A stretch of DNA of 64,000 bases from Idiomarina sp. Its GTDB lineage: Bacteria; Pseudomonadota; Gammaproteobacteria; Enterobacterales; Alteromonadaceae. The notes beneath the pieces are model-generated. The model did no database searches and was not told the origin of the DNA. It saw nothing but the letters and a program-made list of their open reading frames with translations. A program made the position numbers and the translations under genes. The stretch spans positions 124,001-188,000 of the forward strand of contig JAFIFP010000007.1 in assembly GCA_020831965.1 (NCBI GenBank). Direction: 5' to 3'. Below are positions 1 through 64,000 of the stretch, piece by piece. Every line of letters begins with the position of its first letter. Positions within the stretch are counted from its first letter, which is position 1.

Positions 1-1075
1 GGAGTCAGCAAAGAAGATTGGCGGCGACAAGTGGGTCGTAAAATGTCAGGTCCACGCTGGTGGCCGCGGTAAAGCGGGCGGCGTGAAACTGGTATCCAGC
101 TTGGATGAAGTGCGTGCATTTGCTGATCACTGGGTTGGTAAAAACCTTGTGACTTATCAAACAGATGCGAATGGTCAGCCAGTCGCTAAGATCTTAGTTG
201 AGAGCTGCACTGATATCGCTCAAGAACTGTACCTTGGTGCAGTGGTTGATCGTGCAACACACAAGATCGTGTTCATGGCATCAACAGAAGGCGGCGTTGA
301 GATCGAAAAAGTCGCTGAAGAAACTCCAGAGAAAATTCTGAAAGCGATCATTGACCCAACTGTAGGGCCGCAACCTTATCAAGGTCGTGATTTAGCATTC
401 CAGCTTGGCTTAAATCCAGAACAAGTGAAGCAATTCACTAAGATCTTCATGGGCTTGGCGAAGATGTTTGAGCAGTATGACTTTGCACTGCTTGAAATTA
501 ATCCGTTGGTTATTACTGACGAAGGCAACCTGCATTGCTTGGACGGCAAGATCAACATCGACAGTAACGCGATGTATCGTCAGCCTAAAATTAAGGAAAT
601 GCACGATCCTTCACAGGAAGACTCGCGCGAAGCCCATGCGGCGAAGTTTGAGCTCAACTACGTTGCGCTCGACGGCAACATCGGCTGTATGGTGAACGGT
701 GCTGGTTTGGCGATGGGAACAATGGACATCGTAAAACTTAGTGGCGGTGAACCTGCGAACTTCCTTGACGTTGGTGGCGGAGCGACCAAAGAACGCGTAT
801 CAGAAGCGTTCAAAATTATCTTGTCTGACGACAACGTAAAAGCAGTATTCGTAAATATCTTCGGCGGTATCGTGCGTTGTGACATGATCGCAGAAGGGAT
901 TATCGGTGCAGTTGAGCAAGTTGGCGTGAAAGTGCCAGTGGTTGTTCGCCTTGAAGGTAACAACGCCGAACTTGGAACTCAAAAACTCGCCGAGAGCGGC
1001 TTGAATATTCAAGCGGCTACCAGTCTGACAGATGCAGCTCAGAAAGTTGTTGCTGCAGCAGCCGGAGGTCAATAA
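1..1075 (+). CDS. sucC: Succinyl-CoA synthetase beta subunit (5' end outside window)
   Basis: Beta subunit of the ADP-forming succinyl-CoA ligase, which couples cleavage of succinyl-CoA to nucleotide phosphorylation in the TCA cycle. Coding enters from the left edge: the first whole codon is at base 2, and roughly 33 N-terminal residues with the start codon lie outside the window. Landmarks match E. coli SucC in register: [11 protein letters not shown] (ATP-grasp region) at the edge, [29 protein letters not shown] and [11 protein letters not shown]. The TAA stop shares its last base with the sucD start (TAATG), and a GGAGG ribosome site at 1064-1068 lies inside the sucC tail, so the two subunits are translationally coupled. 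An ATG-like start at base 83 is internal (a GTG codon), not the true start. Confidence 0.97.
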
Positions 1076-1947
1076 TGTCTATCTTGATCGATAAAAACAC
1101 CAAAGTTATTTGCCAAGGTTTTACCGGTGGTCAGGGTACTTTCCACTCTGAGCAAGCAATTGCTTATGGCACGCAAATGGTCGGTGGTGTAACACCTGGT
1201 AAAGGCGGTCAAACGCATCTTGGTTTGCCAGTGTTCAACACCGTAAAAGAAGCGGTTGCAGCAACAGGCGCAACGGCTTCTGTTATTTACGTACCGGCAC
1301 CTTTCTGTAAAGACTCAATCATCGAAGCTGCAGACGCAGGCATTGAACTGATTATCTGTATCACAGAAGGCATCCCAACGTTGGATATGCTGTATGTGAA
1401 AGAGTACTTGACGCACAAAGGCGTGCGCATGATTGGTCCAAATTGCCCAGGTGTAATCACTCCAGGCGAATGTAAGATTGGTATTATGCCAGGTCACATT
1501 CACAAGCCAGGTAAAGTAGGCATCGTTTCTCGCTCAGGTACATTAACCTATGAAGCAGTGAAGCAAACTACAGACGAAGGTTTCGGCCAGTCGACCTGTG
1601 TTGGTATTGGTGGTGACCCAATTCCAGGCTCAAACTTTATCGATATTCTTGAGTTGTTTGAGAAAGATCCTGCGACTGAAGCGATTGTGATGATCGGTGA
1701 GATCGGAGGCACTGCGGAAGAAGAAGCTGCTGAGTACATTAAACATCATGTTACTAAGCCAGTAGTATCTTACATCGCGGGCGTAACAGCTCCTCCTGGT
1801 AAGCGTATGGGCCATGCCGGTGCAATTATTTCAGGTGGTAAAGGTACTGCTGATGAGAAGTTTGCAGCACTGGAAGCAGCTGGCGTAAAAACGGTTCGCA
1901 GCCTTGCGGATATCGGCAAAGCATTACGCGAAAAAACTAACTGGTAA
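1075..1947 (+). CDS. sucD: Succinyl-CoA synthetase alpha subunit
   Basis: Alpha subunit of succinyl-CoA ligase, cytoplasmic partner of SucC, carrying the CoA-binding Rossmann domain and the phosphohistidine. The 290-residue length is standard for the family. Seen: the CoA-binding stretch [14 protein letters not shown] near residue 17, [12 protein letters not shown] in the middle, [11 protein letters not shown], and the active-site segment [11 protein letters not shown] with the phosphorylated histidine at residue 247. It starts on the ATG overlapping the sucC stop and is the last gene of the sucAB-CD-type operon; a strong hairpin terminator follows about 50 bases after the stop. Confidence 0.98.
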
Positions 1948-2000
1948 TCACTGCTAGTTTAATTTGTCTGATCATATATAGACGAATTAATGAAGACATA

Positions 2001-2030
2001 AAAAAACGCTTCCCTTGGGAAGCGTTTTTT
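2001..2030. terminator. Bidirectional intrinsic terminator after sucD
   Basis: A 14-base inverted repeat with almost no loop: A6 CGCTTCCC at 2001-2014 pairs with GGGAAGCG T6 at 2017-2030. Because the stem is flanked by an A-run and a T-run it can end transcription from both sides: sucD on the plus strand and the convergent Sel1-repeat gene on the minus strand. Confidence 0.9.
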
Positions 2031-2052
2031 ATTTGGAAAAAGTAATTAAGCG

Positions 2053-3021
2053 CTAGTTTGATGGATCACTAATCGCATCAATCAAGCTGCCATGGCGATT
2101 ACTCGGACGTACAGACGCGCAATTGGTGGCGAAATCGCACTCCATTCCTTGAATTCTAAACATACTGCCTCGATTAAAGTTTCGGTCAAGCTGATAAGTA
2201 AAGCGCGCGATAGGGGAGTCACTTAGGCCGCCGAAACCCATAGAGGTGACTTGGATACGCTCGATACTTAGGTCGCCCTCGAGATTTGATGCGAGGGTAA
2301 CTAAATCAGTTCCACCGTCGCCAGCACTCTCGGAACTGGCTGCGATTGCCTCCGCACGCAACTCCCGAACTAACTCGCGTGTCAGCTCACGAGCACCTTC
2401 ATGCCCAGCACGGCTTAATTGACCTAATAACTGCGTGGCGCCGGTCAGGTCATATTCAACGAAGTCGCCCGTTAATTTCAGGCGTGCTAAGAGAAACATG
2501 GCACTTTGTAAGCGTGAGTCCGCTGCTAATTGCAGGAGTTCGATACCTTGCGCCGTTTTTTCTGGCTCTCCACTTGCAAGCCAGACCAATGCTTGGCGGT
2601 ACTCTGCCTGCGGGAAACCTTGGCGTACGGCAATGTCTAGATACTCTTGCGCAAGTTGGGCGTCCTGCTCCACATGCTTACCTTCCGCATACCAGGTTGC
2701 AAGTGTGTAGTTTGCCATGGCAACACCGCGTCGGGCGGCACTTTCCATATAACGAACGCCACGTGGGATGTCTTGCTCTAAACCATCACCGCTCACATAA
2801 GCCACTGCTAGAAAGACGGTTGCGCTCGCATCACCATGACGGGCTAGCCGGTGCAGCATAATAAAGTGGTTATCACAGCTACCATCAGCACAAATTAAAC
2901 CAGCAGAATCTTTTGTTGTTTCTTCTGCTGCCGCCACATCATTCGCGGAACTGACGGTTGTGGTGAGCAGCAGGCCACTGATAATGCATGAAAGTAAAGC
3001 GGGTTTAGCAAAGCGTTGCAT
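2053..3021 (-). CDS. Exported Sel1-repeat (TPR-like) protein
   Basis: A 322-residue protein with an N-terminal signal peptide (hydrophobic stretch at residues 8-25, probable cleavage after VSSA). Residues about 62-205 form four or so Sel1-like repeats, recognisable by AVAYVSGDGLEQD, ATWYAEGKHVEQD and ARLKLTGDFVEYD, each an Ala/Gly-rich helical hairpin of about 36 residues. Such repeats mediate protein-protein contacts, often in envelope signalling or secretion. The last 100 residues have no repeat, contain two cysteines (CDFATNC) and I do not recognise them. An AGGA ribosome site lies 7 bases before the ATG. The gene is monocistronic and convergent with sucD. The specific role is unknown. Confidence 0.75.
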   Translation of the reverse strand: MQRFAKPALLSCIISGLLLTTTVSSANDVAAAEETTKDSAGLICADGSCDNHFIMLHRLARHGDASATVFLAVAYVSGDGLEQDIPRGVRYMESAARRGVAMANYTLATWYAEGKHVEQDAQLAQEYLDIAVRQGFPQAEYRQALVWLASGEPEKTAQGIELLQLAADSRLQSAMFLLARLKLTGDFVEYDLTGATQLLGQLSRAGHEGARELTRELVRELRAEAIAASSESAGDGGTDLVTLASNLEGDLSIERIQVTSMGFGGLSDSPIARFTYQLDRNFNRGSMFRIQGMECDFATNCASVRPSNRHGSLIDAISDPSN

Positions 3022-3190
3022 AGGACGTCCTTTTCTAGTAGCGAGCTTTTACAAAACTATACCGATAGGTTTAGTTAAAGCTAGATCTTTGTCAAGTAAT
3101 TGTGATCATCCATCTCTATTTTCTTTTGTTCTTCAGGTTGAAGATGATTACACTGAGTCGATAGATCAACGACATGGATGAACGGGCAGA

Positions 3191-3724
3191 ATGGGTATTA
3201 AAGTTATTTCCAAGCTTACAGAGCTTCGGGCTGTTGAATTGTTGAGTCGTGCGCCATTGTTCAAAGCACTCTCGTCGGAAGACAAACGGATGTTCGCGAT
3301 GATGCCGGGGTTGTTTCGTATGGTTTCATCTGGCACGCGGTTTATCGAAGATGGTGAAGCTGATTACTGTATTTATGTCTTGATGTCAGGGAAGGCGAAG
3401 GTAACTAAGGAAGAGTTATTGTTAGGTTATGTTGAAGCGGGTGACTTTGTTGGTGAAGTGGCCTTTGTGACGCGCGAAGCGCGAACAGCGTCGGTAACTG
3501 CTTTAACTGACTTGGTGGTGATGCGGATTGACGCGGAGAACTTCCGCAAACTGCCGATTCGAGCGCGTGAGATCGTGAAGGACCAAATCATTAATGGGCT
3601 AGAAGTTCGCATTGCACGAATGAACAAAGAAATTATGCAGTTTCGCAAAGAGGCTCAGGCAAACCAAGACACTCCCTTAGTCGAGTCTGACGATTCAGGA
3701 TCCGCGCCGTCGGATGCCGACTAA
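3191..3724 (+). CDS. Stand-alone cyclic nucleotide-binding (cNMP) domain protein
   Basis: A 177-residue protein made of a single CRP/PKA-type cNMP-binding beta-roll (residues about 15-145) and an acidic, Ser/Asp-rich tail. The phosphate-binding-cassette pattern is visible as GDFVGEVAF followed by ARTASV, with the Gly-Glu pair and the Arg that contact the cyclic phosphate in CRP-type domains, so ligand binding is plausible. There is no helix-turn-helix after the domain, unlike CRP and FNR, so it should not bind DNA alone; it may regulate a partner protein. Upstream spacing gives only a weak ribosome site. The flanking genes do not suggest a partner: an exported Sel1 protein opposite and a fatty-acid type operon downstream. 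Confidence 0.75.
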   Translation: MGIKVISKLTELRAVELLSRAPLFKALSSEDKRMFAMMPGLFRMVSSGTRFIEDGEADYCIYVLMSGKAKVTKEELLLGYVEAGDFVGEVAFVTREARTASVTALTDLVVMRIDAENFRKLPIRAREIVKDQIINGLEVRIARMNKEIMQFRKEAQANQDTPLVESDDSGSAPSDAD

Positions 3725-3849
3725 CTCAGTTTGTTCCCCTTCCAACGCGCAAGTCCTCCCTCATGAGTGGTCAGGCCAGTATAAAGTCGTTAGGATGAGG
3801 TATCGCAGAACATTATAAAAGAACGCGGACACAACACTGAGGATAGGTC

Positions 3850-5085
3850 ATGCAGGAACATTCAAAACGCGCTCAACATTGGCTGGAAAAACTCGATCAA
3901 TTCATGCAGGAGCATGTTGAACCGTTCGAAGCTGAGTATTTTCAAGAGAACCTCGCAGCCAATGCTCATGGCGATTGGCTGGCGTGGCAGCTGAATCCGC
4001 GAATTAACGCGCTAAAGGCGCAGGCGCGTGAAGCGGGGCTTTGGAATCTATTTCTACCGGATGAAACGCATGGCCAAGGCCTCTCTACTCGTGAGTATGC
4101 GCCATTAGCAGAGCGTATGGGGCGAAGCTTGATTGCGCCTGAGTTGTTTAACTGTAACGCGCCTGACACGGGCAATATGGAAGTGCTATATCATTTTGGC
4201 TCTTCTGAGCAACAGAAAGCCTGGCTCGAGCCTTTATTAGCAGGTGATATTCGCTCCGTCTTCGCTATGACTGAGCCTGCAGTCGCGTCGTCTGATGCTA
4301 CCAATATGGAAACGCGAATACTCGATGATGGTGACCATGTTATTGTCGATGGTCGTAAATGGTGGTCAACAGGCTTAGGCCATCCACATGCCAAGGTCGC
4401 AATAGTTATGGGGCTCACGGATCCTGAAGCGGCTCGGCATGAGCGCCACAGTATGGTGCTAGTACCACTTGATGCCGAGGGGGTTACTATTGAACGTATG
4501 TTGCCAGTTTTTGGGGATTACGACGCCCCTTACGGTCATGGTGAGGTGTCCTTTAACCGAGTACGCGTACCCAAAGGTAATGTGATTGGACGTCTGGGTG
4601 CGGGCTTTGCGATTGCACAAGGGCGATTAGGACCAGGCCGAATTCATCATTGTATGCGTGCCTTGGGAGCCGCGGAGAAAGCTTTAGAATTAATGATTCA
4701 GCGTGGCTTATCCCGCGAAGCATTTGGGCAGCCATTATTAAAGTTGGGTGCCAACGGTACACGTATCGCTCGTCATCGTATGGCAATTGACCAAGCCCGG
4801 CTTTACACTTTGCACACAGCGCAGATCATCGATACCCATGGAGTTAAGGCAGCTGCGAGTGAAATTGCGGGTATTAAAGCTGTTGTTCCAACAGTTCTGC
4901 AAAATGTTGTTGACGATGCAATTCAAGTTCATGGCGGCGGTGGATTAAGTCATGATTATCCATTAACTGCATTCTATGCGATCGCTCGAGCACTGCGGCT
5001 GGCAGATGGACCTGACGAGGTGCATGAAGCGACTGTTCTTCGTCAGGAGCTCAAGAAGTATCAAGGGAGAACACGTGATGAGTAA
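3850..5085 (+). CDS. Acyl-CoA dehydrogenase, ACAD10/11-like subfamily
   Basis: Cytoplasmic FAD-dependent dehydrogenase that oxidises acyl-CoA at the alpha-beta bond. The 411-residue length is slightly longer than classical enzymes and typical of the subfamily found with APH-type kinases. Seen: the MTEPAVASSDATNME segment around residues 140-155 (FAD/substrate loop), the GRKWWSTG strand, and the C-terminal IQVHGGGGLSHDYPL motif. An AGGA ribosome site precedes the ATG. The next gene, a phosphotransferase, overlaps its 3' end by 8 bases. In mammals the equivalent kinase and dehydrogenase domains are fused (ACAD10, ACAD11) and act on 4-hydroxyacyl-CoAs; I infer a related substrate here, but a plain beta-oxidation role for a branched acyl-CoA is possible. 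Confidence 0.93.
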   Translation: MQEHSKRAQHWLEKLDQFMQEHVEPFEAEYFQENLAANAHGDWLAWQLNPRINALKAQAREAGLWNLFLPDETHGQGLSTREYAPLAERMGRSLIAPELFNCNAPDTGNMEVLYHFGSSEQQKAWLEPLLAGDIRSVFAMTEPAVASSDATNMETRILDDGDHVIVDGRKWWSTGLGHPHAKVAIVMGLTDPEAARHERHSMVLVPLDAEGVTIERMLPVFGDYDAPYGHGEVSFNRVRVPKGNVIGRLGAGFAIAQGRLGPGRIHHCMRALGAAEKALELMIQRGLSREAFGQPLLKLGANGTRIARHRMAIDQARLYTLHTAQIIDTHGVKAAASEIAGIKAVVPTVLQNVVDDAIQVHGGGGLSHDYPLTAFYAIARALRLADGPDEVHEATVLRQELKKYQGRTRDE

Positions 5086-6163
5086 TAACTACGTGGACCT
5101 TGGCAGTGAAGTGCGCGAGCAGGAACAGTTCGATGTAGAGGCGGTTGATACTTGGTTAAAAACTATTCGCCCTGATCTTGTGGGGCTACCGCAGGTGACT
5201 CAGTTCCCCGGCGGTGCTTCCAATTGGACTTATCGCCTCGCATATCAAAATGCTGATCTCATTCTGCGGCGCGCACCGGCGGGTACTAAGGCCAAGTCGG
5301 CTCATAATATGCGGCGTGAGCATGACTTGCAGAAAGCTCTGAAACCAGCATTCCCAGCGGTGCCAGCGATGATTGGCTATTGCGAAGATACGCAATTAAT
5401 CGGTAGTGACTTTTATGTCATGGAGCGCATTGAAGGCATTATTCCGCGTAAAAACCTGCCTCGAGGACTGGAGCTATCCAAAGCGGATACACGAGCGCTT
5501 TGTACCAATATGCTCGACCAACTCGTTGCCTTACATCAAGTTGATATTGATGCCACTGGGTTGAGTGCGTTGGGCAAGGGAGAAGGCTATGTGGAGCGTC
5601 AGGTCAAAGGCTGGTCCGAGCGATACAAGAAGGCCAAAACCTGGAATGTTCCGAGTGCAAAAGGCTTAATGCGTTGGTTGAGCGAGAATATGCCTGAACA
5701 GGAAAACTTGTGTTTGACGCATAACGACTTCCGCTTTGATAACCTCGTTTTGAACGCCGAGAACCCTACCGAGATTTTAGCGATATTAGATTGGGAACTA
5801 GCGACCATTGGCGATCCTCTGGTTGAACTTGGTAATTTGCTGGCTTATTGGGTCCAAGCGGATGATGATCGGATTGCACGCTCAACGCGACGTCAGCCGA
5901 CTCATTTAGAGGGAATGTTTACGCGCGCTGAAGTTATTAAATATTATTGCGAAAAAACTGGGCATACGGACGTTGATATGACCTTTTATGAAGCTTTCGG
6001 TTTGTTTCGTTTATCGGTTATTGCACAGCAAATTTATTTCCGCTATCACCACAAACAAACGCGTAATCCCGCATTCAAGAACTTTTGGTTTTTAGTGCAT
6101 TATCTGCAATGGCGAGCCAAGCGTGTCATTAAAAATGGAAACCAGCGAGCGAGGCGGAGTTAG
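5078..6163 (+). CDS. APH-fold phosphotransferase (ACAD10/11- and LvaA-like kinase)
   Basis: A 361-residue aminoglycoside-phosphotransferase-fold kinase. The catalytic loop HNDFRFDN is at residues 215-222 (Asp217 as base) and the metal-binding Asp is in LDWELATIGDP (Asp238). I chose the ATG at 5078, overlapping the dehydrogenase stop, because AGGGAGA lies 7 bases upstream; the open frame extends 102 bases further back but that part is inside the dehydrogenase gene. The company of an acyl-CoA dehydrogenase makes antibiotic resistance unlikely. Relatives in this context (mammalian ACAD10/11 kinase domains, Pseudomonas LvaA) phosphorylate the hydroxyl of 4-hydroxyacyl-CoAs so that it can be eliminated. 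The substrate here is inferred. Confidence 0.88.
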   Translation: MSNNYVDLGSEVREQEQFDVEAVDTWLKTIRPDLVGLPQVTQFPGGASNWTYRLAYQNADLILRRAPAGTKAKSAHNMRREHDLQKALKPAFPAVPAMIGYCEDTQLIGSDFYVMERIEGIIPRKNLPRGLELSKADTRALCTNMLDQLVALHQVDIDATGLSALGKGEGYVERQVKGWSERYKKAKTWNVPSAKGLMRWLSENMPEQENLCLTHNDFRFDNLVLNAENPTEILAILDWELATIGDPLVELGNLLAYWVQADDDRIARSTRRQPTHLEGMFTRAEVIKYYCEKTGHTDVDMTFYEAFGLFRLSVIAQQIYFRYHHKQTRNPAFKNFWFLVHYLQWRAKRVIKNGNQRARRS

Positions 6164-6164
6164 G

Positions 6165-6842
6165 ATGGGGGTAGTGACCTTAGTCCGTCATGGGCAAGCC
6201 TCGTTTGGCGCAGACAACTACGATAAGTTATCCACGCTAGGTATTGAGCAAGCGCGTGTCCTTGGCCAGAGCCTGAAAACGCAGGGGGAGCATATTCCCG
6301 TCTTAGTGCATGGTGATTTAGTGCGCCATCGCGAGTCGGTAGAAGCGTTGCAGCTCGGATATGGTCAAAAGGTGCCTTGCGAAGAATTACCTGAATGGAA
6401 CGAGTTTGATCATAGAGAAGTGATTCGCCAATACGTTTTAACACATCCCATGAGCTTGCCAGATGTTATGTCAAAGGACCCCGATCGGGTTCTTCCGATA
6501 TTTATTAAGGCGGTAGAGCGCTGGCAGGAACGTGCCGACGATGTTCAATATCCAGAAACATGGGAGATGTTTTGTCGACGTATTGAGCAAGGCTGGTTGC
6601 ACCTCTATCGGTTGATGGATACATATTCGGACATTTGGGTATTAACTTCCGGTGGGCCTATTGCATTGTCCGTGATGACGACGCTTAAGACCGGACCGGA
6701 ACAGATGGTGCAATTGAATCGGCGACTCGTAAATACTGGCGTGACACGTTTCTTGTGCCAAGCCACAGAACGTGAGCTACTCACGCTGAATGAGCATCGC
6801 CACCTGAGTGGCACAAATCAGCATTTACGTACGTATCGATAG
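6165..6842 (+). CDS. Histidine-phosphatase-fold protein lacking the second catalytic His
   Basis: A 225-residue member of the phosphoglycerate-mutase-like superfamily. The RHG motif is at residues 8-10 (TLVRHGQAS), with His9 the phospho-acceptor expected from the family. At the position where the superfamily usually has a second catalytic histidine (HGG), this protein reads LTSGGPIA, so that His is replaced by Ser. I start at the ATG at 6165, one base after the upstream stop, with GGCGGAG before it; an upstream in-frame start at 6123 lies inside the kinase gene. Being third in an operon with a dehydrogenase and kinase suggests it acts on a phosphorylated intermediate or binds one, but this is inference. 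Confidence 0.82.
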   Translation: MGVVTLVRHGQASFGADNYDKLSTLGIEQARVLGQSLKTQGEHIPVLVHGDLVRHRESVEALQLGYGQKVPCEELPEWNEFDHREVIRQYVLTHPMSLPDVMSKDPDRVLPIFIKAVERWQERADDVQYPETWEMFCRRIEQGWLHLYRLMDTYSDIWVLTSGGPIALSVMTTLKTGPEQMVQLNRRLVNTGVTRFLCQATERELLTLNEHRHLSGTNQHLRTYR

Positions 6843-6880
6843 AACAATATAAAAATAGAAGAACAACATAGGAAGTAGTC

Positions 6881-7636
6881 ATGACTCGGAAAACAATCTT
6901 AATAACAGGTGCTAGCTCCGGTTTAGGCGCAGAAATGGCGCGTCAATTTGCTGCGATGGGTCGTGACCTTGCGCTCTGCGCGCGTCGCGTTGAGCGTCTT
7001 GAAGGGCTGCGTGAAGAAATTGCGAAAGATTACCCGACCGTTAAGGTGAGCCTTAAGTCCCTAGATGTGAATGATCATGAAGCGGTATTCCGTGTATTTG
7101 CTGAGTTTAAGCAAGAGTTTGGCACGATTGACCGTGTGATCGTGAATGCCGGTATGGGGAAAGGTGGGCCAATTGGCACAGGACTCTTTAAGTACAACAA
7201 GGCCACCATTGAAACTAATTTAGTGGCTGCGTTGGCGCAATCTGAAGCCGCTTTAGAGATCTTCAATGAGCAACAGAGCGGTCACTTGGTGACTATTTCT
7301 TCGGTAAGTGCATTACGTGGTATGCCGCGAGCCATGACCGCATATGCGGCAAGTAAAGCCGGCTTGGTGAATTTGACTGAGGGTATTCGCGCCGAACTCC
7401 TGCGTAGCGGAAGCCCGGTTAAAGTGAGTTGTATTCTACCGGGGTTTATCCGCTCGGAGATTAATGAAAAAGTGAAGAATACGCCTTTTATGGTCGACAC
7501 TACACCGGGTGTGCGTGCCATGATTAAAGCGATTGAGAAGGAGCCTGTGCAAGCGTATGCGCCCACTTGGCCTTGGGCGTTGATCGGTTTTTTAATGAAA
7601 CGCTTGCCCTTAAAAGCAGTAATGAAACTTGGATAA
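6881..7636 (+). CDS. SDR-family oxidoreductase
   Basis: A 251-residue classical short-chain dehydrogenase. The NAD(P)-binding TGASSGLG is at residues 9-16, VNAGMG near 88-93, catalytic Ser in TISSVSA (about 141-143) and the YxxxK pair Tyr155/Lys159. Basic residues ARRVERL after the second beta strand favour NADP. The C-terminal part (WPWALIGFLMKRLPL) is hydrophobic and may associate with membrane. It follows the phosphatase-like gene by 38 bases and probably shares its transcript, so it may oxidise or reduce a hydroxy or keto acyl intermediate of the same pathway; the substrate cannot be read from the sequence. Confidence 0.9.
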   Translation: MTRKTILITGASSGLGAEMARQFAAMGRDLALCARRVERLEGLREEIAKDYPTVKVSLKSLDVNDHEAVFRVFAEFKQEFGTIDRVIVNAGMGKGGPIGTGLFKYNKATIETNLVAALAQSEAALEIFNEQQSGHLVTISSVSALRGMPRAMTAYAASKAGLVNLTEGIRAELLRSGSPVKVSCILPGFIRSEINEKVKNTPFMVDTTPGVRAMIKAIEKEPVQAYAPTWPWALIGFLMKRLPLKAVMKLG

Positions 7637-7645
7637 GGTCCGATC

Positions 7646-8467
7646 ATGAAGATTCAGTTATTTCAAGTGGATGCCTTTACTGATGCGCTGTTTCGTGGCA
7701 ATCCTGCAGCGGTGTGTCCATTACCTTACTGGTTGTCCGATGACATGCTGCGAGCCATCGCGAATGAGAATAACCTATCTGAAACCTCATTTTTTGTGCC
7801 CGTATCGCACGGTTTTGAGTTGCGTTGGTTTACGCCGGAGGATGAAGTAGATCTCTGTGGGCATGCAACATTGGCAACGGCACATGTCTTATTCGAGCAC
7901 CTCGATTTTGATGGTGAACTCATACAATTTGCAACGCGCAGTGGCATTCTGGAAGTTCGCAAACAGGGCGACTTGTTAGCGATGGATTTTCCCGCAACTC
8001 TACCTGAGTTATGTCCTGCGCCAGAGACCTTGATTGCGGCGTTAGGCATTGAACCATTAAGGGTATACAAGGCTTTCGACTATGTTTGTGAGTACGAAAG
8101 CGCAATGGAAGTGCGAGCTATTACACCAGATATGCAAGCATTGTGTGCGTTAGATGGCCGAGGGGTTGTGGTTACGGCGCCGGCTGATGCGCACTCTAAT
8201 GCGGACTTTGTGAGTCGCTGTTTTTATCCTAAGTTGCGGGTGGACGAAGACCCTGTCACGGGCTCGGCACATTGCCAGCTTGCACCGCTGTGGGCCAAAA
8301 CGCTAAAGAAAGATGCACTCACGGGTTATCAAGACTCTGAACGCGGCGGCTTCGTTTACTGTCAAATGCAGGGTGAGCGAGTGGTACTGAAAGGCAAGGT
8401 CGTCGACTACTTAGCCGGTTACATTACTCTTCAGGAAAAACAGAGTGTGAACGAGGAACCGCAATGA
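7646..8467 (+). CDS. PhzF-family isomerase/epimerase-like protein
   Basis: A 273-residue protein of the PhzF (diaminopimelate-epimerase fold) family. The N-terminal QVDAFTDALFRGNPAAV pattern, the catalytic-type Glu46 in NLSETSFF, the TPEDEVDLCGHATLA loop and the C-terminal DEDPVTGSAH loop are all present. Most PhzF relatives are uncharacterised; the founder isomerises a dihydro-anthranilate intermediate in phenazine synthesis, but no other phenazine gene is here, so that role is not implied. The gene follows the SDR by 9 bases and overlaps the next hydrolase start (ATGA), indicating co-transcription. Confidence 0.9.
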   Translation: MKIQLFQVDAFTDALFRGNPAAVCPLPYWLSDDMLRAIANENNLSETSFFVPVSHGFELRWFTPEDEVDLCGHATLATAHVLFEHLDFDGELIQFATRSGILEVRKQGDLLAMDFPATLPELCPAPETLIAALGIEPLRVYKAFDYVCEYESAMEVRAITPDMQALCALDGRGVVVTAPADAHSNADFVSRCFYPKLRVDEDPVTGSAHCQLAPLWAKTLKKDALTGYQDSERGGFVYCQMQGERVVLKGKVVDYLAGYITLQEKQSVNEEPQ

Positions 8468-9411
8468 GAGCGTTAAAATGGTTTGGCCTGGGTTTATTCG
8501 TGCTGTTGGTTGGCGTGATGGCCTATGTATTGGTACAACACTGGAAGCATTATGACGAGCGTTCGCAGCTGACCGAAACCGCGCGCGAGAATGCTCCCGG
8601 CCAGTTTGCGGAGCTCACTAGTGGCACTACGCATTACCAGTGGCATGGTGAAAGCGACGCGCCGGTGGTGGTCTTGATTCACGGGTTCAGTATTCCCACC
8701 GCGGTCTGGGGTACTGCGGCAACCGATTTGGCAACAGAAGGCTTCCGCGTATTAACCTATGATCTCTTGGGGCGCGGTTGGTCAGATCGCCCTGATGTTC
8801 CTTATAACCGCCAACTGTACATCAGCCAGTTGAGTGAGTTGCTTGCTTATCTTGATGTCAGTGAAAGCGTTGGTCTAGTTGGGTTATCTATGGGCGGAGC
8901 AGTCGCGATGCATTACGCCTCTGAATACCCGGCTCGGGTTCGTGACATAGCGCTCGTGGCACCGCTACATGCTGCGATGCCAGCGCCACCCATTGCGTCG
9001 CCGCTAGCCTATTACATGTTGTCAGCGTTTTACGTTCCTGGTACGCGAGCTGGAATTGAAACTGCTGAACTACCAGTTGAGGTGAGCGCCGCTATGGCAG
9101 CGGCCTATGATCAGCAACGACAGTTTAGAGGCTTTACGCGCTCACTGACTTCAACGCTGTATCACTTTAATCCTGATGATCATCCATTGCACTATCGTAA
9201 CGTTCGCGACGCTGGCACACCGGTGATGTTGTTTTGGGGCACCGCAGATGACATTGTTCCCTTCGATATGAATGCAGCGGTTAGAGAGGACGCTGGTATT
9301 CACGATCAAGATTTCTTTGTCTTTGAGTATGCAGGACATACTCCGCATGTGGAGCATCCGGCGGAGTTCGCAGACGCACTAAGTGAATTTCTATGGCGTC
9401 ATCGCCGATAG
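8464..9411 (+). CDS. Membrane-anchored alpha/beta hydrolase
   Basis: A 315-residue serine hydrolase with an N-terminal transmembrane anchor (residues about 6-25) that would place the domain on the periplasmic side. The oxyanion HGF (residues 73-75), the nucleophile elbow GLSMGG with Ser142, the acid in GTADDIVPF and the His in YAGHTPHVEHP complete a catalytic triad. The start overlaps the PhzF stop (ATGA). Its 3' end overlaps the next membrane-protein gene by 19 bases. The closest functional class is esterase/lipase-like; the real substrate is unknown. Confidence 0.88.
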   Translation: MRALKWFGLGLFVLLVGVMAYVLVQHWKHYDERSQLTETARENAPGQFAELTSGTTHYQWHGESDAPVVVLIHGFSIPTAVWGTAATDLATEGFRVLTYDLLGRGWSDRPDVPYNRQLYISQLSELLAYLDVSESVGLVGLSMGGAVAMHYASEYPARVRDIALVAPLHAAMPAPPIASPLAYYMLSAFYVPGTRAGIETAELPVEVSAAMAAAYDQQRQFRGFTRSLTSTLYHFNPDDHPLHYRNVRDAGTPVMLFWGTADDIVPFDMNAAVREDAGIHDQDFFVFEYAGHTPHVEHPAEFADALSEFLWRHRR

Positions 9412-11234
9412 AAAAGCACGTCTTCAAACCAGTGTGGATGCTATTCACACTGGTCTTTTCAATGGGGTTGTTATGGGCATTCGCCCGCTGGGTATCGTCC
9501 GAAGTTTTTGTGTCGGTGGCGATTCTGGTCGCAGGTTTGCTTGCCTTTATCTATGGTGAGCCTCTACGCCTATTACGGCGCCGCGCACTGTTAGAACACG
9601 TCACTGCGCCAGAGAGCATTCTCCGTCAATGGCTGTGGCGAGGCCGTTGGGGAAGAGTTCCTGCGGTCATCCTCGGGCTACTTTGGGGTGTATTCTTTGT
9701 TGTTACTTTAGGACTGGTGACACCGACTGAGTGGTTAGCGGTCAGCCTAAGTTGTCTCAGTTTCGCCTTGTTGTTCGTGGGCGCTGGACGTTTCGTCGAT
9801 AGCCAAATTGGTAGCCGTTATCGAGACTACTTGCGGCTTCGTGTTGCCCTGTTGTGTAACTTACCCATTCTTTTAATCTTGTTTGTTATGGTCACCTTTT
9901 TCTGGGGAGACGCAGCGGCGTCGAGACATTTGAGTCTGGAAACTGTGATTAGCGATGCAGCAAGCCAAGGCAGCGCGCGCTTTGAGCATCCGCTTTTAAG
10001 TGGTCTATCGGCATTAACGATGATCGGCTATGAAGCGGCCTGGCACCTGATGCAAACCTGGACTGCTCAAGCCGAGATGAGTCGTAGTTGGCTGGTTGGT
10101 GCATGGATTGTTTTTCTGCTCATTCAAGGTGCAAAGGCTTACGCTGTTTGGCTGGTTTTAAATGGTGTTCTGACCCTAATCCATCTTTATGGAAGCCCAC
10201 CCTCAGAGCGCCGAGATATCGTCTCATGGCGATTTATGGGGCTAGTTGCAGCGATTACTGTGCTCCTGTTGTGGTTGTTACCAAAGCTGTGGACTGCGAA
10301 CTTGAGTCCCGACCACCAAGAAGTCGAACATGCGGCCCTCGATTGCCCGCCAGCACTGGTTGAAGCTTCGTCGCGACAGTTGTATGTGGAAGGGCAGGAG
10401 TTTCTGGAACAGGAAGTAAATACTGTATCGGCAGCGATGGAAGCAGTTATTCGGCGCGATATTGAAGAGGTATTTGCCGGGATTGAAAGTGGTGTTGATC
10501 GTTTTTTGGATTGGAATTTCAGTGTCAGCGGGCAATATCAGCAAGGCGCTTTCTTAGTGGCAAACTCTTTGAATAAAGAGGCGGAGTTTGGGCAATATCT
10601 TGCAGATAAGTTGGTGGAGTTTGTCTTTCCAACGCTTGGCACTGACTTGGCGGCACAGGTTCCGCAATGGAACTCTGAGTTAGAAGCTTCGCTGATGAGC
10701 AGCTTGGGTCGGTATGATTCATTTATCGGTCGCTATTTGCCCAACAATCGCTGTGTACAAGTTCCCCCGCTAAGTGTTGACCTCACGTCTTATGCTGAGA
10801 AGTCTGCGGTAGGCGCGGGCCCTGTTGTTGGCCTGGTCGCTGCTCGATTTGCTTCAGGTATGGGAGCTCGAGCCATGGGAAGCACAGCGATGCGTCGCAC
10901 CTTTGCGGCACTATTGAGCCGAGCCGGGGCGCGTGCTGCTACAGTTGGAGCCAGTGGTGGGGCGACCTTTGTTTGTGGGCCGCTTTGCACCGTTGCTGTT
11001 GGCACACTGGGTTGGATAGCGACTGATATCGTGATTAGTCGAACTGATGATGCGTTAAATCGTGAACGAATGCGCGCCGAGATTCTTGCCACTATTGAGG
11101 AAGACAAGGAAGCTTTGATTGAGGAAGTATCAGCACAATATGCGCGGGCCGCTCACCTGCTATTTCTTGAAATCGACGCGCTCGAACAAGAACGTTTTAA
11201 TATTCGACGGGATCTGCAGCGAGCGACTCCCTGA
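9393..11234 (+). CDS. Large polytopic membrane protein of unknown function
   Basis: A 613-residue protein I do not recognise. The N-terminal 310 residues contain about seven hydrophobic segments (near 15-33, 35-52, 83-105, 112-130, 150-170, 230-255, 275-298). A soluble region with acidic, helical sequence follows (about 310-470), then an Ala/Gly-rich hydrophobic hairpin at about 472-545 (AVGAGPVVGLVAARF, GASGGATFVCGPLCTVAVG) resembling membrane-inserting glycine-zipper segments, then a charged helical C-terminus. The start overlaps the hydrolase gene by 19 bases; a later GTG or ATG start is possible. It closes the same-strand run that began at 3850. Function open. Confidence 0.7.
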   Translation: MASSPIEKHVFKPVWMLFTLVFSMGLLWAFARWVSSEVFVSVAILVAGLLAFIYGEPLRLLRRRALLEHVTAPESILRQWLWRGRWGRVPAVILGLLWGVFFVVTLGLVTPTEWLAVSLSCLSFALLFVGAGRFVDSQIGSRYRDYLRLRVALLCNLPILLILFVMVTFFWGDAAASRHLSLETVISDAASQGSARFEHPLLSGLSALTMIGYEAAWHLMQTWTAQAEMSRSWLVGAWIVFLLIQGAKAYAVWLVLNGVLTLIHLYGSPPSERRDIVSWRFMGLVAAITVLLLWLLPKLWTANLSPDHQEVEHAALDCPPALVEASSRQLYVEGQEFLEQEVNTVSAAMEAVIRRDIEEVFAGIESGVDRFLDWNFSVSGQYQQGAFLVANSLNKEAEFGQYLADKLVEFVFPTLGTDLAAQVPQWNSELEASLMSSLGRYDSFIGRYLPNNRCVQVPPLSVDLTSYAEKSAVGAGPVVGLVAARFASGMGARAMGSTAMRRTFAALLSRAGARAATVGASGGATFVCGPLCTVAVGTLGWIATDIVISRTDDALNRERMRAEILATIEEDKEALIEEVSAQYARAAHLLFLEIDALEQERFNIRRDLQRATP

Positions 11235-11330
11235 CAGAGAGATCCAAGTATGCACCTGAGCGCCCATTGTGGGCTACTGGTCGGTTTCGGACTCTGATTG
11301 TTTGTCCATTCTTTGATTTGTCGGTATCTT

Positions 11331-11378
11331 AAGGCGCTAATTCATCCTAAAAGTCGTTATAGGATTGAATAACGCCTT
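11331..11378 (+). terminator. Long imperfect hairpin before the prolyl oligopeptidase gene
   Basis: AAGGCG at 11331-11336 pairs with CGCCTT at 11373-11378, and inside it TTCATCCTA (11341-11349) pairs with TAGGATTGAA (11360-11369) with one bulge; the structure is followed by TTTT to 11380. It could end transcription from the upstream run or act as a leader attenuator, since it sits only 25 bases before the next start codon. Confidence 0.5.
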
Positions 11379-11405
11379 TTCATAACAACAAGAAAGGAAG
11401 ACAAC

Positions 11406-13547
11406 ATGCGAGTGATATTTCCAATCGCTGCGTTAGCGCTCCTCACTGCCTGTAGCGGCGGTGCGGAACGCAGTAGTGAACAAGCAGGACATCGGGGTGG
11501 AGAAGTGACGTATCCGGACACGCGCACCAGTAGTAACGTTGACGTTTATTTTGGTCGTGAAGTCGCCGATCCTTATCGTTGGTTGGAGGATGATCGGAGT
11601 GCAGAAACTGCAGCTTGGGTGACGGCGCAGAATGAAGTAACTTTCGATTTTCTTGGTAATATTTCATTTCGAGATGAAGTGCGTGAACGTTTAGCGCAAG
11701 CATGGAACTTCGAACGTGTAGGAGCTCCTTTTGTCGAGGGTGATTACACCTACTTCTACCGAAATGACGGGCTTCAGAATCATTTCGTCGTTTATCGTCA
11801 AAAAGATGGTGGTGAACCGGAGGTCTTTCTTGACCCAAATACTTTCAGTGAAGACGGCACCACGTCACTCGCAACACTTAGTTTTTCACGTGATGGTTCT
11901 TTAGCGGCGTACGCAACCTCAAAAGGTGGCAGTGACTGGCGTACTGTCTATGTGCTCGATGTGGAGACCATGGAGTTCGTTGGTGAACCGCTGGAAGACA
12001 TTAAATTCAGCGGAATCTCTTGGCGTGGTAATGAAGGGTTTTACTATTCGAGCTACGACCGTCCAGAAGGGAGCTATCTGTCAGAAATGACAGACCAGCA
12101 TAAGCTCTACTATCACCGCTTAGGCACGCCTCAATCTGAAGACCAAGTTGTGTTTGGTGTAGATGAAGGTCAACATCATCGCTATATCGGTGGTACTGTC
12201 ACGCAAGACGCCTCCTTCCTGCTTGTCTCCGCGGCAAATACAACGTCTGGCAATAAGCTATTCGTGAAAGATCTCCGCAATGACAATGCTGAGTTTGTGG
12301 CGATTGTTGATAATGAGGATTCCTCTACAGGTTTGCTTACCAACGACGGCGAAACCCTATTTTTACAAACAAACTTGGACGCACCGAATCGTCGTTTAGT
12401 ACGAGTCGATGCCGCAAATCCACAACCGCAGAACTGGGAAGACGTCATTCCAGAAACTGAACATGTATTGACGGTCACTCGTGGCGCAGGTTATGTATTT
12501 GCACGCTATATGGTCGATGCGATTGCGAAAGTTCAGCAATACCAGTTTGATGGTTCGTTAGTGCGCGAAATTGAGCTGCCAGGCGTAGGTTCGGCAGGTG
12601 GCTTTAGTGGTAAAGACGATGCTGAAACGCTGTACTTCTCGTTTACCAATTACACGACAGCATCGAGTACTTATGCCTTCAATCCAAAAACGGGTGAATC
12701 GAGCTTGTACTTTAAGTCTGGCGCAGACTTTGATCCAGCCAACTATGAGTCTGAGCAAGTGTTTTATACGTCGAAAGACGGTACGAGTATTCCAATGATT
12801 ATCAGCTATCGCAAAGGACTTGAGCGGGATGGAAGCAACCCGACCATCCTCTATGGTTATGGTGGCTTCAATGTCAGTCTGACGCCTTCATTTAGTGTTG
12901 TGAATGCAGTTTGGATGGATATGGGCGGTATCTACGCCGTACCGAACATTCGTGGTGGCGGTGAATATGGTCGTGCCTGGCACGAGGCCGGTATTCAAAT
13001 GCACAAGCAGAACGTCTTTGATGACTTTATTGCTGCGGCAGAATACTTAATCGACGAAGGCTACACATCCAGTGACAAGTTGGCACTGAGTGGTGGTTCG
13101 AATGGCGGCTTGCTTGTTGGTGCTGTTATGACGCAACGTCCGGAGCTTGCACGAGTGGCATTACCGGCGGTAGGTGTACTCGACATGCTGCGTTATCACA
13201 CCTTCACTGCGGGCGCAGGCTGGGCGTTTGATTACGGTACTGCTGAGCAAAGCGAAGAAATGTTCGAGTACCTGCTAAACTACTCACCACTGCATAATGT
13301 GCAGGCGGGGGTGAACTACCCTGCAACTTTGGTGACGACTGCGGATCGGGACGACCGTGTGGTTCCAGCACACTCATTTAAGTTTGCAGCCGAACTGCAA
13401 GCGAAAGATGGTGGTTTGAATCCTCAGTTGATTCGTATTGATGTGAATGCAGGACATGGCGCGGGTATGCCGACGTCGATGATTATCGACCGAGCAGCCG
13501 ACGTGTTGAGTTTCACGCTCTACAATATGGGTTACGACAAGCTGTAA
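11406..13547 (+). CDS. Prolyl oligopeptidase family lipoprotein (S9A peptidase)
   Basis: A 713-residue serine peptidase that cuts small peptides after proline. The first 16 residues form a lipoprotein signal with lipobox LTAC, so it is probably anchored in the envelope. Residues about 40-450 form the beta-propeller gate beginning [11 protein letters not shown], with DPYRWLEDD typical of S9A. The C-terminal alpha/beta hydrolase has GYGGFN, GGEYGR, nucleophile Ser565 in GGSNGG, Asp649 in DRDDRVVP and His684 in AGHGAG. AAGGAAG precedes the ATG. It stands alone between a hairpin leader and a terminator. Related enzymes help scavenge peptides in marine heterotrophs. Confidence 0.95.
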
Positions 13548-13574
13548 GCTGGTTGCCAATCCAAAAGATAGCAA

Positions 13575-13606
13575 GCCGCAACAAATAATTTTGTTGCGGC
13601 TTTTTT
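13575..13606 (+). terminator. Intrinsic terminator of the prolyl oligopeptidase gene
   Basis: Perfect 11-base stem GCCGCAACAAA (13575-13585) and its complement (13590-13600) with a TAAT loop, followed by six T. It also separates this gene from the convergent ABC permease ending at 13611. Confidence 0.92.
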
Positions 13607-13610
13607 ATTC

Positions 13611-14870
13611 TTAAATGCGAGGTGTTAAGCCTTTGCTCAGTGCTGTGCGATAGGCCATAAATGCAGGAATACAAGCCATTAGGGTGGCAACAGCAAGTGC
13701 AGCTAGGGCAAACAGCCCCAAGTTTGCATTCAGCGGATTGGTTTCAATCAAGATACCAAATTGCTGTACCAGAAACTGTTGCATGACCAGCAGTGTGCCC
13801 CAAAGAAAACCAATGGAAACAATGATGGCCGTAACTACCATCAATACCACTTCAAGCTGAATCAACCAGAAAATGCTCCAAGGCCGCGCTCCTGTTGCTC
13901 TAAGGATCGCAATCTCACGTTCGCGTTCTTTCATGGATGCCAGCAAAGTAGTGGTTAGACCGACCAATGTTGCGATCAGTACTAAGCCGCTGATGATGAG
14001 TAATAAATTCTCGATACTACCGAGCATTCGCCAAAGCTCTGCCATGGCGACACCGGGAATGATGGCGCTCAATGCTTCATCTCGAAACGTATTGATCTGT
14101 CGTTGCACGAGAAAAGTCGCTGCCCGTGAGTCGATTCCAACTAAGAACGCAGTAATACTGGTCGGCGTAAGGTCTTTTTCCCGTGCCTCGTCGGCACTAA
14201 TACGTTGACCGGGCGGTGCCTGTGCGCCGGACTGCCAATCCACATGAATGGCTTCCATCCCTTCGAGTGAAATATGGATGCTTTGATCAACGGGCGTCCC
14301 TGTTGGGGCGAGTATACCAACAATGGTAAAGGGCTTGTCATCGTGCTCGACGAAGCTAACGCTGCCCGTACCATGGGCAAGTACAATCTCATCCCCTAAC
14401 TGATAATTGAGGGCACGCGCTACTTCAGAGCCAATGACAGCATCGTAGAGGTCATCGAAGACTTTGCCATGCGCCAGTGTTAGTTCACGATCGCGAGAGT
14501 AGCGAAAATGCGTAAAGTAGTCCTGGGTGGTACCCACCACCGAGTAGCCGCGATGGGAATCACCCAACGCAATAGGAACAGTCCAGCGAATGCGCGGGTG
14601 TTGCGCGATACGCTCATAGGTGTCCCAGCCTACATTGGCGGTTGGGTTACCGACCCGAAATACGGAGTAAAGCAAAAGATTGAGTTGACCGCTACGAGCG
14701 CCAACAATCAAGTCAGTACCAGAGACGGCGTTATGAAAACTACTTTTGGTCTGTTCACGAAGATGCTCAATAGCGAAGAGCAGGGTCAAACTAATCACCA
14801 AGGATGCCAAGGTCATAATGACAGTGGTACGGCGGCTCAGTAAGCTTTTTCTGGCAATAGTTAAGAGCAT
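13611..14870 (-). CDS. ABC transporter permease, FtsX/MacB-like (zinc-linked operon)
   Basis: A 419-residue permease with four transmembrane segments: one near residues 15-36, then a large periplasmic domain, then three C-terminal segments near 285-312, 335-362 and 385-408. This is the FtsX/MacB topology, usually involved in mechanotransmission or lipoprotein/peptide handling rather than classical import. KEREREIAILRATGA in the cytoplasmic loop is the coupling motif. Its start overlaps the ATPase gene by 10 bases. As third gene of the DUF2796 operon under a Zur-type operator it matches the ABC component reported in the Vibrio zrg zinc system; its transport direction is not evident from sequence. 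Confidence 0.88.
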   Translation of the reverse strand: MLLTIARKSLLSRRTTVIMTLASLVISLTLLFAIEHLREQTKSSFHNAVSGTDLIVGARSGQLNLLLYSVFRVGNPTANVGWDTYERIAQHPRIRWTVPIALGDSHRGYSVVGTTQDYFTHFRYSRDRELTLAHGKVFDDLYDAVIGSEVARALNYQLGDEIVLAHGTGSVSFVEHDDKPFTIVGILAPTGTPVDQSIHISLEGMEAIHVDWQSGAQAPPGQRISADEAREKDLTPTSITAFLVGIDSRAATFLVQRQINTFRDEALSAIIPGVAMAELWRMLGSIENLLLIISGLVLIATLVGLTTTLLASMKEREREIAILRATGARPWSIFWLIQLEVVLMVVTAIIVSIGFLWGTLLVMQQFLVQQFGILIETNPLNANLGLFALAALAVATLMACIPAFMAYRTALSKGLTPRI

Positions 14871-15580
14871 GTTTGAACTCCTGCAGCAATGTTCTTCATG
14901 TCGAGACTACGGGAAAAGAAAGAGCGAAGCGCTTGGTCATGACTTACAAAAATGACCGTCGTACCGTAACGATTCGCTTCGTCCAGCAGGAGTTGCATAA
15001 AACCATCTCGGTTATCGGCATCGAGTGCCGAAGTGGGCTCATCCGCAATCAGTAAGGGTGGCTTGAGAAGTAATGCCCGCGCAATTGCTACACGCTGTTG
15101 TTGCCCCACACTAAGTTGCGCAGCGGGGCGTTGAATAGTGTTTACATCGAGCCCAAGGGTTTGCAGTAAGTCGAGTGCACGTTGCTCGGTTTCGGCCGAC
15201 AGACGCCCACTAAATCGAGCGGGTAATAAGACATTCTCTAGAGGAGTGAGATAAGGAATAAGATTGAGTTGCTGGAAAATCAATCCGATATGCTCAGCAC
15301 GCACGCGATCACGAGCGGCGGCGGACATTGTTGTGAGGTCCTGGCCGGCAATCTCTATTTTGCCACTGGTCGGCGGCATCATTCCGGCAATGAGGTTAAG
15401 AAAAGTCGTTTTACCTGAACCTGACGAGCCAAGTACAAAGAGATGCTCTCCAGTTTTCAATGCCAGTGATTCGACGGTTAGTTGCCAAGGATCGTGAGTT
15501 TGCCAACGAAAACTGAACTGACTGATTTTTAATACGAAGGACTCTTCAGAGCGACTCTGCATAGTAATATTGAAACCCAT
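14861..15580 (-). CDS. ABC transporter ATP-binding protein (zinc-linked operon)
   Basis: A 239-residue ATPase of the MacB/LolD-like class. Walker A is GSSGSGKTT (about residues 52-60), the Q-loop is IFQQLNLIPYL, the ABC signature is LSVGQQQRVAIARAL, Walker B LLIADEPTSALD and the switch His is in VSHDQALR. An alternative start at Met7 (MQSRSEE) is possible. It energises the permease encoded immediately downstream, with which it overlaps, and follows the His-rich DUF2796 lipoprotein gene by 55 bases, so all three should be one Zur-controlled transcript. Confidence 0.93.
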   Translation of the reverse strand: MGFNITMQSRSEESFVLKISQFSFRWQTHDPWQLTVESLALKTGEHLFVLGSSGSGKTTFLNLIAGMMPPTSGKIEIAGQDLTTMSAAARDRVRAEHIGLIFQQLNLIPYLTPLENVLLPARFSGRLSAETEQRALDLLQTLGLDVNTIQRPAAQLSVGQQQRVAIARALLLKPPLLIADEPTSALDADNRDGFMQLLLDEANRYGTTVIFVSHDQALRSFFSRSLDMKNIAAGVQTCS

Positions 15581-15635
15581 TTTTCATGAAATAGTACAAG
15601 GCTTGATGATAACAAACATGAGACCTTTATGTGGT

Positions 15636-16214
15636 CTACTGGCGTATTCGCACAACATCATTCCGTGAGGTAAGCTGCTGCACGCCTTGTTGCTGTTCAG
15701 AAATCCAGACGGTATCGATACGCTCGATCGCAGGAAACTGCTCGAATAGGCTTAAAGTCAGACTGTTTAAGCGGTCAAGCCGGCCACAGTGGAATCGTAC
15801 ATTCACAAGAAAATCACCATGACTGCCGCTGTAAGCTGTCTGCGCATTTGCGCTAATTTGCTCACAGCGTGCCCGCGCCGCAGGAACTGCCCAATCCCCT
15901 CGTTCTAGGATGGCCAAAACATCGTCAATAGCCGCCTGCTGTGTATCCGTTGAAGGAGGGTGTTCAAAGCCAACGAGGTCACCGGCCGGTACTGAGAAAC
16001 GAATATAAATCTGGGACTGCTCGAGCGTAATTTCTGCGTTTCCTAGACCATGTACATGAGCACCATGTCCGTGTTCATGCCCGTGAGCATCATCGTGGGA
16101 GTGGGCGTGCTGATGGTCGTGATCATGCGCATGGTCGTGATCGTGGGCATGATCAGAGCAGCCAACAAGCATTAAACTGCCTGTGAGTGACAGCATAAAT
16201 AATCGATTTCTCAT
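15636..16214 (-). CDS. zrgA: His-rich zinc-binding lipoprotein, DUF2796 (ZrgA-like)
   Basis: A 192-residue protein with a lipoprotein signal ending LVGC (Cys19). Residues about 22-55 are a run of His/Asp/Ala in HDHDH-type repeats with roughly 20 histidines, followed by HVHGLGNAEI, the conserved start of the DUF2796 domain. Two further cysteines (ARCEQ and FHCGR) may form a disulphide. In Vibrio, ZrgA is a zinc-binding periplasmic factor needed for zinc acquisition and works with an ABC transporter. Here the same partner genes follow and a perfect Zur-type palindrome sits 24 bases before the ATG, which fits a zinc-starvation role well. Confidence 0.88.
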   Translation of the reverse strand: MRNRLFMLSLTGSLMLVGCSDHAHDHDHAHDHDHQHAHSHDDAHGHEHGHGAHVHGLGNAEITLEQSQIYIRFSVPAGDLVGFEHPPSTDTQQAAIDDVLAILERGDWAVPAARARCEQISANAQTAYSGSHGDFLVNVRFHCGRLDRLNSLTLSLFEQFPAIERIDTVWISEQQQGVQQLTSRNDVVRIRQ

Positions 16215-16238
16215 AGCGCACCTCTTCGTTTTGATAGT

Positions 16239-16251
16239 GTTATATTATAAC
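16239..16251 (-). promoter_or_regulatory. Zur operator (perfect inverted repeat)
   Basis: GTTATATTATAAC, a perfect 13-base palindrome with a central T, equals the core of the gammaproteobacterial Zur box (GTTATAnTATAAC). It lies 24 bases upstream of the DUF2796 lipoprotein start, where a repressor would block the promoter. It is also 86 bases before the divergent YgjP-type gene, which might share control. The function of the operon beneath it independently points to zinc. Confidence 0.85.
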
Positions 16252-16337
16252 GCAGAGAGTCCGATGCAAAGACCATTTAGATTGAATTAAATCAGCGTTT
16301 CTGGTCTTGGTCGTGGCGCCAGTGGTATGCTTTCAGG

Positions 16338-16874
16338 ATGATATTTTCCTCCTCTTATACGTACACTCTAACGCGCCGTAAGCGAATGAAGCATATTCGT
16401 TTGCGCGTGACAGAACCTGATGGCGCACTTTATGTGTCAGCACCACCGCGGGTGCCGGAGTTTGTTATTCGCGCATTTGTGAAAAGCAAAGACAGCTGGA
16501 TCACCAAGCAACGCGAGCGTATTGCGTTGTTACCACCTAAACCACCTTTGGATGTTGAGTACTGCCGCGCCACGATGCAGCGTGAGGTTCCAAAGCTCAT
16601 TCAACACTGGTCAAAATCCTTGGGTGTTGATTGTGCAGGTTGGCGGATGCGACGTATGAAGACTCGGTGGGGGAGCTGCAACACCAAAACGCACTGGATA
16701 AATTTAAACTTAGAGTTGGGCCAACTGCCATTGCCGCTGCTTGAGTATGTGGTGGTTCACGAATTAGTGCATTTACATGAGCGTTATCACAATGCGCGGT
16801 TTTATCAATTGCTTGAGTCGCAGCTCCCGGACTGGAGAGGGCGCGAAGCCGACCTGAGAGTGATTCAGTTATGA
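16338..16874 (+). CDS. YgjP-like M48-type metallopeptidase
   Basis: A 178-residue protein of the YgjP/DUF45 family, related in fold to SprT and WSS1-type zinc peptidases. The zinc site HELVHLHERYHN puts His141, Glu142, His145 and His151 at the metal; the family hallmark RMKTRWGSCNT lies before it. Members are cytoplasmic; the biological substrate is not established. The stop overlaps the next start (ATGA), so it is translated together with the SGNH hydrolase. Confidence 0.9.
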   Translation: MIFSSSYTYTLTRRKRMKHIRLRVTEPDGALYVSAPPRVPEFVIRAFVKSKDSWITKQRERIALLPPKPPLDVEYCRATMQREVPKLIQHWSKSLGVDCAGWRMRRMKTRWGSCNTKTHWINLNLELGQLPLPLLEYVVVHELVHLHERYHNARFYQLLESQLPDWRGREADLRVIQL

Positions 16875-17602
16875 AAATTGTGTTTCACTATTGCTCTGCA
16901 CTGGTGCTTGCACCCTTGCTATTACGCCAAGGTAAACACGTGCGTCGCCATACCTTGAGATTACCAGAAGCGACAGGTGAGAGAAGCGGTGTTTTGCAGG
17001 CGGACAATCCGGACTTGCCAAAATTGCGCCTGCTGATAGCGGGTGATTCTGCAGCAGCTGGTGTTGGTGCGGCGCTACAAACGGACGCACTTGCTGGACG
17101 GCTGGTAGAGCAACTCGCCGATTACGCTGTCGAATGGCATCTTGAAGCCAAAACAGGACTCACGGCTGCGCAAATATTGGCACGGTTGAAACAGCAGCAG
17201 AGTAGGGAGCTAGACGTTGTTCTATTGTCCATGGGAGTGAACGATGTCACTCAAAACACTTCACTAAAAGTCTGGAAACAGACCCTTATTGAAGTGTTAA
17301 ACACCTGTCGAGAGCAATTTAAGGCGCCTCGCGTTATTTTTACAGCTGTGCCACCGATGGAGAAGTTCCCCGCATTACCACAGCCACTGCGTTGGTTTTT
17401 GGGAACCCGAGCTACTTTGCTTAATCAGGCCTTACAGGAAGTCTGTCAGCAAGAAGCGCAAGCCTCTGTGCTCAACGTCAATTTTCCAATAGCGACAGGC
17501 GTCATGGCAGAGGATGGATTTCACCCTGGCCCAGTGGGTTATCAGCTCTGGGCGCGTGAGGCTGCCCGCACGATTCGGCTTACCCAGAGCTCAAGTGTCT
17601 GA
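16871..17602 (+). CDS. SGNH/GDSL hydrolase
   Basis: A 243-residue lipase/esterase-fold enzyme. The block I motif LLIAGDSAAAGVGA places the nucleophile at Ser60, block III is MGVNDVTQ with the oxyanion Asn, and block V DGFHPG gives Asp215 and His218. A short hydrophobic N-terminus (residues 3-18) could be a weak anchor or signal. It overlaps the YgjP-type gene by four bases and ends 8 bases from the convergent tyrA. Substrate unknown; acyl ester hydrolysis is expected from the family. Confidence 0.88.
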   Translation: MKIVFHYCSALVLAPLLLRQGKHVRRHTLRLPEATGERSGVLQADNPDLPKLRLLIAGDSAAAGVGAALQTDALAGRLVEQLADYAVEWHLEAKTGLTAAQILARLKQQQSRELDVVLLSMGVNDVTQNTSLKVWKQTLIEVLNTCREQFKAPRVIFTAVPPMEKFPALPQPLRWFLGTRATLLNQALQEVCQQEAQASVLNVNFPIATGVMAEDGFHPGPVGYQLWAREAARTIRLTQSSSV

Positions 17603-17610
17603 GAGTTGGG

Positions 17611-18753
17611 CTAGACTCGAGAGTCTTCCGCTTTTTGAAGCAGCTTCACAGACTCGGTGAGAAAGGTTTGAGCATCTTCACCAAACCACTCAGATGTTGC
17701 ATGAAAGCGCTTGATGAAACCGACTTTATCACCATTTTCGAGTAACTCGAGCGCCTCTTCAAAACGCTGCAAATAGCGTCGAATCATTTTGAACTGATCT
17801 GCATCAGAGAAAATAATATCTGCGTAAAGCTCAGGGCTCTGAGCAAACAAGCGTCCAACCATCATCAGTTCAAGTCGATAGATTGGCGACGACAATGCTA
17901 GAAGTTCAGAGAGATCGACCTTCTCTTCATGTAAATGTCGGCCATAGACATAACTTGAGAAGTGACGCATGACCTGAATAATTGACATCGCCTCATCGTG
18001 AGTCTTCGCAGCAAGGGGAGACACTCGTGCTCCCCACGCTTCAAACTGCTCAACTAGCCATTGTGCAGCCTCGGCATGACGACCTTCGCAGGTAACGATG
18101 AGTTGTTTTGCAAAGGTTGGCGTCGAAGGCCCAAACATTGGATGAAGGCCTATCACCGGTCCCGAATGTTGCGCGAGCATAACTTCGACTGGGGCTTGTT
18201 TGATTGAAGTTAAGTCAGCCAGTATCGCGTCTTGTGGTAAAGGAGGTAGTTGACGAATGACACTTTCAGTCAGATTGACGGGTACCGAGACCAGAACGAG
18301 AGCCACATTATCGACCAATGACTCAGCATGCCCCCAGTCATTCTTGTCGAGGGTTCGCACCTGATAACCTGAGCGAGCAAAGGATTCTTTAAACAGTTGT
18401 CCGAGTTGCCCTTCACCACCCACAATGAGAATAGGGCGGTCTGAGGTTGCGGTTTTACGAAATCCTTCGTTCCGTTGCGCTTGATAAGACTCGCGCATAA
18501 TCCGACGCAGAACATCTTCAATGACTTGTGGATCAAACCCTGCGCTCTCTGCCTCCGCACGCCGCTTTTGTAGCATCTCCTGTTCTCGCTCTGGCACATA
18601 TAAAGGTAACCCGAGGTCTTGCTTTACTTGTCCGATACGGCGGGTGAGCGTTAGTCGTTGTTGGATGGTTTCGACAAGTTGATGATCGAGCGCATCAATA
18701 TGTTCACGAATGGCTGCGAGTTCTTGCTCTGGCGATGAGAATGCTGAGTTCAT
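17611..18753 (-). CDS. tyrA: Bifunctional chorismate mutase / prephenate dehydrogenase
   Basis: Converts chorismate to prephenate and then oxidatively to 4-hydroxyphenylpyruvate, the committed steps to tyrosine. The 380-residue protein has an AroQ-type mutase helix bundle (residues 1-95; [25 protein letters not shown]), then an NAD-binding domain starting [14 protein letters not shown] and the catalytic HPMFGP with its His, ending with the all-helical dimer domain ([19 protein letters not shown]). I start at the ATG at 18753, with AGGA about 10 bases upstream; a longer frame to 18810 lacks similarity. It matches E. coli TyrA (373 residues) throughout. The gene is monocistronic. Confidence 0.96.
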
Positions 18754-18933
18754 GCGCGAATTCCTGTAGAGATGTATCGCTGTTCGGAGAGTCATTCTGA
18801 TTTTACACACTTTGGCATGGATAGACAGGTGCTTGCGGGTTCAAAAAATGACGATTTCGAAGTACAGTGGTTAGTCAGGTTTGCTATTAGCGAAGCAGCT
18901 AAATCTAATAATAACTAAACAGGATGTCTTAGC

Positions 18934-19542
18934 ATGATGAAAACTCTCACACTCTCACTTGTTTCGGTCGGCGTACTTGCCGCATGCTCTATGGCTGAAG
19001 CCAATGTGGTGAAACCAGCACCACTCGTCTCTATTCCAACGCATGATGCGTTTTTTGATCACTTACGTGCCCACTGTGGGAAAGCTTATGAGGGACGGGT
19101 GACAGTCAATAACCCAGAAGCTTCCGGCTTTGAAGGACGCTTGGTGATGCATGTTCGCAAATGCAGTGAGCATGAATTACAAATTCCTTTTCATGTGGGT
19201 GATAACCATTCGCGTACCTGGATTCTGACCAAGACTGGCTCTGGAATTTCCCTCAAGCATGATCATCGCAATGCGGATGGTAGTTATGATGAGTTGACTA
19301 TGTATGGCGGACATACTGTTGACGCGGGTTTTGAAAACTCTCAATCATTTCCAGTTGATCAGTACTCCAAGGAGCTGTTTGCGCAACTCGGTCTTCCCGC
19401 GTCCAATACCAATATTTGGCAAATGTATATTTATCCTGAAGAGTTTACTTATCGCCTTATTCGAGAGGGGCGTGAGTTCCGTGTTGATTTCGACCTGACG
19501 CGTCCGGTCAGTCTGCCGCAGACGCCTTGGGGTTATGAGTAA
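18934..19542 (+). CDS. Small exported protein of unknown function
   Basis: A 202-residue protein I do not recognise. The N-terminus is a signal sequence with a possible lipobox LAAC (Cys18), so it may be an outer- or inner-membrane lipoprotein or a periplasmic protein. The mature part begins with a PxxDAFFDHLRAHCGKAYEG motif, has a second conserved-looking Cys (MHVRKCSE) that could pair with it, and a beta-rich centre with HDHRNADGSYDELTMYGG. AGGA precedes the ATG. It stands alone between tyrA (divergent) and a convergent permease. Confidence 0.65.
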   Translation: MMKTLTLSLVSVGVLAACSMAEANVVKPAPLVSIPTHDAFFDHLRAHCGKAYEGRVTVNNPEASGFEGRLVMHVRKCSEHELQIPFHVGDNHSRTWILTKTGSGISLKHDHRNADGSYDELTMYGGHTVDAGFENSQSFPVDQYSKELFAQLGLPASNTNIWQMYIYPEEFTYRLIREGREFRVDFDLTRPVSLPQTPWGYE

Positions 19543-19568
19543 AACTTCGGATTAACCAAAGACGAGCA

Positions 19569-19596
19569 TCGCCGTTCAGTAGTTACTGAGCGGCGA
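19569..19596. terminator. Hairpin between convergent genes
   Basis: A 13-base stem, TCGCCGTTCAGTA (19569-19581) against TACTGAGCGGCGA (19584-19596), with one T-G pair and a 2-base turn. It spans the short gap between two convergent stops. There is no long T-run on either side, so termination is likely but not certain. Confidence 0.55.
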
Positions 19597-19597
19597 C

Positions 19598-20746
19598 TTA
19601 GTGTAGCCAAGCCGAGAGTATGACGCCGATGGTCAGGGCGCCAGCAAACAGTGGCACCGACCATGCATGAAATTGACGCCAAATATGAATGCCCGGATAA
19701 GCCTTCTTGATTAAACGAATCGCAATTAGGTTTGCGAGTGAGCCAATGGCTAAACCGAAACCACCCACACTGACTCCCCACATTAATAAATGCCAGTTCG
19801 TTGTGTAATGTTGCAGTAATATTGCTGCGGGCACATTCGATATTACCTGTGACAGCAAGGCGGCAGTTACGTACTCACCTTGCATGCCGTTGTGACCCCA
19901 CTCAATCAACCGTTCAATCCAAGCAAATTCAGAAATCATTCCCAAGTTGATAAACATCAGAGCAAATATCAGTAAGAGAAACCAATCGACGCCCTTGAGG
20001 ACTTGCCTTGCAAATAGTGCGTAACACAGCACGAGTAAGGCGCAAGCGACAAAACTAAGGCCTAGCTCCAGCCCAATGATGAAAAGAGGATAGCCCAGCA
20101 TGGAGCAGATCATTAATCGTCTACTCTTTGGTTTTTGTAGTGTTGTCGCGGTTGTCGCAGCAACAGGAGCAATCGTCTGATTTGTAAATGCTAGGCGGGC
20201 ACAACCTATCATCAGCAGCATCATGCCGAGGACCAGAGGACTCATAATCCAGATAAACTCAATAAAGCTATACCCTGAGGCCTGCCAAAGTAAAAGATTC
20301 TGCGGATTTCCTATGGGAGTCAGTGCAGAACCTGCATTCACCGCAAAAGCGAGGAAGATAACCAGTTTAACAATGGGAAGTTGGACGAGCCGTGCCAGAC
20401 TAATCAGGAGTGGGACAAGTATAAAAAGTGCCACGTCATTGGTAATAACGGCGGCGAGTAGGGCGGCAAAAATGATCAGCATTACTGCAAGGCGCCATTG
20501 CGTTTGCCCCTCATAAAGCAAACGCTTCGCAATAGAATTCAGATATCCACTTTCTTCAATACCCCGACTGAGAACCATAAGCCCAGTTAACGCCAACATA
20601 GTAGGCCAATGAATCCAATTGAGTGACTGCCAAGCGGACAACCAGCTGGGTTCCGTAAACAGAACCATCAGCGGCCACACTATTAAGAGCAGGGCAAGTA
20701 GACGATCTTCAAGCACCTTCGATAGAACGCGACGTGCGAATTTCAT
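19598..20746 (-). CDS. SLC13/ArsB-like (ion transporter superfamily) permease
   Basis: A 382-residue inner-membrane transporter with about eleven hydrophobic helices. The repeated IT-superfamily signatures are VITNDVALFILVPL and NAGSALTPIGNPQNLLLW in the first half and SQVISNVPAAILL plus GSLANLIAIRL in the second, the re-entrant Asn-containing loops that bind the ion or anion. I chose the ATG at 20746 rather than a TTG at 20791. Substrate could be a dicarboxylate, sulphate, arsenite or a cation; nothing in the sequence decides. It is divergent from argC, so its promoter overlaps the ArgR-type boxes. Confidence 0.82.
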   Translation of the reverse strand: MKFARRVLSKVLEDRLLALLLIVWPLMVLFTEPSWLSAWQSLNWIHWPTMLALTGLMVLSRGIEESGYLNSIAKRLLYEGQTQWRLAVMLIIFAALLAAVITNDVALFILVPLLISLARLVQLPIVKLVIFLAFAVNAGSALTPIGNPQNLLLWQASGYSFIEFIWIMSPLVLGMMLLMIGCARLAFTNQTIAPVAATTATTLQKPKSRRLMICSMLGYPLFIIGLELGLSFVACALLVLCYALFARQVLKGVDWFLLLIFALMFINLGMISEFAWIERLIEWGHNGMQGEYVTAALLSQVISNVPAAILLQHYTTNWHLLMWGVSVGGFGLAIGSLANLIAIRLIKKAYPGIHIWRQFHAWSVPLFAGALTIGVILSAWLH

Positions 20747-20806
20747 AGTGAAACGCCAATGTGCGATGGACGTCGACAGCTTAACAGGCAATACAACAAA
20801 GTCAAA

Positions 20807-20845
20807 AATGTATAATTATTCATATAATATGAATTTATATATTGA
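20807..20845 (+). promoter_or_regulatory. Tandem ARG boxes (ArgR operator) upstream of argC
   Basis: Two 18-base boxes with the canonical 3-base spacing. Box 1 (20807-20824) contains TGTATAATTATTCA, one mismatch from the ArgR consensus TGAAT-N4-ATTCA. Box 2 (20828-20845) has a perfect left half TGAATTTAT and a degenerate right half. A possible -35 (TTGATT, 20842-20847) overlaps box 2, with a weak -10 17 bases later, so ArgR bound with arginine would occlude polymerase. The divergent permease may be co-regulated. Confidence 0.75.
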
Positions 20846-20913
20846 TTGCTAAATTTAGTAAGTGTTAGGATTAAGCCTATTGAAACCCAATATTTTGATT
20901 TAATGAGCTTTTG

Positions 20914-21924
20914 ATGTTTGCTTGTTTTGTTTTAGGTGCCACAGGCTATGTAGGGAATGAATTATTGCGAATTCTGCATAATAATTCACATTTCTCTGTG
21001 GTTGGTGCTTTTTCGTCAGAAGGTAGTACGGTACGCCAGTGGCAACAGGTTTCGCCCGCGACCGCTGAGCTCAACGATTGTGAAATAGCACCTTGGCAAG
21101 ATTCGATTCTTGATGTTGTAGAGTGTGAAGTCGTATTTTTGGCTTTGCCCCATGAAGTGAGTGCGCGTCTGGCACCGTTATTCGCAGCCAAAGATATCCG
21201 TGTATTTGATCTGTCTGGCGCTTATCGGTTTGATTGCCCCGAGCGGTTTGCAAATGCATATGGTTTCACGCATCCGCATCCTGAACTCTTTGGTCGCGTG
21301 CCTTATACTTATTTTGACAGCCCATGGGAGGAAACCAAAGAAGGCATTTATAGTGTGCCGGGTTGTTACCCAACAGCTTCTCTCATTGCACTTAAACCGA
21401 TTCAGCAAGCAGGCTGGTTAGACTCCAAAGTGCGTCCAGTCATCACGGCGACGAGCGGAGTCAGTGGTGCTGGCCGCAGTATCAGTGCCCGCACCGCGTT
21501 TTGTGAAGTCAGTTTGCAGGCATACGGGGTATTGGCTCATCGTCATGAACCAGAGATTGCTGAACAGTTAGGCTGTGAGGTGACTTTCACACCGATTTTG
21601 GGTGCGTTCCCGCGCGGCATTATGGCAGTTTGTACCACAGAGCTTACTGAGGCGATGAGTACTGCGGAAGTCGCAGCATATTATCAAGAGTACTACGCGG
21701 ATCACCCTCTTGTGCGTGTCGTCGATGAACCTCCCGCGATTCATCACGTTGCAGGAACGTCCCTCGGACTCGTGTATGTCAGAGTGTCTCAACGGCGGCT
21801 CGTGATTATTAGTGTGATTGACAATTTGCTCCTCGGCGCTGCTGCACAAGCTGTATTCGCTGCGAACCGCCTCTTTGGACTGCCACCAATGGCTGGAATT
21901 GTGAGCGGAGCTTGTGCCTCATGA
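20914..21924 (+). CDS. argC: N-acetyl-gamma-glutamyl-phosphate reductase
   Basis: NADPH-dependent reduction of N-acetylglutamyl phosphate to the semialdehyde, third step of arginine synthesis. The 336-residue protein begins with the Rossmann motif LGATGYVGNE; catalytic Cys151 lies in SVPGCYPTASL, and HRHEPEI holds the conserved His. I use the ATG at 20914, not the TTG one codon earlier. It is first in the argCBFGH cluster and its stop overlaps the argB start (ATGA). ArgR-type boxes lie about 70-105 bases upstream. Confidence 0.96.
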   Translation: MFACFVLGATGYVGNELLRILHNNSHFSVVGAFSSEGSTVRQWQQVSPATAELNDCEIAPWQDSILDVVECEVVFLALPHEVSARLAPLFAAKDIRVFDLSGAYRFDCPERFANAYGFTHPHPELFGRVPYTYFDSPWEETKEGIYSVPGCYPTASLIALKPIQQAGWLDSKVRPVITATSGVSGAGRSISARTAFCEVSLQAYGVLAHRHEPEIAEQLGCEVTFTPILGAFPRGIMAVCTTELTEAMSTAEVAAYYQEYYADHPLVRVVDEPPAIHHVAGTSLGLVYVRVSQRRLVIISVIDNLLLGAAAQAVFAANRLFGLPPMAGIVSGACAS

Positions 21925-22712
21925 ATAAACCAAGCCCACTCGTTATTAAGTTAGGTGGAGCGGCACTCGAACAGCCTAAGGCACTAGAGCGTCTCTTTAC
22001 TGACCTTCATCCAGTCCTTGAAGGTAGGTCTTGGGTACTAGTTCATGGCGGCGGCAACCAAGTTGAACAGTGGCTTGCTCAGTTAGGTCATACCACGCGA
22101 AAGCGTGATGGACAGCGCATCACCGAGCTTAACCATGTGCCGATTATTGCCGCTGCGCTTGCTGGGTCGAGTAACACTGAGCTCGTTGCGCTTATGCAAT
22201 CGATTGGGATAACGAGTGTCGGATTAAGTTTGCAAGATGGTGGTGGATTACCGCTCCTGCGAGCGGAGTCGCTCGGCGAGGTGGGTGCGCCGGATTGGCC
22301 AACTATTGCCGAGTGCGGATTGTTGTGTCTCGTGAAGACCTTACTCAGTCACCACTATGTGCCAGTCATTTCGTCTTTGGGTGCGGCCACCAATGGACAG
22401 CGCTTGAATGTGAATGCCGACTTAGCGGCCGCGGCACTTGCCGTCGGCTTATCGGCAGATCTCTTGTTGCTATCAGATATTGATGCGGTGATGGATGCAC
22501 AACACCAGCCTATTCATCGCATTTCAACTCTAGCGGCAGTGGACTTAATGAGCACCAATGCCGTGCAAGGAGGAATGCGGGTAAAGCTTGCGGCAGCAGT
22601 CCGCGCAACGGAGCTTACCCGACGACAAACGGCGATTACGAACTGGCAGTCGCCAGCGCATGTAATCGCCAGCCTTCAAGATCAGAGTTCAGGAACCATT
22701 GTTCACCTCTGA
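21921..22712 (+). CDS. argB: Acetylglutamate kinase
   Basis: Phosphorylates N-acetylglutamate at the gamma carboxyl group, second step of arginine synthesis. The 263-residue amino-acid-kinase fold shows VIKLGGAALE at the N-terminus, VHGGGNQVE (acyl-substrate loop), RLNVNADLAAAALA and LLLLSDIDAVMD (nucleotide side), and QGGMRVKL. The N-terminal extra helix of arginine-inhibited hexameric kinases is absent, so like the E. coli enzyme it is probably not arginine-sensitive. It starts at the ATG overlapping the argC stop; 55 bases separate it from argF. Confidence 0.95.
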   Translation: MNKPSPLVIKLGGAALEQPKALERLFTDLHPVLEGRSWVLVHGGGNQVEQWLAQLGHTTRKRDGQRITELNHVPIIAAALAGSSNTELVALMQSIGITSVGLSLQDGGGLPLLRAESLGEVGAPDWPTIAECGLLCLVKTLLSHHYVPVISSLGAATNGQRLNVNADLAAAALAVGLSADLLLLSDIDAVMDAQHQPIHRISTLAAVDLMSTNAVQGGMRVKLAAAVRATELTRRQTAITNWQSPAHVIASLQDQSSGTIVHL

Positions 22713-22767
22713 ACCACCACTGAATTTTCACTCTTAATTTTAATCTCCTGATAGTTAAAGGATCAGA

Positions 22768-23676
22768 ATGAATCTGTTGTCATTATTTGATTTGGAAGCA
22801 AAGCAGATCCACCAAGTTTTGAAGCTTGCTGGCGAAATTAAGGCGCATCCAGCGGGTTATCAAACTTGTCTGAAAGGTCGCTCTATCGCGTTATTGTTTG
22901 AAAAGCCAAGCCTAAGGACTCGCGTGAGCTTCGAAGTGGGCATTCAACAACTCGGCGGTCAGGCTATTTACCTTGATGCTCAGATGGTTGGGCCAGGACA
23001 GCGCGAGTCGATTGAGGATATCGCGCGGAACCTTGGCTGCTGGACTCACGGCATTGTCGCTCGAGTTTTCCAACACGATACTTTGACCCGTTTAGCTTGT
23101 GCTGGTTTACCTGTGGTAAATGCGCTTTGTGACCAACACCACCCTTGTCAAAGCCTGGCAGACCTCTTGACGATTCAGGAGCGCTACCCGGTCGATCTGC
23201 GCGTCGTAGACATTCTGTTTATTGGTGAGGGTAATAATGTGTGTCAAAGCCTGATGGTAGGGGCCGCTGCACTCGATCTCAAATTAACGGTTGTGACGCC
23301 GGCTGCCTTTGGCCCGAACGAAGAGTTCTTACAGAAACTCAAAGAGCATTTTCCGCACCATCGAATCCAAGTGAAGCACGACTTGACTGATGTACCTCAT
23401 GCGGACGTGATCTATACAGATACCTGGGTCTCCATGGGGGATCATCGGCCAATTGAAGAAACGCTTCCAATTTTCATGCCTTACCAGGTGAATCAAGATT
23501 TGATTGACCGGTTGCAGGCGACGACCGTGCTGCATTGCCTACCAGCTCACCGCAATCACGAAATTACTGATCAAGTACTCGACGGGCCCTTGAGCTCGGT
23601 GTTGCAACAAGCCGAAAACCGCCTTTACGTACAGAAAGCCGTTCTTTATATGATTTATCAGGAGTTTGCCGCATGA
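22768..23676 (+). CDS. argF: Ornithine carbamoyltransferase
   Basis: Joins carbamoyl phosphate and ornithine to give citrulline. The 302-residue protein has the carbamoyl-phosphate loop SLRTR (residues 48-52), the [14 protein letters not shown] motif, the ornithine-binding DTWVSMG and the HCLPAHR signature (Cys257). The length fits the short anabolic ArgF type rather than catabolic ArcB. An AAAGGA ribosome site precedes the ATG. The stop overlaps argG (ATGA). Confidence 0.96.
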
Positions 23677-24887
23677 CACACGCTATTAAGAAAGTCGTTT
23701 TAGCCTACTCTGGTGGCTTAGACACCTCTGCAATTGTGCCTTGGCTGAAAGACCATTATGACTGTGAAGTAATCGCTTTTGTTGCCAACGTGGGACAAGG
23801 TGAGGATGAGCTCAATGGTGTTGAAGCCAAGGCGATAAAGTCGGGCGCGAGTGCTTGTTATGTCGTGGATCTGCGCGCGCAAATGCTTACCGAGGTGATT
23901 GTGCCGGCCATGCAGGCTGGGGTGCTGTATGAAGGGGAGTACCTCATGGGTACTGCTTTTGCACGCCCGATTATTGCGCGGGCACAAGTTGAACTAGCAC
24001 TTGAGTTGCAAGCCGATGCCGTTGCTCACGGCTGCACAGGAAAAGGTAACGACCAAGTGCGTTTCGAGAGTGCCGTGGCGGCTTTAGCGCCCCAACTTAA
24101 AATCATTGCCCCGTGGCGTGAATGGGATATGAGATCGCGGGAAGACTTGTTGGACTATCTTGTAGAAAAAGGGGTCCCAACAACGGCGAGTGCAACGAAG
24201 ATCTATAGTCGTGACGCCAATCTGTGGCATATCTCCCATGAGGGCGGGGAGTTGGAAGACCCGTGGCAGGCACCGACAGATAACGTATGGACTTTAACTC
24301 AATCGGCGAATGACGCCCCCGATGTGCCTGAAGAACTGACTCTCAGCTTTGCCCAGGGGGTGCCAACGCATGTCAATGGGCAGGCCTATGAACTGGTGCA
24401 GCTCTTAGAAGAATTGAATCGTATCGGTTCCCGCCATGGTGTCGGGCGCATTGATATTGTAGAAAATAGACTTGTGGGTATGAAATCCCGTGGTTGTTAT
24501 GAAACCCCCGGCGGCACGCTATGGTCCGCTGGATTGCGTGCTCTTGAGCAATTAGTGCTCGATCGGGCATCGCTGCGGTTTCGGCAAGAGCTTGGCGTTA
24601 AACTTGCCGATATTCTCTACGATGGGCAGTGGTTCACGCCCGTGCGCTCAGCGATGTTGGCTGCTGTTGAAGCGCTTTCACACACTATGAGTGGTGAAGT
24701 AAAACTCAAGCTCTATAAAGGGAATGTCATATTACTGGGTCGGCGCTCGCCCAACAGCTTATATTCCGAGGATTTTGCGACCTTTGCCGCTGACGAGGTT
24801 TATCACCAGAAAGATGCAGAGGGCTTCATTCGGCTGTTTAGCTTGTCATCTCGAATTCGTAAATTGATGCAAGGAGGCCAACCATGA
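23673..24887 (+). CDS. argG: Argininosuccinate synthase
   Basis: ATP-dependent condensation of citrulline and aspartate. The 404-residue protein is the type-1 short form: [18 protein letters not shown] (P-loop, residues 8-25 region), [15 protein letters not shown], and the citrulline/aspartate region [11 protein letters not shown]. The start overlaps the argF stop and its own stop overlaps argH, so argF, argG and argH are translationally coupled. Confidence 0.96.
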
Positions 24888-26755
24888 GTATGTGGGGTGG
24901 GCGTTTCGAGGGCATGACAGCGGCACAGTTTAGAGCCTTTAATGATTCCCTGCGCTTTGACTATCGGCTCGCGCCCTATGAGCTGCAAGCCTGCAATGCA
25001 TGGGTTGATGCGCTAAGTCAGCAAGCGGTTATCACCGCGAAAGAAGCAGAGGAGCTGACGCAAGGGCTCGCAAATCTCGCTAGTATTCTCGACCAGCAGC
25101 CTGCTTGGCCGCTCGAAAGTAATGCAGAGGATATTCATAGCTGGGTTGAAGAAACACTGGAGTCAATGATTGGACCGGTGGCTCGCAAATTACATACGGG
25201 TCGCAGTCGTAATGACCTGGTTGCCACAGACCTGCGACTGTATGCGTTAGCTCAAGGACAAGCACTAGGCAGTGCATTGTTGGATGTGATTGAACAATTG
25301 TTGGTGTTCGCAGAGCGATATGAACATCAAGTTATTCCCGGTTATACCCACCTTCAGCGAGCGCAACCTATCCTCGCTGCACATTGGGCGCTGGCGTATG
25401 TGGAAATGATAGAACGGGATTTCTTGAGATTACAGCAAGCACTCGAGAGAGCATCTTGTTCGCCACTGGGCAGTGGCGCGCTTGCAGGATCTGGTATGCC
25501 GATAGATCGGGTGGCGCTAGGTCAGGCATTGGGATTTCAAGCAGCGTGCAGAAATAGCTTGGATGCAGTTTCTGACCGAGACTTTGTGCTCGAGCTATTA
25601 CACACGGCATCGGTGTCAATGATGCATTTGTCTCGTTTTTCAGAGGATGTGATTTTCTATTGCTCCGGCGAGAGCAGCATTTTTCAACTGAGTGACGCGA
25701 TTGCAAGTGGCTCTTCACTGATGCCGCAGAAAAAGAATCCAGATGTATTTGAATTGATTCGAGGTAAAACAGGGCGTGTTGCGGGGCACTATCAAGCGTT
25801 ATTGACGACCATGAAGGGCCTACCCATGGCTTATAACAAGGACTTACAGGAGGACAAAGAAGGCTTCTTTGATGCAATGACCCAATGGTCTGACTGTCTT
25901 AATATCCTCGCATTTACATTGCCTCATATCAGCATTAACAACGAACTTGCGATGTCAGCGGCGCAACTGGGCTACAGCAACGCAACCGATCTCGCGGATT
26001 ATTTGGTGGATCGCGGAATGGCGTTTCGAGACGCACATGATATCAGCGGCAGACTTGTGCTGCTGGCAATAGAGGCTCGGCTCCCTCTAGAGCAACTGCC
26101 CTTGGAGAGTATGCAAGCGGTCTGCAGTGACGTTCAGGCGGACGTCTATGCGGCTTTGTCATTGACCGCATCTTTACAACGGCGCGATGTCTTGGGTGGA
26201 ACTTCGCCGAAACAAGTGAGCGAAGCATTGCGACAGGCTCGTTTGCGTTTTCGTGGGGAACGGGCGGGGCATACGCATGTGCGACAAGCGCAGTTAGCTG
26301 ACGTGTCGCAGATTGCTGAACTTATCCGCTTTTGGGCGGCAGAAGGAGAGCATCTCCCCCGACGCACAGAAGATATCATGCAGGCGATACATACTTTTGC
26401 AGTGGCGGAAGCTAACGAGCAAGTTGTAGGTTGCGGGGCGTTATATGTCTACGGTACTGGACTGGCAGAGATCCGTTCACTCGGATTAGAGCCGAATCAT
26501 ACTGGGCAGGGCTTGGGGGCTGAAATTGTTGAGTTTCTCTTGGAGCAGGCTCGTCAGCTCGGTATTCGGCGGGTGATAGTTCTGACTCGAAGACCTAAGT
26601 TCTTTGTCCGCCTCGGTTTTCAGATTACCGATAAGAGTCAGTGGCCGGAGAAAGTGATGAAGGACTGTGAAATGTGTCCGCGACGCGATGCATGTGACGA
26701 AACCGCTTTGGAGTTGTGGCTAGAACGAAGTACCAAAATTTTATTAAAAAAATGA
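24884..26755 (+). CDS. argH: Argininosuccinate lyase fused to an N-acetylglutamate synthase (GNAT) domain
   Basis: A 623-residue two-domain enzyme. Residues 1 to about 460 are a complete argininosuccinate lyase with [13 protein letters not shown], the catalytic loop [12 protein letters not shown] and fumarase-superfamily helices. From residue 462 a GNAT acetyltransferase begins ([18 protein letters not shown]), with acetyl-CoA loop [10 protein letters not shown] at 539-548 and a Cys-rich end [10 protein letters not shown]. Fusions of this kind (ArgHA) are known in Vibrio and Moritella, where the added domain makes N-acetylglutamate, the first step of the pathway. The cluster thus supplies both first and last steps on one chain. 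No argE is in the window. Confidence 0.95.
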
Positions 26756-26814
26756 GGTAGATGATTGAAAAACGGATTATATTTAACGCAGATAATAGTC
26801 TAGGAGATAAAACC

Positions 26815-27309
26815 ATGCGTGGCTCATTAAAAGCACTCACACTGGCCGCTGTTTGCGGCCTTGGAGTTGTTACTTTGGCAGGGGCTGCGCTTGCAGATCC
26901 ACCAGACTGGCGGGCAACTCCCGTCTATACAACGGCACATCTGTCAGCGGGTTTTATTCCTGATCCATGGAGTCATGAGATACAGGCGGGCGGAAGTTGG
27001 GAAGTTGAAGGGCTTGGGAATGACTGCGTTGGGTACATTAACCGCTCTGCTCCAGATATTGATCTCATGTACGATGCGGGCAGCTATATGTCTCTATTTG
27101 TTTATGTCCGTGCTCAAGCCGATACGACTCTGGTGATCAATGCACCCGACGGTCGTTGGTATTGTAACGATGACTTTGATGGCTTGAATCCTATGGTGAC
27201 CTTCCATAAGCCGCAGAGTGGCATGTACAACATTTGGGTTGGTGTCTATGGCGGTAGTTCATTGTCGCCAGCTACTGTTTATATTTCAGAGATCAATCCG
27301 AGCAACTAA
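26815..27309 (+). CDS. Small secreted protein with PPC-like beta-sandwich
   Basis: A 164-residue protein with a clear signal peptide (LTLAAVCGLGVVTLAGAALA, cleavage near residue 27). The mature part resembles bacterial pre-peptidase C-terminal (PPC) beta-sandwich domains: VYVRAQADTTLVINAPDG, the Asp-rich turn CNDDFDGLNP and the closing strand GMYNIWVGVYGG. PPC domains are usually appended to secreted proteases; here it is alone. Two Cys may pair (NDCVGY and WYCNDD). I start at 26815 because AGGAG lies 8 bases upstream and the signal peptide begins there; an in-frame ATG at 26761 lacks such support. No linked enzyme. Confidence 0.7.
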   Translation: MRGSLKALTLAAVCGLGVVTLAGAALADPPDWRATPVYTTAHLSAGFIPDPWSHEIQAGGSWEVEGLGNDCVGYINRSAPDIDLMYDAGSYMSLFVYVRAQADTTLVINAPDGRWYCNDDFDGLNPMVTFHKPQSGMYNIWVGVYGGSSLSPATVYISEINPSN

Positions 27310-27337
27310 GTGAATGTCTAGCTGTTCGACAAAAAGT

Positions 27338-27358
27338 AAGCCCGCTTATTGCGGGCTT
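27338..27358 (+). terminator. Hairpin after the small secreted protein
   Basis: AAGCCCGC (27338-27345) and GCGGGCTT (27351-27358) with a TTATT loop, then ATTTGAT. The T-run is short, so it is a probable but weak intrinsic terminator isolating cydA from upstream transcription. Confidence 0.6.
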
Positions 27359-27431
27359 ATTTGATCTAAAGCAAGTAATAAATAATATAATAAGTTAAGG
27401 TATATCTTCGTTTCGTTGTGAGGAGTTCGCT

Positions 27432-28838
27432 GTGGAACTTGATCCGCTCATATTGTCCCGCATTCAATTTGCGTTCGTCGTTTCTTTTCACGCTATTTTT
27501 CCCGTTTTTACCATAGGTCTCGCTGCTTATATTGCGGTGTTAGAGGGGCTTGCGTATAAAACGGGTAATGCAGCGTGGGATCGCTTGTCGCGATTTTGGA
27601 TTCAGGTGTTTGCCGTCGTGTTTGGCATGGGGGTGGTATCTGGCATTGTCATGTCGTTTCAGTTTGGTACGAACTGGAGTAATTTCTCGCAAGCAACAGC
27701 GAATTTTCTCGGGCCAGTGTTGAGCTATGAAGTACTGACTGCATTCTTTCTTGAGGCTGCTTTTCTGGGCGTTCTTTTGTTTGGGCGTGACAAGGTGCCT
27801 AAAGGGCTGCATTTCTTCTCCGCGATTATGGTAGCGGTAGGAACTTTTATCTCCTCCTTCTGGATTCTGTCTGCGAGTAGCTGGATGCATACCCCCGCAG
27901 GTGTAGAGTTACGGGATGGAATCTATTTTGTGACCAGCTGGAGCGAGGCAATTTTCAATCCTTCATTTTGGCCACGTTTCTTTCACATGGCACTTGCATC
28001 GTTCTTAACTGGAGGCTTTGTGGTTTGTGGCGTCAGCGCTTGGTTCCTGTTGCGGAAGAAAGACGTTGAAGTGCATCGTCGGGCGCTCTCCATGTCGCTC
28101 TGGCTGCTCCTATTCATGGCACCAGCGCAAGTCTTGGTGGGTCATGCACATGGTTTAAATACCGCTGAACATCAGCCTATGAAGGTCGCTGCAATGGAGG
28201 GCGCTTGGGAAACTAAGACTCATGCTCCGCTGATATTGTTCGCTATTCCTGATCAAGACGCTCAAACCAATCACTTTGAAGTCAGTATTCCGGGGCTTGC
28301 AAGTTGGTTCGTAACCGGTGATGTTGCCGGCGAAGTAGCAGGTCTTGACCAAGTGCCAGTCGAGTTGCAGCCACCCGTGGCAATCGTGTTCTGGTCTTTC
28401 CGTGTGATGGTTGGTCTGGGAATGTTGATGGTCCTTGTGGCTTTTATTGGGCTAGCTTTACGCTATCGCGGCCGCTATGCCGAGACTCACTGGTACCTGC
28501 AAGTGTTGAGGGGGATGGCATTTACTCCTTTTGTTGCGGTATTGGCCGGTTGGTTTGTAACCGAAGTAGGGCGCGCTCCTTGGTTGGTATATGAGCAAAT
28601 GACTCATGCGGAGGGTTTAACGCCCTCACTGACAGGTGGCATGGCGCTGTTTACGCTCATTGGTTACGTGATGGTTTATGCTGTGGTGTTTGCAGCAGGC
28701 CTTTACTATCTGATGCGCGTGCTGCAAACGGGAGCGCCGACGTTAGAAGATATTGGTCATGAGGACCAGAAACAACGTCCGAAGCGTCCGTTATCTGGCG
28801 CGACTGCGTCATGGGAGCAAGAGGAGTCCAAGGCATGA
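27432..28838 (+). CDS. cydA: Cytochrome bd-type quinol oxidase subunit I (CIO-like)
   Basis: Haem-bearing subunit of the bd oxidase, which reduces oxygen with quinol in the inner membrane without pumping protons. Haem ligands and proton-path residues are in place: His20, Glu100, Glu108 and His185 correspond to E. coli His19, Glu99, Glu107 and His186, and the GWFVTEVGRAPW motif matches the family GWxxxExGRQPW with one change (Q to A). The 468-residue length, shorter than E. coli's 522, implies a short Q-loop as in the cyanide-insensitive (CioA) branch. The start is GTG with AGGAG 6 bases before it. Confidence 0.95.
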   Translation: MELDPLILSRIQFAFVVSFHAIFPVFTIGLAAYIAVLEGLAYKTGNAAWDRLSRFWIQVFAVVFGMGVVSGIVMSFQFGTNWSNFSQATANFLGPVLSYEVLTAFFLEAAFLGVLLFGRDKVPKGLHFFSAIMVAVGTFISSFWILSASSWMHTPAGVELRDGIYFVTSWSEAIFNPSFWPRFFHMALASFLTGGFVVCGVSAWFLLRKKDVEVHRRALSMSLWLLLFMAPAQVLVGHAHGLNTAEHQPMKVAAMEGAWETKTHAPLILFAIPDQDAQTNHFEVSIPGLASWFVTGDVAGEVAGLDQVPVELQPPVAIVFWSFRVMVGLGMLMVLVAFIGLALRYRGRYAETHWYLQVLRGMAFTPFVAVLAGWFVTEVGRAPWLVYEQMTHAEGLTPSLTGGMALFTLIGYVMVYAVVFAAGLYYLMRVLQTGAPTLEDIGHEDQKQRPKRPLSGATASWEQEESKA

Positions 28839-29842
28839 GTGAACCAGTATTCGACCTGACTTTGATTTGGGCTGGCATTATCGCCTTTGGCGTCATCATG
28901 TATGTGCTGATGGATGGCTTTGATTTAGGGCAGGGCATTCTATTCCCATTCGCTCCGAGCGAGGACGCCCGTGATGTGATGATGAATTCGGTCGCGCCTG
29001 TGTGGGATGGCAATGAGACCTGGCTAATCCTTGGTGGCGCTGGATTATTAGCAGCGTTCCCCTTGGTCTATAGTGTGTTTCTCCCAGCTTTGTATATTGG
29101 CGTATTTCTGCTCCTCGCAGGCCTCATTTTCCGTGGTGTGGCATTCGAGTTCCGGTTTAAAGCGAAATCGTCGCGCTATCTATGGAACTGGGCATTCGCA
29201 GGCGGTTCTATCGTTGCTTCTTTTGCGCAAGGAGCCGTTGTCGGCTCATATATTCAGGGTTTCAACGTAGAGAACGGTGTATACGTGGGAGGCGCTTTGG
29301 ACTGGCTAACGCCCTTTACACTGCTGACTGGCGTAGGCCTTGTCATCGGGTACGCTTTACTGGGTGCTACTTGGTTAATCATGAAGTCAGAGGGTGACAT
29401 ACAGCAATGGGCGTATCGTATTACGCGACCATTATTATTGGGTGTCATGGTCATTTTTCTAATTATTAGCGTGTGGACACCTTGGGTCGATCCTTTCGTG
29501 GCTGATCGCTGGTTTAACGGTGTGTCGCCTATTTGGCTGCTACCTATCCTGGCACTTTTCTGTGCATGGCGAATTTGGGTTGCTGTAGGTCAACAGCGAG
29601 ACGGCTTACCTTTTGTGGCTACCATGGGCCTGTTTATTTGTACCTATTTGGGTTTATTGGCATCCAAGTTTCCATACGTCGTGCCACCAAACTACACGTT
29701 ATGGGATGCTGCATCGGCACACGAGTCTCAGTTGTTTTTGTTACTCGGGCTGCTATTCGTGATTCCTATCGTGTTGATCTATACCGCGTGGACCTATTGG
29801 GTGTTTCGCGGCAAAGTAAAGGCGGGTGAGGGATACCATTAA
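28835..29842 (+). CDS. cydB: Cytochrome bd-type quinol oxidase subunit II
   Basis: Membrane partner of CydA, 335 residues with about nine helices. Landmarks are IMYVLMDGFDLGQGIL and SVAPVWDGNETWLILGG near the N-terminus, both diagnostic of CydB/CioB. I use the ATG at 28835 overlapping the cydA stop (ATGA); the open frame begins 24 bases earlier inside cydA. The cydD start overlaps its end. Confidence 0.95.
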   Translation: MSEPVFDLTLIWAGIIAFGVIMYVLMDGFDLGQGILFPFAPSEDARDVMMNSVAPVWDGNETWLILGGAGLLAAFPLVYSVFLPALYIGVFLLLAGLIFRGVAFEFRFKAKSSRYLWNWAFAGGSIVASFAQGAVVGSYIQGFNVENGVYVGGALDWLTPFTLLTGVGLVIGYALLGATWLIMKSEGDIQQWAYRITRPLLLGVMVIFLIISVWTPWVDPFVADRWFNGVSPIWLLPILALFCAWRIWVAVGQQRDGLPFVATMGLFICTYLGLLASKFPYVVPPNYTLWDAASAHESQLFLLLGLLFVIPIVLIYTAWTYWVFRGKVKAGEGYH

Positions 29843-31580
29843 GGCACCTGTGCGAAATACTGAGTCATTGACTGCAGAACAGCGTCGACAGGCTCGTGAC
29901 TTTTTGCAGTCGTTGAGTGTAGAGGTGGGTTCGTCGCTCGGTTGGGTTAAGTTGTTGGCAGCTCTCGTGTCGCTAGCAACGGTCGGTGTGATGATTGCAC
30001 TTGCACTGCTGCTGGCAGGAGTGGTGCAGGGAGATGCGTTGGAGGCCCAGGGGCAGCGCTTCTTTGTCTTGTGCGGTGCGATAGGTGTTCGAGTACTCTT
30101 CGTTTGGCTTCACGAACGGGCCGCGGAGCGACTTACATTAGAGATTCAAACTACAGCGACAGAACAACTGCTGACGCACTGGCAAGCCGATATGCAGCAT
30201 TCTGTGACTGCAGCCGATGCCATTAAGCTTACGACACCACTCGATGCGCTATGGCCCTATTTTACGCGTTATCTTCCGCAACTTTGGTTGTCGATGATTA
30301 CGCCCCTCGTTATTTTGGCGCTGGTCTTTCGTCTTGACTGGATCGCTGGACTATTCTTACTTCTTGCCGCTCCTCTGATTCCTACTTTCATGATTCTTGT
30401 TGGCTTCGCCGCCGAGCGCTTAAATACTCAGCACTTTCAAGAGCTACGCCAAGTTTCGCGATTATTAACCAACCGCATCAGTGCGTTGCCGCTATTAAAA
30501 GGCTTAGATCGCGCCGAAGACGCTCAGGCTGAAGTCGCTACAACATCTGAACAGATGCGATTGCTTAGCATGAAAACATTGCGGGTCGCGTTTTTGTCCT
30601 CTGCGGTGCTTGAATTCTTCGCGGCACTGGCGATTGCGGCAGTCGCAATCTATGTTGGTTTCGCTCTACTGGGCTTCTACACGTCAGGACCCGGAGGAGA
30701 ACTCACATTCTTGGTGGGCATTACCATTTTGTTGCTGGCGCCAGAATATTTTCAACCATTGCGCACTCTATCCCAGTTCTATCATGAACGCGCAAGTGCA
30801 TTGGGTGCAGCTGCACTGCTCTTGAATCCCACTTCGGTCGACGCTTCAAAAGAGCGCACGGTACTTGCGGTTGCTGACCGAGAGGTGATGGCCGATAAGC
30901 ACTATGAACCTGTTCATGAATCGGTTAGCAACTCTGTCAGTAAATCTATAAGAGCAGGCTTAATGGTTAAGTCACTTAAGATTGGCTATCAGCAGCCCTT
31001 ACTTAACCCGCTTTCGTTTGTGGTAGAACCAGGCCAGATACTCGCATTACAGGGTCCCTCAGGTGTAGGGAAAACGACACTCTTGCGAACACTTGCAGGG
31101 ATTATTCCGCCGCTTGCCGGTATGTGCCGCCTAAATAACTTACCGGTGACTCGTGGGAACGCAGCCTATCTTGCTCAAACACCTCTAGTGATCGAGGGGT
31201 CATTGGCCACAAACTTGCGCTTGGCTGCCCCTCATGCGACTACTGAACAGATGTTGCAGGCGCTCGCTGCAGTGGGGCTGAATGATTGGTTAGAAGGACT
31301 GCCACACAAGTTGAGCACCATACTTAAAGCGCAAGGCGCGAACATATCAGGCGGAGAAGCTCGAAGAATCGCAATGGCGCGTTTATTATTGGCCGCGCCA
31401 AAGCTTGTGTTACTTGATGAGCCCACGGCAAGTCTTGATGAAGATGTAGCAACTTCTGTGCGAAGAACCATTGAATCCCTTCGTCACACTGATCGAATTG
31501 TTGTCGTTGCAAGCCATGATCCTGCCTTAATTGCACTTGCAGATACTCAACTTAAACTGGAGAGAATAGATGTGGACTAA
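29826..31580 (+). CDS. cydD: CydD subunit of the glutathione/cysteine ABC exporter
   Basis: Half-transporter of CydDC, which exports cysteine and glutathione to the periplasm and is required for cytochrome bd assembly. The 584-residue protein has a six-helix membrane domain (about 30-320) and a nucleotide-binding domain with Walker A GPSGVGKTT, signature ISGGEARRIAMARLL and Walker B LVLLDEPTASLD. An odd low-complexity linker (residues about 345-375, many Ser/Val) joins the domains. Start is GTG at 29826 inside cydB; a second GTG at 29850 preceded by AAGG is an equally good candidate. It overlaps cydC by 11 bases. Confidence 0.92.
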   Translation: MRDTIKAPVRNTESLTAEQRRQARDFLQSLSVEVGSSLGWVKLLAALVSLATVGVMIALALLLAGVVQGDALEAQGQRFFVLCGAIGVRVLFVWLHERAAERLTLEIQTTATEQLLTHWQADMQHSVTAADAIKLTTPLDALWPYFTRYLPQLWLSMITPLVILALVFRLDWIAGLFLLLAAPLIPTFMILVGFAAERLNTQHFQELRQVSRLLTNRISALPLLKGLDRAEDAQAEVATTSEQMRLLSMKTLRVAFLSSAVLEFFAALAIAAVAIYVGFALLGFYTSGPGGELTFLVGITILLLAPEYFQPLRTLSQFYHERASALGAAALLLNPTSVDASKERTVLAVADREVMADKHYEPVHESVSNSVSKSIRAGLMVKSLKIGYQQPLLNPLSFVVEPGQILALQGPSGVGKTTLLRTLAGIIPPLAGMCRLNNLPVTRGNAAYLAQTPLVIEGSLATNLRLAAPHATTEQMLQALAAVGLNDWLEGLPHKLSTILKAQGANISGGEARRIAMARLLLAAPKLVLLDEPTASLDEDVATSVRRTIESLRHTDRIVVVASHDPALIALADTQLKLERIDVD

Positions 31581-33288
31581 CTCCAGAAATCAGACATTCA
31601 GAGTCCTCAAACCCTGGGCGCAAGATCTGCAGAAATATACCGGGCGACTCGTGCTAGGATTTTGTTTCAGTGTTGTAGCGCTGGCCAGTGGAATCGCTCT
31701 ACTAGGGTTCAGCGGCTGGTTTATTAGCGCCGCAGGACTGATAGGCTTGTTTGGTAGTGGGGTGATTGTCTTAAATATCTACCTCACCGGAGGCGCTATT
31801 CGATTTTTTGCGCTGAGTCGCACTGTAGCGCGCTATTTCGAACGTTTGAGTCAACATGATGCGGTATTGAGGGTGCAGTCCCAGAGTCGGGTGCGGATCT
31901 TTGCCGATCTTCGGCAAGGTTCCATGGATAGCATGAAGGCTTTTCACTCCGGCAGTTTTGTGCATCGACTGTTGCAAGATGTCGATACCATGAATGGCCT
32001 TTGGTTAAGAATATTCTCTCCTTTACTTCTTGCTGGACTCGTTACCTTTGTTTTAAGTCTGTTGTTGTGGTTTTGGTCACCTTGGATAACCTTCGGCGTG
32101 TTGGGTTTTATGGTGGTTTGCATAGCGACTTGTCTGCGCTTAATGCACTCCGTTGCGTCGCTAGGCGCGCGGCATCATGTGCTCTCGGAGCGCCTTTACC
32201 GACGGACTATGGATGGGCTTGCGGGGCGAGATGAACTTTGGTGCTGGGGGCAGGGGGAGTATTATTTCAATCAGCTGGCATACTTACGTCAGCGCATTGA
32301 CCGCTTACATCAAAAGCGCCAACAACGGGTAAGACGCGCAAACACTATCATACAGATTGCGTTCTACACTGCGTTCTTGTGGGTGCTGGCGATCATGGCT
32401 GTAGTACCGACAGTAGAACTAGCATCAGTACCTATCGCGTTACCCGACCTTGGTCCTGCAAGCATCGTGATGATTGCACTACTGCTACTTGCCGTTAGTG
32501 AAGCGTGGTTGGCCTTGCCTGACCAACTCAGTCTGTGGGGTTCCATACTAGCGGCGGCTCGACGCACGGAGCCTCAGAACGATAAGCAGTTAGCGGAACA
32601 CCAGTTGAGCTTGAATGAGCGCGACGAGTCTTTTGAGGGGCTTCAAATTACTGAGCTTTCCATTATTCATAATGACCGACCGGTGTTGCAGATTCCTGAG
32701 TTAAGAGTATTGAATGGTGAACATTTAGCGATCATAGGTGATTCAGGGGCGGGTAAAAGCTCACTTGCGGATGCACTTTCGGGACAAGGGCGCGAGTCAA
32801 AGTGGATTACATGGCAAGGTCGCTCACTTGCGCAGTTTACGGATGCAGACTGCGCTGCGCATATTGGTTATTTAAGCCAGATGGATACGGTACTGAACGG
32901 CACGCTCTGGGATAACTTGGTCATTGCTAAACGCGGTTTGCGCGTTGAGGAAGCGAATGAGGTGTTAGCACTTGCGGATCTTTCTGGCTGGTGGCAAGGG
33001 TTGCCAGAGGGTTACCACACCAGATTAGACGATGAGAGTATGCCTTTATCTGGTGGCCAACGTCGTCGCTTGAGTTGGGCGCGCTTGCTCTTGCGTAATC
33101 CACAGTTGGTGATTTTAGATGAGCCCTTCTATAGTCTTGATCACGACACCCGCGTGCGACTTGAAAAAGGGGTCGAAGATTGGTTGGCGAAGCGCACCGT
33201 TATTAGCTTTGCTCATGACATACAAGCAGTTCCGTCCCCTCATCGCGCATTACGTATTCAGCACGGTAAACTTATTGCACATGAATAA
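31570..33288 (+). CDS. cydC: CydC subunit of the glutathione/cysteine ABC exporter
   Basis: Partner half-transporter of CydD, 572 residues. Six membrane helices occupy about 25-330 (GIALLGFSGWFISAAGLIGL is the CydC-like first helix pair). The nucleotide domain has Walker A GDSGAGKSS, signature LSGGQRRRLSWARLL and Walker B LVILDEPFYSLD, in which Phe-Tyr-Ser replaces the usual Thr-Ser-Ala. The ATG overlaps the cydD end. Having cydAB and cydDC in one operon ensures coupled production of the oxidase and its assembly exporter. Confidence 0.93.
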   Translation: MWTNSRNQTFRVLKPWAQDLQKYTGRLVLGFCFSVVALASGIALLGFSGWFISAAGLIGLFGSGVIVLNIYLTGGAIRFFALSRTVARYFERLSQHDAVLRVQSQSRVRIFADLRQGSMDSMKAFHSGSFVHRLLQDVDTMNGLWLRIFSPLLLAGLVTFVLSLLLWFWSPWITFGVLGFMVVCIATCLRLMHSVASLGARHHVLSERLYRRTMDGLAGRDELWCWGQGEYYFNQLAYLRQRIDRLHQKRQQRVRRANTIIQIAFYTAFLWVLAIMAVVPTVELASVPIALPDLGPASIVMIALLLLAVSEAWLALPDQLSLWGSILAAARRTEPQNDKQLAEHQLSLNERDESFEGLQITELSIIHNDRPVLQIPELRVLNGEHLAIIGDSGAGKSSLADALSGQGRESKWITWQGRSLAQFTDADCAAHIGYLSQMDTVLNGTLWDNLVIAKRGLRVEEANEVLALADLSGWWQGLPEGYHTRLDDESMPLSGGQRRRLSWARLLLRNPQLVILDEPFYSLDHDTRVRLEKGVEDWLAKRTVISFAHDIQAVPSPHRALRIQHGKLIAHE

Positions 33289-34168
33289 TTTTAACTATTT
33301 GCTACTGATCAACCCAAAAGTGAGGCACCGTAGAATTATAGCCGCTATTGAACGCCGAGTTGCTGAGCTCGGCGGCGAAATAGTGCGCTGCACAATGTCA
33401 CCCGATGTATCGCAAACTTGTGCGGACGTAAAACGTATCTTGAAGAGTCAGCCAAATATCTACAATGCGCTTGTAGTTGGCGGCGATGGGAGCTTACACC
33501 AAGCGGCGAATTGTTTTGCTCATACAGAGATTAATTTGGGGATGATTCCGAGTGGAACGGGTAATGACTTTGCCCGTCATTGGTATGACAAAAGCGCAGG
33601 TTTTGAACAAATGCTCGAAGGCGCTTTGCGTGGCTCTCCCATAGTGATTGATTTGGGAAAAATAAATGACCGCTGGTTTATTAACGTGGCTGGCGTGGGG
33701 TTCGATGGTGATTTGATTCAACGCATTGCCTCACGCAAGTCATTACTGCCAAAACTAAGATATATGATCGCGGCACTGCGTCAATTATTTCGATATCAGG
33801 GAAGAAAGCTTCAACTAACGTTAGACACAGGCGCTCAAACATATGAAAGATCTTTGCTTTTTGTAATAGCTAACAGTCCCTTCTACGGCGCTGGAATGCG
33901 CATTGCACCGCAAGCAAGCCCGACGAGCGGCGGTTTAAGTTGGGTACAGATTGATGACAGTAGGTTGCTAACGAAACTCAAGGCCTTTACGTCGATCTAT
34001 AATGGATCTCATTTAGCTCACCCGTCAGTGACCTCGGGTCACTTAAAGCATTTATCGATAGAGACGCCCAACCTAGCTATTCAATTAGATGGTGAGCCTT
34101 TTGGTACGACGCCACTGCATTGTAGTGTGGATGTGAAGGCGCTGAAACTCAGAAAACCTCTAAATTAA
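33281..34168 (+). CDS. Diacylglycerol-kinase-family lipid kinase (YegS/BmrU-like)
   Basis: A 295-residue member of the DAGK catalytic-domain family, which phosphorylates lipid hydroxyls with ATP. Seen: LLLINPK at the start, the nucleotide loop VVGGDGSLHQ (residues 65-74), IPSGTGNDFAR and the C-terminal IQLDGEPFG. The start at 33281 overlaps cydC by 8 bases; an upstream in-frame start lies deep in cydC. The ribosome site is weak, consistent with coupling to cydC. Why a lipid kinase is tied to the oxidase operon is unclear; it may be a chance neighbour. Confidence 0.85.
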   Translation: MNNFNYLLLINPKVRHRRIIAAIERRVAELGGEIVRCTMSPDVSQTCADVKRILKSQPNIYNALVVGGDGSLHQAANCFAHTEINLGMIPSGTGNDFARHWYDKSAGFEQMLEGALRGSPIVIDLGKINDRWFINVAGVGFDGDLIQRIASRKSLLPKLRYMIAALRQLFRYQGRKLQLTLDTGAQTYERSLLFVIANSPFYGAGMRIAPQASPTSGGLSWVQIDDSRLLTKLKAFTSIYNGSHLAHPSVTSGHLKHLSIETPNLAIQLDGEPFGTTPLHCSVDVKALKLRKPLN

Positions 34169-34195
34169 GCCGTTGCTAGGCCACATCGCTGCATG

Positions 34196-35272
34196 TTAAA
34201 GCCGGTCCGTTGTAGATGCGTTATTGATTGAGTCAAAACCACATGATGTTAGAAAGGCTTGCCATAGCTCTGCGTGCTGACGCGTGAGGTTTCTGACTTG
34301 ATTGCCGTGACTTTTGTCGCCAATGAGCGCAGCTAAATAGCGGTGCCATTCTTCTTCCAGCGTAAGATTTTGTAGTGGATGAAGTACCTCTTCAAGTTGC
34401 CGGTGTTGTTCATTCCAGCGTGCCAAATGAGGCTGAATGTTTTGAGCAAAGCGCTCATGCATTAAGTTATGCATATAGTTGGCTTCAATGGGTGTGTGGT
34501 TTGCGCGACAGTTTATTGCTTCAGGTGCCTGTGCTAGAAGTCTGTTCCACTCTGCTAACCAACCGATTAATCGTTGTTGGGCACGCCAGTGCGAAGCGAA
34601 GGCATCGGACTGACCAAGAACTCGCATGTGGTTATGCCATTGTGAGAGATCAAGCTGCGCAGTTAGCGGGTCATCTATCGCATGGTGAAATGTTCGAATA
34701 AGGTAATTGAGGGCGTTGAGACTCGCGGTAAAGTCTGTCGAGTCAGCAGAGAGCACGCGCCGACCACCGCGGAAACTATCTCGGAGAACCTGATCGGTGG
34801 TTAAGAAATTATGAATAATTGCAGGAAGGTCTGCGCGTTTTTGCTCATAAGCCTCCTGCATAATTCGCGCAAGACGCTCGTCTTCAGCGAGTTCTGAATT
34901 TAGGCATTCTGCAATGGCGGGCAAAAGACTTAATTCGTAGTACGCGACTTGTGCGGGATTACGAACGCGTCCTAGAGAACTATTTCGTTCTGCGATAATT
35001 GCACCGAGGCGGCAGCGATCAAAGCGCATGCTATCCACTAGCCCAATCGTGACTTCAGCCACAGGTTGTCTCATCACGCTGGTCGAAGGTTGCAGTGGCA
35101 TGGGGGGAAACTCGGGGGAAGCCGGTGTTTCATTTACTAGGCTAGCAAGGCGAGATTGATAGGTTTTAAATTCCGCCTCTGGGCCTCTAGAGCAGGCTGT
35201 GAGTATGATGATCACTACTACCCAGAGATAGCTCAGTTGAATGATTTTCGGTACACTACGACTTCTTCTCAT
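34196..35272 (-). CDS. DUF3080-family lipoprotein
   Basis: A 358-residue, mostly helical protein with an N-terminal membrane/lipoprotein signal (YLWVVVIIILTACS, lipobox LTAC). The mature protein begins with an acidic RGPEAEFKTYQSRLASL helix and shows CRLGAIIAERNSSLGR and YELSLLPAIAECLNSE, which I associate with DUF3080. I start at the ATG at 35272, preceded by GAGGT; the open frame extends to 35401 through ribE's upstream region. It is divergent from ribE with only 27 bases between starts. Function unknown. Confidence 0.78.
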   Translation of the reverse strand: MRRSRSVPKIIQLSYLWVVVIIILTACSRGPEAEFKTYQSRLASLVNETPASPEFPPMPLQPSTSVMRQPVAEVTIGLVDSMRFDRCRLGAIIAERNSSLGRVRNPAQVAYYELSLLPAIAECLNSELAEDERLARIMQEAYEQKRADLPAIIHNFLTTDQVLRDSFRGGRRVLSADSTDFTASLNALNYLIRTFHHAIDDPLTAQLDLSQWHNHMRVLGQSDAFASHWRAQQRLIGWLAEWNRLLAQAPEAINCRANHTPIEANYMHNLMHERFAQNIQPHLARWNEQHRQLEEVLHPLQNLTLEEEWHRYLAALIGDKSHGNQVRNLTRQHAELWQAFLTSCGFDSINNASTTDRL

Positions 35273-35299
35273 GTGACCTCGACACTCGGTGATAGAAAT

Positions 35300-35932
35300 A
35301 TGTTTACAGGTATTGTTCAAACACAGGCTAAGGTGAATGCGGCTCGTGATCAAGGCGATTTTCGGCAGTTGGAAATTGCAGTGCCGCCTCGCTATCTGCA
35401 AGACCTAGAGATTGGCGCGAGTATCGCTATCAATGGCTGTTGTTTGACGGTGAGAAGCTTTACTGCTGAAGCTCAAGAGGAATCAGGTCTGGGATTGGTG
35501 CGCTTTGACGTGATCGACGAAACGTTGCGGCTAACAAATTTGGGGTCTCTAGATACGGGATCTCATGTGAACTTTGAGCGTTCGTTAACAATGGGTCGAG
35601 AGCTGGGAGGGCACATTGTCTCGGGTCATATTCATTGTACTGGTACAGTGCTTGAGCGTATCGATACGACCAGCAATTGCCGAATGCTAATTGGCGTGCC
35701 GCTGACTTGGTTGGAGTATATCTTACCAAAAGGTTTTGTATCTGTTGATGGAGCCAGTTTGACCGTCGGTGAAGTGACAGAGCAGGGGTTTTGGTTGCAC
35801 TTAATTCCAGAAACCTTGGAAGTTACTGTATTGGGCGCTGCGCGAGTGGGAACTCAAGTCAATATTGAGGCTGATCAACAAACTTTGACCATTGTCGAGA
35901 CAGTCAAGCGGGTGCTTGCCCGTCAAAATTAG
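35300..35932 (+). CDS. ribE: Riboflavin synthase alpha chain
   Basis: Dismutates two 6,7-dimethyl-8-ribityllumazines into riboflavin, the last step of the pathway. The 210-residue protein has two lumazine-binding beta barrels. The N-terminal MFTGIVQT, the Cys in INGCCLTV, GHIVSGHIHCTG and the second-barrel FVSVDGASLTV are the family marks. I start at MFTGIV (35300) because nearly all homologues begin exactly there; the upstream open frame has no similarity. No FMN riboswitch fits in the 27-base divergent gap, so regulation lies elsewhere. Confidence 0.95.
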   Translation: MFTGIVQTQAKVNAARDQGDFRQLEIAVPPRYLQDLEIGASIAINGCCLTVRSFTAEAQEESGLGLVRFDVIDETLRLTNLGSLDTGSHVNFERSLTMGRELGGHIVSGHIHCTGTVLERIDTTSNCRMLIGVPLTWLEYILPKGFVSVDGASLTVGEVTEQGFWLHLIPETLEVTVLGAARVGTQVNIEADQQTLTIVETVKRVLARQN

Positions 35933-35960
35933 TGCGAAGTATCAGTTAGGTGGCCTGATT

Positions 35961-36170
35961 TCAATAATATTGCTCATCGTCCGCATAGACTTTCAAATGC
36001 ATGCGGTCGTCACCGATGTCACGGTATAGCATTAGATGAATTTCTCCGCCACAGGCCGCACACTCATCCAAGTAATCTTGCTCATCCTCTGACAGATCGA
36101 CGCCCAAGTGGACATTATGCCCGCAATGGGGGCAGTGTACGATTGTGTCTTGCACTCGCTCCTCACTCAT
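35961..36170 (-). CDS. CPXCG-motif cysteine-rich protein
   Basis: A 69-residue zinc-ribbon-like protein. Two Cys pairs, CPHCGHNV and CAACGGEI, form a four-Cys metal site, matching the small CPXCG family seen across gammaproteobacteria. The rest is acidic. Function of the family is not known. It is convergent with ribE (28-base gap) and has a GAGG ribosome site before the ATG. Confidence 0.88.
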   Translation of the reverse strand: MSEERVQDTIVHCPHCGHNVHLGVDLSEDEQDYLDECAACGGEIHLMLYRDIGDDRMHLKVYADDEQYY

Positions 36171-36317
36171 GTGGTTGACTCCTCTCTTCGCTGACTAATT
36201 TGTTAGATCCCTGTCTTGCATTGCTTCTAGCTAAGTTTAGCAACCTTGCTTCGCCTTGCTGTTAGATTTACGAAGATACGCTTTAAGCTACGGATGCGGC
36301 GTTGAATTTTCTTGGCA

Positions 36318-37208
36318 TCAGATAATGAAAAGTAAAGTGATACCCGCCATTGCGACCAATGTTCCACTGAGTGCTCTAAAGCTGACTCGTCGGCCACGAA
36401 AGACATTTAAACCGAGCATAAAGAGTGGAGCGGTAGACAAAAGTGTTTGTGCGACGCCCGGTGTGACATAAGCCACAGCAACTTGTTGCAGCCAAATTGC
36501 TAAGAATGTCCCTAATACGATAGCGAGAAATAGCGGGGCTATTTGAGTTTTTCTGAGGGCTTCCCGCGTTGCTAGAAGTAATCGCGGTCGCAGTATAAGC
36601 AAACCGATCGTTAATGCTGCGGTGCCACCCATAAGTCGAACAAGAGCAGCTTCGATGGGGGCTATTGTTGCTGCCTGAAATGCCGAGAAAGCCATGACCA
36701 AACCAACGGCCTGACAGAGCGCCGCAGCGATACCGAATAAATAACCACTTCGGTTGGGGCGATAGGTTGTATCTAGCTGTTTCTCCGTTAATACCGCAAC
36801 GACACCAGCAATAACGACGAAAGCTGCAATTACTTGCAGTAATGAAAGACGTTCGGAGAGCACTAGCCATGCGATCGCGGCAGCGAGAGGTGGAGCGAGA
36901 TACTCAAGTAATATGGTATGACCGGGACCGAGTCGACGGAGCGCCGCAAAGTAACAGCTATCACCGAGTGTGATTCCAATGATCCCACTCAATGTCAGGA
37001 TAACTAGAGTGTTGGTCGTGGTGCCTGCCCAATCAATAGTGGGTAATAGGAGTGTGGCGAGAAAGAGCAGTGGGCAGGCGACAAGGCCTTTCACTAAGTT
37101 TAATTGTACCGAACTTAAATGATGGCTGCTGCGGCTGTACATGAGCGTCGCTAATGCCCAGAAGAATGCTGCAAGCAGCGCAGCAAATTGACCAAGATAA
37201 AGACTCAT
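36318..37208 (-). CDS. DMT-superfamily (EamA) transporter
   Basis: A 296-residue inner-membrane protein with ten hydrophobic helices in two EamA halves (about 1-140 and 150-296), the typical layout of drug/metabolite transporters. The half-boundary motif LEYLAPPLAAAIAWLVLSERL closes the first repeat and LLSTAPLFMLGLNVFRGRRVS the second. Substrates of this subgroup include amino acids and metabolites, usually exported; none can be assigned. It is divergent from thrS over a 213-base gap. Confidence 0.88.
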   Translation of the reverse strand: MSLYLGQFAALLAAFFWALATLMYSRSSHHLSSVQLNLVKGLVACPLLFLATLLLPTIDWAGTTTNTLVILTLSGIIGITLGDSCYFAALRRLGPGHTILLEYLAPPLAAAIAWLVLSERLSLLQVIAAFVVIAGVVAVLTEKQLDTTYRPNRSGYLFGIAAALCQAVGLVMAFSAFQAATIAPIEAALVRLMGGTAALTIGLLILRPRLLLATREALRKTQIAPLFLAIVLGTFLAIWLQQVAVAYVTPGVAQTLLSTAPLFMLGLNVFRGRRVSFRALSGTLVAMAGITLLFII

Positions 37209-37375
37209 GGGTGACTTACTAAATAGGTTTAAAGGGAGAATACCTGCTCACCTTGCTGAAGGGTAGTTCAGATTGCACCGAACCTGCTTATTCGCTATAG
37301 TTGCGGCTTATTTTGTGGGTTGCTTTTGCATGTCTTTTCAAATTTAAGGAATGCGGGCAGCTTGGAGTCATACAA

Positions 37376-37396
37376 GTGACACTTGGTGGGTGTCAC
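37376..37396 (+). promoter_or_regulatory. thrS translational operator: tRNA-Thr anticodon-arm mimic
   Basis: A perfect 7-base stem GTGACAC/GTGTCAC closes a 7-base loop TTGGTGG. Numbered as a tRNA anticodon loop, this puts U at 33 and GGU at 34-36, the anticodon of tRNA-Thr(GGU); the first five loop bases UUGGU equal those of that tRNA. It lies 25 bases before the thrS ATG and 10 before its ribosome site TAGGAA (37407-37412). In E. coli, threonyl-tRNA synthetase binds a similar hairpin in its own mRNA leader and blocks ribosomes. Confidence 0.78.
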
Positions 37397-37421
37397 CACT
37401 GTAAAATAGGAACAAGAATCC

Positions 37422-39338
37422 ATGCCAGTAATTACCCTTCCTGACGGCAGCCAGCGTGAGTTTGCCAACCCTGTTTCAGTTCTCGATGTTGCCGCGGATA
37501 TTGGCCCAGGACTCGCGAAAGCGACCCTTGCCGGGCGCGTGAATGGCACGCTTGTTGATGCATGTGAACTGATTGAGCACGACGCATCCTTAGAAATTAT
37601 TACGCCTAAGAATGACGAAGGCCTCGAGATTATCCGTCATTCCTGTGCTCACTTGTTGGGTCATGCCATCAAGCAACTGTGGCCAGAAACCCGTATGGCT
37701 ATTGGTCCTGTGATTGATAATGGTTTCTATTATGACGTGGATGTCGACCGCCCCATAAGCCAAGACGACTTGAATGCGATTGAAGCGCGCATGAAAGAGT
37801 TGGCAAAAACTGGCTATGAGGTTGTCAAAAAGAAAGTCAGTTGGGAAGAGGCTCGCGAAGTCTTTGTGCAGCGCGGCGAAACCTACAAGATTGAAATTCT
37901 TGATGAGAACGTGGCCCGTGATGATCGTCCCGGCCTTTACCATCATGAAGAATACATTGATATGTGCCGCGGCCCACATGTACCAAATATGAGTTTTTGC
38001 CAGCATTTCAAAGTGATGAAAGTGGCAGGTGCGTATTGGCGTGGTAACAGCGACAACAAGATGTTGCAGCGCATTTATGGAACCGCTTGGGCGGACAAAA
38101 AGCAACTCAAAGCCTATTTGCAACGCTTGGAAGAAGCTGAAAAGCGTGACCATCGGAAGATCGGTAAGTCGCAAGACCTGTTCCATTGGCAGGAGGAAGC
38201 TCCGGGAATGGTGTTCTGGCATCACAATGGCTGGACGGTTTTCCAAGAGCTTGAAAAGTATATACGCGAAAAATTGAACGAGTATGACTATCAAGAAGTG
38301 AAAGGCCCACTGATGATGGACCGTGTGCTTTGGGAAAAATCAGGGCACTGGGAGAAATTCTCGGAACTGATGTTCACAACTTCGTCAGAGAATCGCGAGT
38401 ATGCAGTTAAACCGATGAACTGTCCGGGACACGTTCAAATCTTTAATCAAGGTTTGAAGTCTTACCGTGACTTGCCTTTGCGTATGGCCGAGTTTGGTTG
38501 TTGCCATCGCAATGAGCCTTCTGGTGCGTTACACGGGTTAATGCGTGTACGCGGCTTTACGCAAGACGATGCTCACGTGTTCTGCACCGAAGATCAGGTT
38601 CAGGAAGAAGTCGCGAGCTGTATTCGTATGGTGTACGAAACATACGCCACTTTCGGGTTTAATGAAGTTGTAGTAAAGCTGTCAACGCGCCCTGAAAAAC
38701 GTCTCGGTGACGATGCAATGTGGGATCGCTCTGAAGCTGCTTTAGCCGAAGCGTTGAAAGCGAATAATATCGAGTTCGAATATTTGCCGGGTGAGGGCGC
38801 GTTCTATGGTCCGAAGATTGAGTTCACCTTACATGACTGTATTGGTCGAGCTTGGCAATGCGGAACTATTCAGCTTGATTTTGCATTGCCGAAGCGTTTA
38901 GGCGCGAGTTACGTAGGTGAAGACAATGAACGCCATGTGCCGGTGATGATTCACCGCGCAATTTTGGGTTCACTTGAGCGCTTCATGGGAATTTTGATTG
39001 AAGAATATGCTGGATTTTTCCCAGCTTGGCTGTCGCCAAATCAGGTTGTCATCATGAATATTACCGACAATCAGGCCGAATATGCGAAAAAACTGGTCTC
39101 AGAACTGAAAAATCAAGGTTTTCGCGCGACAGCTGACTTGAGAAATGAGAAGATAGGCTTTAAAATTCGCGAGCACACGCTTAAGCGCGTGCCGTACTTG
39201 TTAGTTGTTGGTGATCAAGAAGTAGAACAACAACAAGTTGCCGTACGAACTCGTCGCGGAGAAGATCTCGGCAAGTTAGCAGTTGCCGACTTTGTTGAGA
39301 AACTGAAAAATGAAGTGCGCGAGCGTACGATTTCTTAA
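37422..39338 (+). CDS. thrS: Threonyl-tRNA synthetase
   Basis: Charges tRNA-Thr and edits mischarged serine. The 638-residue protein has an N-terminal TGS domain ([14 protein letters not shown]), an editing domain with [10 protein letters not shown] (residues about 73-82) and a class II catalytic core with [10 protein letters not shown] (zinc Cys), [18 protein letters not shown] and [13 protein letters not shown], then the anticodon-binding domain. It opens the thrS-infC-rpmI-rplT-pheST-ihfA block. A leader hairpin that mimics tRNA-Thr suggests autogenous translational repression. Confidence 0.98.
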
Positions 39339-39358
39339 ATTTGCTGGAGGAAGAAACC

Positions 39359-39901
39359 ATTAAAGGTGGAAGAAAAGGCCAAAAGGTCGACAAAACACGG
39401 ATTAATGATGCCATTACTGCACCAGAAGTGCGGTTGATTGATGCAGAAGGTGAACAGGTCGGTGTGACGGGGCTCAGTGAAGCTCTAGAACTCGCAGTAG
39501 AAGCGGGGCTTGATCTGGTAGAGATCAGTCCAAACGCGGAACCGCCAGTTTGCCGTATCATGGATTATGGTAAGTTTCTTTACGAAAAAAGTAAGCAGCA
39601 GAAAGAACAGAAGAAGAAACAAAAACAGATTCAGGTTAAGGAAGTTAAATTCCGACCTGGCACTGATGAGGGCGATTACCAGGTAAAACTGCGCAACCTG
39701 CGTCGCTTTCTTGAGGGTGGTGATAAAGCAAAAGTCACCGTGCGTTTCCGTGGCCGGGAAATGGCACACCAAGAGCTTGGGATTCAACTTCTAGAGCGTA
39801 TTAAAGCGGATCTAGACGAAGTTTCACAATGCGAAGCGTTCCCTCGTCGGGCTGAAGGGCGTCAGATGGTAATGGTTCTGGCCCCGGAAAGTAAGAAGTA
39901 G
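39359..39901 (+). CDS. infC: Translation initiation factor IF-3 (AUU start)
   Basis: Binds the 30S subunit, prevents premature 50S joining and proofreads start codons. I place the start at ATT 39359: it lies 8 bases after GGAGG (39346-39350), gives the 180-residue length of E. coli IF3, and its beginning ([10 protein letters not shown]) aligns with E. coli MKGGKRVQ. A TTG at 39341 is in frame but sits before the ribosome site. Later landmarks are [37 protein letters not shown] and the Lys-rich linker. The rare AUU start underlies autoregulation by IF3 in E. coli, probably also here. Confidence 0.93.
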
Positions 39902-39978
39902 CAGCGGTTTACAAGTAAGGTACCAGTTCGGTCCTTCACCCTGTAACTCACTTGGCAATTCAATGCGGAGTTTATGCA

Positions 39979-40176
39979 ATGCCAAAAATGAAAAGTGTTA
40001 AGAGCGCGAGCAAGCGCTTTAAGAAAACCGCTTCAGGCGGATACAAGTGCAAACAGTCTCACTTGCGTCACATTCTGACCAAGAAGAGCTCTAAGCGTAA
40101 ACGTCATCTTCGTGCGAAGAACATGGTTCACAAAGCAGATGTGGCCCTAGTTGATCGCATGTTGCCGTACGCGTAA
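39979..40176 (+). CDS. rpmI: Ribosomal protein bL35
   Basis: A 65-residue basic protein of the large subunit. [20 protein letters not shown] at the start and [14 protein letters not shown] in the middle are family hallmarks. GGAG at 39967-39970 gives an 8-base spacing to the ATG at 39979; an upstream in-frame codon at 39952 is not used. It lies between infC and rplT as in E. coli, where L20 represses both rpmI and rplT translation. Confidence 0.97.
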
Positions 40177-40191
40177 AGAGGAGACTGAAAA

Positions 40192-40551
40192 ATGGCACGA
40201 GTAAAACGTGGTGTGGTCGCGCGTGCGCGTCACAAGAAAATCCTGAAGCAAGCGAAAGGTTATTACGGTGCACGTAGTCGCGTCTATCGCGTTGCGTTCC
40301 AAGCAGTAACTAAAGCCGGTCAATACGCATACCGTGACCGTCGTGCGAAGAAGCGTCAATTCCGTCAATTGTGGATTGTTCGTATCAACGCTGCGGCCCG
40401 TCAAGGTGGTTTGTCGTACAGCCGCTTTATTAACGGCTTGAAGAAAGCATCTGTTGAAATCGATCGTAAGATCCTTGCGGATATCGCTGTTCACGATCAA
40501 GCAGGTTTCTCTGCATTGGTCGAGAAAGCAAAAGAAGGGTTATCTGCGTAA
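40192..40551 (+). CDS. rplT: Ribosomal protein bL20
   Basis: A 119-residue basic large-subunit protein needed early in 50S assembly. [19 protein letters not shown], the [15 protein letters not shown] segment and [13 protein letters not shown] are diagnostic. GAGGAG precedes the ATG by 8 bases and only 15 bases separate it from rpmI. A terminator follows within 40 bases, so the thrS-to-rplT transcript can end here. Confidence 0.98.
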
Positions 40552-40578
40552 GCGGGTCATCTGATATTTGCAGTTGAG

Positions 40579-40603
40579 AAGGGAGCCGTATGGCTCCCTT
40601 TTT
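40579..40603 (+). terminator. Intrinsic terminator between rplT and pheS
   Basis: AAGGGAGCC (40579-40587) pairs with GGCTCCCTT (40592-40600) around a GTAT loop, followed by T to 40603. It ends most thrS-rplT transcription, so pheST needs readthrough or its own promoter, for which an extended -10 lies just beyond. Confidence 0.85.
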
Positions 40604-40613
40604 GTTTGGTTTC

Positions 40614-40622
40614 TGGTATGAT
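40614..40622 (+). promoter_or_regulatory. Possible extended -10 promoter for pheST
   Basis: TGGTATGAT fits the extended -10 pattern TGnTATnAT, placed just after the rplT terminator and 66 bases before the pheS ATG. No convincing -35 is visible. In E. coli pheST also has its own promoter and a Phe leader peptide, but no Phe-rich leader ORF is seen here. Confidence 0.45.
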
Positions 40623-40672
40623 TCTGCCTTTATTTTTAAGCGCGTAATCGCCCCGTACTTAGGGCGTTGTGA

Positions 40673-41668
<996 letters not shown>

Positions 41669-41683
41669 GGGAGTTAGACAGGA

Positions 41684-44074
41684 ATGAAATTCAGCGAAAA
41701 GTGGTTACGTGAGTGGGTTAACCCTGAATTAAGCACTGCCGAACTTGCCGAACAATTGAGTATGGCCGGTTTAGAAGTTGATGATATTGCACCTGTTGCT
41801 GGTGAATTCACGGGCGTAGTGATTGGTGAAGTGAAGAGCTGTGGTCAGCATCCGGACGCCGATAAGTTACAAGTCACAAAAGTGGACGTGGGCACCGGCG
41901 AGTTACTCGATATTGTTTGTGGGGCGCCAAATTGTCGTCAAGGTTTAAAGGTCGCGGTAGCCACTGTTGGCGCCGTGCTTCCAGGTAATTTTAAGATTAA
42001 GAAGACGAAGCTTCGTGGTGAACCGTCTCATGGCATGCTGTGTTCGGCTTCAGAGCTTGAACTGAGTGACGAACATGACGGTATTCTCGAATTGCCAGTG
42101 GATGCACCAGTCGGCGCTGATTTTCGCGACTGGCTCGGTCTTGATGATCACATGATTGAAATCGATCTGACCCCGAACCGTGCAGATTGCTTGGGTATTA
42201 AAGGGCTCGCTCGAGAAGTTGGCGTGCTAAATAAGATGGATGTGACTGAGCCGAAAATTGCAGCTGTTACTGCGACGATTCGCGATACTTTGAATATTCG
42301 TCTTGAGGCACCTGCGGCTTGTCCTCGTTATTTAGGACGAGTGATTCGCGGTGTAGATATGACAGCAAAAACACCACTGTGGATGCAAGAGAAGTTGCGG
42401 CGTAGCGGTGTACGCTCAATTGATCCCGTGGTTGATGTCACCAACTTTGTTTTGCTTGAATTGGGTCACCCCATGCATGCCTTCGACCTGTCAAAGGTTG
42501 ATACTGAGATTGTTGTGCGGATGGCGACAGCAGGAGAGGAGATTCAACTCCTCGACGGACAAACTGTTGCACTACAAGATGACGTGTTGGTGATTGCGGA
42601 CCGGACAAAGCCATTAGCGATGGCCGGAATCTTTGGTGGTGAAGACAGTGGTGTAACTGCAGCAACACAAGATATCTTCTTGGAAAGTGCTTTCTTTGCG
42701 CCAGAGCATATGATGGGGAAAGCCCGTCGATTTGGCCTGCATACCGATGCCTCACATCGTTATGAAAGAGGTGTTGACCCAGAGTTGCAGAAGCATGCGA
42801 TGGAGCGTGCTACGGCATTAATCCTTGAAGTGTGTGGTGGTGCCGCGGGACCCATTACTGAAGCGTTAGACGAGCAGTATATTCCTGGAGCGCGTCAAGT
42901 GACTCTGCGTGAAGCGCGCTTAACTCGAGTTCTGGGCGTAGATATTCCAGCTGATAATGTTACTGAGATTCTCCAGCGTTTAGGGTTTTCGGTGCGATTT
43001 GATGAAAGTCAGTGGACCGTTTCAGTTCCCCCTTACCGTTTCGACATTAGTATTGAAGAAGATCTCATTGAAGAAGTTGCTCGAGTCTATGGCTATAACA
43101 CCATTGCTTCAGCAGCGCCGCTAGCGCGTTTGCGTATGCAGCGACAGGCCGAGGCAGTGCTGCCCCTGACAACTCTTCAGCAACGATTGCTGGCCTTAGG
43201 ATACCAAGAAGTCATCACCTATAGCTTTGTTGATCCCAAACATCAGGCGTTGCTATATCCAGAACTGGCAGCCTTGACATTGCCGCATCCGATTTCGGTG
43301 GATATGTCGTCCATGCGACTTGGGATGCTTCCTGGCTTGCTGACTGCGGCTGGTTACAATCAAAAGCGCCAACAGGCGAGTGTTCGAATTTTTGAGTCGG
43401 GTTTGCGGTTTGTTCCAGATGACGCCGCTGAGAACGGAATTCGTCAAGAACAGATGCTCGGTGGCTTAATTGTGGGCCATCAAGTCGGTGAGCATTGGCA
43501 ACAAGGAAGTCAAGCGGTCGACTTTTTCCATGTGAAGGGTCATGTTGAAAATCTGTTGGCTGCCTCTGGTAGTTTGGATGAATACCGCATTGTAGCGTCA
43601 GAGCACACCGCGTTGCATCCGGGTCAAAGCGCGGCTATTTATCGTGGTGAGCGCTACGTCGGCTTCATCGGAGCGTTGCACCCTAAGTTTGATAAAACCT
43701 TTGGTATCAAGGGGCGAGCATTCGTATTTGAACTACTTGTCGATACGATCACGCGTCGAGAAATTCCAACTGCGGTTGCGATTTCACGCTATCCTTCCAT
43801 TCGTCGAGATATTGCTATTGTTGTCGATCGCCAAGTGGCGGCCGGTGAAGTTCTCTCCGCGATTAGGAAAGTTGGCGCAAATCATATAGTTGGCCTACAC
43901 TTGTTTGATGTTTACCAAGGTGAGAATTTACCCGAGGATAAACAAAGTTTGGCGATAGCTCTAACGCTACAGGCCGCTGACCGAACGCTAGAAGATCAGG
44001 ACGTCAGTGGTTCGGTTAACACTATTGTTGAGCTATTAAAAAGCGAGTTTAACGCGGTATTGAGGGATAGCTAA
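41684..44074 (+). CDS. pheT: Phenylalanyl-tRNA synthetase beta subunit
   Basis: Structural, editing and tRNA-binding subunit of PheRS, 796 residues as in E. coli. Domains in order: MKFSEKWLREWV, an EMAP/OB-fold tRNA-binding domain around residues 40-150 (CGQHPDADKLQVTKVDVG), B3/B4 editing domain (about 210-390), B5 domain (about 400-475), a synthetase-like core, and a C-terminal anticodon-binding FDX-ACB domain (RYPSIRRDIAIVVD). The stop abuts the ihfA start directly. Confidence 0.98.
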   Translation: MKFSEKWLREWVNPELSTAELAEQLSMAGLEVDDIAPVAGEFTGVVIGEVKSCGQHPDADKLQVTKVDVGTGELLDIVCGAPNCRQGLKVAVATVGAVLPGNFKIKKTKLRGEPSHGMLCSASELELSDEHDGILELPVDAPVGADFRDWLGLDDHMIEIDLTPNRADCLGIKGLAREVGVLNKMDVTEPKIAAVTATIRDTLNIRLEAPAACPRYLGRVIRGVDMTAKTPLWMQEKLRRSGVRSIDPVVDVTNFVLLELGHPMHAFDLSKVDTEIVVRMATAGEEIQLLDGQTVALQDDVLVIADRTKPLAMAGIFGGEDSGVTAATQDIFLESAFFAPEHMMGKARRFGLHTDASHRYERGVDPELQKHAMERATALILEVCGGAAGPITEALDEQYIPGARQVTLREARLTRVLGVDIPADNVTEILQRLGFSVRFDESQWTVSVPPYRFDISIEEDLIEEVARVYGYNTIASAAPLARLRMQRQAEAVLPLTTLQQRLLALGYQEVITYSFVDPKHQALLYPELAALTLPHPISVDMSSMRLGMLPGLLTAAGYNQKRQQASVRIFESGLRFVPDDAAENGIRQEQMLGGLIVGHQVGEHWQQGSQAVDFFHVKGHVENLLAASGSLDEYRIVASEHTALHPGQSAAIYRGERYVGFIGALHPKFDKTFGIKGRAFVFELLVDTITRREIPTAVAISRYPSIRRDIAIVVDRQVAAGEVLSAIRKVGANHIVGLHLFDVYQGENLPEDKQSLAIALTLQAADRTLEDQDVSGSVNTIVELLKSEFNAVLRDS

Positions 44075-44368
44075 ATGGCACTGACGAAAGCGGATATTGC
44101 AGAGCATCTGTTTGAAAAAGTTGGATTAAGCAAACGAGATGCCAAAGAATTGGTTGAAATGTTCTTCGAAGAAATACGAACAGCTTTAGAGCGCGGTGAG
44201 CAGGTCAAAATATCCGGTTTCGGCAACTTCGATCTACGTGACAAGTCTGAACGGCCTGGACGTAACCCGAAGACTGGGGAAGATATTCCAATCTCAGCGC
44301 GACGCGTTGTAACCTTCCGGCCGGGGCAGAAATTAAAGTCTCGGGTTGAAGGTGCGAAAGTAAAGTAG
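44075..44368 (+). CDS. ihfA: Integration host factor alpha subunit
   Basis: DNA-bending nucleoid protein that pairs with IhfB. The 97-residue protein begins [20 protein letters not shown] and contains the arm signature [21 protein letters not shown] with the Pro that intercalates at kinks. The ATG starts the base after the pheT stop, so translation is coupled. This is the last gene of the translation block, as in E. coli. Confidence 0.98.
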
Positions 44369-44384
44369 GCGTAAAATCAGATAT

Positions 44385-44415
44385 AAAAAAGCCACTTCGA
44401 TGAAGTGGCTTTTTT
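44385..44415. terminator. Bidirectional terminator after ihfA
   Basis: GCCACTTC (44391-44398) pairs with GAAGTGGC (44402-44409) around a GAT loop; an A-run (44385-44390) and T-run (44410-44415) extend the stem. It serves ihfA and the convergent ChrR-like gene. Confidence 0.92.
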
Positions 44416-44457
44416 CTTGCTCAAATTTGCCATAAGTGTGGTTGGCAGATTCAACGC

Positions 44458-45120
44458 TTAACGGAAAAACAAGCTGCTAAATGGGTTAAGTAAACGTGAG
44501 ATGCCCGAAGTAAAGTGCATGGGGGCATCTAATACAGCCAGCGTTAAGCAGTCTTCATTCTGGGTCTGCGGCGCGTGCTGATCATGAGAGTTCATTAAAA
44601 TGAAATCCCCATCGCGATACTCGCCGCTTTCATCATGAAACACACCATTAATTACTAGTGTTGCTTCCTGGCCTTTGTGCGTGTGTTCAGGAACCGAGCT
44701 GCCTTCATCCATATAGATAAGGTTCATGCACTCGCCGCTACCGAGGTTTACAGGAGCCCGGTAAAGTTTACCTGGGACTTTGCTCCATGGACCAATACGA
44801 TCTTTCTGGCGAGCGAGAGTCGCTGGCAGCTTAAAGCGTTTACCTTCGAGTGAGATGATATTATCGGTGTCTTGGATAACCTGATAAGCGGGTTCATTCG
44901 AAGCAAAAATTTGCTCAAGCATCGTGTCCATCTGAGAGCTGCCAATTCCTTTCGCCGTTTGCGAAAACTTCTCAGCCATCAGATGCTCTATTTCTTGCAC
45001 TTGTTTAGCGCAGTGAGAACACATATCGACGTGAGTTGCGACAACCACACTCAACGCCGGACTTAAGTCGCCTACGGCAAACTGTTGAAGAATTTCTTCT
45101 GACGGATGGAATTTAATCAT
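44458..45120 (-). CDS. chrR: ChrR-type zinc anti-sigma factor with cupin domain
   Basis: Holds its partner ECF sigma factor inactive until singlet oxygen or a related oxidant appears, as known for Rhodobacter ChrR. The 220-residue protein keeps both metal sites: His5, His30, Cys34 and Cys37 (THVDMCSHC) match Rhodobacter His6, His31, Cys35 and Cys38 of the anti-sigma domain, and His146, His148, Glu152 and His182 match His141, His143, Glu147 and His177 of the C-terminal cupin-like domain. I start at the ATG at 45120, which overlaps the sigma-factor stop by 8 bases; a TTG at 45129 is unlikely. Confidence 0.9.
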   Translation of the reverse strand: MIKFHPSEEILQQFAVGDLSPALSVVVATHVDMCSHCAKQVQEIEHLMAEKFSQTAKGIGSSQMDTMLEQIFASNEPAYQVIQDTDNIISLEGKRFKLPATLARQKDRIGPWSKVPGKLYRAPVNLGSGECMNLIYMDEGSSVPEHTHKGQEATLVINGVFHDESGEYRDGDFILMNSHDQHAPQTQNEDCLTLAVLDAPMHFTSGISRLLNPFSSLFFR

Positions 45121-45745
45121 GATTAACAATCATCTCTCTTAATTTCTGTAAAGCAAGACGCGTGCGTGACTTAACGGTTCCTAATGGAATACCGAGAGAG
45201 TCAGATACTTCCTGTTGCGACTTACCTTCCAGATAGATCTTCTCTATTACCAAGCGCTGGTTGTCCGGTAACTGCTGGTAATACTCTGTGATTTCTTGCA
45301 TTAAAACATCGTGGTCGAGCGCATAGTCGTCATCGAGCGACTCGTTTTGTTCTGCAAGGATGGGCCATAAATCGTCTGCACTTAAGTCGTGCTGACGATG
45401 TTTGTTCTTCCGAAGAAAATCAAAACGGATGTTCCTCGCTATAGTAAAAATCCAAGTTGCGGGAGAACCCTTGTCGGCTTTGAACAAATGGGCTTTGTGC
45501 CATACATTTGTCATTGTTTCCTGCACTAGGTCAGCGGCAATCTGTTCGTTACCGAATTGACGCGTCCCATAGGCTTGAAGCCTAGGTGCGAAATAAGCAA
45601 ACAGCTCGCTAAAGGCGGCGCGACATTGTGTCGCAGCAACTCTTGCCAACAGGCTTGCCAGATGCTCGGGACTATCAGTCCCACTGGTCGTCGGGGGGCT
45701 TTTTGTCATACGCCGCGTATCTTCGTTTTGTTGCATAGTATGCAT
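45113..45745 (-). CDS. rpoE: ECF sigma factor, RpoE/ECF11 type partner of ChrR
   Basis: A 210-residue extracytoplasmic-function sigma factor. Region 2 is DLVQETMTNVWHKAHLFKADKGSPATWIF-type sequence (region 2.1-2.4, residues about 60-115) and region 4 is LEGKSQQEVSDSLGIPLGTVKSR near the C-terminus with its helix-turn-helix. Together with an overlapping chrR it forms the ECF11 pair that in Rhodobacter drives the response to singlet oxygen (photolyase, Cfa-like enzyme, RpoH2). Start codon is uncertain: ATGs at 45745, 45736 and 45709 are all in frame; the longest is listed. It is not the envelope-stress RpoE of E. coli. Confidence 0.88.
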   Translation of the reverse strand: MHTMQQNEDTRRMTKSPPTTSGTDSPEHLASLLARVAATQCRAAFSELFAYFAPRLQAYGTRQFGNEQIAADLVQETMTNVWHKAHLFKADKGSPATWIFTIARNIRFDFLRKNKHRQHDLSADDLWPILAEQNESLDDDYALDHDVLMQEITEYYQQLPDNQRLVIEKIYLEGKSQQEVSDSLGIPLGTVKSRTRLALQKLREMIVNHD

Positions 45746-45798
45746 TGTAGTCTACGCCTTATTTTGCCGGTTAACCAACTTTCTAACCCAATTAAAGG

Positions 45799-45828
45799 TG
45801 ACTACGCCTCGTGGTTAGATAAAGATCA
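45799..45828 (-). promoter_or_regulatory. Possible autoregulatory ECF11-type promoter for rpoE-chrR
   Basis: On the minus strand TGATCT (45828-45823), 18 bases, then TAGTCA (45804-45799). The Rhodobacter RpoE consensus, as I recall it, is TGATCC-N18-TAAG-like, so the -35 and spacing fit and the -10 is weak. It lies about 54 bases before the sigma gene start. Confidence 0.35.
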
Positions 45829-45842
45829 AAGTAGATGATGCG

Positions 45843-46424
45843 CTACTCAAATAAATTACAAATATATTGAGAAATCTTCTTCGGACACTGAGATCTAATG
45901 AGCTCTTGTTTTGTTTCAGGTTCGAGGGGAAGTAACTCGAGCCAACGGCCGCACAACCAGCGTGCGTCGTCATAATGTTTCTCTGGGTAAAGCTCAGCGA
46001 GCTCAGGATAAGTCTTGAAGACCTCCTGTAACCGAGAGGTAAGTGGCTCTTTCGCTTCAGTCGCAATATTGTCAGGCCATGGCGCTAGCCACTCGACAGA
46101 ACCCGTTCGCAAGCCATCTTTGGCGGAGCTTAGGGTTTTAATCTCAAACAGGTCGCCGCCGGTGATGGTGATGCCGAGCAACCCATCACGCAGTGTTTCA
46201 AAGTCTACAATCTTCGCGTGTGTGCCAAAGGGAAATATGTGCTCGTTTTGCTCAACACTGCCGTGCGGATTGAGCATACACAGCCCAAATCCGGTGTCAT
46301 TCGCCAATGACTCTTTGACCATGCGAATATACCGCGGCTCAAAAATCCGTAACTGCATACGGCCACCTGGCATCAGGTGTGATGTTAGAGGGAAAAGTGC
46401 GAGTTCGGAATTATCAGTATGCAT
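45843..46424 (-). CDS. LON substrate-binding (N-terminal) domain protein
   Basis: A 193-residue protein consisting of the Lon N-terminal/PUA-like domain without ATPase or protease. LFPLTSHLMPGGRMQLRIFEPRY at the start is the family signature, with GFGLCMLNP following. Such short proteins are common in bacteria; their role is not established, though substrate recognition is assumed from Lon. The gene is upstream of rpoE-chrR in the same direction and divergent from the photolyase operon, so it may belong to the same stress set. Confidence 0.85.
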   Translation of the reverse strand: MHTDNSELALFPLTSHLMPGGRMQLRIFEPRYIRMVKESLANDTGFGLCMLNPHGSVEQNEHIFPFGTHAKIVDFETLRDGLLGITITGGDLFEIKTLSSAKDGLRTGSVEWLAPWPDNIATEAKEPLTSRLQEVFKTYPELAELYPEKHYDDARWLCGRWLELLPLEPETKQELIRSQCPKKISQYICNLFE

Positions 46425-46645
46425 TTTGCAACAACACCATTAGTCTATCTCATGAAAGGTTACGCATGTTTGGATGTGTTGGATCTTAAATTTGTCACAA
46501 AATATTGAATAAATTTTAAGCGTACGCGTTGTTGAAGAAATCCGTGACCGCTGAGTAAACGTATAACACAGATTAAAGAGTACAAAAGTAAGCGGGTACG
46601 AGGCTTCTCGAAGCACATCATCAAAGGCAGTAAAAGGGACAGTAC

Positions 46646-47584
46646 ATGTCGATTAAGGTTGGAATTAGTGCTTGTTTGCTAGGACAGAAAGTTAGATATG
46701 ATGGCGGACACAAAGGCTCGCAGTTTTGTCAGCACGATTTAGGCGAGTTTGTCGAGTATGTTGCCCTATGCCCAGAGGTAGGTATTGGGTTGCCCGTGCC
46801 GCGTCCAACAATTCGATTAGAAGGCAGTAACTCAGCAGATGCGAGCGCTGTTATCCCAAAGACAAATACTGATGTCACCGAGGCGCTTAGTAACTTCGCA
46901 GACCAGCATAGCGAGCGCCTTGCGCACATTTCTGGCTATGTTTTGTGCGCGAAATCGCCAAGTTGTGGTATGGAGAGAGTGCGTCTGTACGAGCCGAGTC
47001 AACAAGCAAACCGGAAAGAGGGCGTTGGTATTTTTGCACGCCGGCTGCGGGAGCTCTATCCAGCCTTACCTATGGAGGAGGACGGTCGGCTCAATGACCC
47101 TCTGTTACGGGAGAATTTCGTGTTAAGGCTCTATGTTTATGCTGAATGGCAAGAGCTTCAACGGAAACTTACGAAAAAGAGTCTTTATGATTTCCATACG
47201 CGTCACAAACTTTTACTTCTTGCTCATAACCAAAGTATTTATCGTGCCCTCGGTCGTCGGTTAGGCGAGCTTACAGAGCTGACCCCCGCATTTGCAAATG
47301 AATACATTCAGGCCTTCATGGATGGACTTGGAAAGCCCGCAACCCGCAGTAACCATACGAATGTATTGCAGCATGTGCAGGGCTACTTCAAGAGTGATTT
47401 GGATGAAGATCAGCGTGCTGAACTCGCTGAGGTTATTCTGGCTTACCATGGTGGCGAACAACCCTTGATTGCGCCGTTGACACTTTTAAAACACTATCAA
47501 AGAGCCTTTCCAAAACCGTACTTGAAGGGGCAATCCTACTTTCAACCTTATCCTGAAAAATTGCGTTTACGCTACGGACTCTAA
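46646..47584 (+). CDS. DUF523-DUF1722 protein (YbgA-like)
   Basis: A 312-residue two-domain protein. Residues 1-150 are DUF523 (GISACLLGQKVRYDGGHK, ALCPEVGIGLPVPR, CAKSPSCGMERV, with Cys residues that may bind a metal or sulphur species), and residues 160-312 are DUF1722, the E. coli YbgA domain. In E. coli ybgA precedes phr exactly as here, hinting at a repair or antenna-chromophore link, but no activity is proven. AGGGAC precedes the ATG. First gene of a ten-gene operon. Confidence 0.88.
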   Translation: MSIKVGISACLLGQKVRYDGGHKGSQFCQHDLGEFVEYVALCPEVGIGLPVPRPTIRLEGSNSADASAVIPKTNTDVTEALSNFADQHSERLAHISGYVLCAKSPSCGMERVRLYEPSQQANRKEGVGIFARRLRELYPALPMEEDGRLNDPLLRENFVLRLYVYAEWQELQRKLTKKSLYDFHTRHKLLLLAHNQSIYRALGRRLGELTELTPAFANEYIQAFMDGLGKPATRSNHTNVLQHVQGYFKSDLDEDQRAELAEVILAYHGGEQPLIAPLTLLKHYQRAFPKPYLKGQSYFQPYPEKLRLRYGL

Positions 47585-47586
47585 CG

Positions 47587-48996
47587 ATGACTGCTCTCGT
47601 CTGGTTACGCCAAGATCTGCGGCTTCATGATAATGAAGCGGTGAAACATGCATCTGAAAATCACGAACAGGTTGCACTCGTTGTGGCTCTCTCCCCTGTG
47701 CAATGGCAACAACATGATTGGGCTCCGATAAAGTTAGACCTCTACATTCGGCGTGTTGAGGAGTTAAGCAAAGAAAGCGCGGAATTGGGCGTGCAATTAC
47801 ATGTGTTGGAACTCGATAGCTATCGGGATATCCCAGCGGCAATGCTTAAACTTGCGCGTTCATTGAATGCGCAACATCTTTATTTTAATCGTGATTACCC
47901 TCTCGATGAGCGCCGACGCGATCAAGCTGTCGTCTCATGGCTCGAGCGTCATGAGATACAATGCAAAGCATATGATAGTACGTTGCTTGTGCGGCCCGAG
48001 TCGGTGAAAACAGGCCAGGGAACTTACTACAAAAAATTCACACCTTTTTTCAAACAGTGGCGCGAAGTGTTGCATCAGCAAGGCGTTTCACAACCATATC
48101 GGTTAACGTCTCGCAAGCGTGACGCGTCTCCTGTAGCAATCAATATTGAAGCGCAACGACGCGATAGCACCGCATGGCATGTGGATTCAAAAGCGATTGA
48201 CGCGGCGCTTCAAGAGTATTTGCGAGCGCGAGTGGAGCGCTATCATCAGGATCGTGATACTCCGGCAATTGAGGGGACGACTCGCTTCTCTCCGTATTTT
48301 GAGAATGGCAGCTTGGGCGTAGCGACTGTTGCGCGAGCATTGAGTCAGCTCAGCCCAGACTTTCCCCATGGCTTGAGTGAAGGACCTTCCACCTGGCTTT
48401 CTGAGCTGGCGTGGCGAGAGTTTTACATGCATTTAATGTGGCATGTCCCGCGGTTAAGTTACGGTAAAGCATTCCAAATTGAGACAGACCAATACCCTTG
48501 GAAGTCCGACGAAGCATTGTTCAATGCGTGGTGTGAAGGCAAGACTGGATTTCCTATTGTCGATGCTGGTATGCGCCAATTGGCGCACGAAGGTTGGATG
48601 CACAATCGTGTACGCATGATAGTGTCGAGCTTCTTAGTGAAAGATCTTGGTATCGATTGGCGTAAAGGCGAGAAGTTCTTTATGCAGCACTTAATCGACG
48701 GCAGCTTTGCTGCCAATAATGGTGGATGGCAATGGAGCGCCTCTACGGGTACTGATGCGGTTCCTTATTTTAGAGTCTTTAACCCGGAACGACAGAGTGA
48801 ACGTTTTGATCCGGCGGGACACTATATTCGTAAGTGGGTGCACGAATTAGAAAAGGTGCCGTCTAAGGCTATTCACGCTCCTCACATTTGGCTTTCTCAG
48901 TATGACCGTTCGAACCAATATCCAAAGCCAATGGTGGACCACAAAGAGGCGCGCGAAGCGTTTATCGCAACCTTTAAGAAGGTGAAAAATGGATAG
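47587..48996 (+). CDS. phrB: Deoxyribodipyrimidine photolyase
   Basis: Repairs UV-induced cyclobutane pyrimidine dimers using blue light, reduced FAD and an antenna pigment. The 469-residue protein (E. coli 472) has the antenna Rossmann domain (TALVWLRQDLRLHDN) and the FAD domain: TRFSPYFENGSLG, WLSELAWREFYMHLMW, and NNGGWQWSASTGTDAVPYFR containing FAD- and DNA-contacting residues and part of the Trp electron chain. Two bases separate it from the YbgA-like gene. It is a target of RpoE-ChrR in Rhodobacter, which fits the neighbouring regulator. Confidence 0.96.
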   Translation: MTALVWLRQDLRLHDNEAVKHASENHEQVALVVALSPVQWQQHDWAPIKLDLYIRRVEELSKESAELGVQLHVLELDSYRDIPAAMLKLARSLNAQHLYFNRDYPLDERRRDQAVVSWLERHEIQCKAYDSTLLVRPESVKTGQGTYYKKFTPFFKQWREVLHQQGVSQPYRLTSRKRDASPVAINIEAQRRDSTAWHVDSKAIDAALQEYLRARVERYHQDRDTPAIEGTTRFSPYFENGSLGVATVARALSQLSPDFPHGLSEGPSTWLSELAWREFYMHLMWHVPRLSYGKAFQIETDQYPWKSDEALFNAWCEGKTGFPIVDAGMRQLAHEGWMHNRVRMIVSSFLVKDLGIDWRKGEKFFMQHLIDGSFAANNGGWQWSASTGTDAVPYFRVFNPERQSERFDPAGHYIRKWVHELEKVPSKAIHAPHIWLSQYDRSNQYPKPMVDHKEAREAFIATFKKVKNG

Positions 48997-49429
48997 TGAA
49001 AAATTGATCGAGAAATTAAAAGACTTCTATGCGGAGCTGGAGATAGATCGCCTTGGTGAGCTTGATGAGATCTACCACCCCGAAATTATTTTCCAAGATC
49101 CGATACAGCAAGTGGATGGATTGAAGCCACTGAAATCTTATTTCGAGCATGGTTTGGGAAACTCCAAGTACTGTCATTTCGCATTTGAACAAACCACTGT
49201 GGCCGATGAACATGCGTTTTTGGTCTGGCAAATGCGTTTGTCCCATGAAGCTCTTGCCCGCGGCATGGAAATCGTAGTTCCTGGTGTGAGTTGGCTAAAA
49301 ATAGACAAAGACAGTAAGACGATTCGCCAACATAAAGATTACTATGATTTAGGTGCAATGGTTTATGAGCATATTCCATTGATTAGCTTTTTCATTGGCA
49401 AGGTTCGCGATCGACTGGAGCATTCATGA
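48989..49429 (+). CDS. NTF2/SnoaL-like protein
   Basis: A 146-residue cone-shaped alpha+beta barrel protein of the NTF2-like group: FYAELEIDRLGELDEIYHPEIIFQDP at the start and IRQHKDYYDLGAMVYEHIP near the end. Family members range from isomerases to simple binding proteins. It overlaps phrB by 8 bases and the next SDR gene by four (ATGA). Homologues often sit in photolyase-Cfa clusters, suggesting a role in the lipid or pigment pathway; the ligand is unknown. Confidence 0.8.
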   Translation: MDSEKLIEKLKDFYAELEIDRLGELDEIYHPEIIFQDPIQQVDGLKPLKSYFEHGLGNSKYCHFAFEQTTVADEHAFLVWQMRLSHEALARGMEIVVPGVSWLKIDKDSKTIRQHKDYYDLGAMVYEHIPLISFFIGKVRDRLEHS

Positions 49430-50157
49430 ACGTCTTAATTACAGGTGCAAGCTCAGGTATTGGTAAACAATTAGCGTTGGACTATGCACGGGATGGCCAC
49501 CGCGTGTACGCCTGTGGCCGGAATGAGGCGAAGTTGGCCGAATTGGCAAACACCGCGGATGGAGGTCTTATTCAGCCTGTCATTTTTGATGTAACGGACC
49601 GAGAGGCGACAGGGAAAGCGCTTAGCGCGCTAACAGACATCGATTGTGCGATTCTAAACGCGGGTGTCTGCGAGTACGTGAATAGCCCAGAAGAATTTGA
49701 TGGTGCACTGTTCGAGCGTGTTTTCGCCGCTAATTTTTTTGGCGTTGTGTACTGTATCGAAGCGCTCTTGAAGAACATGCAGAAGGGTTCACGCCTGGTG
49801 ATTGTCGATAGCATGGCCCGGCTACTACCATTCACGCGTGCTGAGGCTTATGGCGCGAGCAAAGCGGCCGTACATTATCTTGGGAATACCTTAAAAGTTG
49901 ACCTGCAAGCACGAGGAATTCAGGTGAGCACTGTCTCGCCAGGTTTTGTGGAAACGCCCATGACTGATGCAAACGACTTCGATATGCCGATGCGGATTTC
50001 GGTTGCTGATGCCTCGAAAGCAATGCGAGCAGGCATTCAAAAAGGGCAATCCCAGATTTGGTTTCCACGAGTGTTCGGCTGGATACTGCGTGGGCTACAT
50101 AAACTTCCCTCATTTCTTCAACTCATCATTGCTCGAGGCATGATAAAGGATAATTAA
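49426..50157 (+). CDS. SDR-family oxidoreductase in the Cfa cluster
   Basis: A 243-residue short-chain dehydrogenase: TGASSGIG at residues 6-13, LNAGVCE, catalytic Ser129, Tyr142 and Lys146 (AYGASK). The cofactor-specificity loop CGRNEAKL suggests NADP. The stop shares a base with the next FAD oxidoreductase gene (TAATG). A hydrophobic C-terminal segment (SFLQLIIARG) may contact membrane. In this cluster it likely acts on a fatty-acyl or alcohol intermediate, which is inference. Confidence 0.88.
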   Translation: MNVLITGASSGIGKQLALDYARDGHRVYACGRNEAKLAELANTADGGLIQPVIFDVTDREATGKALSALTDIDCAILNAGVCEYVNSPEEFDGALFERVFAANFFGVVYCIEALLKNMQKGSRLVIVDSMARLLPFTRAEAYGASKAAVHYLGNTLKVDLQARGIQVSTVSPGFVETPMTDANDFDMPMRISVADASKAMRAGIQKGQSQIWFPRVFGWILRGLHKLPSFLQLIIARGMIKDN

Positions 50158-51455
50158 TGCGTATTGCAGTTGTTGGTAGTGGTGTTGCGGGACTTACCGC
50201 TGCGCATTTACTTTCTCAAAAACATGACGTCTTCCTATTCGAAAAGAATCCTTCAATCGGTGGCCATACGGCGACTGTGGATGTAGAGGTGGAAGGCGTT
50301 ACCTATGCGGTCGATACAGGTTTTATCGTTTTCAATGATCGCACTTATCCGCTGTTTCGCGCATTAATGCGTGAACTAGGTGTAACGTGGAAAGACACGC
50401 AGATGAGCTTTAGTGTTCAAAATCCCAATACTGGGCTTGAATACAATGGTCACACGCTCGGCACGCTATTCGCTCAAAAGCGTAATCTATTGCGCCCATC
50501 CTTCTATCGATTCCTCGGTGAAATTGTTCGTTTCAACAAAGCGGCGAAAGCGGCTCTCGAAGATACGAGCTTGAACGTGGATGAAATGACATTGGATGCA
50601 TTCGTTGCCGAGTTAGGGCTAAGCGATACGTTCAAGCAAAACTACCTCTATCCAATGTGCGCTGCAATTTGGTCTGCAAGTCTCAATGAAGCGGCACAAT
50701 TCCCACTCGGTTTTTTTCTACGGTTCTTTATGAATCACGGTCTGCTAAATGTTTCTGATCGGCCACAATGGGCTGTGATCAACGGTGGATCCCGGACTTA
50801 CATTGAGCCACTGACGGCGCGCTTTCGCGAGAACATTCAAGTGAATGCGCATATTGAGGGGATCTCGCGGACAGGAGAGGGTGTGAAACTGCGCTTTGTT
50901 GACGGAACGACAGCGCTATTCGATGAACTTGTGTTGGCTTGCCACAGTGATCAAGCACTGGCTTTGCTTGAGGACCCGAGTCCTGAAGAACAAGCCGTGT
51001 TGAGTGCGATTCCGTATCAAGCAAATGACGTAGTGCTGCACACGGATATTAACCAGTTACCCAAAGCACGTGCGGCTTGGGCGAGCTGGAACTACTTATT
51101 ACCTATTGCCGATGCGGATTATGAGAAGCCGGCGACGGTAACCTACAACATGAATATTCTGCAAGGGATCGAGTCTTCGACGACTTTCTGTGTGACGCTG
51201 AACAACACGGCGGCGCTTGATGGAAGCAAGATTCTACGTCGATTTACCTATCATCATCCGGTGTATTCGGTAGCCTCTTTTGCTGCTCGTCAGCAGCGTA
51301 ATTTGATCTGCGGTAAAAACCACACGCATTTCGCAGGAGCCTATTGGTACAGCGGCTTTCACGAAGATGGGGTGCGTAGTGCAAATGATCTCGCAGCCCG
51401 CTTCGAAGTAGACGCTATTCAACCTAAGAGTACTGACGGAGTTGCACATGGATAG
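50157..51455 (+). CDS. FAD-dependent amine-oxidase-type oxidoreductase/desaturase
   Basis: A 432-residue flavoprotein related to phytoene desaturases and amine oxidases. The dinucleotide fold VVGSGVAGLTAAHLL opens the protein, followed by FEKNPSIGGHTATV and DTGFIVFND, and a second FAD-contact motif near the C-terminus (FAGAYWYSGFHEDGVRSA). Genes of this type beside cfa have been linked to lipid desaturation or oxidation in bacteria such as Rhodobacter. It overlaps the SDR by one base and the DUF1365 gene by 8. Substrate unproven. Confidence 0.87.
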   Translation: MRIAVVGSGVAGLTAAHLLSQKHDVFLFEKNPSIGGHTATVDVEVEGVTYAVDTGFIVFNDRTYPLFRALMRELGVTWKDTQMSFSVQNPNTGLEYNGHTLGTLFAQKRNLLRPSFYRFLGEIVRFNKAAKAALEDTSLNVDEMTLDAFVAELGLSDTFKQNYLYPMCAAIWSASLNEAAQFPLGFFLRFFMNHGLLNVSDRPQWAVINGGSRTYIEPLTARFRENIQVNAHIEGISRTGEGVKLRFVDGTTALFDELVLACHSDQALALLEDPSPEEQAVLSAIPYQANDVVLHTDINQLPKARAAWASWNYLLPIADADYEKPATVTYNMNILQGIESSTTFCVTLNNTAALDGSKILRRFTYHHPVYSVASFAARQQRNLICGKNHTHFAGAYWYSGFHEDGVRSANDLAARFEVDAIQPKSTDGVAHG

Positions 51456-52197
51456 TGCGATTTATTGGGGAATGGTGCGGCATAGACGATTTGTGCCGCG
51501 CTCTCATGTTTTCCAATACTCTTTGATGCAGTGGTTCTTTGCACTCGACGAAATCGAGGAAATTGGGGCTATTAGCCCATGGCTGCGAATCAAGCGAGGC
51601 ATAGCGCCATTCTATTTTCGTCAACGCGACTATTTGCGTGATGATTTCGATTTCAATAATGAACAGTTAGCTGATGCGGTTTTACGCAAAATGAACCAAC
51701 TCAGCGATAGCCCGCTTCGTGGCCGTGTGTTTTTTCTCGGTAATATTCGCGCCTTCGGTATCTTCTTCAGTCCGCTCAATTGCTATTACTTGCAGGATGA
51801 GAACGGAGCTTTCACGCACATGCTTGCAGAAGTGAGCAATACACCATGGAACGAGCGCCACTATTACTTGGTTGATCTTAAGGAGCAAGCAAGTCATGAC
51901 AAGGCTTTTCACGTTTCTCCCTTTAACCCAATGGAGATGCGTTATCACTGGCGACTCAAAGCCCCTGGAAAGCAACTCCTCGTGCATATTGAAGCGCATC
52001 GTGAGGTCCGAGAGTTTGACGCCACGATGCAGTTAAGAGTCTCTGCACTAAACCGAAAAGAAGTGTTTCGCGTATTGAGGAAACATCCAGTAATGACTGT
52101 GAAAATTGTTGCGGGTATCTACTGGGAAGCGTTGCGTTTATTTATAAAAAGAGTGCCGTTTTACGGGCACCAAAAATCTATCAGGAAGGACCTATGA
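51448..52197 (+). CDS. DUF1365 protein
   Basis: A 249-residue cytoplasmic protein of the DUF1365 family, almost always adjacent to a flavin oxidoreductase and a Cfa-like methyltransferase. Typical motifs seen: GMVRHRRFVPRSHVFQY, FFSPLNCYYLQDENG and VSPFNPMEMRYHW. I start at ATG 51448 (GGAG 6 bases upstream) rather than TTG 51442. It has no known activity; strict co-occurrence suggests a subunit or catalyst of the lipid-modification pathway. Overlaps cfa by four bases. Confidence 0.88.
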   Translation: MDSAIYWGMVRHRRFVPRSHVFQYSLMQWFFALDEIEEIGAISPWLRIKRGIAPFYFRQRDYLRDDFDFNNEQLADAVLRKMNQLSDSPLRGRVFFLGNIRAFGIFFSPLNCYYLQDENGAFTHMLAEVSNTPWNERHYYLVDLKEQASHDKAFHVSPFNPMEMRYHWRLKAPGKQLLVHIEAHREVREFDATMQLRVSALNRKEVFRVLRKHPVMTVKIVAGIYWEALRLFIKRVPFYGHQKSIRKDL

Positions 52198-53471
52198 GTC
52201 AAATGCCAGACAGCAATACTGCAGTCCAAACGATGGCGGATGCCAGTTTTTTTGAGCGAGTGTCGAGGAAGTTACTCTTTAAAATCCTTGGCCATTTGGA
52301 GTTTGGGCAGCTCACCATTGTTGAAGAAGGGCGCGTCGTAGGCGTCTTTGGTCACGCCCAAAGCGAGCTTTCTGCGCGTATCGTGATTGAGAATCCGAGA
52401 ACTTATCGACGCTTCCTATTTGAGGGCGACATTGGTGCGGGTGAAGCTTTTGTGGATGGTGACTGGACTAGCCCAGACCTTCCCTCTGTCATACGCGTTT
52501 TCGCGGCAAATTTACCTGCGATGGATAGATTGGAACGCAAACTTGCTTGGCTCAGCTGGCCGTTGCAAATGGTGTCACACTTTCGCCGTAATAACAGTAA
52601 GCGCCAAGCGAAGGAGAACATCGCGGCCCATTATGATTTAGGAAACGTACTTTATGAACGTTTCCTCGATGCGAAAATGCAATATTCAAGCGCCGTATAT
52701 CCGGATAAAGATGCCACCTTAGACATGGCGCAAGAGCATAAGCTGCGCCGTTTGTGTGAGATGCTCGAACTCAGCGAGCAAGATCATTTGGTTGAAATTG
52801 GTACCGGCTGGGGCGGTTTAGCGCTCTATGCAGCGTTACATTATGGCTGCCATGTGACCACTACTACGATCTCAGATGAGCAACATGCGTTCGTTGAAGA
52901 GCAAATTGAGAAGTTTGGTTTAAAGAACAAGATTACGTTATTGAAGAAAGATTATCGTGATCTGGAAGGGCAGTACGACAAACTGGTCTCGGTGGAGATG
53001 ATTGAAGCCGTTGGAGCGCGTTATCTTCCTGAATTTTTCAAAAAATGTAACTCGCTGTTGAAGCCCGATGGGCGTATGGTGATTCAAGCGATTACCATTT
53101 CTGATCAGCGATTGACCATCTACAACCGTAATGTTGACTTTATTCAGCGCCATATTTTCCCCGGGGGTTATTTGCCCTCAGTAGAGTTACTCAGCGTGCT
53201 GTTCCGTAAGCATACAGACATGAATATCCGCCAGTTAGATGACATCGGATTACATTATGCCGACACCTTGGCAGATTGGCGCGATAACTTTAATGAGCGT
53301 AAGGCTGAACTTGCGGAGTTCGGTTATGACGACAAATTTGGGCGTTTATGGAACTACTACTTGTGTTATTGCGAGGGTGGCTTCAGAGAACGGACGATCA
53401 GTGCAGTTCAACTTTTAGCGACGAAATCACAATGCAAAACTACCTTGCGCGCCCTTCAGTGCAACGCTTAG
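52194..53471 (+). CDS. cfa: Cyclopropane-fatty-acyl-phospholipid synthase family methyltransferase
   Basis: SAM-dependent enzyme that methylates or cyclopropanates double bonds of membrane phospholipid acyl chains. The 425-residue protein has an N-terminal lipid-binding domain (ILGHLEFGQLTIVEEG) and a methyltransferase core: ENIAAHYDLGNVLYERFLD, MQYSSAVYPD, SAM motif LVEIGTGWGG and VSVEMIEAVG. AGGAAGGA precedes the ATG. It belongs to the Cfa branch that lies beside DUF1365, so cyclopropane product is likely but methyl-branched or furan precursors are alternatives. Its last 14 codons overlap the next gene's start, longer than usual homologues. Confidence 0.93.
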   Translation: MSQMPDSNTAVQTMADASFFERVSRKLLFKILGHLEFGQLTIVEEGRVVGVFGHAQSELSARIVIENPRTYRRFLFEGDIGAGEAFVDGDWTSPDLPSVIRVFAANLPAMDRLERKLAWLSWPLQMVSHFRRNNSKRQAKENIAAHYDLGNVLYERFLDAKMQYSSAVYPDKDATLDMAQEHKLRRLCEMLELSEQDHLVEIGTGWGGLALYAALHYGCHVTTTTISDEQHAFVEEQIEKFGLKNKITLLKKDYRDLEGQYDKLVSVEMIEAVGARYLPEFFKKCNSLLKPDGRMVIQAITISDQRLTIYNRNVDFIQRHIFPGGYLPSVELLSVLFRKHTDMNIRQLDDIGLHYADTLADWRDNFNERKAELAEFGYDDKFGRLWNYYLCYCEGGFRERTISAVQLLATKSQCKTTLRALQCNA

Positions 53472-53968
53472 TTCACTTTATTGTTTTCGACATTGTTTGG
53501 TTAGCGGCAGTATGGGGACGTGATACTTGGCTTTTACTGACACTTGTATTAGTTGCTTTTCTATATGCCGTCAGTTGGCGCAGCTTGTGGCCTCAGCGTT
53601 ATAAATTACTACTCCTGGCTATTGTGGGCTTGATTCTAGAGTACGTTGTGGTAAGTGTCGGCGTTCTTAACTTTACGGGCACCACCGCACTTCCAGCTTG
53701 GCTTTATTTGCTCTGGATTGGGTTCGTTGCGATGGCGTTTGTCGCGATGGATTGGTTAGCTGGACGGTATTTCTATGCTGCGCTGTTCGGGCTTATTTTC
53801 GGGCCTATCACTTACATCGCGGGCGTACGATTTGGTGCGGCAGAGCGGTTGGTTGAGCTGCCATGGATGATTGGGGCTTATGCAGTGATGTGGGGCGCTA
53901 TTATGGTGCTGTTCAGTTACTTGGTAAAGCCATCGCAAGCGCAAGGACTGACAGAGGTGAATGAATGA
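53432..53968 (+). CDS. DUF2878 membrane protein
   Basis: A 178-residue inner-membrane protein with about six hydrophobic helices, matching DUF2878 in length and layout (FDIVWLAAVWGRD at the start, WIGFVAMAFVAMDWLAGR in the middle). I start at the ATG at 53432, which overlaps the cfa 3' end by 40 bases; the open frame continues upstream to 53348 but that portion is cfa. It lacks a strong ribosome site, so translation may depend on cfa. Function unknown; always found with cfa clusters. Confidence 0.8.
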   Translation: MQNYLARPSVQRLVHFIVFDIVWLAAVWGRDTWLLLTLVLVAFLYAVSWRSLWPQRYKLLLLAIVGLILEYVVVSVGVLNFTGTTALPAWLYLLWIGFVAMAFVAMDWLAGRYFYAALFGLIFGPITYIAGVRFGAAERLVELPWMIGAYAVMWGAIMVLFSYLVKPSQAQGLTEVNE

Positions 53969-54501
53969 ATCAGCTCGTAAAGGTAATGACATGGGTTTTT
54001 GCCGGCGCGTTCTTTGCGACGGCTATGACAACAATGGCGCAGGCTAGCGAATGCGGTGCAGGCACTATTGCTGATTTGAACAAGGTTGGCGAAACACGCC
54101 TTCGGGTCATGCTGTTTCGAGTCTATGATGCCGCTCTATACACAGACTCGGGGCAATATCCCGAGTTTGAAAAATTAGCGCTTCGGATTGATTATCTGCG
54201 CTCCATTTCTTCTCGCCAATTAGTCGCGGCAACCGAAGAGGAATGGGAAAAGCTGGGATACGACATTGGTTCAGAAGCCCGCACTTGGTTAACGGAACTT
54301 GGTGAATTCTGGCCTGATGTTCGCCAAGGGGATTGTTTAACCGCAGTACACCAAGCTTCAGAGGGGGTTCGGTTTTATAACGCGGATGGCATTTTGGGCG
54401 AAATAGATTCAAGCACATTCGCAGAGCGTTTCGTTGCAATCTGGCTCGATGCTAATTCAAGCTTTCGTCGTAATCGCGATCAATTGGTAGGAGAACGTTA
54501 A
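53965..54501 (+). CDS. Exported chalcone-isomerase-like protein
   Basis: A 178-residue protein with a cleavable signal peptide (ATAMTTMAQAS, about residue 27) and a chalcone-isomerase-like fold: VGETRLRVMLFRVYDAALYT then LRIDYLRSISSRQLV. In plants such folds bind flavonoids or fatty acids; bacterial periplasmic members lack a proven enzyme activity and may bind fatty acids. It overlaps its neighbours on both sides (ATGA before, TAATG after). Confidence 0.87.
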   Translation: MNQLVKVMTWVFAGAFFATAMTTMAQASECGAGTIADLNKVGETRLRVMLFRVYDAALYTDSGQYPEFEKLALRIDYLRSISSRQLVAATEEEWEKLGYDIGSEARTWLTELGEFWPDVRQGDCLTAVHQASEGVRFYNADGILGEIDSSTFAERFVAIWLDANSSFRRNRDQLVGER

Positions 54502-55031
54502 TGAAAAAGCTAATCATGCTGTGTACCGCCGTGATGTTGGTACTGAGTGCTTGTTCGACACGCATCGATGATTACAGCGGAACCACGCCTGAGTTAAAAC
54601 TGGAGGAGTTTTTCAATGGCCGCCTTGTGGCTCACGGCATGATTCAAAGCCGAAGTGGAGAAGTGACTCAACGATTCCGTGCCGAAATGGTCGGTACATG
54701 GGAAGGTAATGAGGGCGTGCTCGACGAGTGGTTTTATTGGGATGACGGCCGTGAGGAACAGCGCATTTGGTACCTTACGAAAGTCGGCGAGAACGAATAC
54801 CACGGTCGCGCGGGCGATGTCATCGGTACCGCAAAGGGCACGACGCGCGGGCTGGCTCTGCATTGGGTTTATCAGTTGGAAGTGCCTTTCAGAGATGGAA
54901 CAACCACTATCACGCTAGATGATTGGATGTTCTTATTGGACGAAGATCGACTGATTAATCGTACAGAGATGCGCAAGTTTGGTTTCCGAGTTGGCGATAT
55001 TACTTTATACATTGAGCGCTTAGACCGATAA
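54501..55031 (+). CDS. DUF3833 lipoprotein
   Basis: A 176-residue lipoprotein: signal with lipobox LSAC (Cys18), then a beta-rich domain of lipocalin-like character with PELKLEEFFNGRLVAHGMIQ and FRAEMVGTWEGNEG. DUF3833 members are known next to chalcone-isomerase-like, DUF2878 and Cfa genes. Probable role is lipid binding in the periplasm; this is inference from fold type and context. AGGAG precedes the ATG, whose first base is the last of the previous stop. Last gene of the operon; no clear terminator directly follows. Confidence 0.85.
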   Translation: MKKLIMLCTAVMLVLSACSTRIDDYSGTTPELKLEEFFNGRLVAHGMIQSRSGEVTQRFRAEMVGTWEGNEGVLDEWFYWDDGREEQRIWYLTKVGENEYHGRAGDVIGTAKGTTRGLALHWVYQLEVPFRDGTTTITLDDWMFLLDEDRLINRTEMRKFGFRVGDITLYIERLDR

Positions 55032-55109
55032 TAGAAAGACTCCAGTTTCCATAGGAGTGGTCGATAACTAGATGTATCGTCTTAAACACTCGGAAAAGGT
55101 CAGCCTTTC

Positions 55110-55355
55110 ATGTCGAATAACGTGTCGTTTCTTTACAACAATCCTGATTTCCTTGGGCAAACCGTGTTTATCAAGCGCGGAAAGCACCAGGGCAAAATGG
55201 GGTTGGTGAAAAAGGTTTTAGCCAAGGAACGATATGCGGTGACTGCTGGAGACTTTGGTGAAGATGTGGTGGAGTTTGAGCGTCAAGAGTTCATTGTGCA
55301 TCGTTATCGAAAATTAAAGATGCGAGCCGACAGAACCGCAGGAAGACCCGGCTAA
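55110..55355 (+). CDS. Small KOW-like protein
   Basis: An 81-residue basic protein whose middle part GQTVFIKRGKHQGKMGLVKKVL resembles the KOW motif of ribosomal and NusG-type proteins, which contacts RNA. A weak Shine-Dalgarno lies upstream. The stop codon TAA sits in the loop of the terminator hairpin. I do not recognise a named family; a role in RNA binding is plausible only. Confidence 0.6.
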   Translation: MSNNVSFLYNNPDFLGQTVFIKRGKHQGKMGLVKKVLAKERYAVTAGDFGEDVVEFERQEFIVHRYRKLKMRADRTAGRPG

Positions 55356-55367
55356 AGCCGGGTTTTT
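55346..55367 (+). terminator. Terminator with the stop codon in its loop
   Basis: ACCCGGC (55346-55352) pairs with GCCGGGT (55357-55363) around TAAA, followed by TTTT. The KOW-like gene's TAA (55353-55355) is the loop, so the hairpin's left arm is coding sequence and translating ribosomes would cover it until release. Confidence 0.85.
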
Positions 55368-55403
55368 GTGTTTAAAAGACAGTTAATACAGCCAGAGCAA
55401 CGT

Positions 55404-55823
55404 TTATGAAGCTGACTGAAAGCCTCTTGGGAGACGACATTGCGTGCGCTCGTCTTCGAGCCGTTTACGCCAAGCTTCCTTCGCAGTAAGACCACCACTC
55501 GTAGACTTCGATTTCGTAGTTTTCTTTGTTGCGGATGCTTTTGCTGCGGGAGCTTTTGCCGCGGCTTTTTTGGCTGGAGCTTTTGCTGCAGCAGGCTTCT
55601 TGGCAGCCGCCTTTTCCTTCGCTGCAGGCTTCGACGCTGCGCTCTTCTTCGCACCACCTTTGAGCTCTGCTGTTTGCTCTGCGAGTTGTGCGAGGCGCAT
55701 ATTCTTGCCGCCATCAACACTAAACCAGCCACTACTTTCTTCTACTTTCGGCGCTTTTCCATGTGCAGCCTTATAGGCGTCGGAAAACTCGCTGAGGACT
55801 TTCTCTTTATCCAGTTTGCTCAT
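55404..55823 (-). CDS. Histone-H1-like Lys/Ala/Pro-rich protein
   Basis: A 139-residue protein. Residues 1-55 form a compact domain (MSKLDKEKVLSEFSDAYKAA then SGWFSVDGGKNMRLAQLAEQ) that I recall as a conserved gammaproteobacterial module; residues about 60-110 are a low-complexity tail of KPAAK/KAAAK repeats like eukaryotic H1 and Pseudomonas AlgP; a short C-terminal stretch has WRKRLEDERTQC. It probably binds nucleic acid. Plus-strand open frames across it are repeat artefacts. I start at the ATG at 55823, not the more distal codon at 55847. Confidence 0.78.
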   Translation of the reverse strand: MSKLDKEKVLSEFSDAYKAAHGKAPKVEESSGWFSVDGGKNMRLAQLAEQTAELKGGAKKSAASKPAAKEKAAAKKPAAAKAPAKKAAAKAPAAKASATKKTTKSKSTSGGLTAKEAWRKRLEDERTQCRLPRGFQSAS

Positions 55824-55911
55824 TGGGTAATTCCTGTGTGTTACCATATGTTTGAATCAAAATTTATACATGGTTTTTACGATACTGTCTAATTTGTGGA
55901 TGGGGTATGAC

Positions 55912-56667
55912 ATGCGTCGCGATGATTTACTCGCAGAATTGAATCGTTGGCTCAACGTTGAGCAAATTCAGGATTATTGTCCAAATGGATTGCAAGTTGA
56001 GGGGCGAGAGACAGTTTCTCATATTGTGACAGGCGTGACGGCGAGTCAGGCCTTGATCCAGCAAGCGCTGGATGTTGGTGCCGACACCTTATTGGTTCAT
56101 CACGGTTATTTTTGGAAGGGTGAGGCGCAACCTATCACCGGTATGAAGAAGCGTCGGATTGAAACCTTGTTGTCTGCGAACATGAACCTGATTGCGTATC
56201 ATCTTCCACTGGATACTCAAGCTGATTTCGGTAACAACGTCGAACTACTAAAGCGCCTCGGTGCCGAGAGGCTGGAGCCGGCTAGAACGGCAAGTCCGGA
56301 AGGTATCCTGATGCTAGGACACTATGCGAAACCTCTCTCGGGAGCAGAGCTGTCTGAACGTTTAGAGTCTATCCTACAGCGCGATCTCGTTGCTGCGGTG
56401 GTGAGTGACAAGCCAATTCAACGCATTGCAGTGTGTACAGGTGGCGGTCAGGGTTTTATTGAAGATGCGCTTAATGCAGGGGCAGACGCTTTTGTTACTG
56501 GTGAAGTTTCGGAACAGACGGTGCATGTGGCGCGTGAGTGCGGCATTCAGTTTTTCGCCGCGGGGCATCATGCGACCGAGCGCTATGGGGTGAAAGCACT
56601 TGGCGAGCAAATTGCTGAGCAATTTGGTCTTCGAGTGACATTCATTGATGTGGATAATCCTGCATGA
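55912..56667 (+). CDS. ybgI: Nif3/YbgI-family dinuclear metal-binding protein
   Basis: A 251-residue protein close to E. coli YbgI, a hexameric toroid with a dimetal site. The metal ligands are visible in LLVHHGYFWKG (two His), AYHLPLDTQ and the C-terminal AAGHHATERYG plus TGEVSEQ (Glu). Proposed roles include a GTP cyclohydrolase 1-like activity and DNA repair, none settled. I start at 55912 because homologues begin near MRRDDLLAELN and GGGG lies upstream. It overlaps cmoM by four bases. Confidence 0.92.
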   Translation: MRRDDLLAELNRWLNVEQIQDYCPNGLQVEGRETVSHIVTGVTASQALIQQALDVGADTLLVHHGYFWKGEAQPITGMKKRRIETLLSANMNLIAYHLPLDTQADFGNNVELLKRLGAERLEPARTASPEGILMLGHYAKPLSGAELSERLESILQRDLVAAVVSDKPIQRIAVCTGGGQGFIEDALNAGADAFVTGEVSEQTVHVARECGIQFFAAGHHATERYGVKALGEQIAEQFGLRVTFIDVDNPA

Positions 56668-57413
56668 CCGATCGGATATTTGCGAATGACTCAGCACGTT
56701 TTCATTCGAATATTTATGAAACCGCTAAGGGACGAATTCGTGAAGCCGTACTGCAGCGAGATTTGGCAGTGCTTCGAGACGGGCAAGCTTTAAGTATTCT
56801 TGATGCAGGTGCTGGTCTAGGCCAAGTAAATCAATGGTTTGCCGAGCGCGGGCATCGAGTTCTGCATTTAGATGCTAGCGAAGAAATGGTCTGTGAGGCG
56901 CAAAAGCGCCACGTTGCCGCAGGGCTGAACGAGAGTTATCAGTACCGTGTGGGAAGTATCCAGTCGTTGGCGAGTGATTCAACACAGTACGATTTGGTGC
57001 TTTGCCATGCGGTATTAGAGTGGTTAACGGATCCTGCGCAGGCACTAGAGCTATTAACTAACAAAGTGAAAGTGGGTGGATGGTTCTCACTGATGTTCTA
57101 CAACCGTGCGGCAAAAGTCATGGCGAATATGGTTTATGGCAACCATGATTACGTAGCCTCAGGTCTGTTGGTTAAGAAAAAGGTGCGCTTTAGTCCGCAA
57201 TCCCCCTTAGAAATCAGTGAGGTGGAACAGTGGTGCGAACGCGCTGGTTTGACGCTCTTTACGCACAGTGGGGTGCGTTGTTTTCATGACTATCTTAAAG
57301 AACCATCACGCGTCAATGAGCAACAGCTGCTGGAACTCGAACTCCAATATTCTCGGCAAGAACCTTACCGTCCGTTAGGCAGGTATCAACATTTTCTTTT
57401 GCGTAAAATTTAG
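56664..57413 (+). CDS. cmoM: tRNA carboxymethoxyuridine methyltransferase
   Basis: Makes the methyl ester of 5-carboxymethoxyuridine at the wobble position of certain tRNAs using SAM (E. coli CmoM, formerly SmtA). The 249-residue protein has NIYETAKGRIREAVLQRDL, the SAM motif ILDAGAGLGQ, HAVLEWLTDPAQAL and SLMFYNRAAKVMANM, each aligned with E. coli. The ending YSRQEPYRPLGRYQH is the family C-terminus. ATG overlaps the ybgI stop. Confidence 0.93.
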   Translation: MTDRIFANDSARFHSNIYETAKGRIREAVLQRDLAVLRDGQALSILDAGAGLGQVNQWFAERGHRVLHLDASEEMVCEAQKRHVAAGLNESYQYRVGSIQSLASDSTQYDLVLCHAVLEWLTDPAQALELLTNKVKVGGWFSLMFYNRAAKVMANMVYGNHDYVASGLLVKKKVRFSPQSPLEISEVEQWCERAGLTLFTHSGVRCFHDYLKEPSRVNEQQLLELELQYSRQEPYRPLGRYQHFLLRKI

Positions 57414-57458
57414 TATACGACCTTAAAAATAGAGTCAGTTGTGAGGTGTGACGTGGCA

Positions 57459-58322
57459 ATGAAATTAGCATTTATTGGTTTGGGTGTTATGGGATACCCG
57501 ATGGCGGGTTATCTGCAGAAGGGTGGCCATAGTGTAACGGTCTACAATAGAACGACAGCAAAAGCTGAAGCGTGGGTTAGCGAGTTTTCCGGTAATCTAG
57601 CACAAACGCCACGAGAAGCCGCTGAAGGCGCTGATATTGTCATGATGTGTGTTGGTAACGATGATGACGTGCGAAGCGTCTCATACGGTGCTGAGGGGGT
57701 TCTAGCTGGCATGAAAGAGGGCGCGGTGCTCATTGATCACACCACAGCCTCTGCTGAACTCGCTCGCGAACTGGCGGCGAAGGCCGACGAAGTGGGTGTA
57801 AGTTTTATGGATGCCCCAGTTTCCGGTGGTCAAGCAGGCGCTGAAAGCGGTCAGCTCACCATTATGATTGGTGGCGATGAAGCGGCAGTGAATGAGGTTC
57901 GCTCAGTGCTTGATCTATACGCGAAGCATGTGGGATGGCAGGGACCGGTAGGTTCTGGACAGTTAGCCAAGATGGTGAATCAAATCTGTATTGCGAGTGT
58001 CGTGGCAGGTTTGGCAGAAGGTATGCAGTTTATTGAGCAAGCAGGCCTTGATCCAAAGCGCGTGCTCGATGCGATTTCACAAGGTTCCGCTGCAAGTTGG
58101 CAGATGGTAAATCGTTGGGAAACAATGAGTAAAGGTGAGTATGAGTTTGGTTTTGCCGTCGATTGGATGCGTAAAGATCTGCAAATAGCTTTGAATGAAG
58201 CTCAGCGAAATGGCAGTCGGTTACCGGTTACTGCATTAATTGACCAATTTTATGCGGATGTTCAGCAGCTAGGGGGAGGGCGTTGGGATACCTCGTCCCT
58301 GCTTACGCGCTTTAAGTCCTAA
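57459..58322 (+). CDS. Beta-hydroxyacid dehydrogenase (GarR/3-HIBADH family)
   Basis: A 287-residue NAD(P)-dependent dehydrogenase. The Rossmann loop IGLGVMGYPMAGYL, the DAPVSGGQAGAESGQL substrate loop and VGSGQLAKMVNQ, with the catalytic Lys, define the family, which includes tartronate semialdehyde reductase and 3-hydroxyisobutyrate dehydrogenase. Start could be ATG 57459 (chosen), GTG 57453 or GTG 57441; GAGGTG lies 10 bases before the first. No linked catabolic genes, so the substrate is open. Confidence 0.9.
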   Translation: MKLAFIGLGVMGYPMAGYLQKGGHSVTVYNRTTAKAEAWVSEFSGNLAQTPREAAEGADIVMMCVGNDDDVRSVSYGAEGVLAGMKEGAVLIDHTTASAELARELAAKADEVGVSFMDAPVSGGQAGAESGQLTIMIGGDEAAVNEVRSVLDLYAKHVGWQGPVGSGQLAKMVNQICIASVVAGLAEGMQFIEQAGLDPKRVLDAISQGSAASWQMVNRWETMSKGEYEFGFAVDWMRKDLQIALNEAQRNGSRLPVTALIDQFYADVQQLGGGRWDTSSLLTRFKS

Positions 58323-58341
58323 GCTCTAAATTTTAAGAAAT

Positions 58342-58369
58342 AAAAAACCCGGCAGAAGCCGGGTTTTTT
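58342..58369. terminator. Bidirectional terminator between convergent genes
   Basis: AAAAAACCCGGC (58342-58353) and GCCGGGTTTTTT (58358-58369) with an AGAA loop: a perfect 12-base stem with A- and T-runs. Ends the dehydrogenase transcript and the convergent DUF1329 transcript. Confidence 0.93.
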
Positions 58370-58388
58370 TATTGTTGGAATAACGAAC

Positions 58389-59741
58389 TTAACGAATACC
58401 TAAGCGACGGAGCGCTTGAGTCGTGAAGTCTGAACGACGTGGAGTAATATCGAAGTTCATGTACGTACTTTCTTCGTTGGCAAGGCCAAGAATCAAATAA
58501 CGACCGTTGTTGAGGTCATACAAACCCTCTGCGGCCATCCACGGAACGTCACTGCCGTAGAACTGGACGTTATAGGCTTGGCCGACGCGCCACAAGTCAC
58601 CACGACCGTCATAATGGTCGATGACCGATGCTGTCCAAGTGTCTTCATCGATAAAGAAAGTGCGACGTGCATAAATATGACGCTCACCTTCTTTCAAGGT
58701 TGCTTCGACAACCCAGACGCGGTGCAATTCATAGCGGACATGGTCTTTATTCATGTGGCCAGGCTGGATAATGTCGCTGTAACGTAAATCCGTATCCATC
58801 AACTTGTAGTTGTTGTACGGAATATACATTTCTTTTTTGCCGACTAATTCCCAGTTGTACTTATCTGGTGAACCGTTGTACATGTCGAGGTTATCAGATG
58901 TACGCAAGCCATCGGCTGCGGTACCTGGACCGTCATAAGCTACGTTTGGTGCACGACGAACTCGGCGCTGACCGGCGTTGTAAATCCATGCGCGGCGACC
59001 TTCACGAACTTGGTCAATCGTATCGTGTACCAAGAGAACTGTACCAGTGAGACGCGCCGGTGCTAGCACTTGTTGAAGGAAATAGAATAAGACGTTGTCG
59101 TCTGCTTGCTCGTCCCGACCGCCTTCCAAGTACTCTGGCCATACCAATTGTTCACGCAAGCGAACCATTTCGTAACGACCATTAGATTGCACTGGGAATT
59201 GACCAACAGTCCGCTCAACTTTACCACCACGATAACGCGTTAAATGGTTCCAAATGATTTCTAAGCCGTTGCTAGGAATTGGGAAAGGGATGACGTTCTC
59301 GAACCCTTGTAAGCCACTTCCGCCTTCCACTAGGGAAGCATTGACTGCGTTTTGGCGAACTACATCATATAGCGCTTCTGGGTAGGCTGCCGTGCGATGT
59401 GTTGGATACACATGCATACGATAGCTTTCATAGCGTTCGAACATGGCGATTTGACCGGGCGAGAGGCGCTCACGGTACTGATCGAGGTTTGCTCGGGTAA
59501 TAGTGTAAAGCGGACTTTCGTCGGCAAATGGATTTTGTGGACGTTCGAGATGCTCACCAGGTCGTGACAAACCACCATCCCAGGCTGGGATTCGGCCATC
59601 AGCACTCCCAGCGCGCTCAGCTCCGAGAGGCGTGAGATCTTGCCCCAGCCGTGCTGCTTCCTCCTGAGAAACCGCTGCAGTAACGCTAGCGGAAAGCAGA
59701 GATAAAGCCATGACCCCTGCAGATAACATCATTTTTTTCAT
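58389..59741 (-). CDS. DUF1329 exported protein
   Basis: A 450-residue protein with a signal peptide cleaved near VTAAVS (residue 23). The mature start EEAARLGQDLTPLGAERAGSADGRIPAWDGGL is highly typical of DUF1329, which has a LolB/LolA-like lipid-binding beta fold. In Pseudomonas and other proteobacteria DUF1329 genes sit with DUF1302, YCF48-like and RND/MMPL genes and are linked to lipid, sterol or hydrocarbon handling. Here the YCF48-like and MMPL genes are divergent across 263 bases. AGGA precedes the ATG. Confidence 0.9.
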   Translation of the reverse strand: MKKMMLSAGVMALSLLSASVTAAVSQEEAARLGQDLTPLGAERAGSADGRIPAWDGGLSRPGEHLERPQNPFADESPLYTITRANLDQYRERLSPGQIAMFERYESYRMHVYPTHRTAAYPEALYDVVRQNAVNASLVEGGSGLQGFENVIPFPIPSNGLEIIWNHLTRYRGGKVERTVGQFPVQSNGRYEMVRLREQLVWPEYLEGGRDEQADDNVLFYFLQQVLAPARLTGTVLLVHDTIDQVREGRRAWIYNAGQRRVRRAPNVAYDGPGTAADGLRTSDNLDMYNGSPDKYNWELVGKKEMYIPYNNYKLMDTDLRYSDIIQPGHMNKDHVRYELHRVWVVEATLKEGERHIYARRTFFIDEDTWTASVIDHYDGRGDLWRVGQAYNVQFYGSDVPWMAAEGLYDLNNGRYLILGLANEESTYMNFDITPRRSDFTTQALRRLGIR

Positions 59742-59932
59742 TGTCGTTGTCCTTAGTTCCTATGCGTTCTTATAGTCGAACACCCATCCGGTGTTGATGG
59801 ACTGAGTTTAAGGTTAAGCTACATCAAATCAAATAAAAATAAAATACTGAAGAAATTTTCAGCGAACAGTTTACGTTACAAGGATAAATTTAGCTTCAGG
59901 GGTTTTCAAACACCTGTTAGATTATACAATCA

Positions 59933-59944
59933 AGGTTATAACCT
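59933..59944. promoter_or_regulatory. Palindromic possible operator in the DUF1329/YCF48 divergent region
   Basis: AGGTTATAACCT is a perfect 12-base palindrome in the 263-base gap between divergent starts (59741 and 60005). Location and symmetry fit a dimeric repressor or activator site controlling one or both envelope transport genes; the regulator cannot be named. Confidence 0.4.
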
Positions 59945-60004
59945 AGCTGTGCTGCGCTGACAACTTCTCGCGCAGTAAAAGAACAATGACTTGGAGTATT
60001 TACC

Positions 60005-61138
60005 ATGAGAAGGATAGCACTTGCAGCGGCTTTGCTGTGCGCGGGCTTATCGGTTCAGGCAAGCGATCGCTATGATCCCATTTTCACGCCAGCCCCTGAC
60101 TCGCCCCGTGCGCAACAAGGGGTGCTAATCGGCCTCGACCAATCTGCCTCTTTACGTGTGACCAGCGGTGCGTTCGGGTTGATCCTGACACAGCGCGGAG
60201 GAAGTGACTGGGTGCAGGCTGAGGTTCCCACATCCGTGCTACTGACTTCTGTGTCTATTGTTGATGATGAGCATATCTGGGTTGCTGGCCATGAAGGCGT
60301 TTTATTGCAAAGCACCGATGGCGGAGTGACTTGGGAACGCCGAATGGACGGCTTTCAGTTACTTGAATTGGAGTTTCCCTGGTTAGAGCAACGTCAGGAA
60401 GCGTTAGAGGCGAAACTTGATGATGCTGAGGATGAGTTTGAGGCAGAGGAAATTGAAATTGCCCTTGAGGAACTCACTTTTCTGACACAAGGTGCGGAAA
60501 TTCAGTTTGATGTGGGTCCTACCAAACCCTTCCTTGATATCCATTTTGTAAATCGCGAGCTCGGTTTTGCTCTTGCGGCCTACGGCACATTGCTGCGCAC
60601 TCAAGATGGTGGTGATAGCTGGGAGATATTGACGGGAAAACTTGATAATCCAACAGGTAATCATCTGAATAAAATTACTACCGACAGTAATGGCGCTATC
60701 GTCATTGTGGGTGAGTTTGGGTTATTAGCTCGGAGTGATGACCAGGGTGATTCGTGGGAAATGCTCGATTCTCCTTACCACGGCTCATTGTTCGGTGCTT
60801 TATTTGATAATGAAGACCGACTCTGGATCTATGGCCTGCGTGGTAACGTTTTTGTATCCGACAATGGTGGGTATGATTTTGCGCCAGTCGCAGTTGAAAC
60901 GCGTTACAACTTAAATAGTGGCGTGGTGCTGCGTGATGGCCGCGTTGCGCTCGTTGGTCATTCAGGGGTGATTGCGGTGATCGACCCTGACACCATGGAA
61001 ACGACGCTATATTCTCATGCGAGTAATACACCACTGACGGGAATTCGTCAGAGTGAAGGAAATCAACTTATCCTGGTTGGACGTGCAGGTCTGCAGGAGT
61101 TTTATATCCCGGTTGCTGCCGGCGGAACAGAAGGATAA
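60005..61138 (+). CDS. Exported YCF48/BNR-repeat beta-propeller protein
   Basis: A 377-residue secreted protein: signal peptide to about residue 20 (LCAGLSVQA), then a beta-propeller of repeated GVTWERR, GDSWEIL and GDSWEML Asp-box-like blades as in YCF48 (the photosystem II assembly factor fold). An acidic helical insert of about 45 residues (EALEAKLDDAEDEFEAEEIE) interrupts the propeller near residues 120-160. GGAG precedes the ATG. The gene is followed after 6 bases by an MMPL transporter, so it is probably its periplasmic accessory. Confidence 0.87.
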   Translation: MRRIALAAALLCAGLSVQASDRYDPIFTPAPDSPRAQQGVLIGLDQSASLRVTSGAFGLILTQRGGSDWVQAEVPTSVLLTSVSIVDDEHIWVAGHEGVLLQSTDGGVTWERRMDGFQLLELEFPWLEQRQEALEAKLDDAEDEFEAEEIEIALEELTFLTQGAEIQFDVGPTKPFLDIHFVNRELGFALAAYGTLLRTQDGGDSWEILTGKLDNPTGNHLNKITTDSNGAIVIVGEFGLLARSDDQGDSWEMLDSPYHGSLFGALFDNEDRLWIYGLRGNVFVSDNGGYDFAPVAVETRYNLNSGVVLRDGRVALVGHSGVIAVIDPDTMETTLYSHASNTPLTGIRQSEGNQLILVGRAGLQEFYIPVAAGGTEG

Positions 61139-61144
61139 ATCGCT

Positions 61145-63496
61145 ATGCAGACAACGCAACAAATTCACGGCAAAGCTTCTTTGATGGAGCAACTACTCTT
61201 TAAATATCGCGTATTCTGGATGGTCTTGTTTGCTGCTTTGACCGCCTTTTTGCTGTATCACGCGGCACAAGTTCGCCCAGACGCTAGTTTTCGGAAGATG
61301 ATTCCGGCGAATCATGAATTCGTTCAGAACTACTTTAAGTATGAAGATGATCTCGCGGCAATGGGAAATGCCATTCGGGTGTCTGTTGAGACAACCGAAG
61401 GCTCAATCTTTGATGCCGAATATCAAGAAATATTAAGTCAAGTAACCGATGAGCTCTCGTATATTCCTGGAGTGAATCGCTCTGGCCTGCGCTCAATCTG
61501 GACACCGAATGTGCGCTGGTCTGAAGTGACCGAGGAAGGTTTTGTCGGCGGTCCAGTGATTCCTGATACTTACGATGGTAGCCAAGAGTCCATCGAGCAG
61601 TTGCGTCAAAATGTGCTGCGATCAGGTGAAGTTGGCAATCTCGTTGCGAATAATTTCCGGTCCGCCCTCATTTATGTGCCATTGAACGAGATTGATCCTG
61701 AAACCGGTGAACGTCTGGATTATCACTTATTCTCGCAGCGTATCGAATCTTTGGTGCGTGATCAGTACGAATCTGACGGGATTAATATACAGGTCGTTGG
61801 TTTTGCGAAAGTTGTTGGCGACTTAATCGACGGTGCGGTGCAGGTGGCCGGGTTCTTCCTGCTCGCCTTAATTATTACCTTCGGTATGTTGTATCTCTAC
61901 AGCCGCTGTATTCGCAGTTCCTTTGTGGTGCTGCTGTGTTCCGTTATTGCGGTGATTTGGCAACTCGGAATTATTAAACTCATTGGCAGTGGCATTAACC
62001 CATATTCGATGCTGGTGCCGTTCTTGGTCTTTGCGATTGGTGTGAGTCATGGTGTACAGATCATTAACGCGGTTATTGCCTACCGAGTTGAAGGTGAAGA
62101 CAAGTTTAATGCCTCTCGCTTAGCGTTCCGCAGCTTATATGTTGCAGGCTTAACGGCTCTTGCGAGTGACGCCATCGGCTTTACCACACTGATGGTTATT
62201 GATATTGAAGTCATTAAAGAACTCGCGATCGCTGCCAGTATCGGTGTTGCCGTTATCGTACTCACCAATTTAGGTTTGCTGCCTATTTTGACGTCCTACA
62301 TTGATGTGAGCAAACGTGGAGTGAATTATCTGCGGGAAACGCAGAAAAAAGACCATCCAGTGCTCACCATGTTTGCTCGTTTTGCGCAGCCGAATTGGGC
62401 GAAAGGTGCCATTGCTGTTGCGATCGTAATGGCCGCTTTCGGATTATGGCAGGGGCAGAAGCTTCAGATTGGCGATTTAGATAGTGGGGCACCGGAATTA
62501 CGAGCTGACTCGCGCTATAACCTTGATAACGCTTTTATGGTTGCGAACTACAGCGCGAGCACGGATATCTTTGTGGTCATGGCTGAAACGGCACCTGGGC
62601 AATGTATTGCTTGGGAAAACATGGTTCTGATGGACCGTTTCCAATGGCATATGGAAAACGTGCCGGGCGTGCAGACAACGCGCTCCATTACCTATGTGTC
62701 AAAAATGGGGATGGCGGGGATCAACGAAGGAAACAATAAGTGGTATAGCATTAACCGCGACGACTTCGTGATCAATGCTTCTATTTCACAAGCCCCAAGC
62801 GGTCTTATGAATCGCGATTGCAGTATGGCGCCGATGATTCTGTATTTGAATGATCACAAGGCCGATATGTTAAATCGCGTGGTTGACGAGGTGCGGGCCT
62901 TTGCTGCGCAGTTCCCAACGGATGAGCTCGATTTCTTGATGGCGGCCGGTAATGCGGGAATTGAAGCGGCAACCAATAAAGTGATCGAGCAAGCTCAGTT
63001 TGAAATGCTGTTGTGGGTGTACAGTGTTGTAATCGCGCTGTGTTTACTGACCTTCAGAAGCATTCGGACGGTGCTCTGTATCGTTCTGCCATTAATGTTT
63101 ACGACCATTATGAGCCAGGCGTTAATGGCGACCCTAGGCATTGGTGTGAAGGTGGCGACATTGCCAGTCATTGCACTCGGGGTCGGGATAGGTGTGGATT
63201 ACGGGATCTATATCTACAGCAAAGTCCGAGAAGCGCTTAAACAAAACATGAACTTAGCAGAGAGCTATGCTTACGCTTTGTCGAAAACGGGTAAAGCGGT
63301 TGGCTTTACTGGCTTGACGCTCGCCATTGGTGTAGCGACTTGGATGTGGTCACCCATTAAGTTCCAAGCGGACATGGGATTACTCTTAACCTTCATGTTT
63401 ATCTGGAACATGTTAGGCGCGTTGATTCTAATTCCTGCGCTTGCACACGTATTCCGAGTAGGACCGAAACCCGGCGATAAAGAACCAACGATGTAG
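61145..63496 (+). CDS. MMPL/RND-superfamily transporter
   Basis: A 783-residue inner-membrane transporter with two RND halves: a first helix near 30-48, a periplasmic loop, helices at about 225-410, then helix 425-445, a second periplasmic loop and helices at about 620-775. Conserved IGVSHGVQIINAV and GVGIGVDYGIYIYSKV are the proton-relay/sterol-sensing-like segments of MMPL and HpnN proteins, which move lipids or hopanoids to the outer membrane. Co-transcribed with the YCF48-like gene and facing DUF1329, it likely exports a lipid; identity is unknown. Confidence 0.9.
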   Translation: MQTTQQIHGKASLMEQLLFKYRVFWMVLFAALTAFLLYHAAQVRPDASFRKMIPANHEFVQNYFKYEDDLAAMGNAIRVSVETTEGSIFDAEYQEILSQVTDELSYIPGVNRSGLRSIWTPNVRWSEVTEEGFVGGPVIPDTYDGSQESIEQLRQNVLRSGEVGNLVANNFRSALIYVPLNEIDPETGERLDYHLFSQRIESLVRDQYESDGINIQVVGFAKVVGDLIDGAVQVAGFFLLALIITFGMLYLYSRCIRSSFVVLLCSVIAVIWQLGIIKLIGSGINPYSMLVPFLVFAIGVSHGVQIINAVIAYRVEGEDKFNASRLAFRSLYVAGLTALASDAIGFTTLMVIDIEVIKELAIAASIGVAVIVLTNLGLLPILTSYIDVSKRGVNYLRETQKKDHPVLTMFARFAQPNWAKGAIAVAIVMAAFGLWQGQKLQIGDLDSGAPELRADSRYNLDNAFMVANYSASTDIFVVMAETAPGQCIAWENMVLMDRFQWHMENVPGVQTTRSITYVSKMGMAGINEGNNKWYSINRDDFVINASISQAPSGLMNRDCSMAPMILYLNDHKADMLNRVVDEVRAFAAQFPTDELDFLMAAGNAGIEAATNKVIEQAQFEMLLWVYSVVIALCLLTFRSIRTVLCIVLPLMFTTIMSQALMATLGIGVKVATLPVIALGVGIGVDYGIYIYSKVREALKQNMNLAESYAYALSKTGKAVGFTGLTLAIGVATWMWSPIKFQADMGLLLTFMFIWNMLGALILIPALAHVFRVGPKPGDKEPTM

Positions 63497-63540
63497 GTTC
63501 TGGCTGGCTCTAAAGCAACGCTTTGGCGTGATTGAAAGTA

Positions 63541-63570
63541 AAAGGCAGCATCTTAGATGCTGCCTTTTTT
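63541..63570. terminator. Bidirectional terminator between MMPL gene and sbcB
   Basis: AAAGGCAGCATC (63541-63552) pairs with GATGCTGCCTTT (63556-63567) around a TTA loop, followed by T to 63570. It separates two convergent genes. Confidence 0.92.
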
Positions 63571-63594
63571 GTGGCGGTCAGAAGGGTTCACAGA

Positions 63595-64000
63595 CTACAG
63601 CGCTTGCGCCCACAAGAAGAGATCTTTCAAGATACGTAACTTGTTGGGTTGGTCGCCGTACAACTCGGCTGCTTGTTCTAGCGCCAGACCAAATTCTTCG
63701 ATACTAAGATAGTCGGCTGAGCCAAACTGTAGGCGCTCCTGACAGTGGCTGCGCCAGCGTTGCCGTTCCTGCTCACTTAATGTTTGTGGATAGTTACGGG
63801 CTCGGTAGCGGAATAACAACTCGTCAAGCCTCGCGTCCTCAAAGTTCAGGTCCACTGCAGCCAGTCGCTCGGGTGGCGTTTCACGAATGATCTGAATATG
63901 AGCCTGTGACTGGCGGCTAAACAAACCGCCGCTGTATAACGCAACATCTGGATCGGCAGCAACGGAGTCGTCAAAAGAGTTATTCTGCTCAAATACGTCT
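63595..64000 (-). CDS. sbcB: Exodeoxyribonuclease I, C-terminal part (5' end outside window)
   Basis: C-terminal 134 or so residues of ExoI, the 3'-5' single-strand DNA exonuclease used in repair and mismatch correction. The frame runs off the right edge: codons read from 64000 backwards give DPDVALYSGGLFSRQ, then LAAVDLNFEDARLDELLFRYRARNYPQTLSEQERQRW, which matches the ExoI C-terminal helical domain of E. coli (LLFNYRARNFPGTL). A TTG at 63924 sometimes taken as a start is internal. The catalytic DEDD domain lies outside the window. Confidence 0.92.
   Translation of the reverse strand, partial: DVFEQNNSFDDSVAADPDVALYSGGLFSRQSQAHIQIIRETPPERLAAVDLNFEDARLDELLFRYRARNYPQTLSEQERQRWRSHCQERLQFGSADYLSIEEFGLALEQAAELYGDQPNKLRILKDLFLWAQAL

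Follow-up and report, generated by a model that had tools for sequence, protein, structure and literature searches.

In the window, that is, the whole 64,000-nucleotide stretch of DNA analysed, thrS, the gene for threonyl-tRNA synthetase (ThrRS), is separated from a divergent gene (36318-37208, minus strand) by an intergenic stretch of 213 nt, and this stretch carries a hairpin that ends 25 nt before the thrS ATG (Table 1). The initial annotation had described a perfect 7-base stem closing a 7-base loop, UUGGUGG, at 37376-37396, placed 10 bases before the ribosome site. The sequence matches this exactly, with all seven upper-stem pairs Watson-Crick and ten bases (37397-37406) between the hairpin and a Shine-Dalgarno-like TAGGAA. 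A promoter scan of the window found no -35/-10 pair up to its threshold; the TATAGT box is a candidate, and a box like it was seen by eye in most of the relatives shown. Beyond thrS, in the stretch 39341-39361, infC probably starts at the ATT at 39359-39361, behind GGAGGAA, rather than at the upstream TTG given in the list of open reading frames; infC of E. coli likewise starts at ATT.

Table 1. Features of the thrS leader in the window (all on the forward strand).
Feature	Position	Strand	Basis or remark
Candidate -10 box TATAGT	37296..37301	+	By eye; leader would begin at about 37308
Lower stem, 5' side UACA	37371..37374	+	Followed by 1-nt internal loop at 37375
Upper stem-loop	37376..37396	+	Stem 37376-37382 / 37390-37396, loop 37383-37389 UUGGUGG
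Stem 5' arm GTGACAC	37376-37382	+	Sequence
Loop TTGGTGG	37383-37389	+	Sequence; equivalent of G35-U36 at 37386-37387
Stem 3' arm GTGTCAC	37390-37396	+	Sequence
3-nt internal loop CAC	37397-37399	+	Fold of 37-mer; conserved CACUG lies within 37397-37403
Lower stem, 3' side UGUA	37400-37403	+	Fold of 37-mer; lower-stem pairs covary
Shine-Dalgarno-like TAGGAA	37407..37412	+	Sequence
thrS, threonyl-tRNA synthetase, presumed repressor	37422..39338	+	Open reading frame and ThrRS alignment

Perfect hairpins with a 7-bp stem and a 7-nt loop occur at 6 places in the window, against a mean of 4.4 in 20 shuffles, and, with both strands considered, only the one at thrS has GU as the fourth and fifth bases of its loop. 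When the 213-nt intergenic stretch was shuffled 5000 times, the share with such a GU-loop hairpin was 0.0006. The folding energy of the 121-nt leader is ordinary (z +0.27 against shuffles) and that of the 37-nt element reaches only z -1.8, so the case for the hairpin rests on comparison and not on energy. An operator of the E. coli type has a two-part ribosome site, with an unstructured, U-rich part upstream of the hairpin. In the window, the 73 nt on the 5' side of the hairpin contain U-rich runs, yet their fold has z -1.8; the start of the transcript is a prediction. In silico, two U-G pairs close the loop of the window to a triloop, and the E. coli piece shows no such closure.

Conservation of the leader hairpin and its place at thrS

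Searches of the family and the order yielded 273 genomes with thrS; leaders were taken from 177 of these, chosen by hand, and one E. coli leader brought the set to 178. An earlier count had required GU in the loop and could not test GU; it was replaced by a count in which CACTG alone served as the anchor, with loop and stem ignored in placing. CACTG is present in 157 of the 178 leaders, and also in 78 of 80 named loci drawn from the genome collection; 153 of the 157 have G35-U36 in the loop. Two of the four exceptions (L093 and L101) carry one extra base that shifts the frame, with UUGGU still there; another (L166) has the wrong anchor and a good hairpin elsewhere in its leader, and only in the leader of L168 was no such hairpin found. 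Standard pairs are made by 1042 of the 1099 upper-stem cells of the anchored leaders, and 23 of the 57 failing cells are A-C at the fourth pair. U33 is not fixed (131 of 157; 59 of 78 named).

Similarly, the loop has G-U in all 78 anchored leaders of the named set (Vibrio, Shewanella, Haemophilus, Cellvibrio and Natronospirillum are among its members), and 8 named leaders are identical over 150 nt to others outside that set (for example L220 = L009 and L222 = L014). The two named leaders that lack CACTG (L291 and L294) offer only weaker candidates, selected for GU, with 6 of 7 pairs. Within the window's family, L112 has thrS and a leader without such a hairpin; the 20 other leaders among the 178 that lack the CACUG anchor belong nearly all to distant families. 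A likely counterpart in another context, without CACTG, was noticed in family f7 (L176, L180, L164 and L173), where L176 and L180 have, by eye, the 8-nt loop GTTGGTAA. The spread of the element may therefore exceed what the model described below shows.

Covariation was assessed in an alignment of 104 rows, hand-picked from 132 for pairing and GU; doubtful or wrong hairpins (L093, L160, L167, L169 and L174) and near-duplicates were dropped. For each of the seven pairs of the upper stem there are leaders in which both bases have changed. Double changes fill 201 cells of the whole 13-pair structure, where shuffles give 78 (none of 500 was as high), and the covariation score is 0.461 against 0.205 when shuffled and at most 0.169 with one strand slid. 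The inner three pairs of the lower stem form in 92-99% of the 104 leaders and the fourth in 42%. The checks that the initial annotation had suggested in related genera thus came out in its favour as regards covariation, found at all seven pairs, and the presence of the hairpin in close relatives, L112 being an exception within the family. Of the GGU loop, whose conservation it had also proposed to check, G35-U36 is conserved and position 34 varies.

The fourth upper-stem pair (37379/37393 in the window) is G-U in 72, A-C in 23 and G-C in 2 of the 157 leaders. Exactly one pair of the stem is not Watson-Crick in 105 of the 157; the window and 13 other leaders have none. A wobble shape or a tuned stability of the upper stem may be under selection.

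A covariance model built from the 104 rows has one match in the window's genome, at thrS (E 4.9e-11, 51.6 bits). The next, at E 1.4 and 4.7 (L300 and L301), look like chance. In the order, 148 genomes gave 110 matches in 109 genomes at E up to 0.01, and 108 of the 110 lie at most 60 nt upstream of thrS; many of these genomes contributed rows to the model, and their matches do not count as independent evidence. One of the remaining two fits a thrS whose listed match misses the first 177 codons, and the other lies away from thrS (E 0.007, G257). In the class, where the genomes are outside the model rows save the window's own and G001, 229 genomes gave 78 matches in 76 genomes at E up to 0.1 under strict filters. 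Of these matches, 68 are upstream of thrS, 5 are elsewhere, and 5 have a thrS row that was unlisted; three of the last five were read and all three precede thrS. One of the matches away from thrS is strong (E 5.9e-7, G510) and four are weak (E 0.018 to 0.097; G331, G395, G320 and a second match in G341). The element is thus almost confined to thrS.

The strong match in G510 (L325 1501-1538; C8:71088-71125, minus strand) is a perfect hairpin, GCGCCAC-TTTGTAT-GTGGCGC, which lies between what look from their open reading frames like cas3 and csy1 of a type I-F CRISPR locus, near two units resembling CRISPR repeats. It is possibly a mimic of the threonine anticodon at a CRISPR locus, or else chance.

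No Rfam family matched in the window at the gathering score. A search with E up to 1 at four loci (L060 of E. coli, L001 of the window, L054 and L005) found nothing at the hairpin; its four matches are all in L054, far downstream of thrS. As no family matched the operator of E. coli itself, absence from Rfam is uninformative. About 1.3 kb after thrS, at 4669-4790 of L054, Rfam recognizes Phe_leader, the phenylalanine attenuator, with 84 bits; in the window this family did not reach the gathering score.

Likeness to the E. coli operator and variation at position 34

At the equivalent place E. coli thrS has GTGATCT-TTCGTGT-GGGTCAC, followed by CACTG. This hairpin, domain 2 of the operator, and that of the window both stand before thrS, with an upper stem of 7 bp, a 7-nt loop with N-G-U at positions 34-36, a 1x3 internal loop, a lower stem, CACUG and a downstream Shine-Dalgarno sequence. 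The 37-mers of the two fold to one plan, with a lower stem of 4-5 bp, the 1x3 internal loop and the upper stem. They differ at position 34 (G in the window, C in E. coli), in the upper stem, which is all Watson-Crick in the window whereas domain 2 has two U-G pairs, and in the letters of the lower stem. The initial annotation had recognized a leader hairpin of the E. coli design, and place, plan and CACUG flank all agree with this. It had also given the E. coli operator a CGU-like triplet; the loop there is UUCGUGU. T-box leaders, which occur for instance at Bacillus thrS, also control an aminoacyl-tRNA synthetase gene through its leader. However, they pair with uncharged tRNA by a codon-like triplet, whereas the RNA of the thrS operator imitates the anticodon.

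Residues 1-637 of the window ThrRS align without gaps to E. coli ThrRS (1qf6; 1176 bits), and N575, R583, E600 and R609 (E. coli numbering), which we take to be anticodon contacts of the E. coli enzyme, are identical. The entry 1kog, presumably the complex of ThrRS with operator RNA, is listed with the same enzyme. The best named match is ThrRS of Aliidiomarina halalkaliphila (87% identical), which suggests that the window's genus is Aliidiomarina, in a collection that may leave out very near records.

According to four papers, the E. coli operator contains two ThrRS-bound hairpins, domains 2 and 4, that resemble the anticodon arm of tRNA-Thr; repression consists in keeping the 30S subunit off, tRNA-Thr competes, and changing the triplet to that of methionine brings the gene under MetRS control (PMC11088916, PMC7373986, PMC9976931, PMC3858243). 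The hairpin of the window is real and in all likelihood functional. From its orthologous place and form, its covariation, its specificity for thrS and the gapless alignment of ThrRS, we conclude with considerable confidence that it is the ThrRS-binding counterpart of domain 2 in the thrS mRNA of an Aliidiomarina-like gammaproteobacterium, and that ThrRS very probably shuts off its own synthesis through it. We weighed against this the lack of a detected second arm in the window, the ordinary energy of the leader, the loss in L112 and the limitation of class matches to 76 of 229 genomes. By analogy with E. coli, when ThrRS is in excess of tRNA-Thr, the anticodon-binding domain of the spare enzyme would take G-U of the loop for tRNA positions 35-36, and position 34 of the mimic would play no part in recognition. 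The bound enzyme would keep the 30S subunit from the ribosome site 10 nt downstream, so that thrS translation would fall, and plentiful tRNA-Thr would compete the enzyme away.

Lying just before a Shine-Dalgarno sequence, much as the E. coli hairpin interrupts a two-part ribosome site (PMC3858243), the hairpin might instead tune ribosome-site access or mRNA stability without binding ThrRS. We consider this improbable, because an element with a structural role alone has no need of an invariant G-U in a loop whose stem varies, and it would not be almost confined to thrS. We give hardly any credence to a transcription terminator or attenuator: an inverted repeat does stand ahead of the gene, but the hairpin is absent from the list of the terminator scan, and as a terminator it is ruled out by the sequence that follows (CACTGTAAAATAGG), which has no U tract.

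It has also to be considered that the loop copies one particular tRNA-Thr, that with GGU, so that control would depend on how much of this isoacceptor is charged or available, as the initial annotation had suggested in proposing that the mimicry follows different isoacceptors. Indeed, UUGGU is, as that annotation had noted, the same as in tRNA-Thr(GGU): the anticodon loop of the genome's own tRNA, TTGGTAA, agrees with the hairpin at positions 32-36 and differs at 37-38 (AA, with GG in the hairpin). Furthermore, the genome, which is about 98% complete, has tRNA-Thr(GGU) and tRNA-Thr(UGU), and examination of all its 47 tRNA matches showed no tRNA-Thr with CGU. However, with G35-U36 fixed, all four bases occur at position 34: G, C, A and U in 92, 40, 16 and 5 of 153 leaders, in 34, 38, 3 and 3 of 78 in the named set, and in 57, 16, 14 and 5 of 94 in the window's family (2 misplaced), so that CGU loops are found even there. 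Moreover, a mimic that followed isoacceptors would need a tRNA-Thr(AGU) wherever its loop has AGU. Of the 16 leaders with such a loop, the genomes of 8 were checked, by BLAST with both tRNA-Thr genes, ARAGORN on 35 of 60 loci and a scan of some of the weak hits; in all 8, every tRNA-Thr gene detected was GGU or UGU. Position 34 of the loop thus matches a detected tRNA-Thr gene in the window's genome and in none of these eight, and a mimicry that follows isoacceptors fails. ThrRS, furthermore, is not known to read anticodon bases other than G35 and U36, the identity bases in E. coli; the section of a review that bears on this says that the anticodon nucleotides count and is no more specific. 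We therefore regard control by one isoacceptor as very unlikely.

The simplest reading of these sequences is that ThrRS reads G35-U36 and that position 34 of the mimic goes unread. GGU and CGU are just the versions of the loop that occur most often, and the GGU of the window would be ordinary drift at an unread position. Studies of E. coli have already established the main part of this picture. Possible novelties are how widely the element occurs, the natural evidence for an unread position 34 and the candidate one-armed operator of the window's genus. Among the titles and abstract openings surveyed we found none of these points, nor any report of conservation of the operator beyond E. coli; two classic papers lie outside this survey, and we claim no priority. 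The tRNA-mimic switch that textbooks describe for E. coli thrS is thus widespread in the order and recurs in the class, and natural variation, with G35-U36 fixed and position 34 free, helps to tell which bases ThrRS reads.

A second arm upstream of the hairpin

Second arms were sought upstream of the hairpin in 227 non-redundant leaders, out of 241, as stems of at least 6 pairs that lack a U tract. A count against plain shuffles (81 of 241 at no more than 2 of 100 shuffles) was inflated by the terminators of upstream genes and was replaced by a test that compares all 16 dinucleotides and leaves out hairpins with U tracts. Among entries whose loop has 7 nt, 25 of 46 carry GU at positions 4-5; for 8-nt loops it is found at positions 5-6 in 19 of 54, against a background share of 6%. 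Because relatives share arms, the entries are not independent. GU was also found in 5 of 22 candidates with 9-nt loops, and 6-nt loops gave no excess (3 of 43). Under the strict rule, a GU arm whose loop has 7 or 8 nt is present in 44 of the 227 leaders, and chance may account for some of these.

The arm of E. coli (L060), corresponding to domain 4, was found by the strict rule as ATTTAGC-ATTTGTTG-GCTAGAT. The second GU arm recurs in the order, including Idiomarina, where all 6 leaders (5 distinct) have one, for example GCGTTCG-ATGGTAC-CGAACGC, equalled by no more than 2 of 300 shuffles. It stands just after the last TATAGT-like box in 5 of the 6 and after an earlier box in L013. By contrast, the strict criterion that recovers these arms found none in the window, and a relaxed search of three Aliidiomarina leaders, that of the window (L001), L004 and L219, gave best candidates matched by 64, 285 and 77 of 300 shuffles. 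Two further Aliidiomarina leaders, L005 and L006, have candidates for which the relaxed search gave 10 and 15 equally good shuffles of 300; for L006 a stricter one gave none of 100. The candidate of L005 lies upstream of the predicted -10 box and that of L006 runs across it, so both would be outside the transcript if the predicted box is right. In Pseudidiomarina (6 leaders, 5 distinct) no convincing arm was found; the best candidate (L007, 13 of 300) overlaps the box, and the TATAGT-like box, a candidate that starts only 26-29 nt before the main hairpin, would leave no room for a second arm.

The window may have a degenerate second arm. A hairpin at 37303-37323 (GCGGCUU-AUUUUGU-GGGUUGC), terminator-like in the scan, was considered as a decayed arm and rejected: its pairs are mostly U-G, its GU is misplaced in the loop, and no like hairpin was seen in the leaders of congeners (by eye, in single folds).

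In our judgement it could equally well be right or wrong that Aliidiomarina, as in the window, and Pseudidiomarina have a one-armed thrS operator, the other arm having been lost, and that the dimeric ThrRS represses through the single arm. More widely, the operator would be a gammaproteobacterial device of long standing in which G35-U36 alone is read and the second arm has been gained, moved or lost several times. Close genera that differ in having one arm or two form a natural experiment on whether the dimeric synthetase needs both for repression.

Finally, in family f15 (L054, L041, L121 and L059) an arm, CGCCC-TTGGTTT-GGGTG, was noticed about 50 nt upstream of the hairpin. It lies inside a longer self-complementary stretch with the ends GTCAG ... 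CTGAC, which could form a three-way junction.
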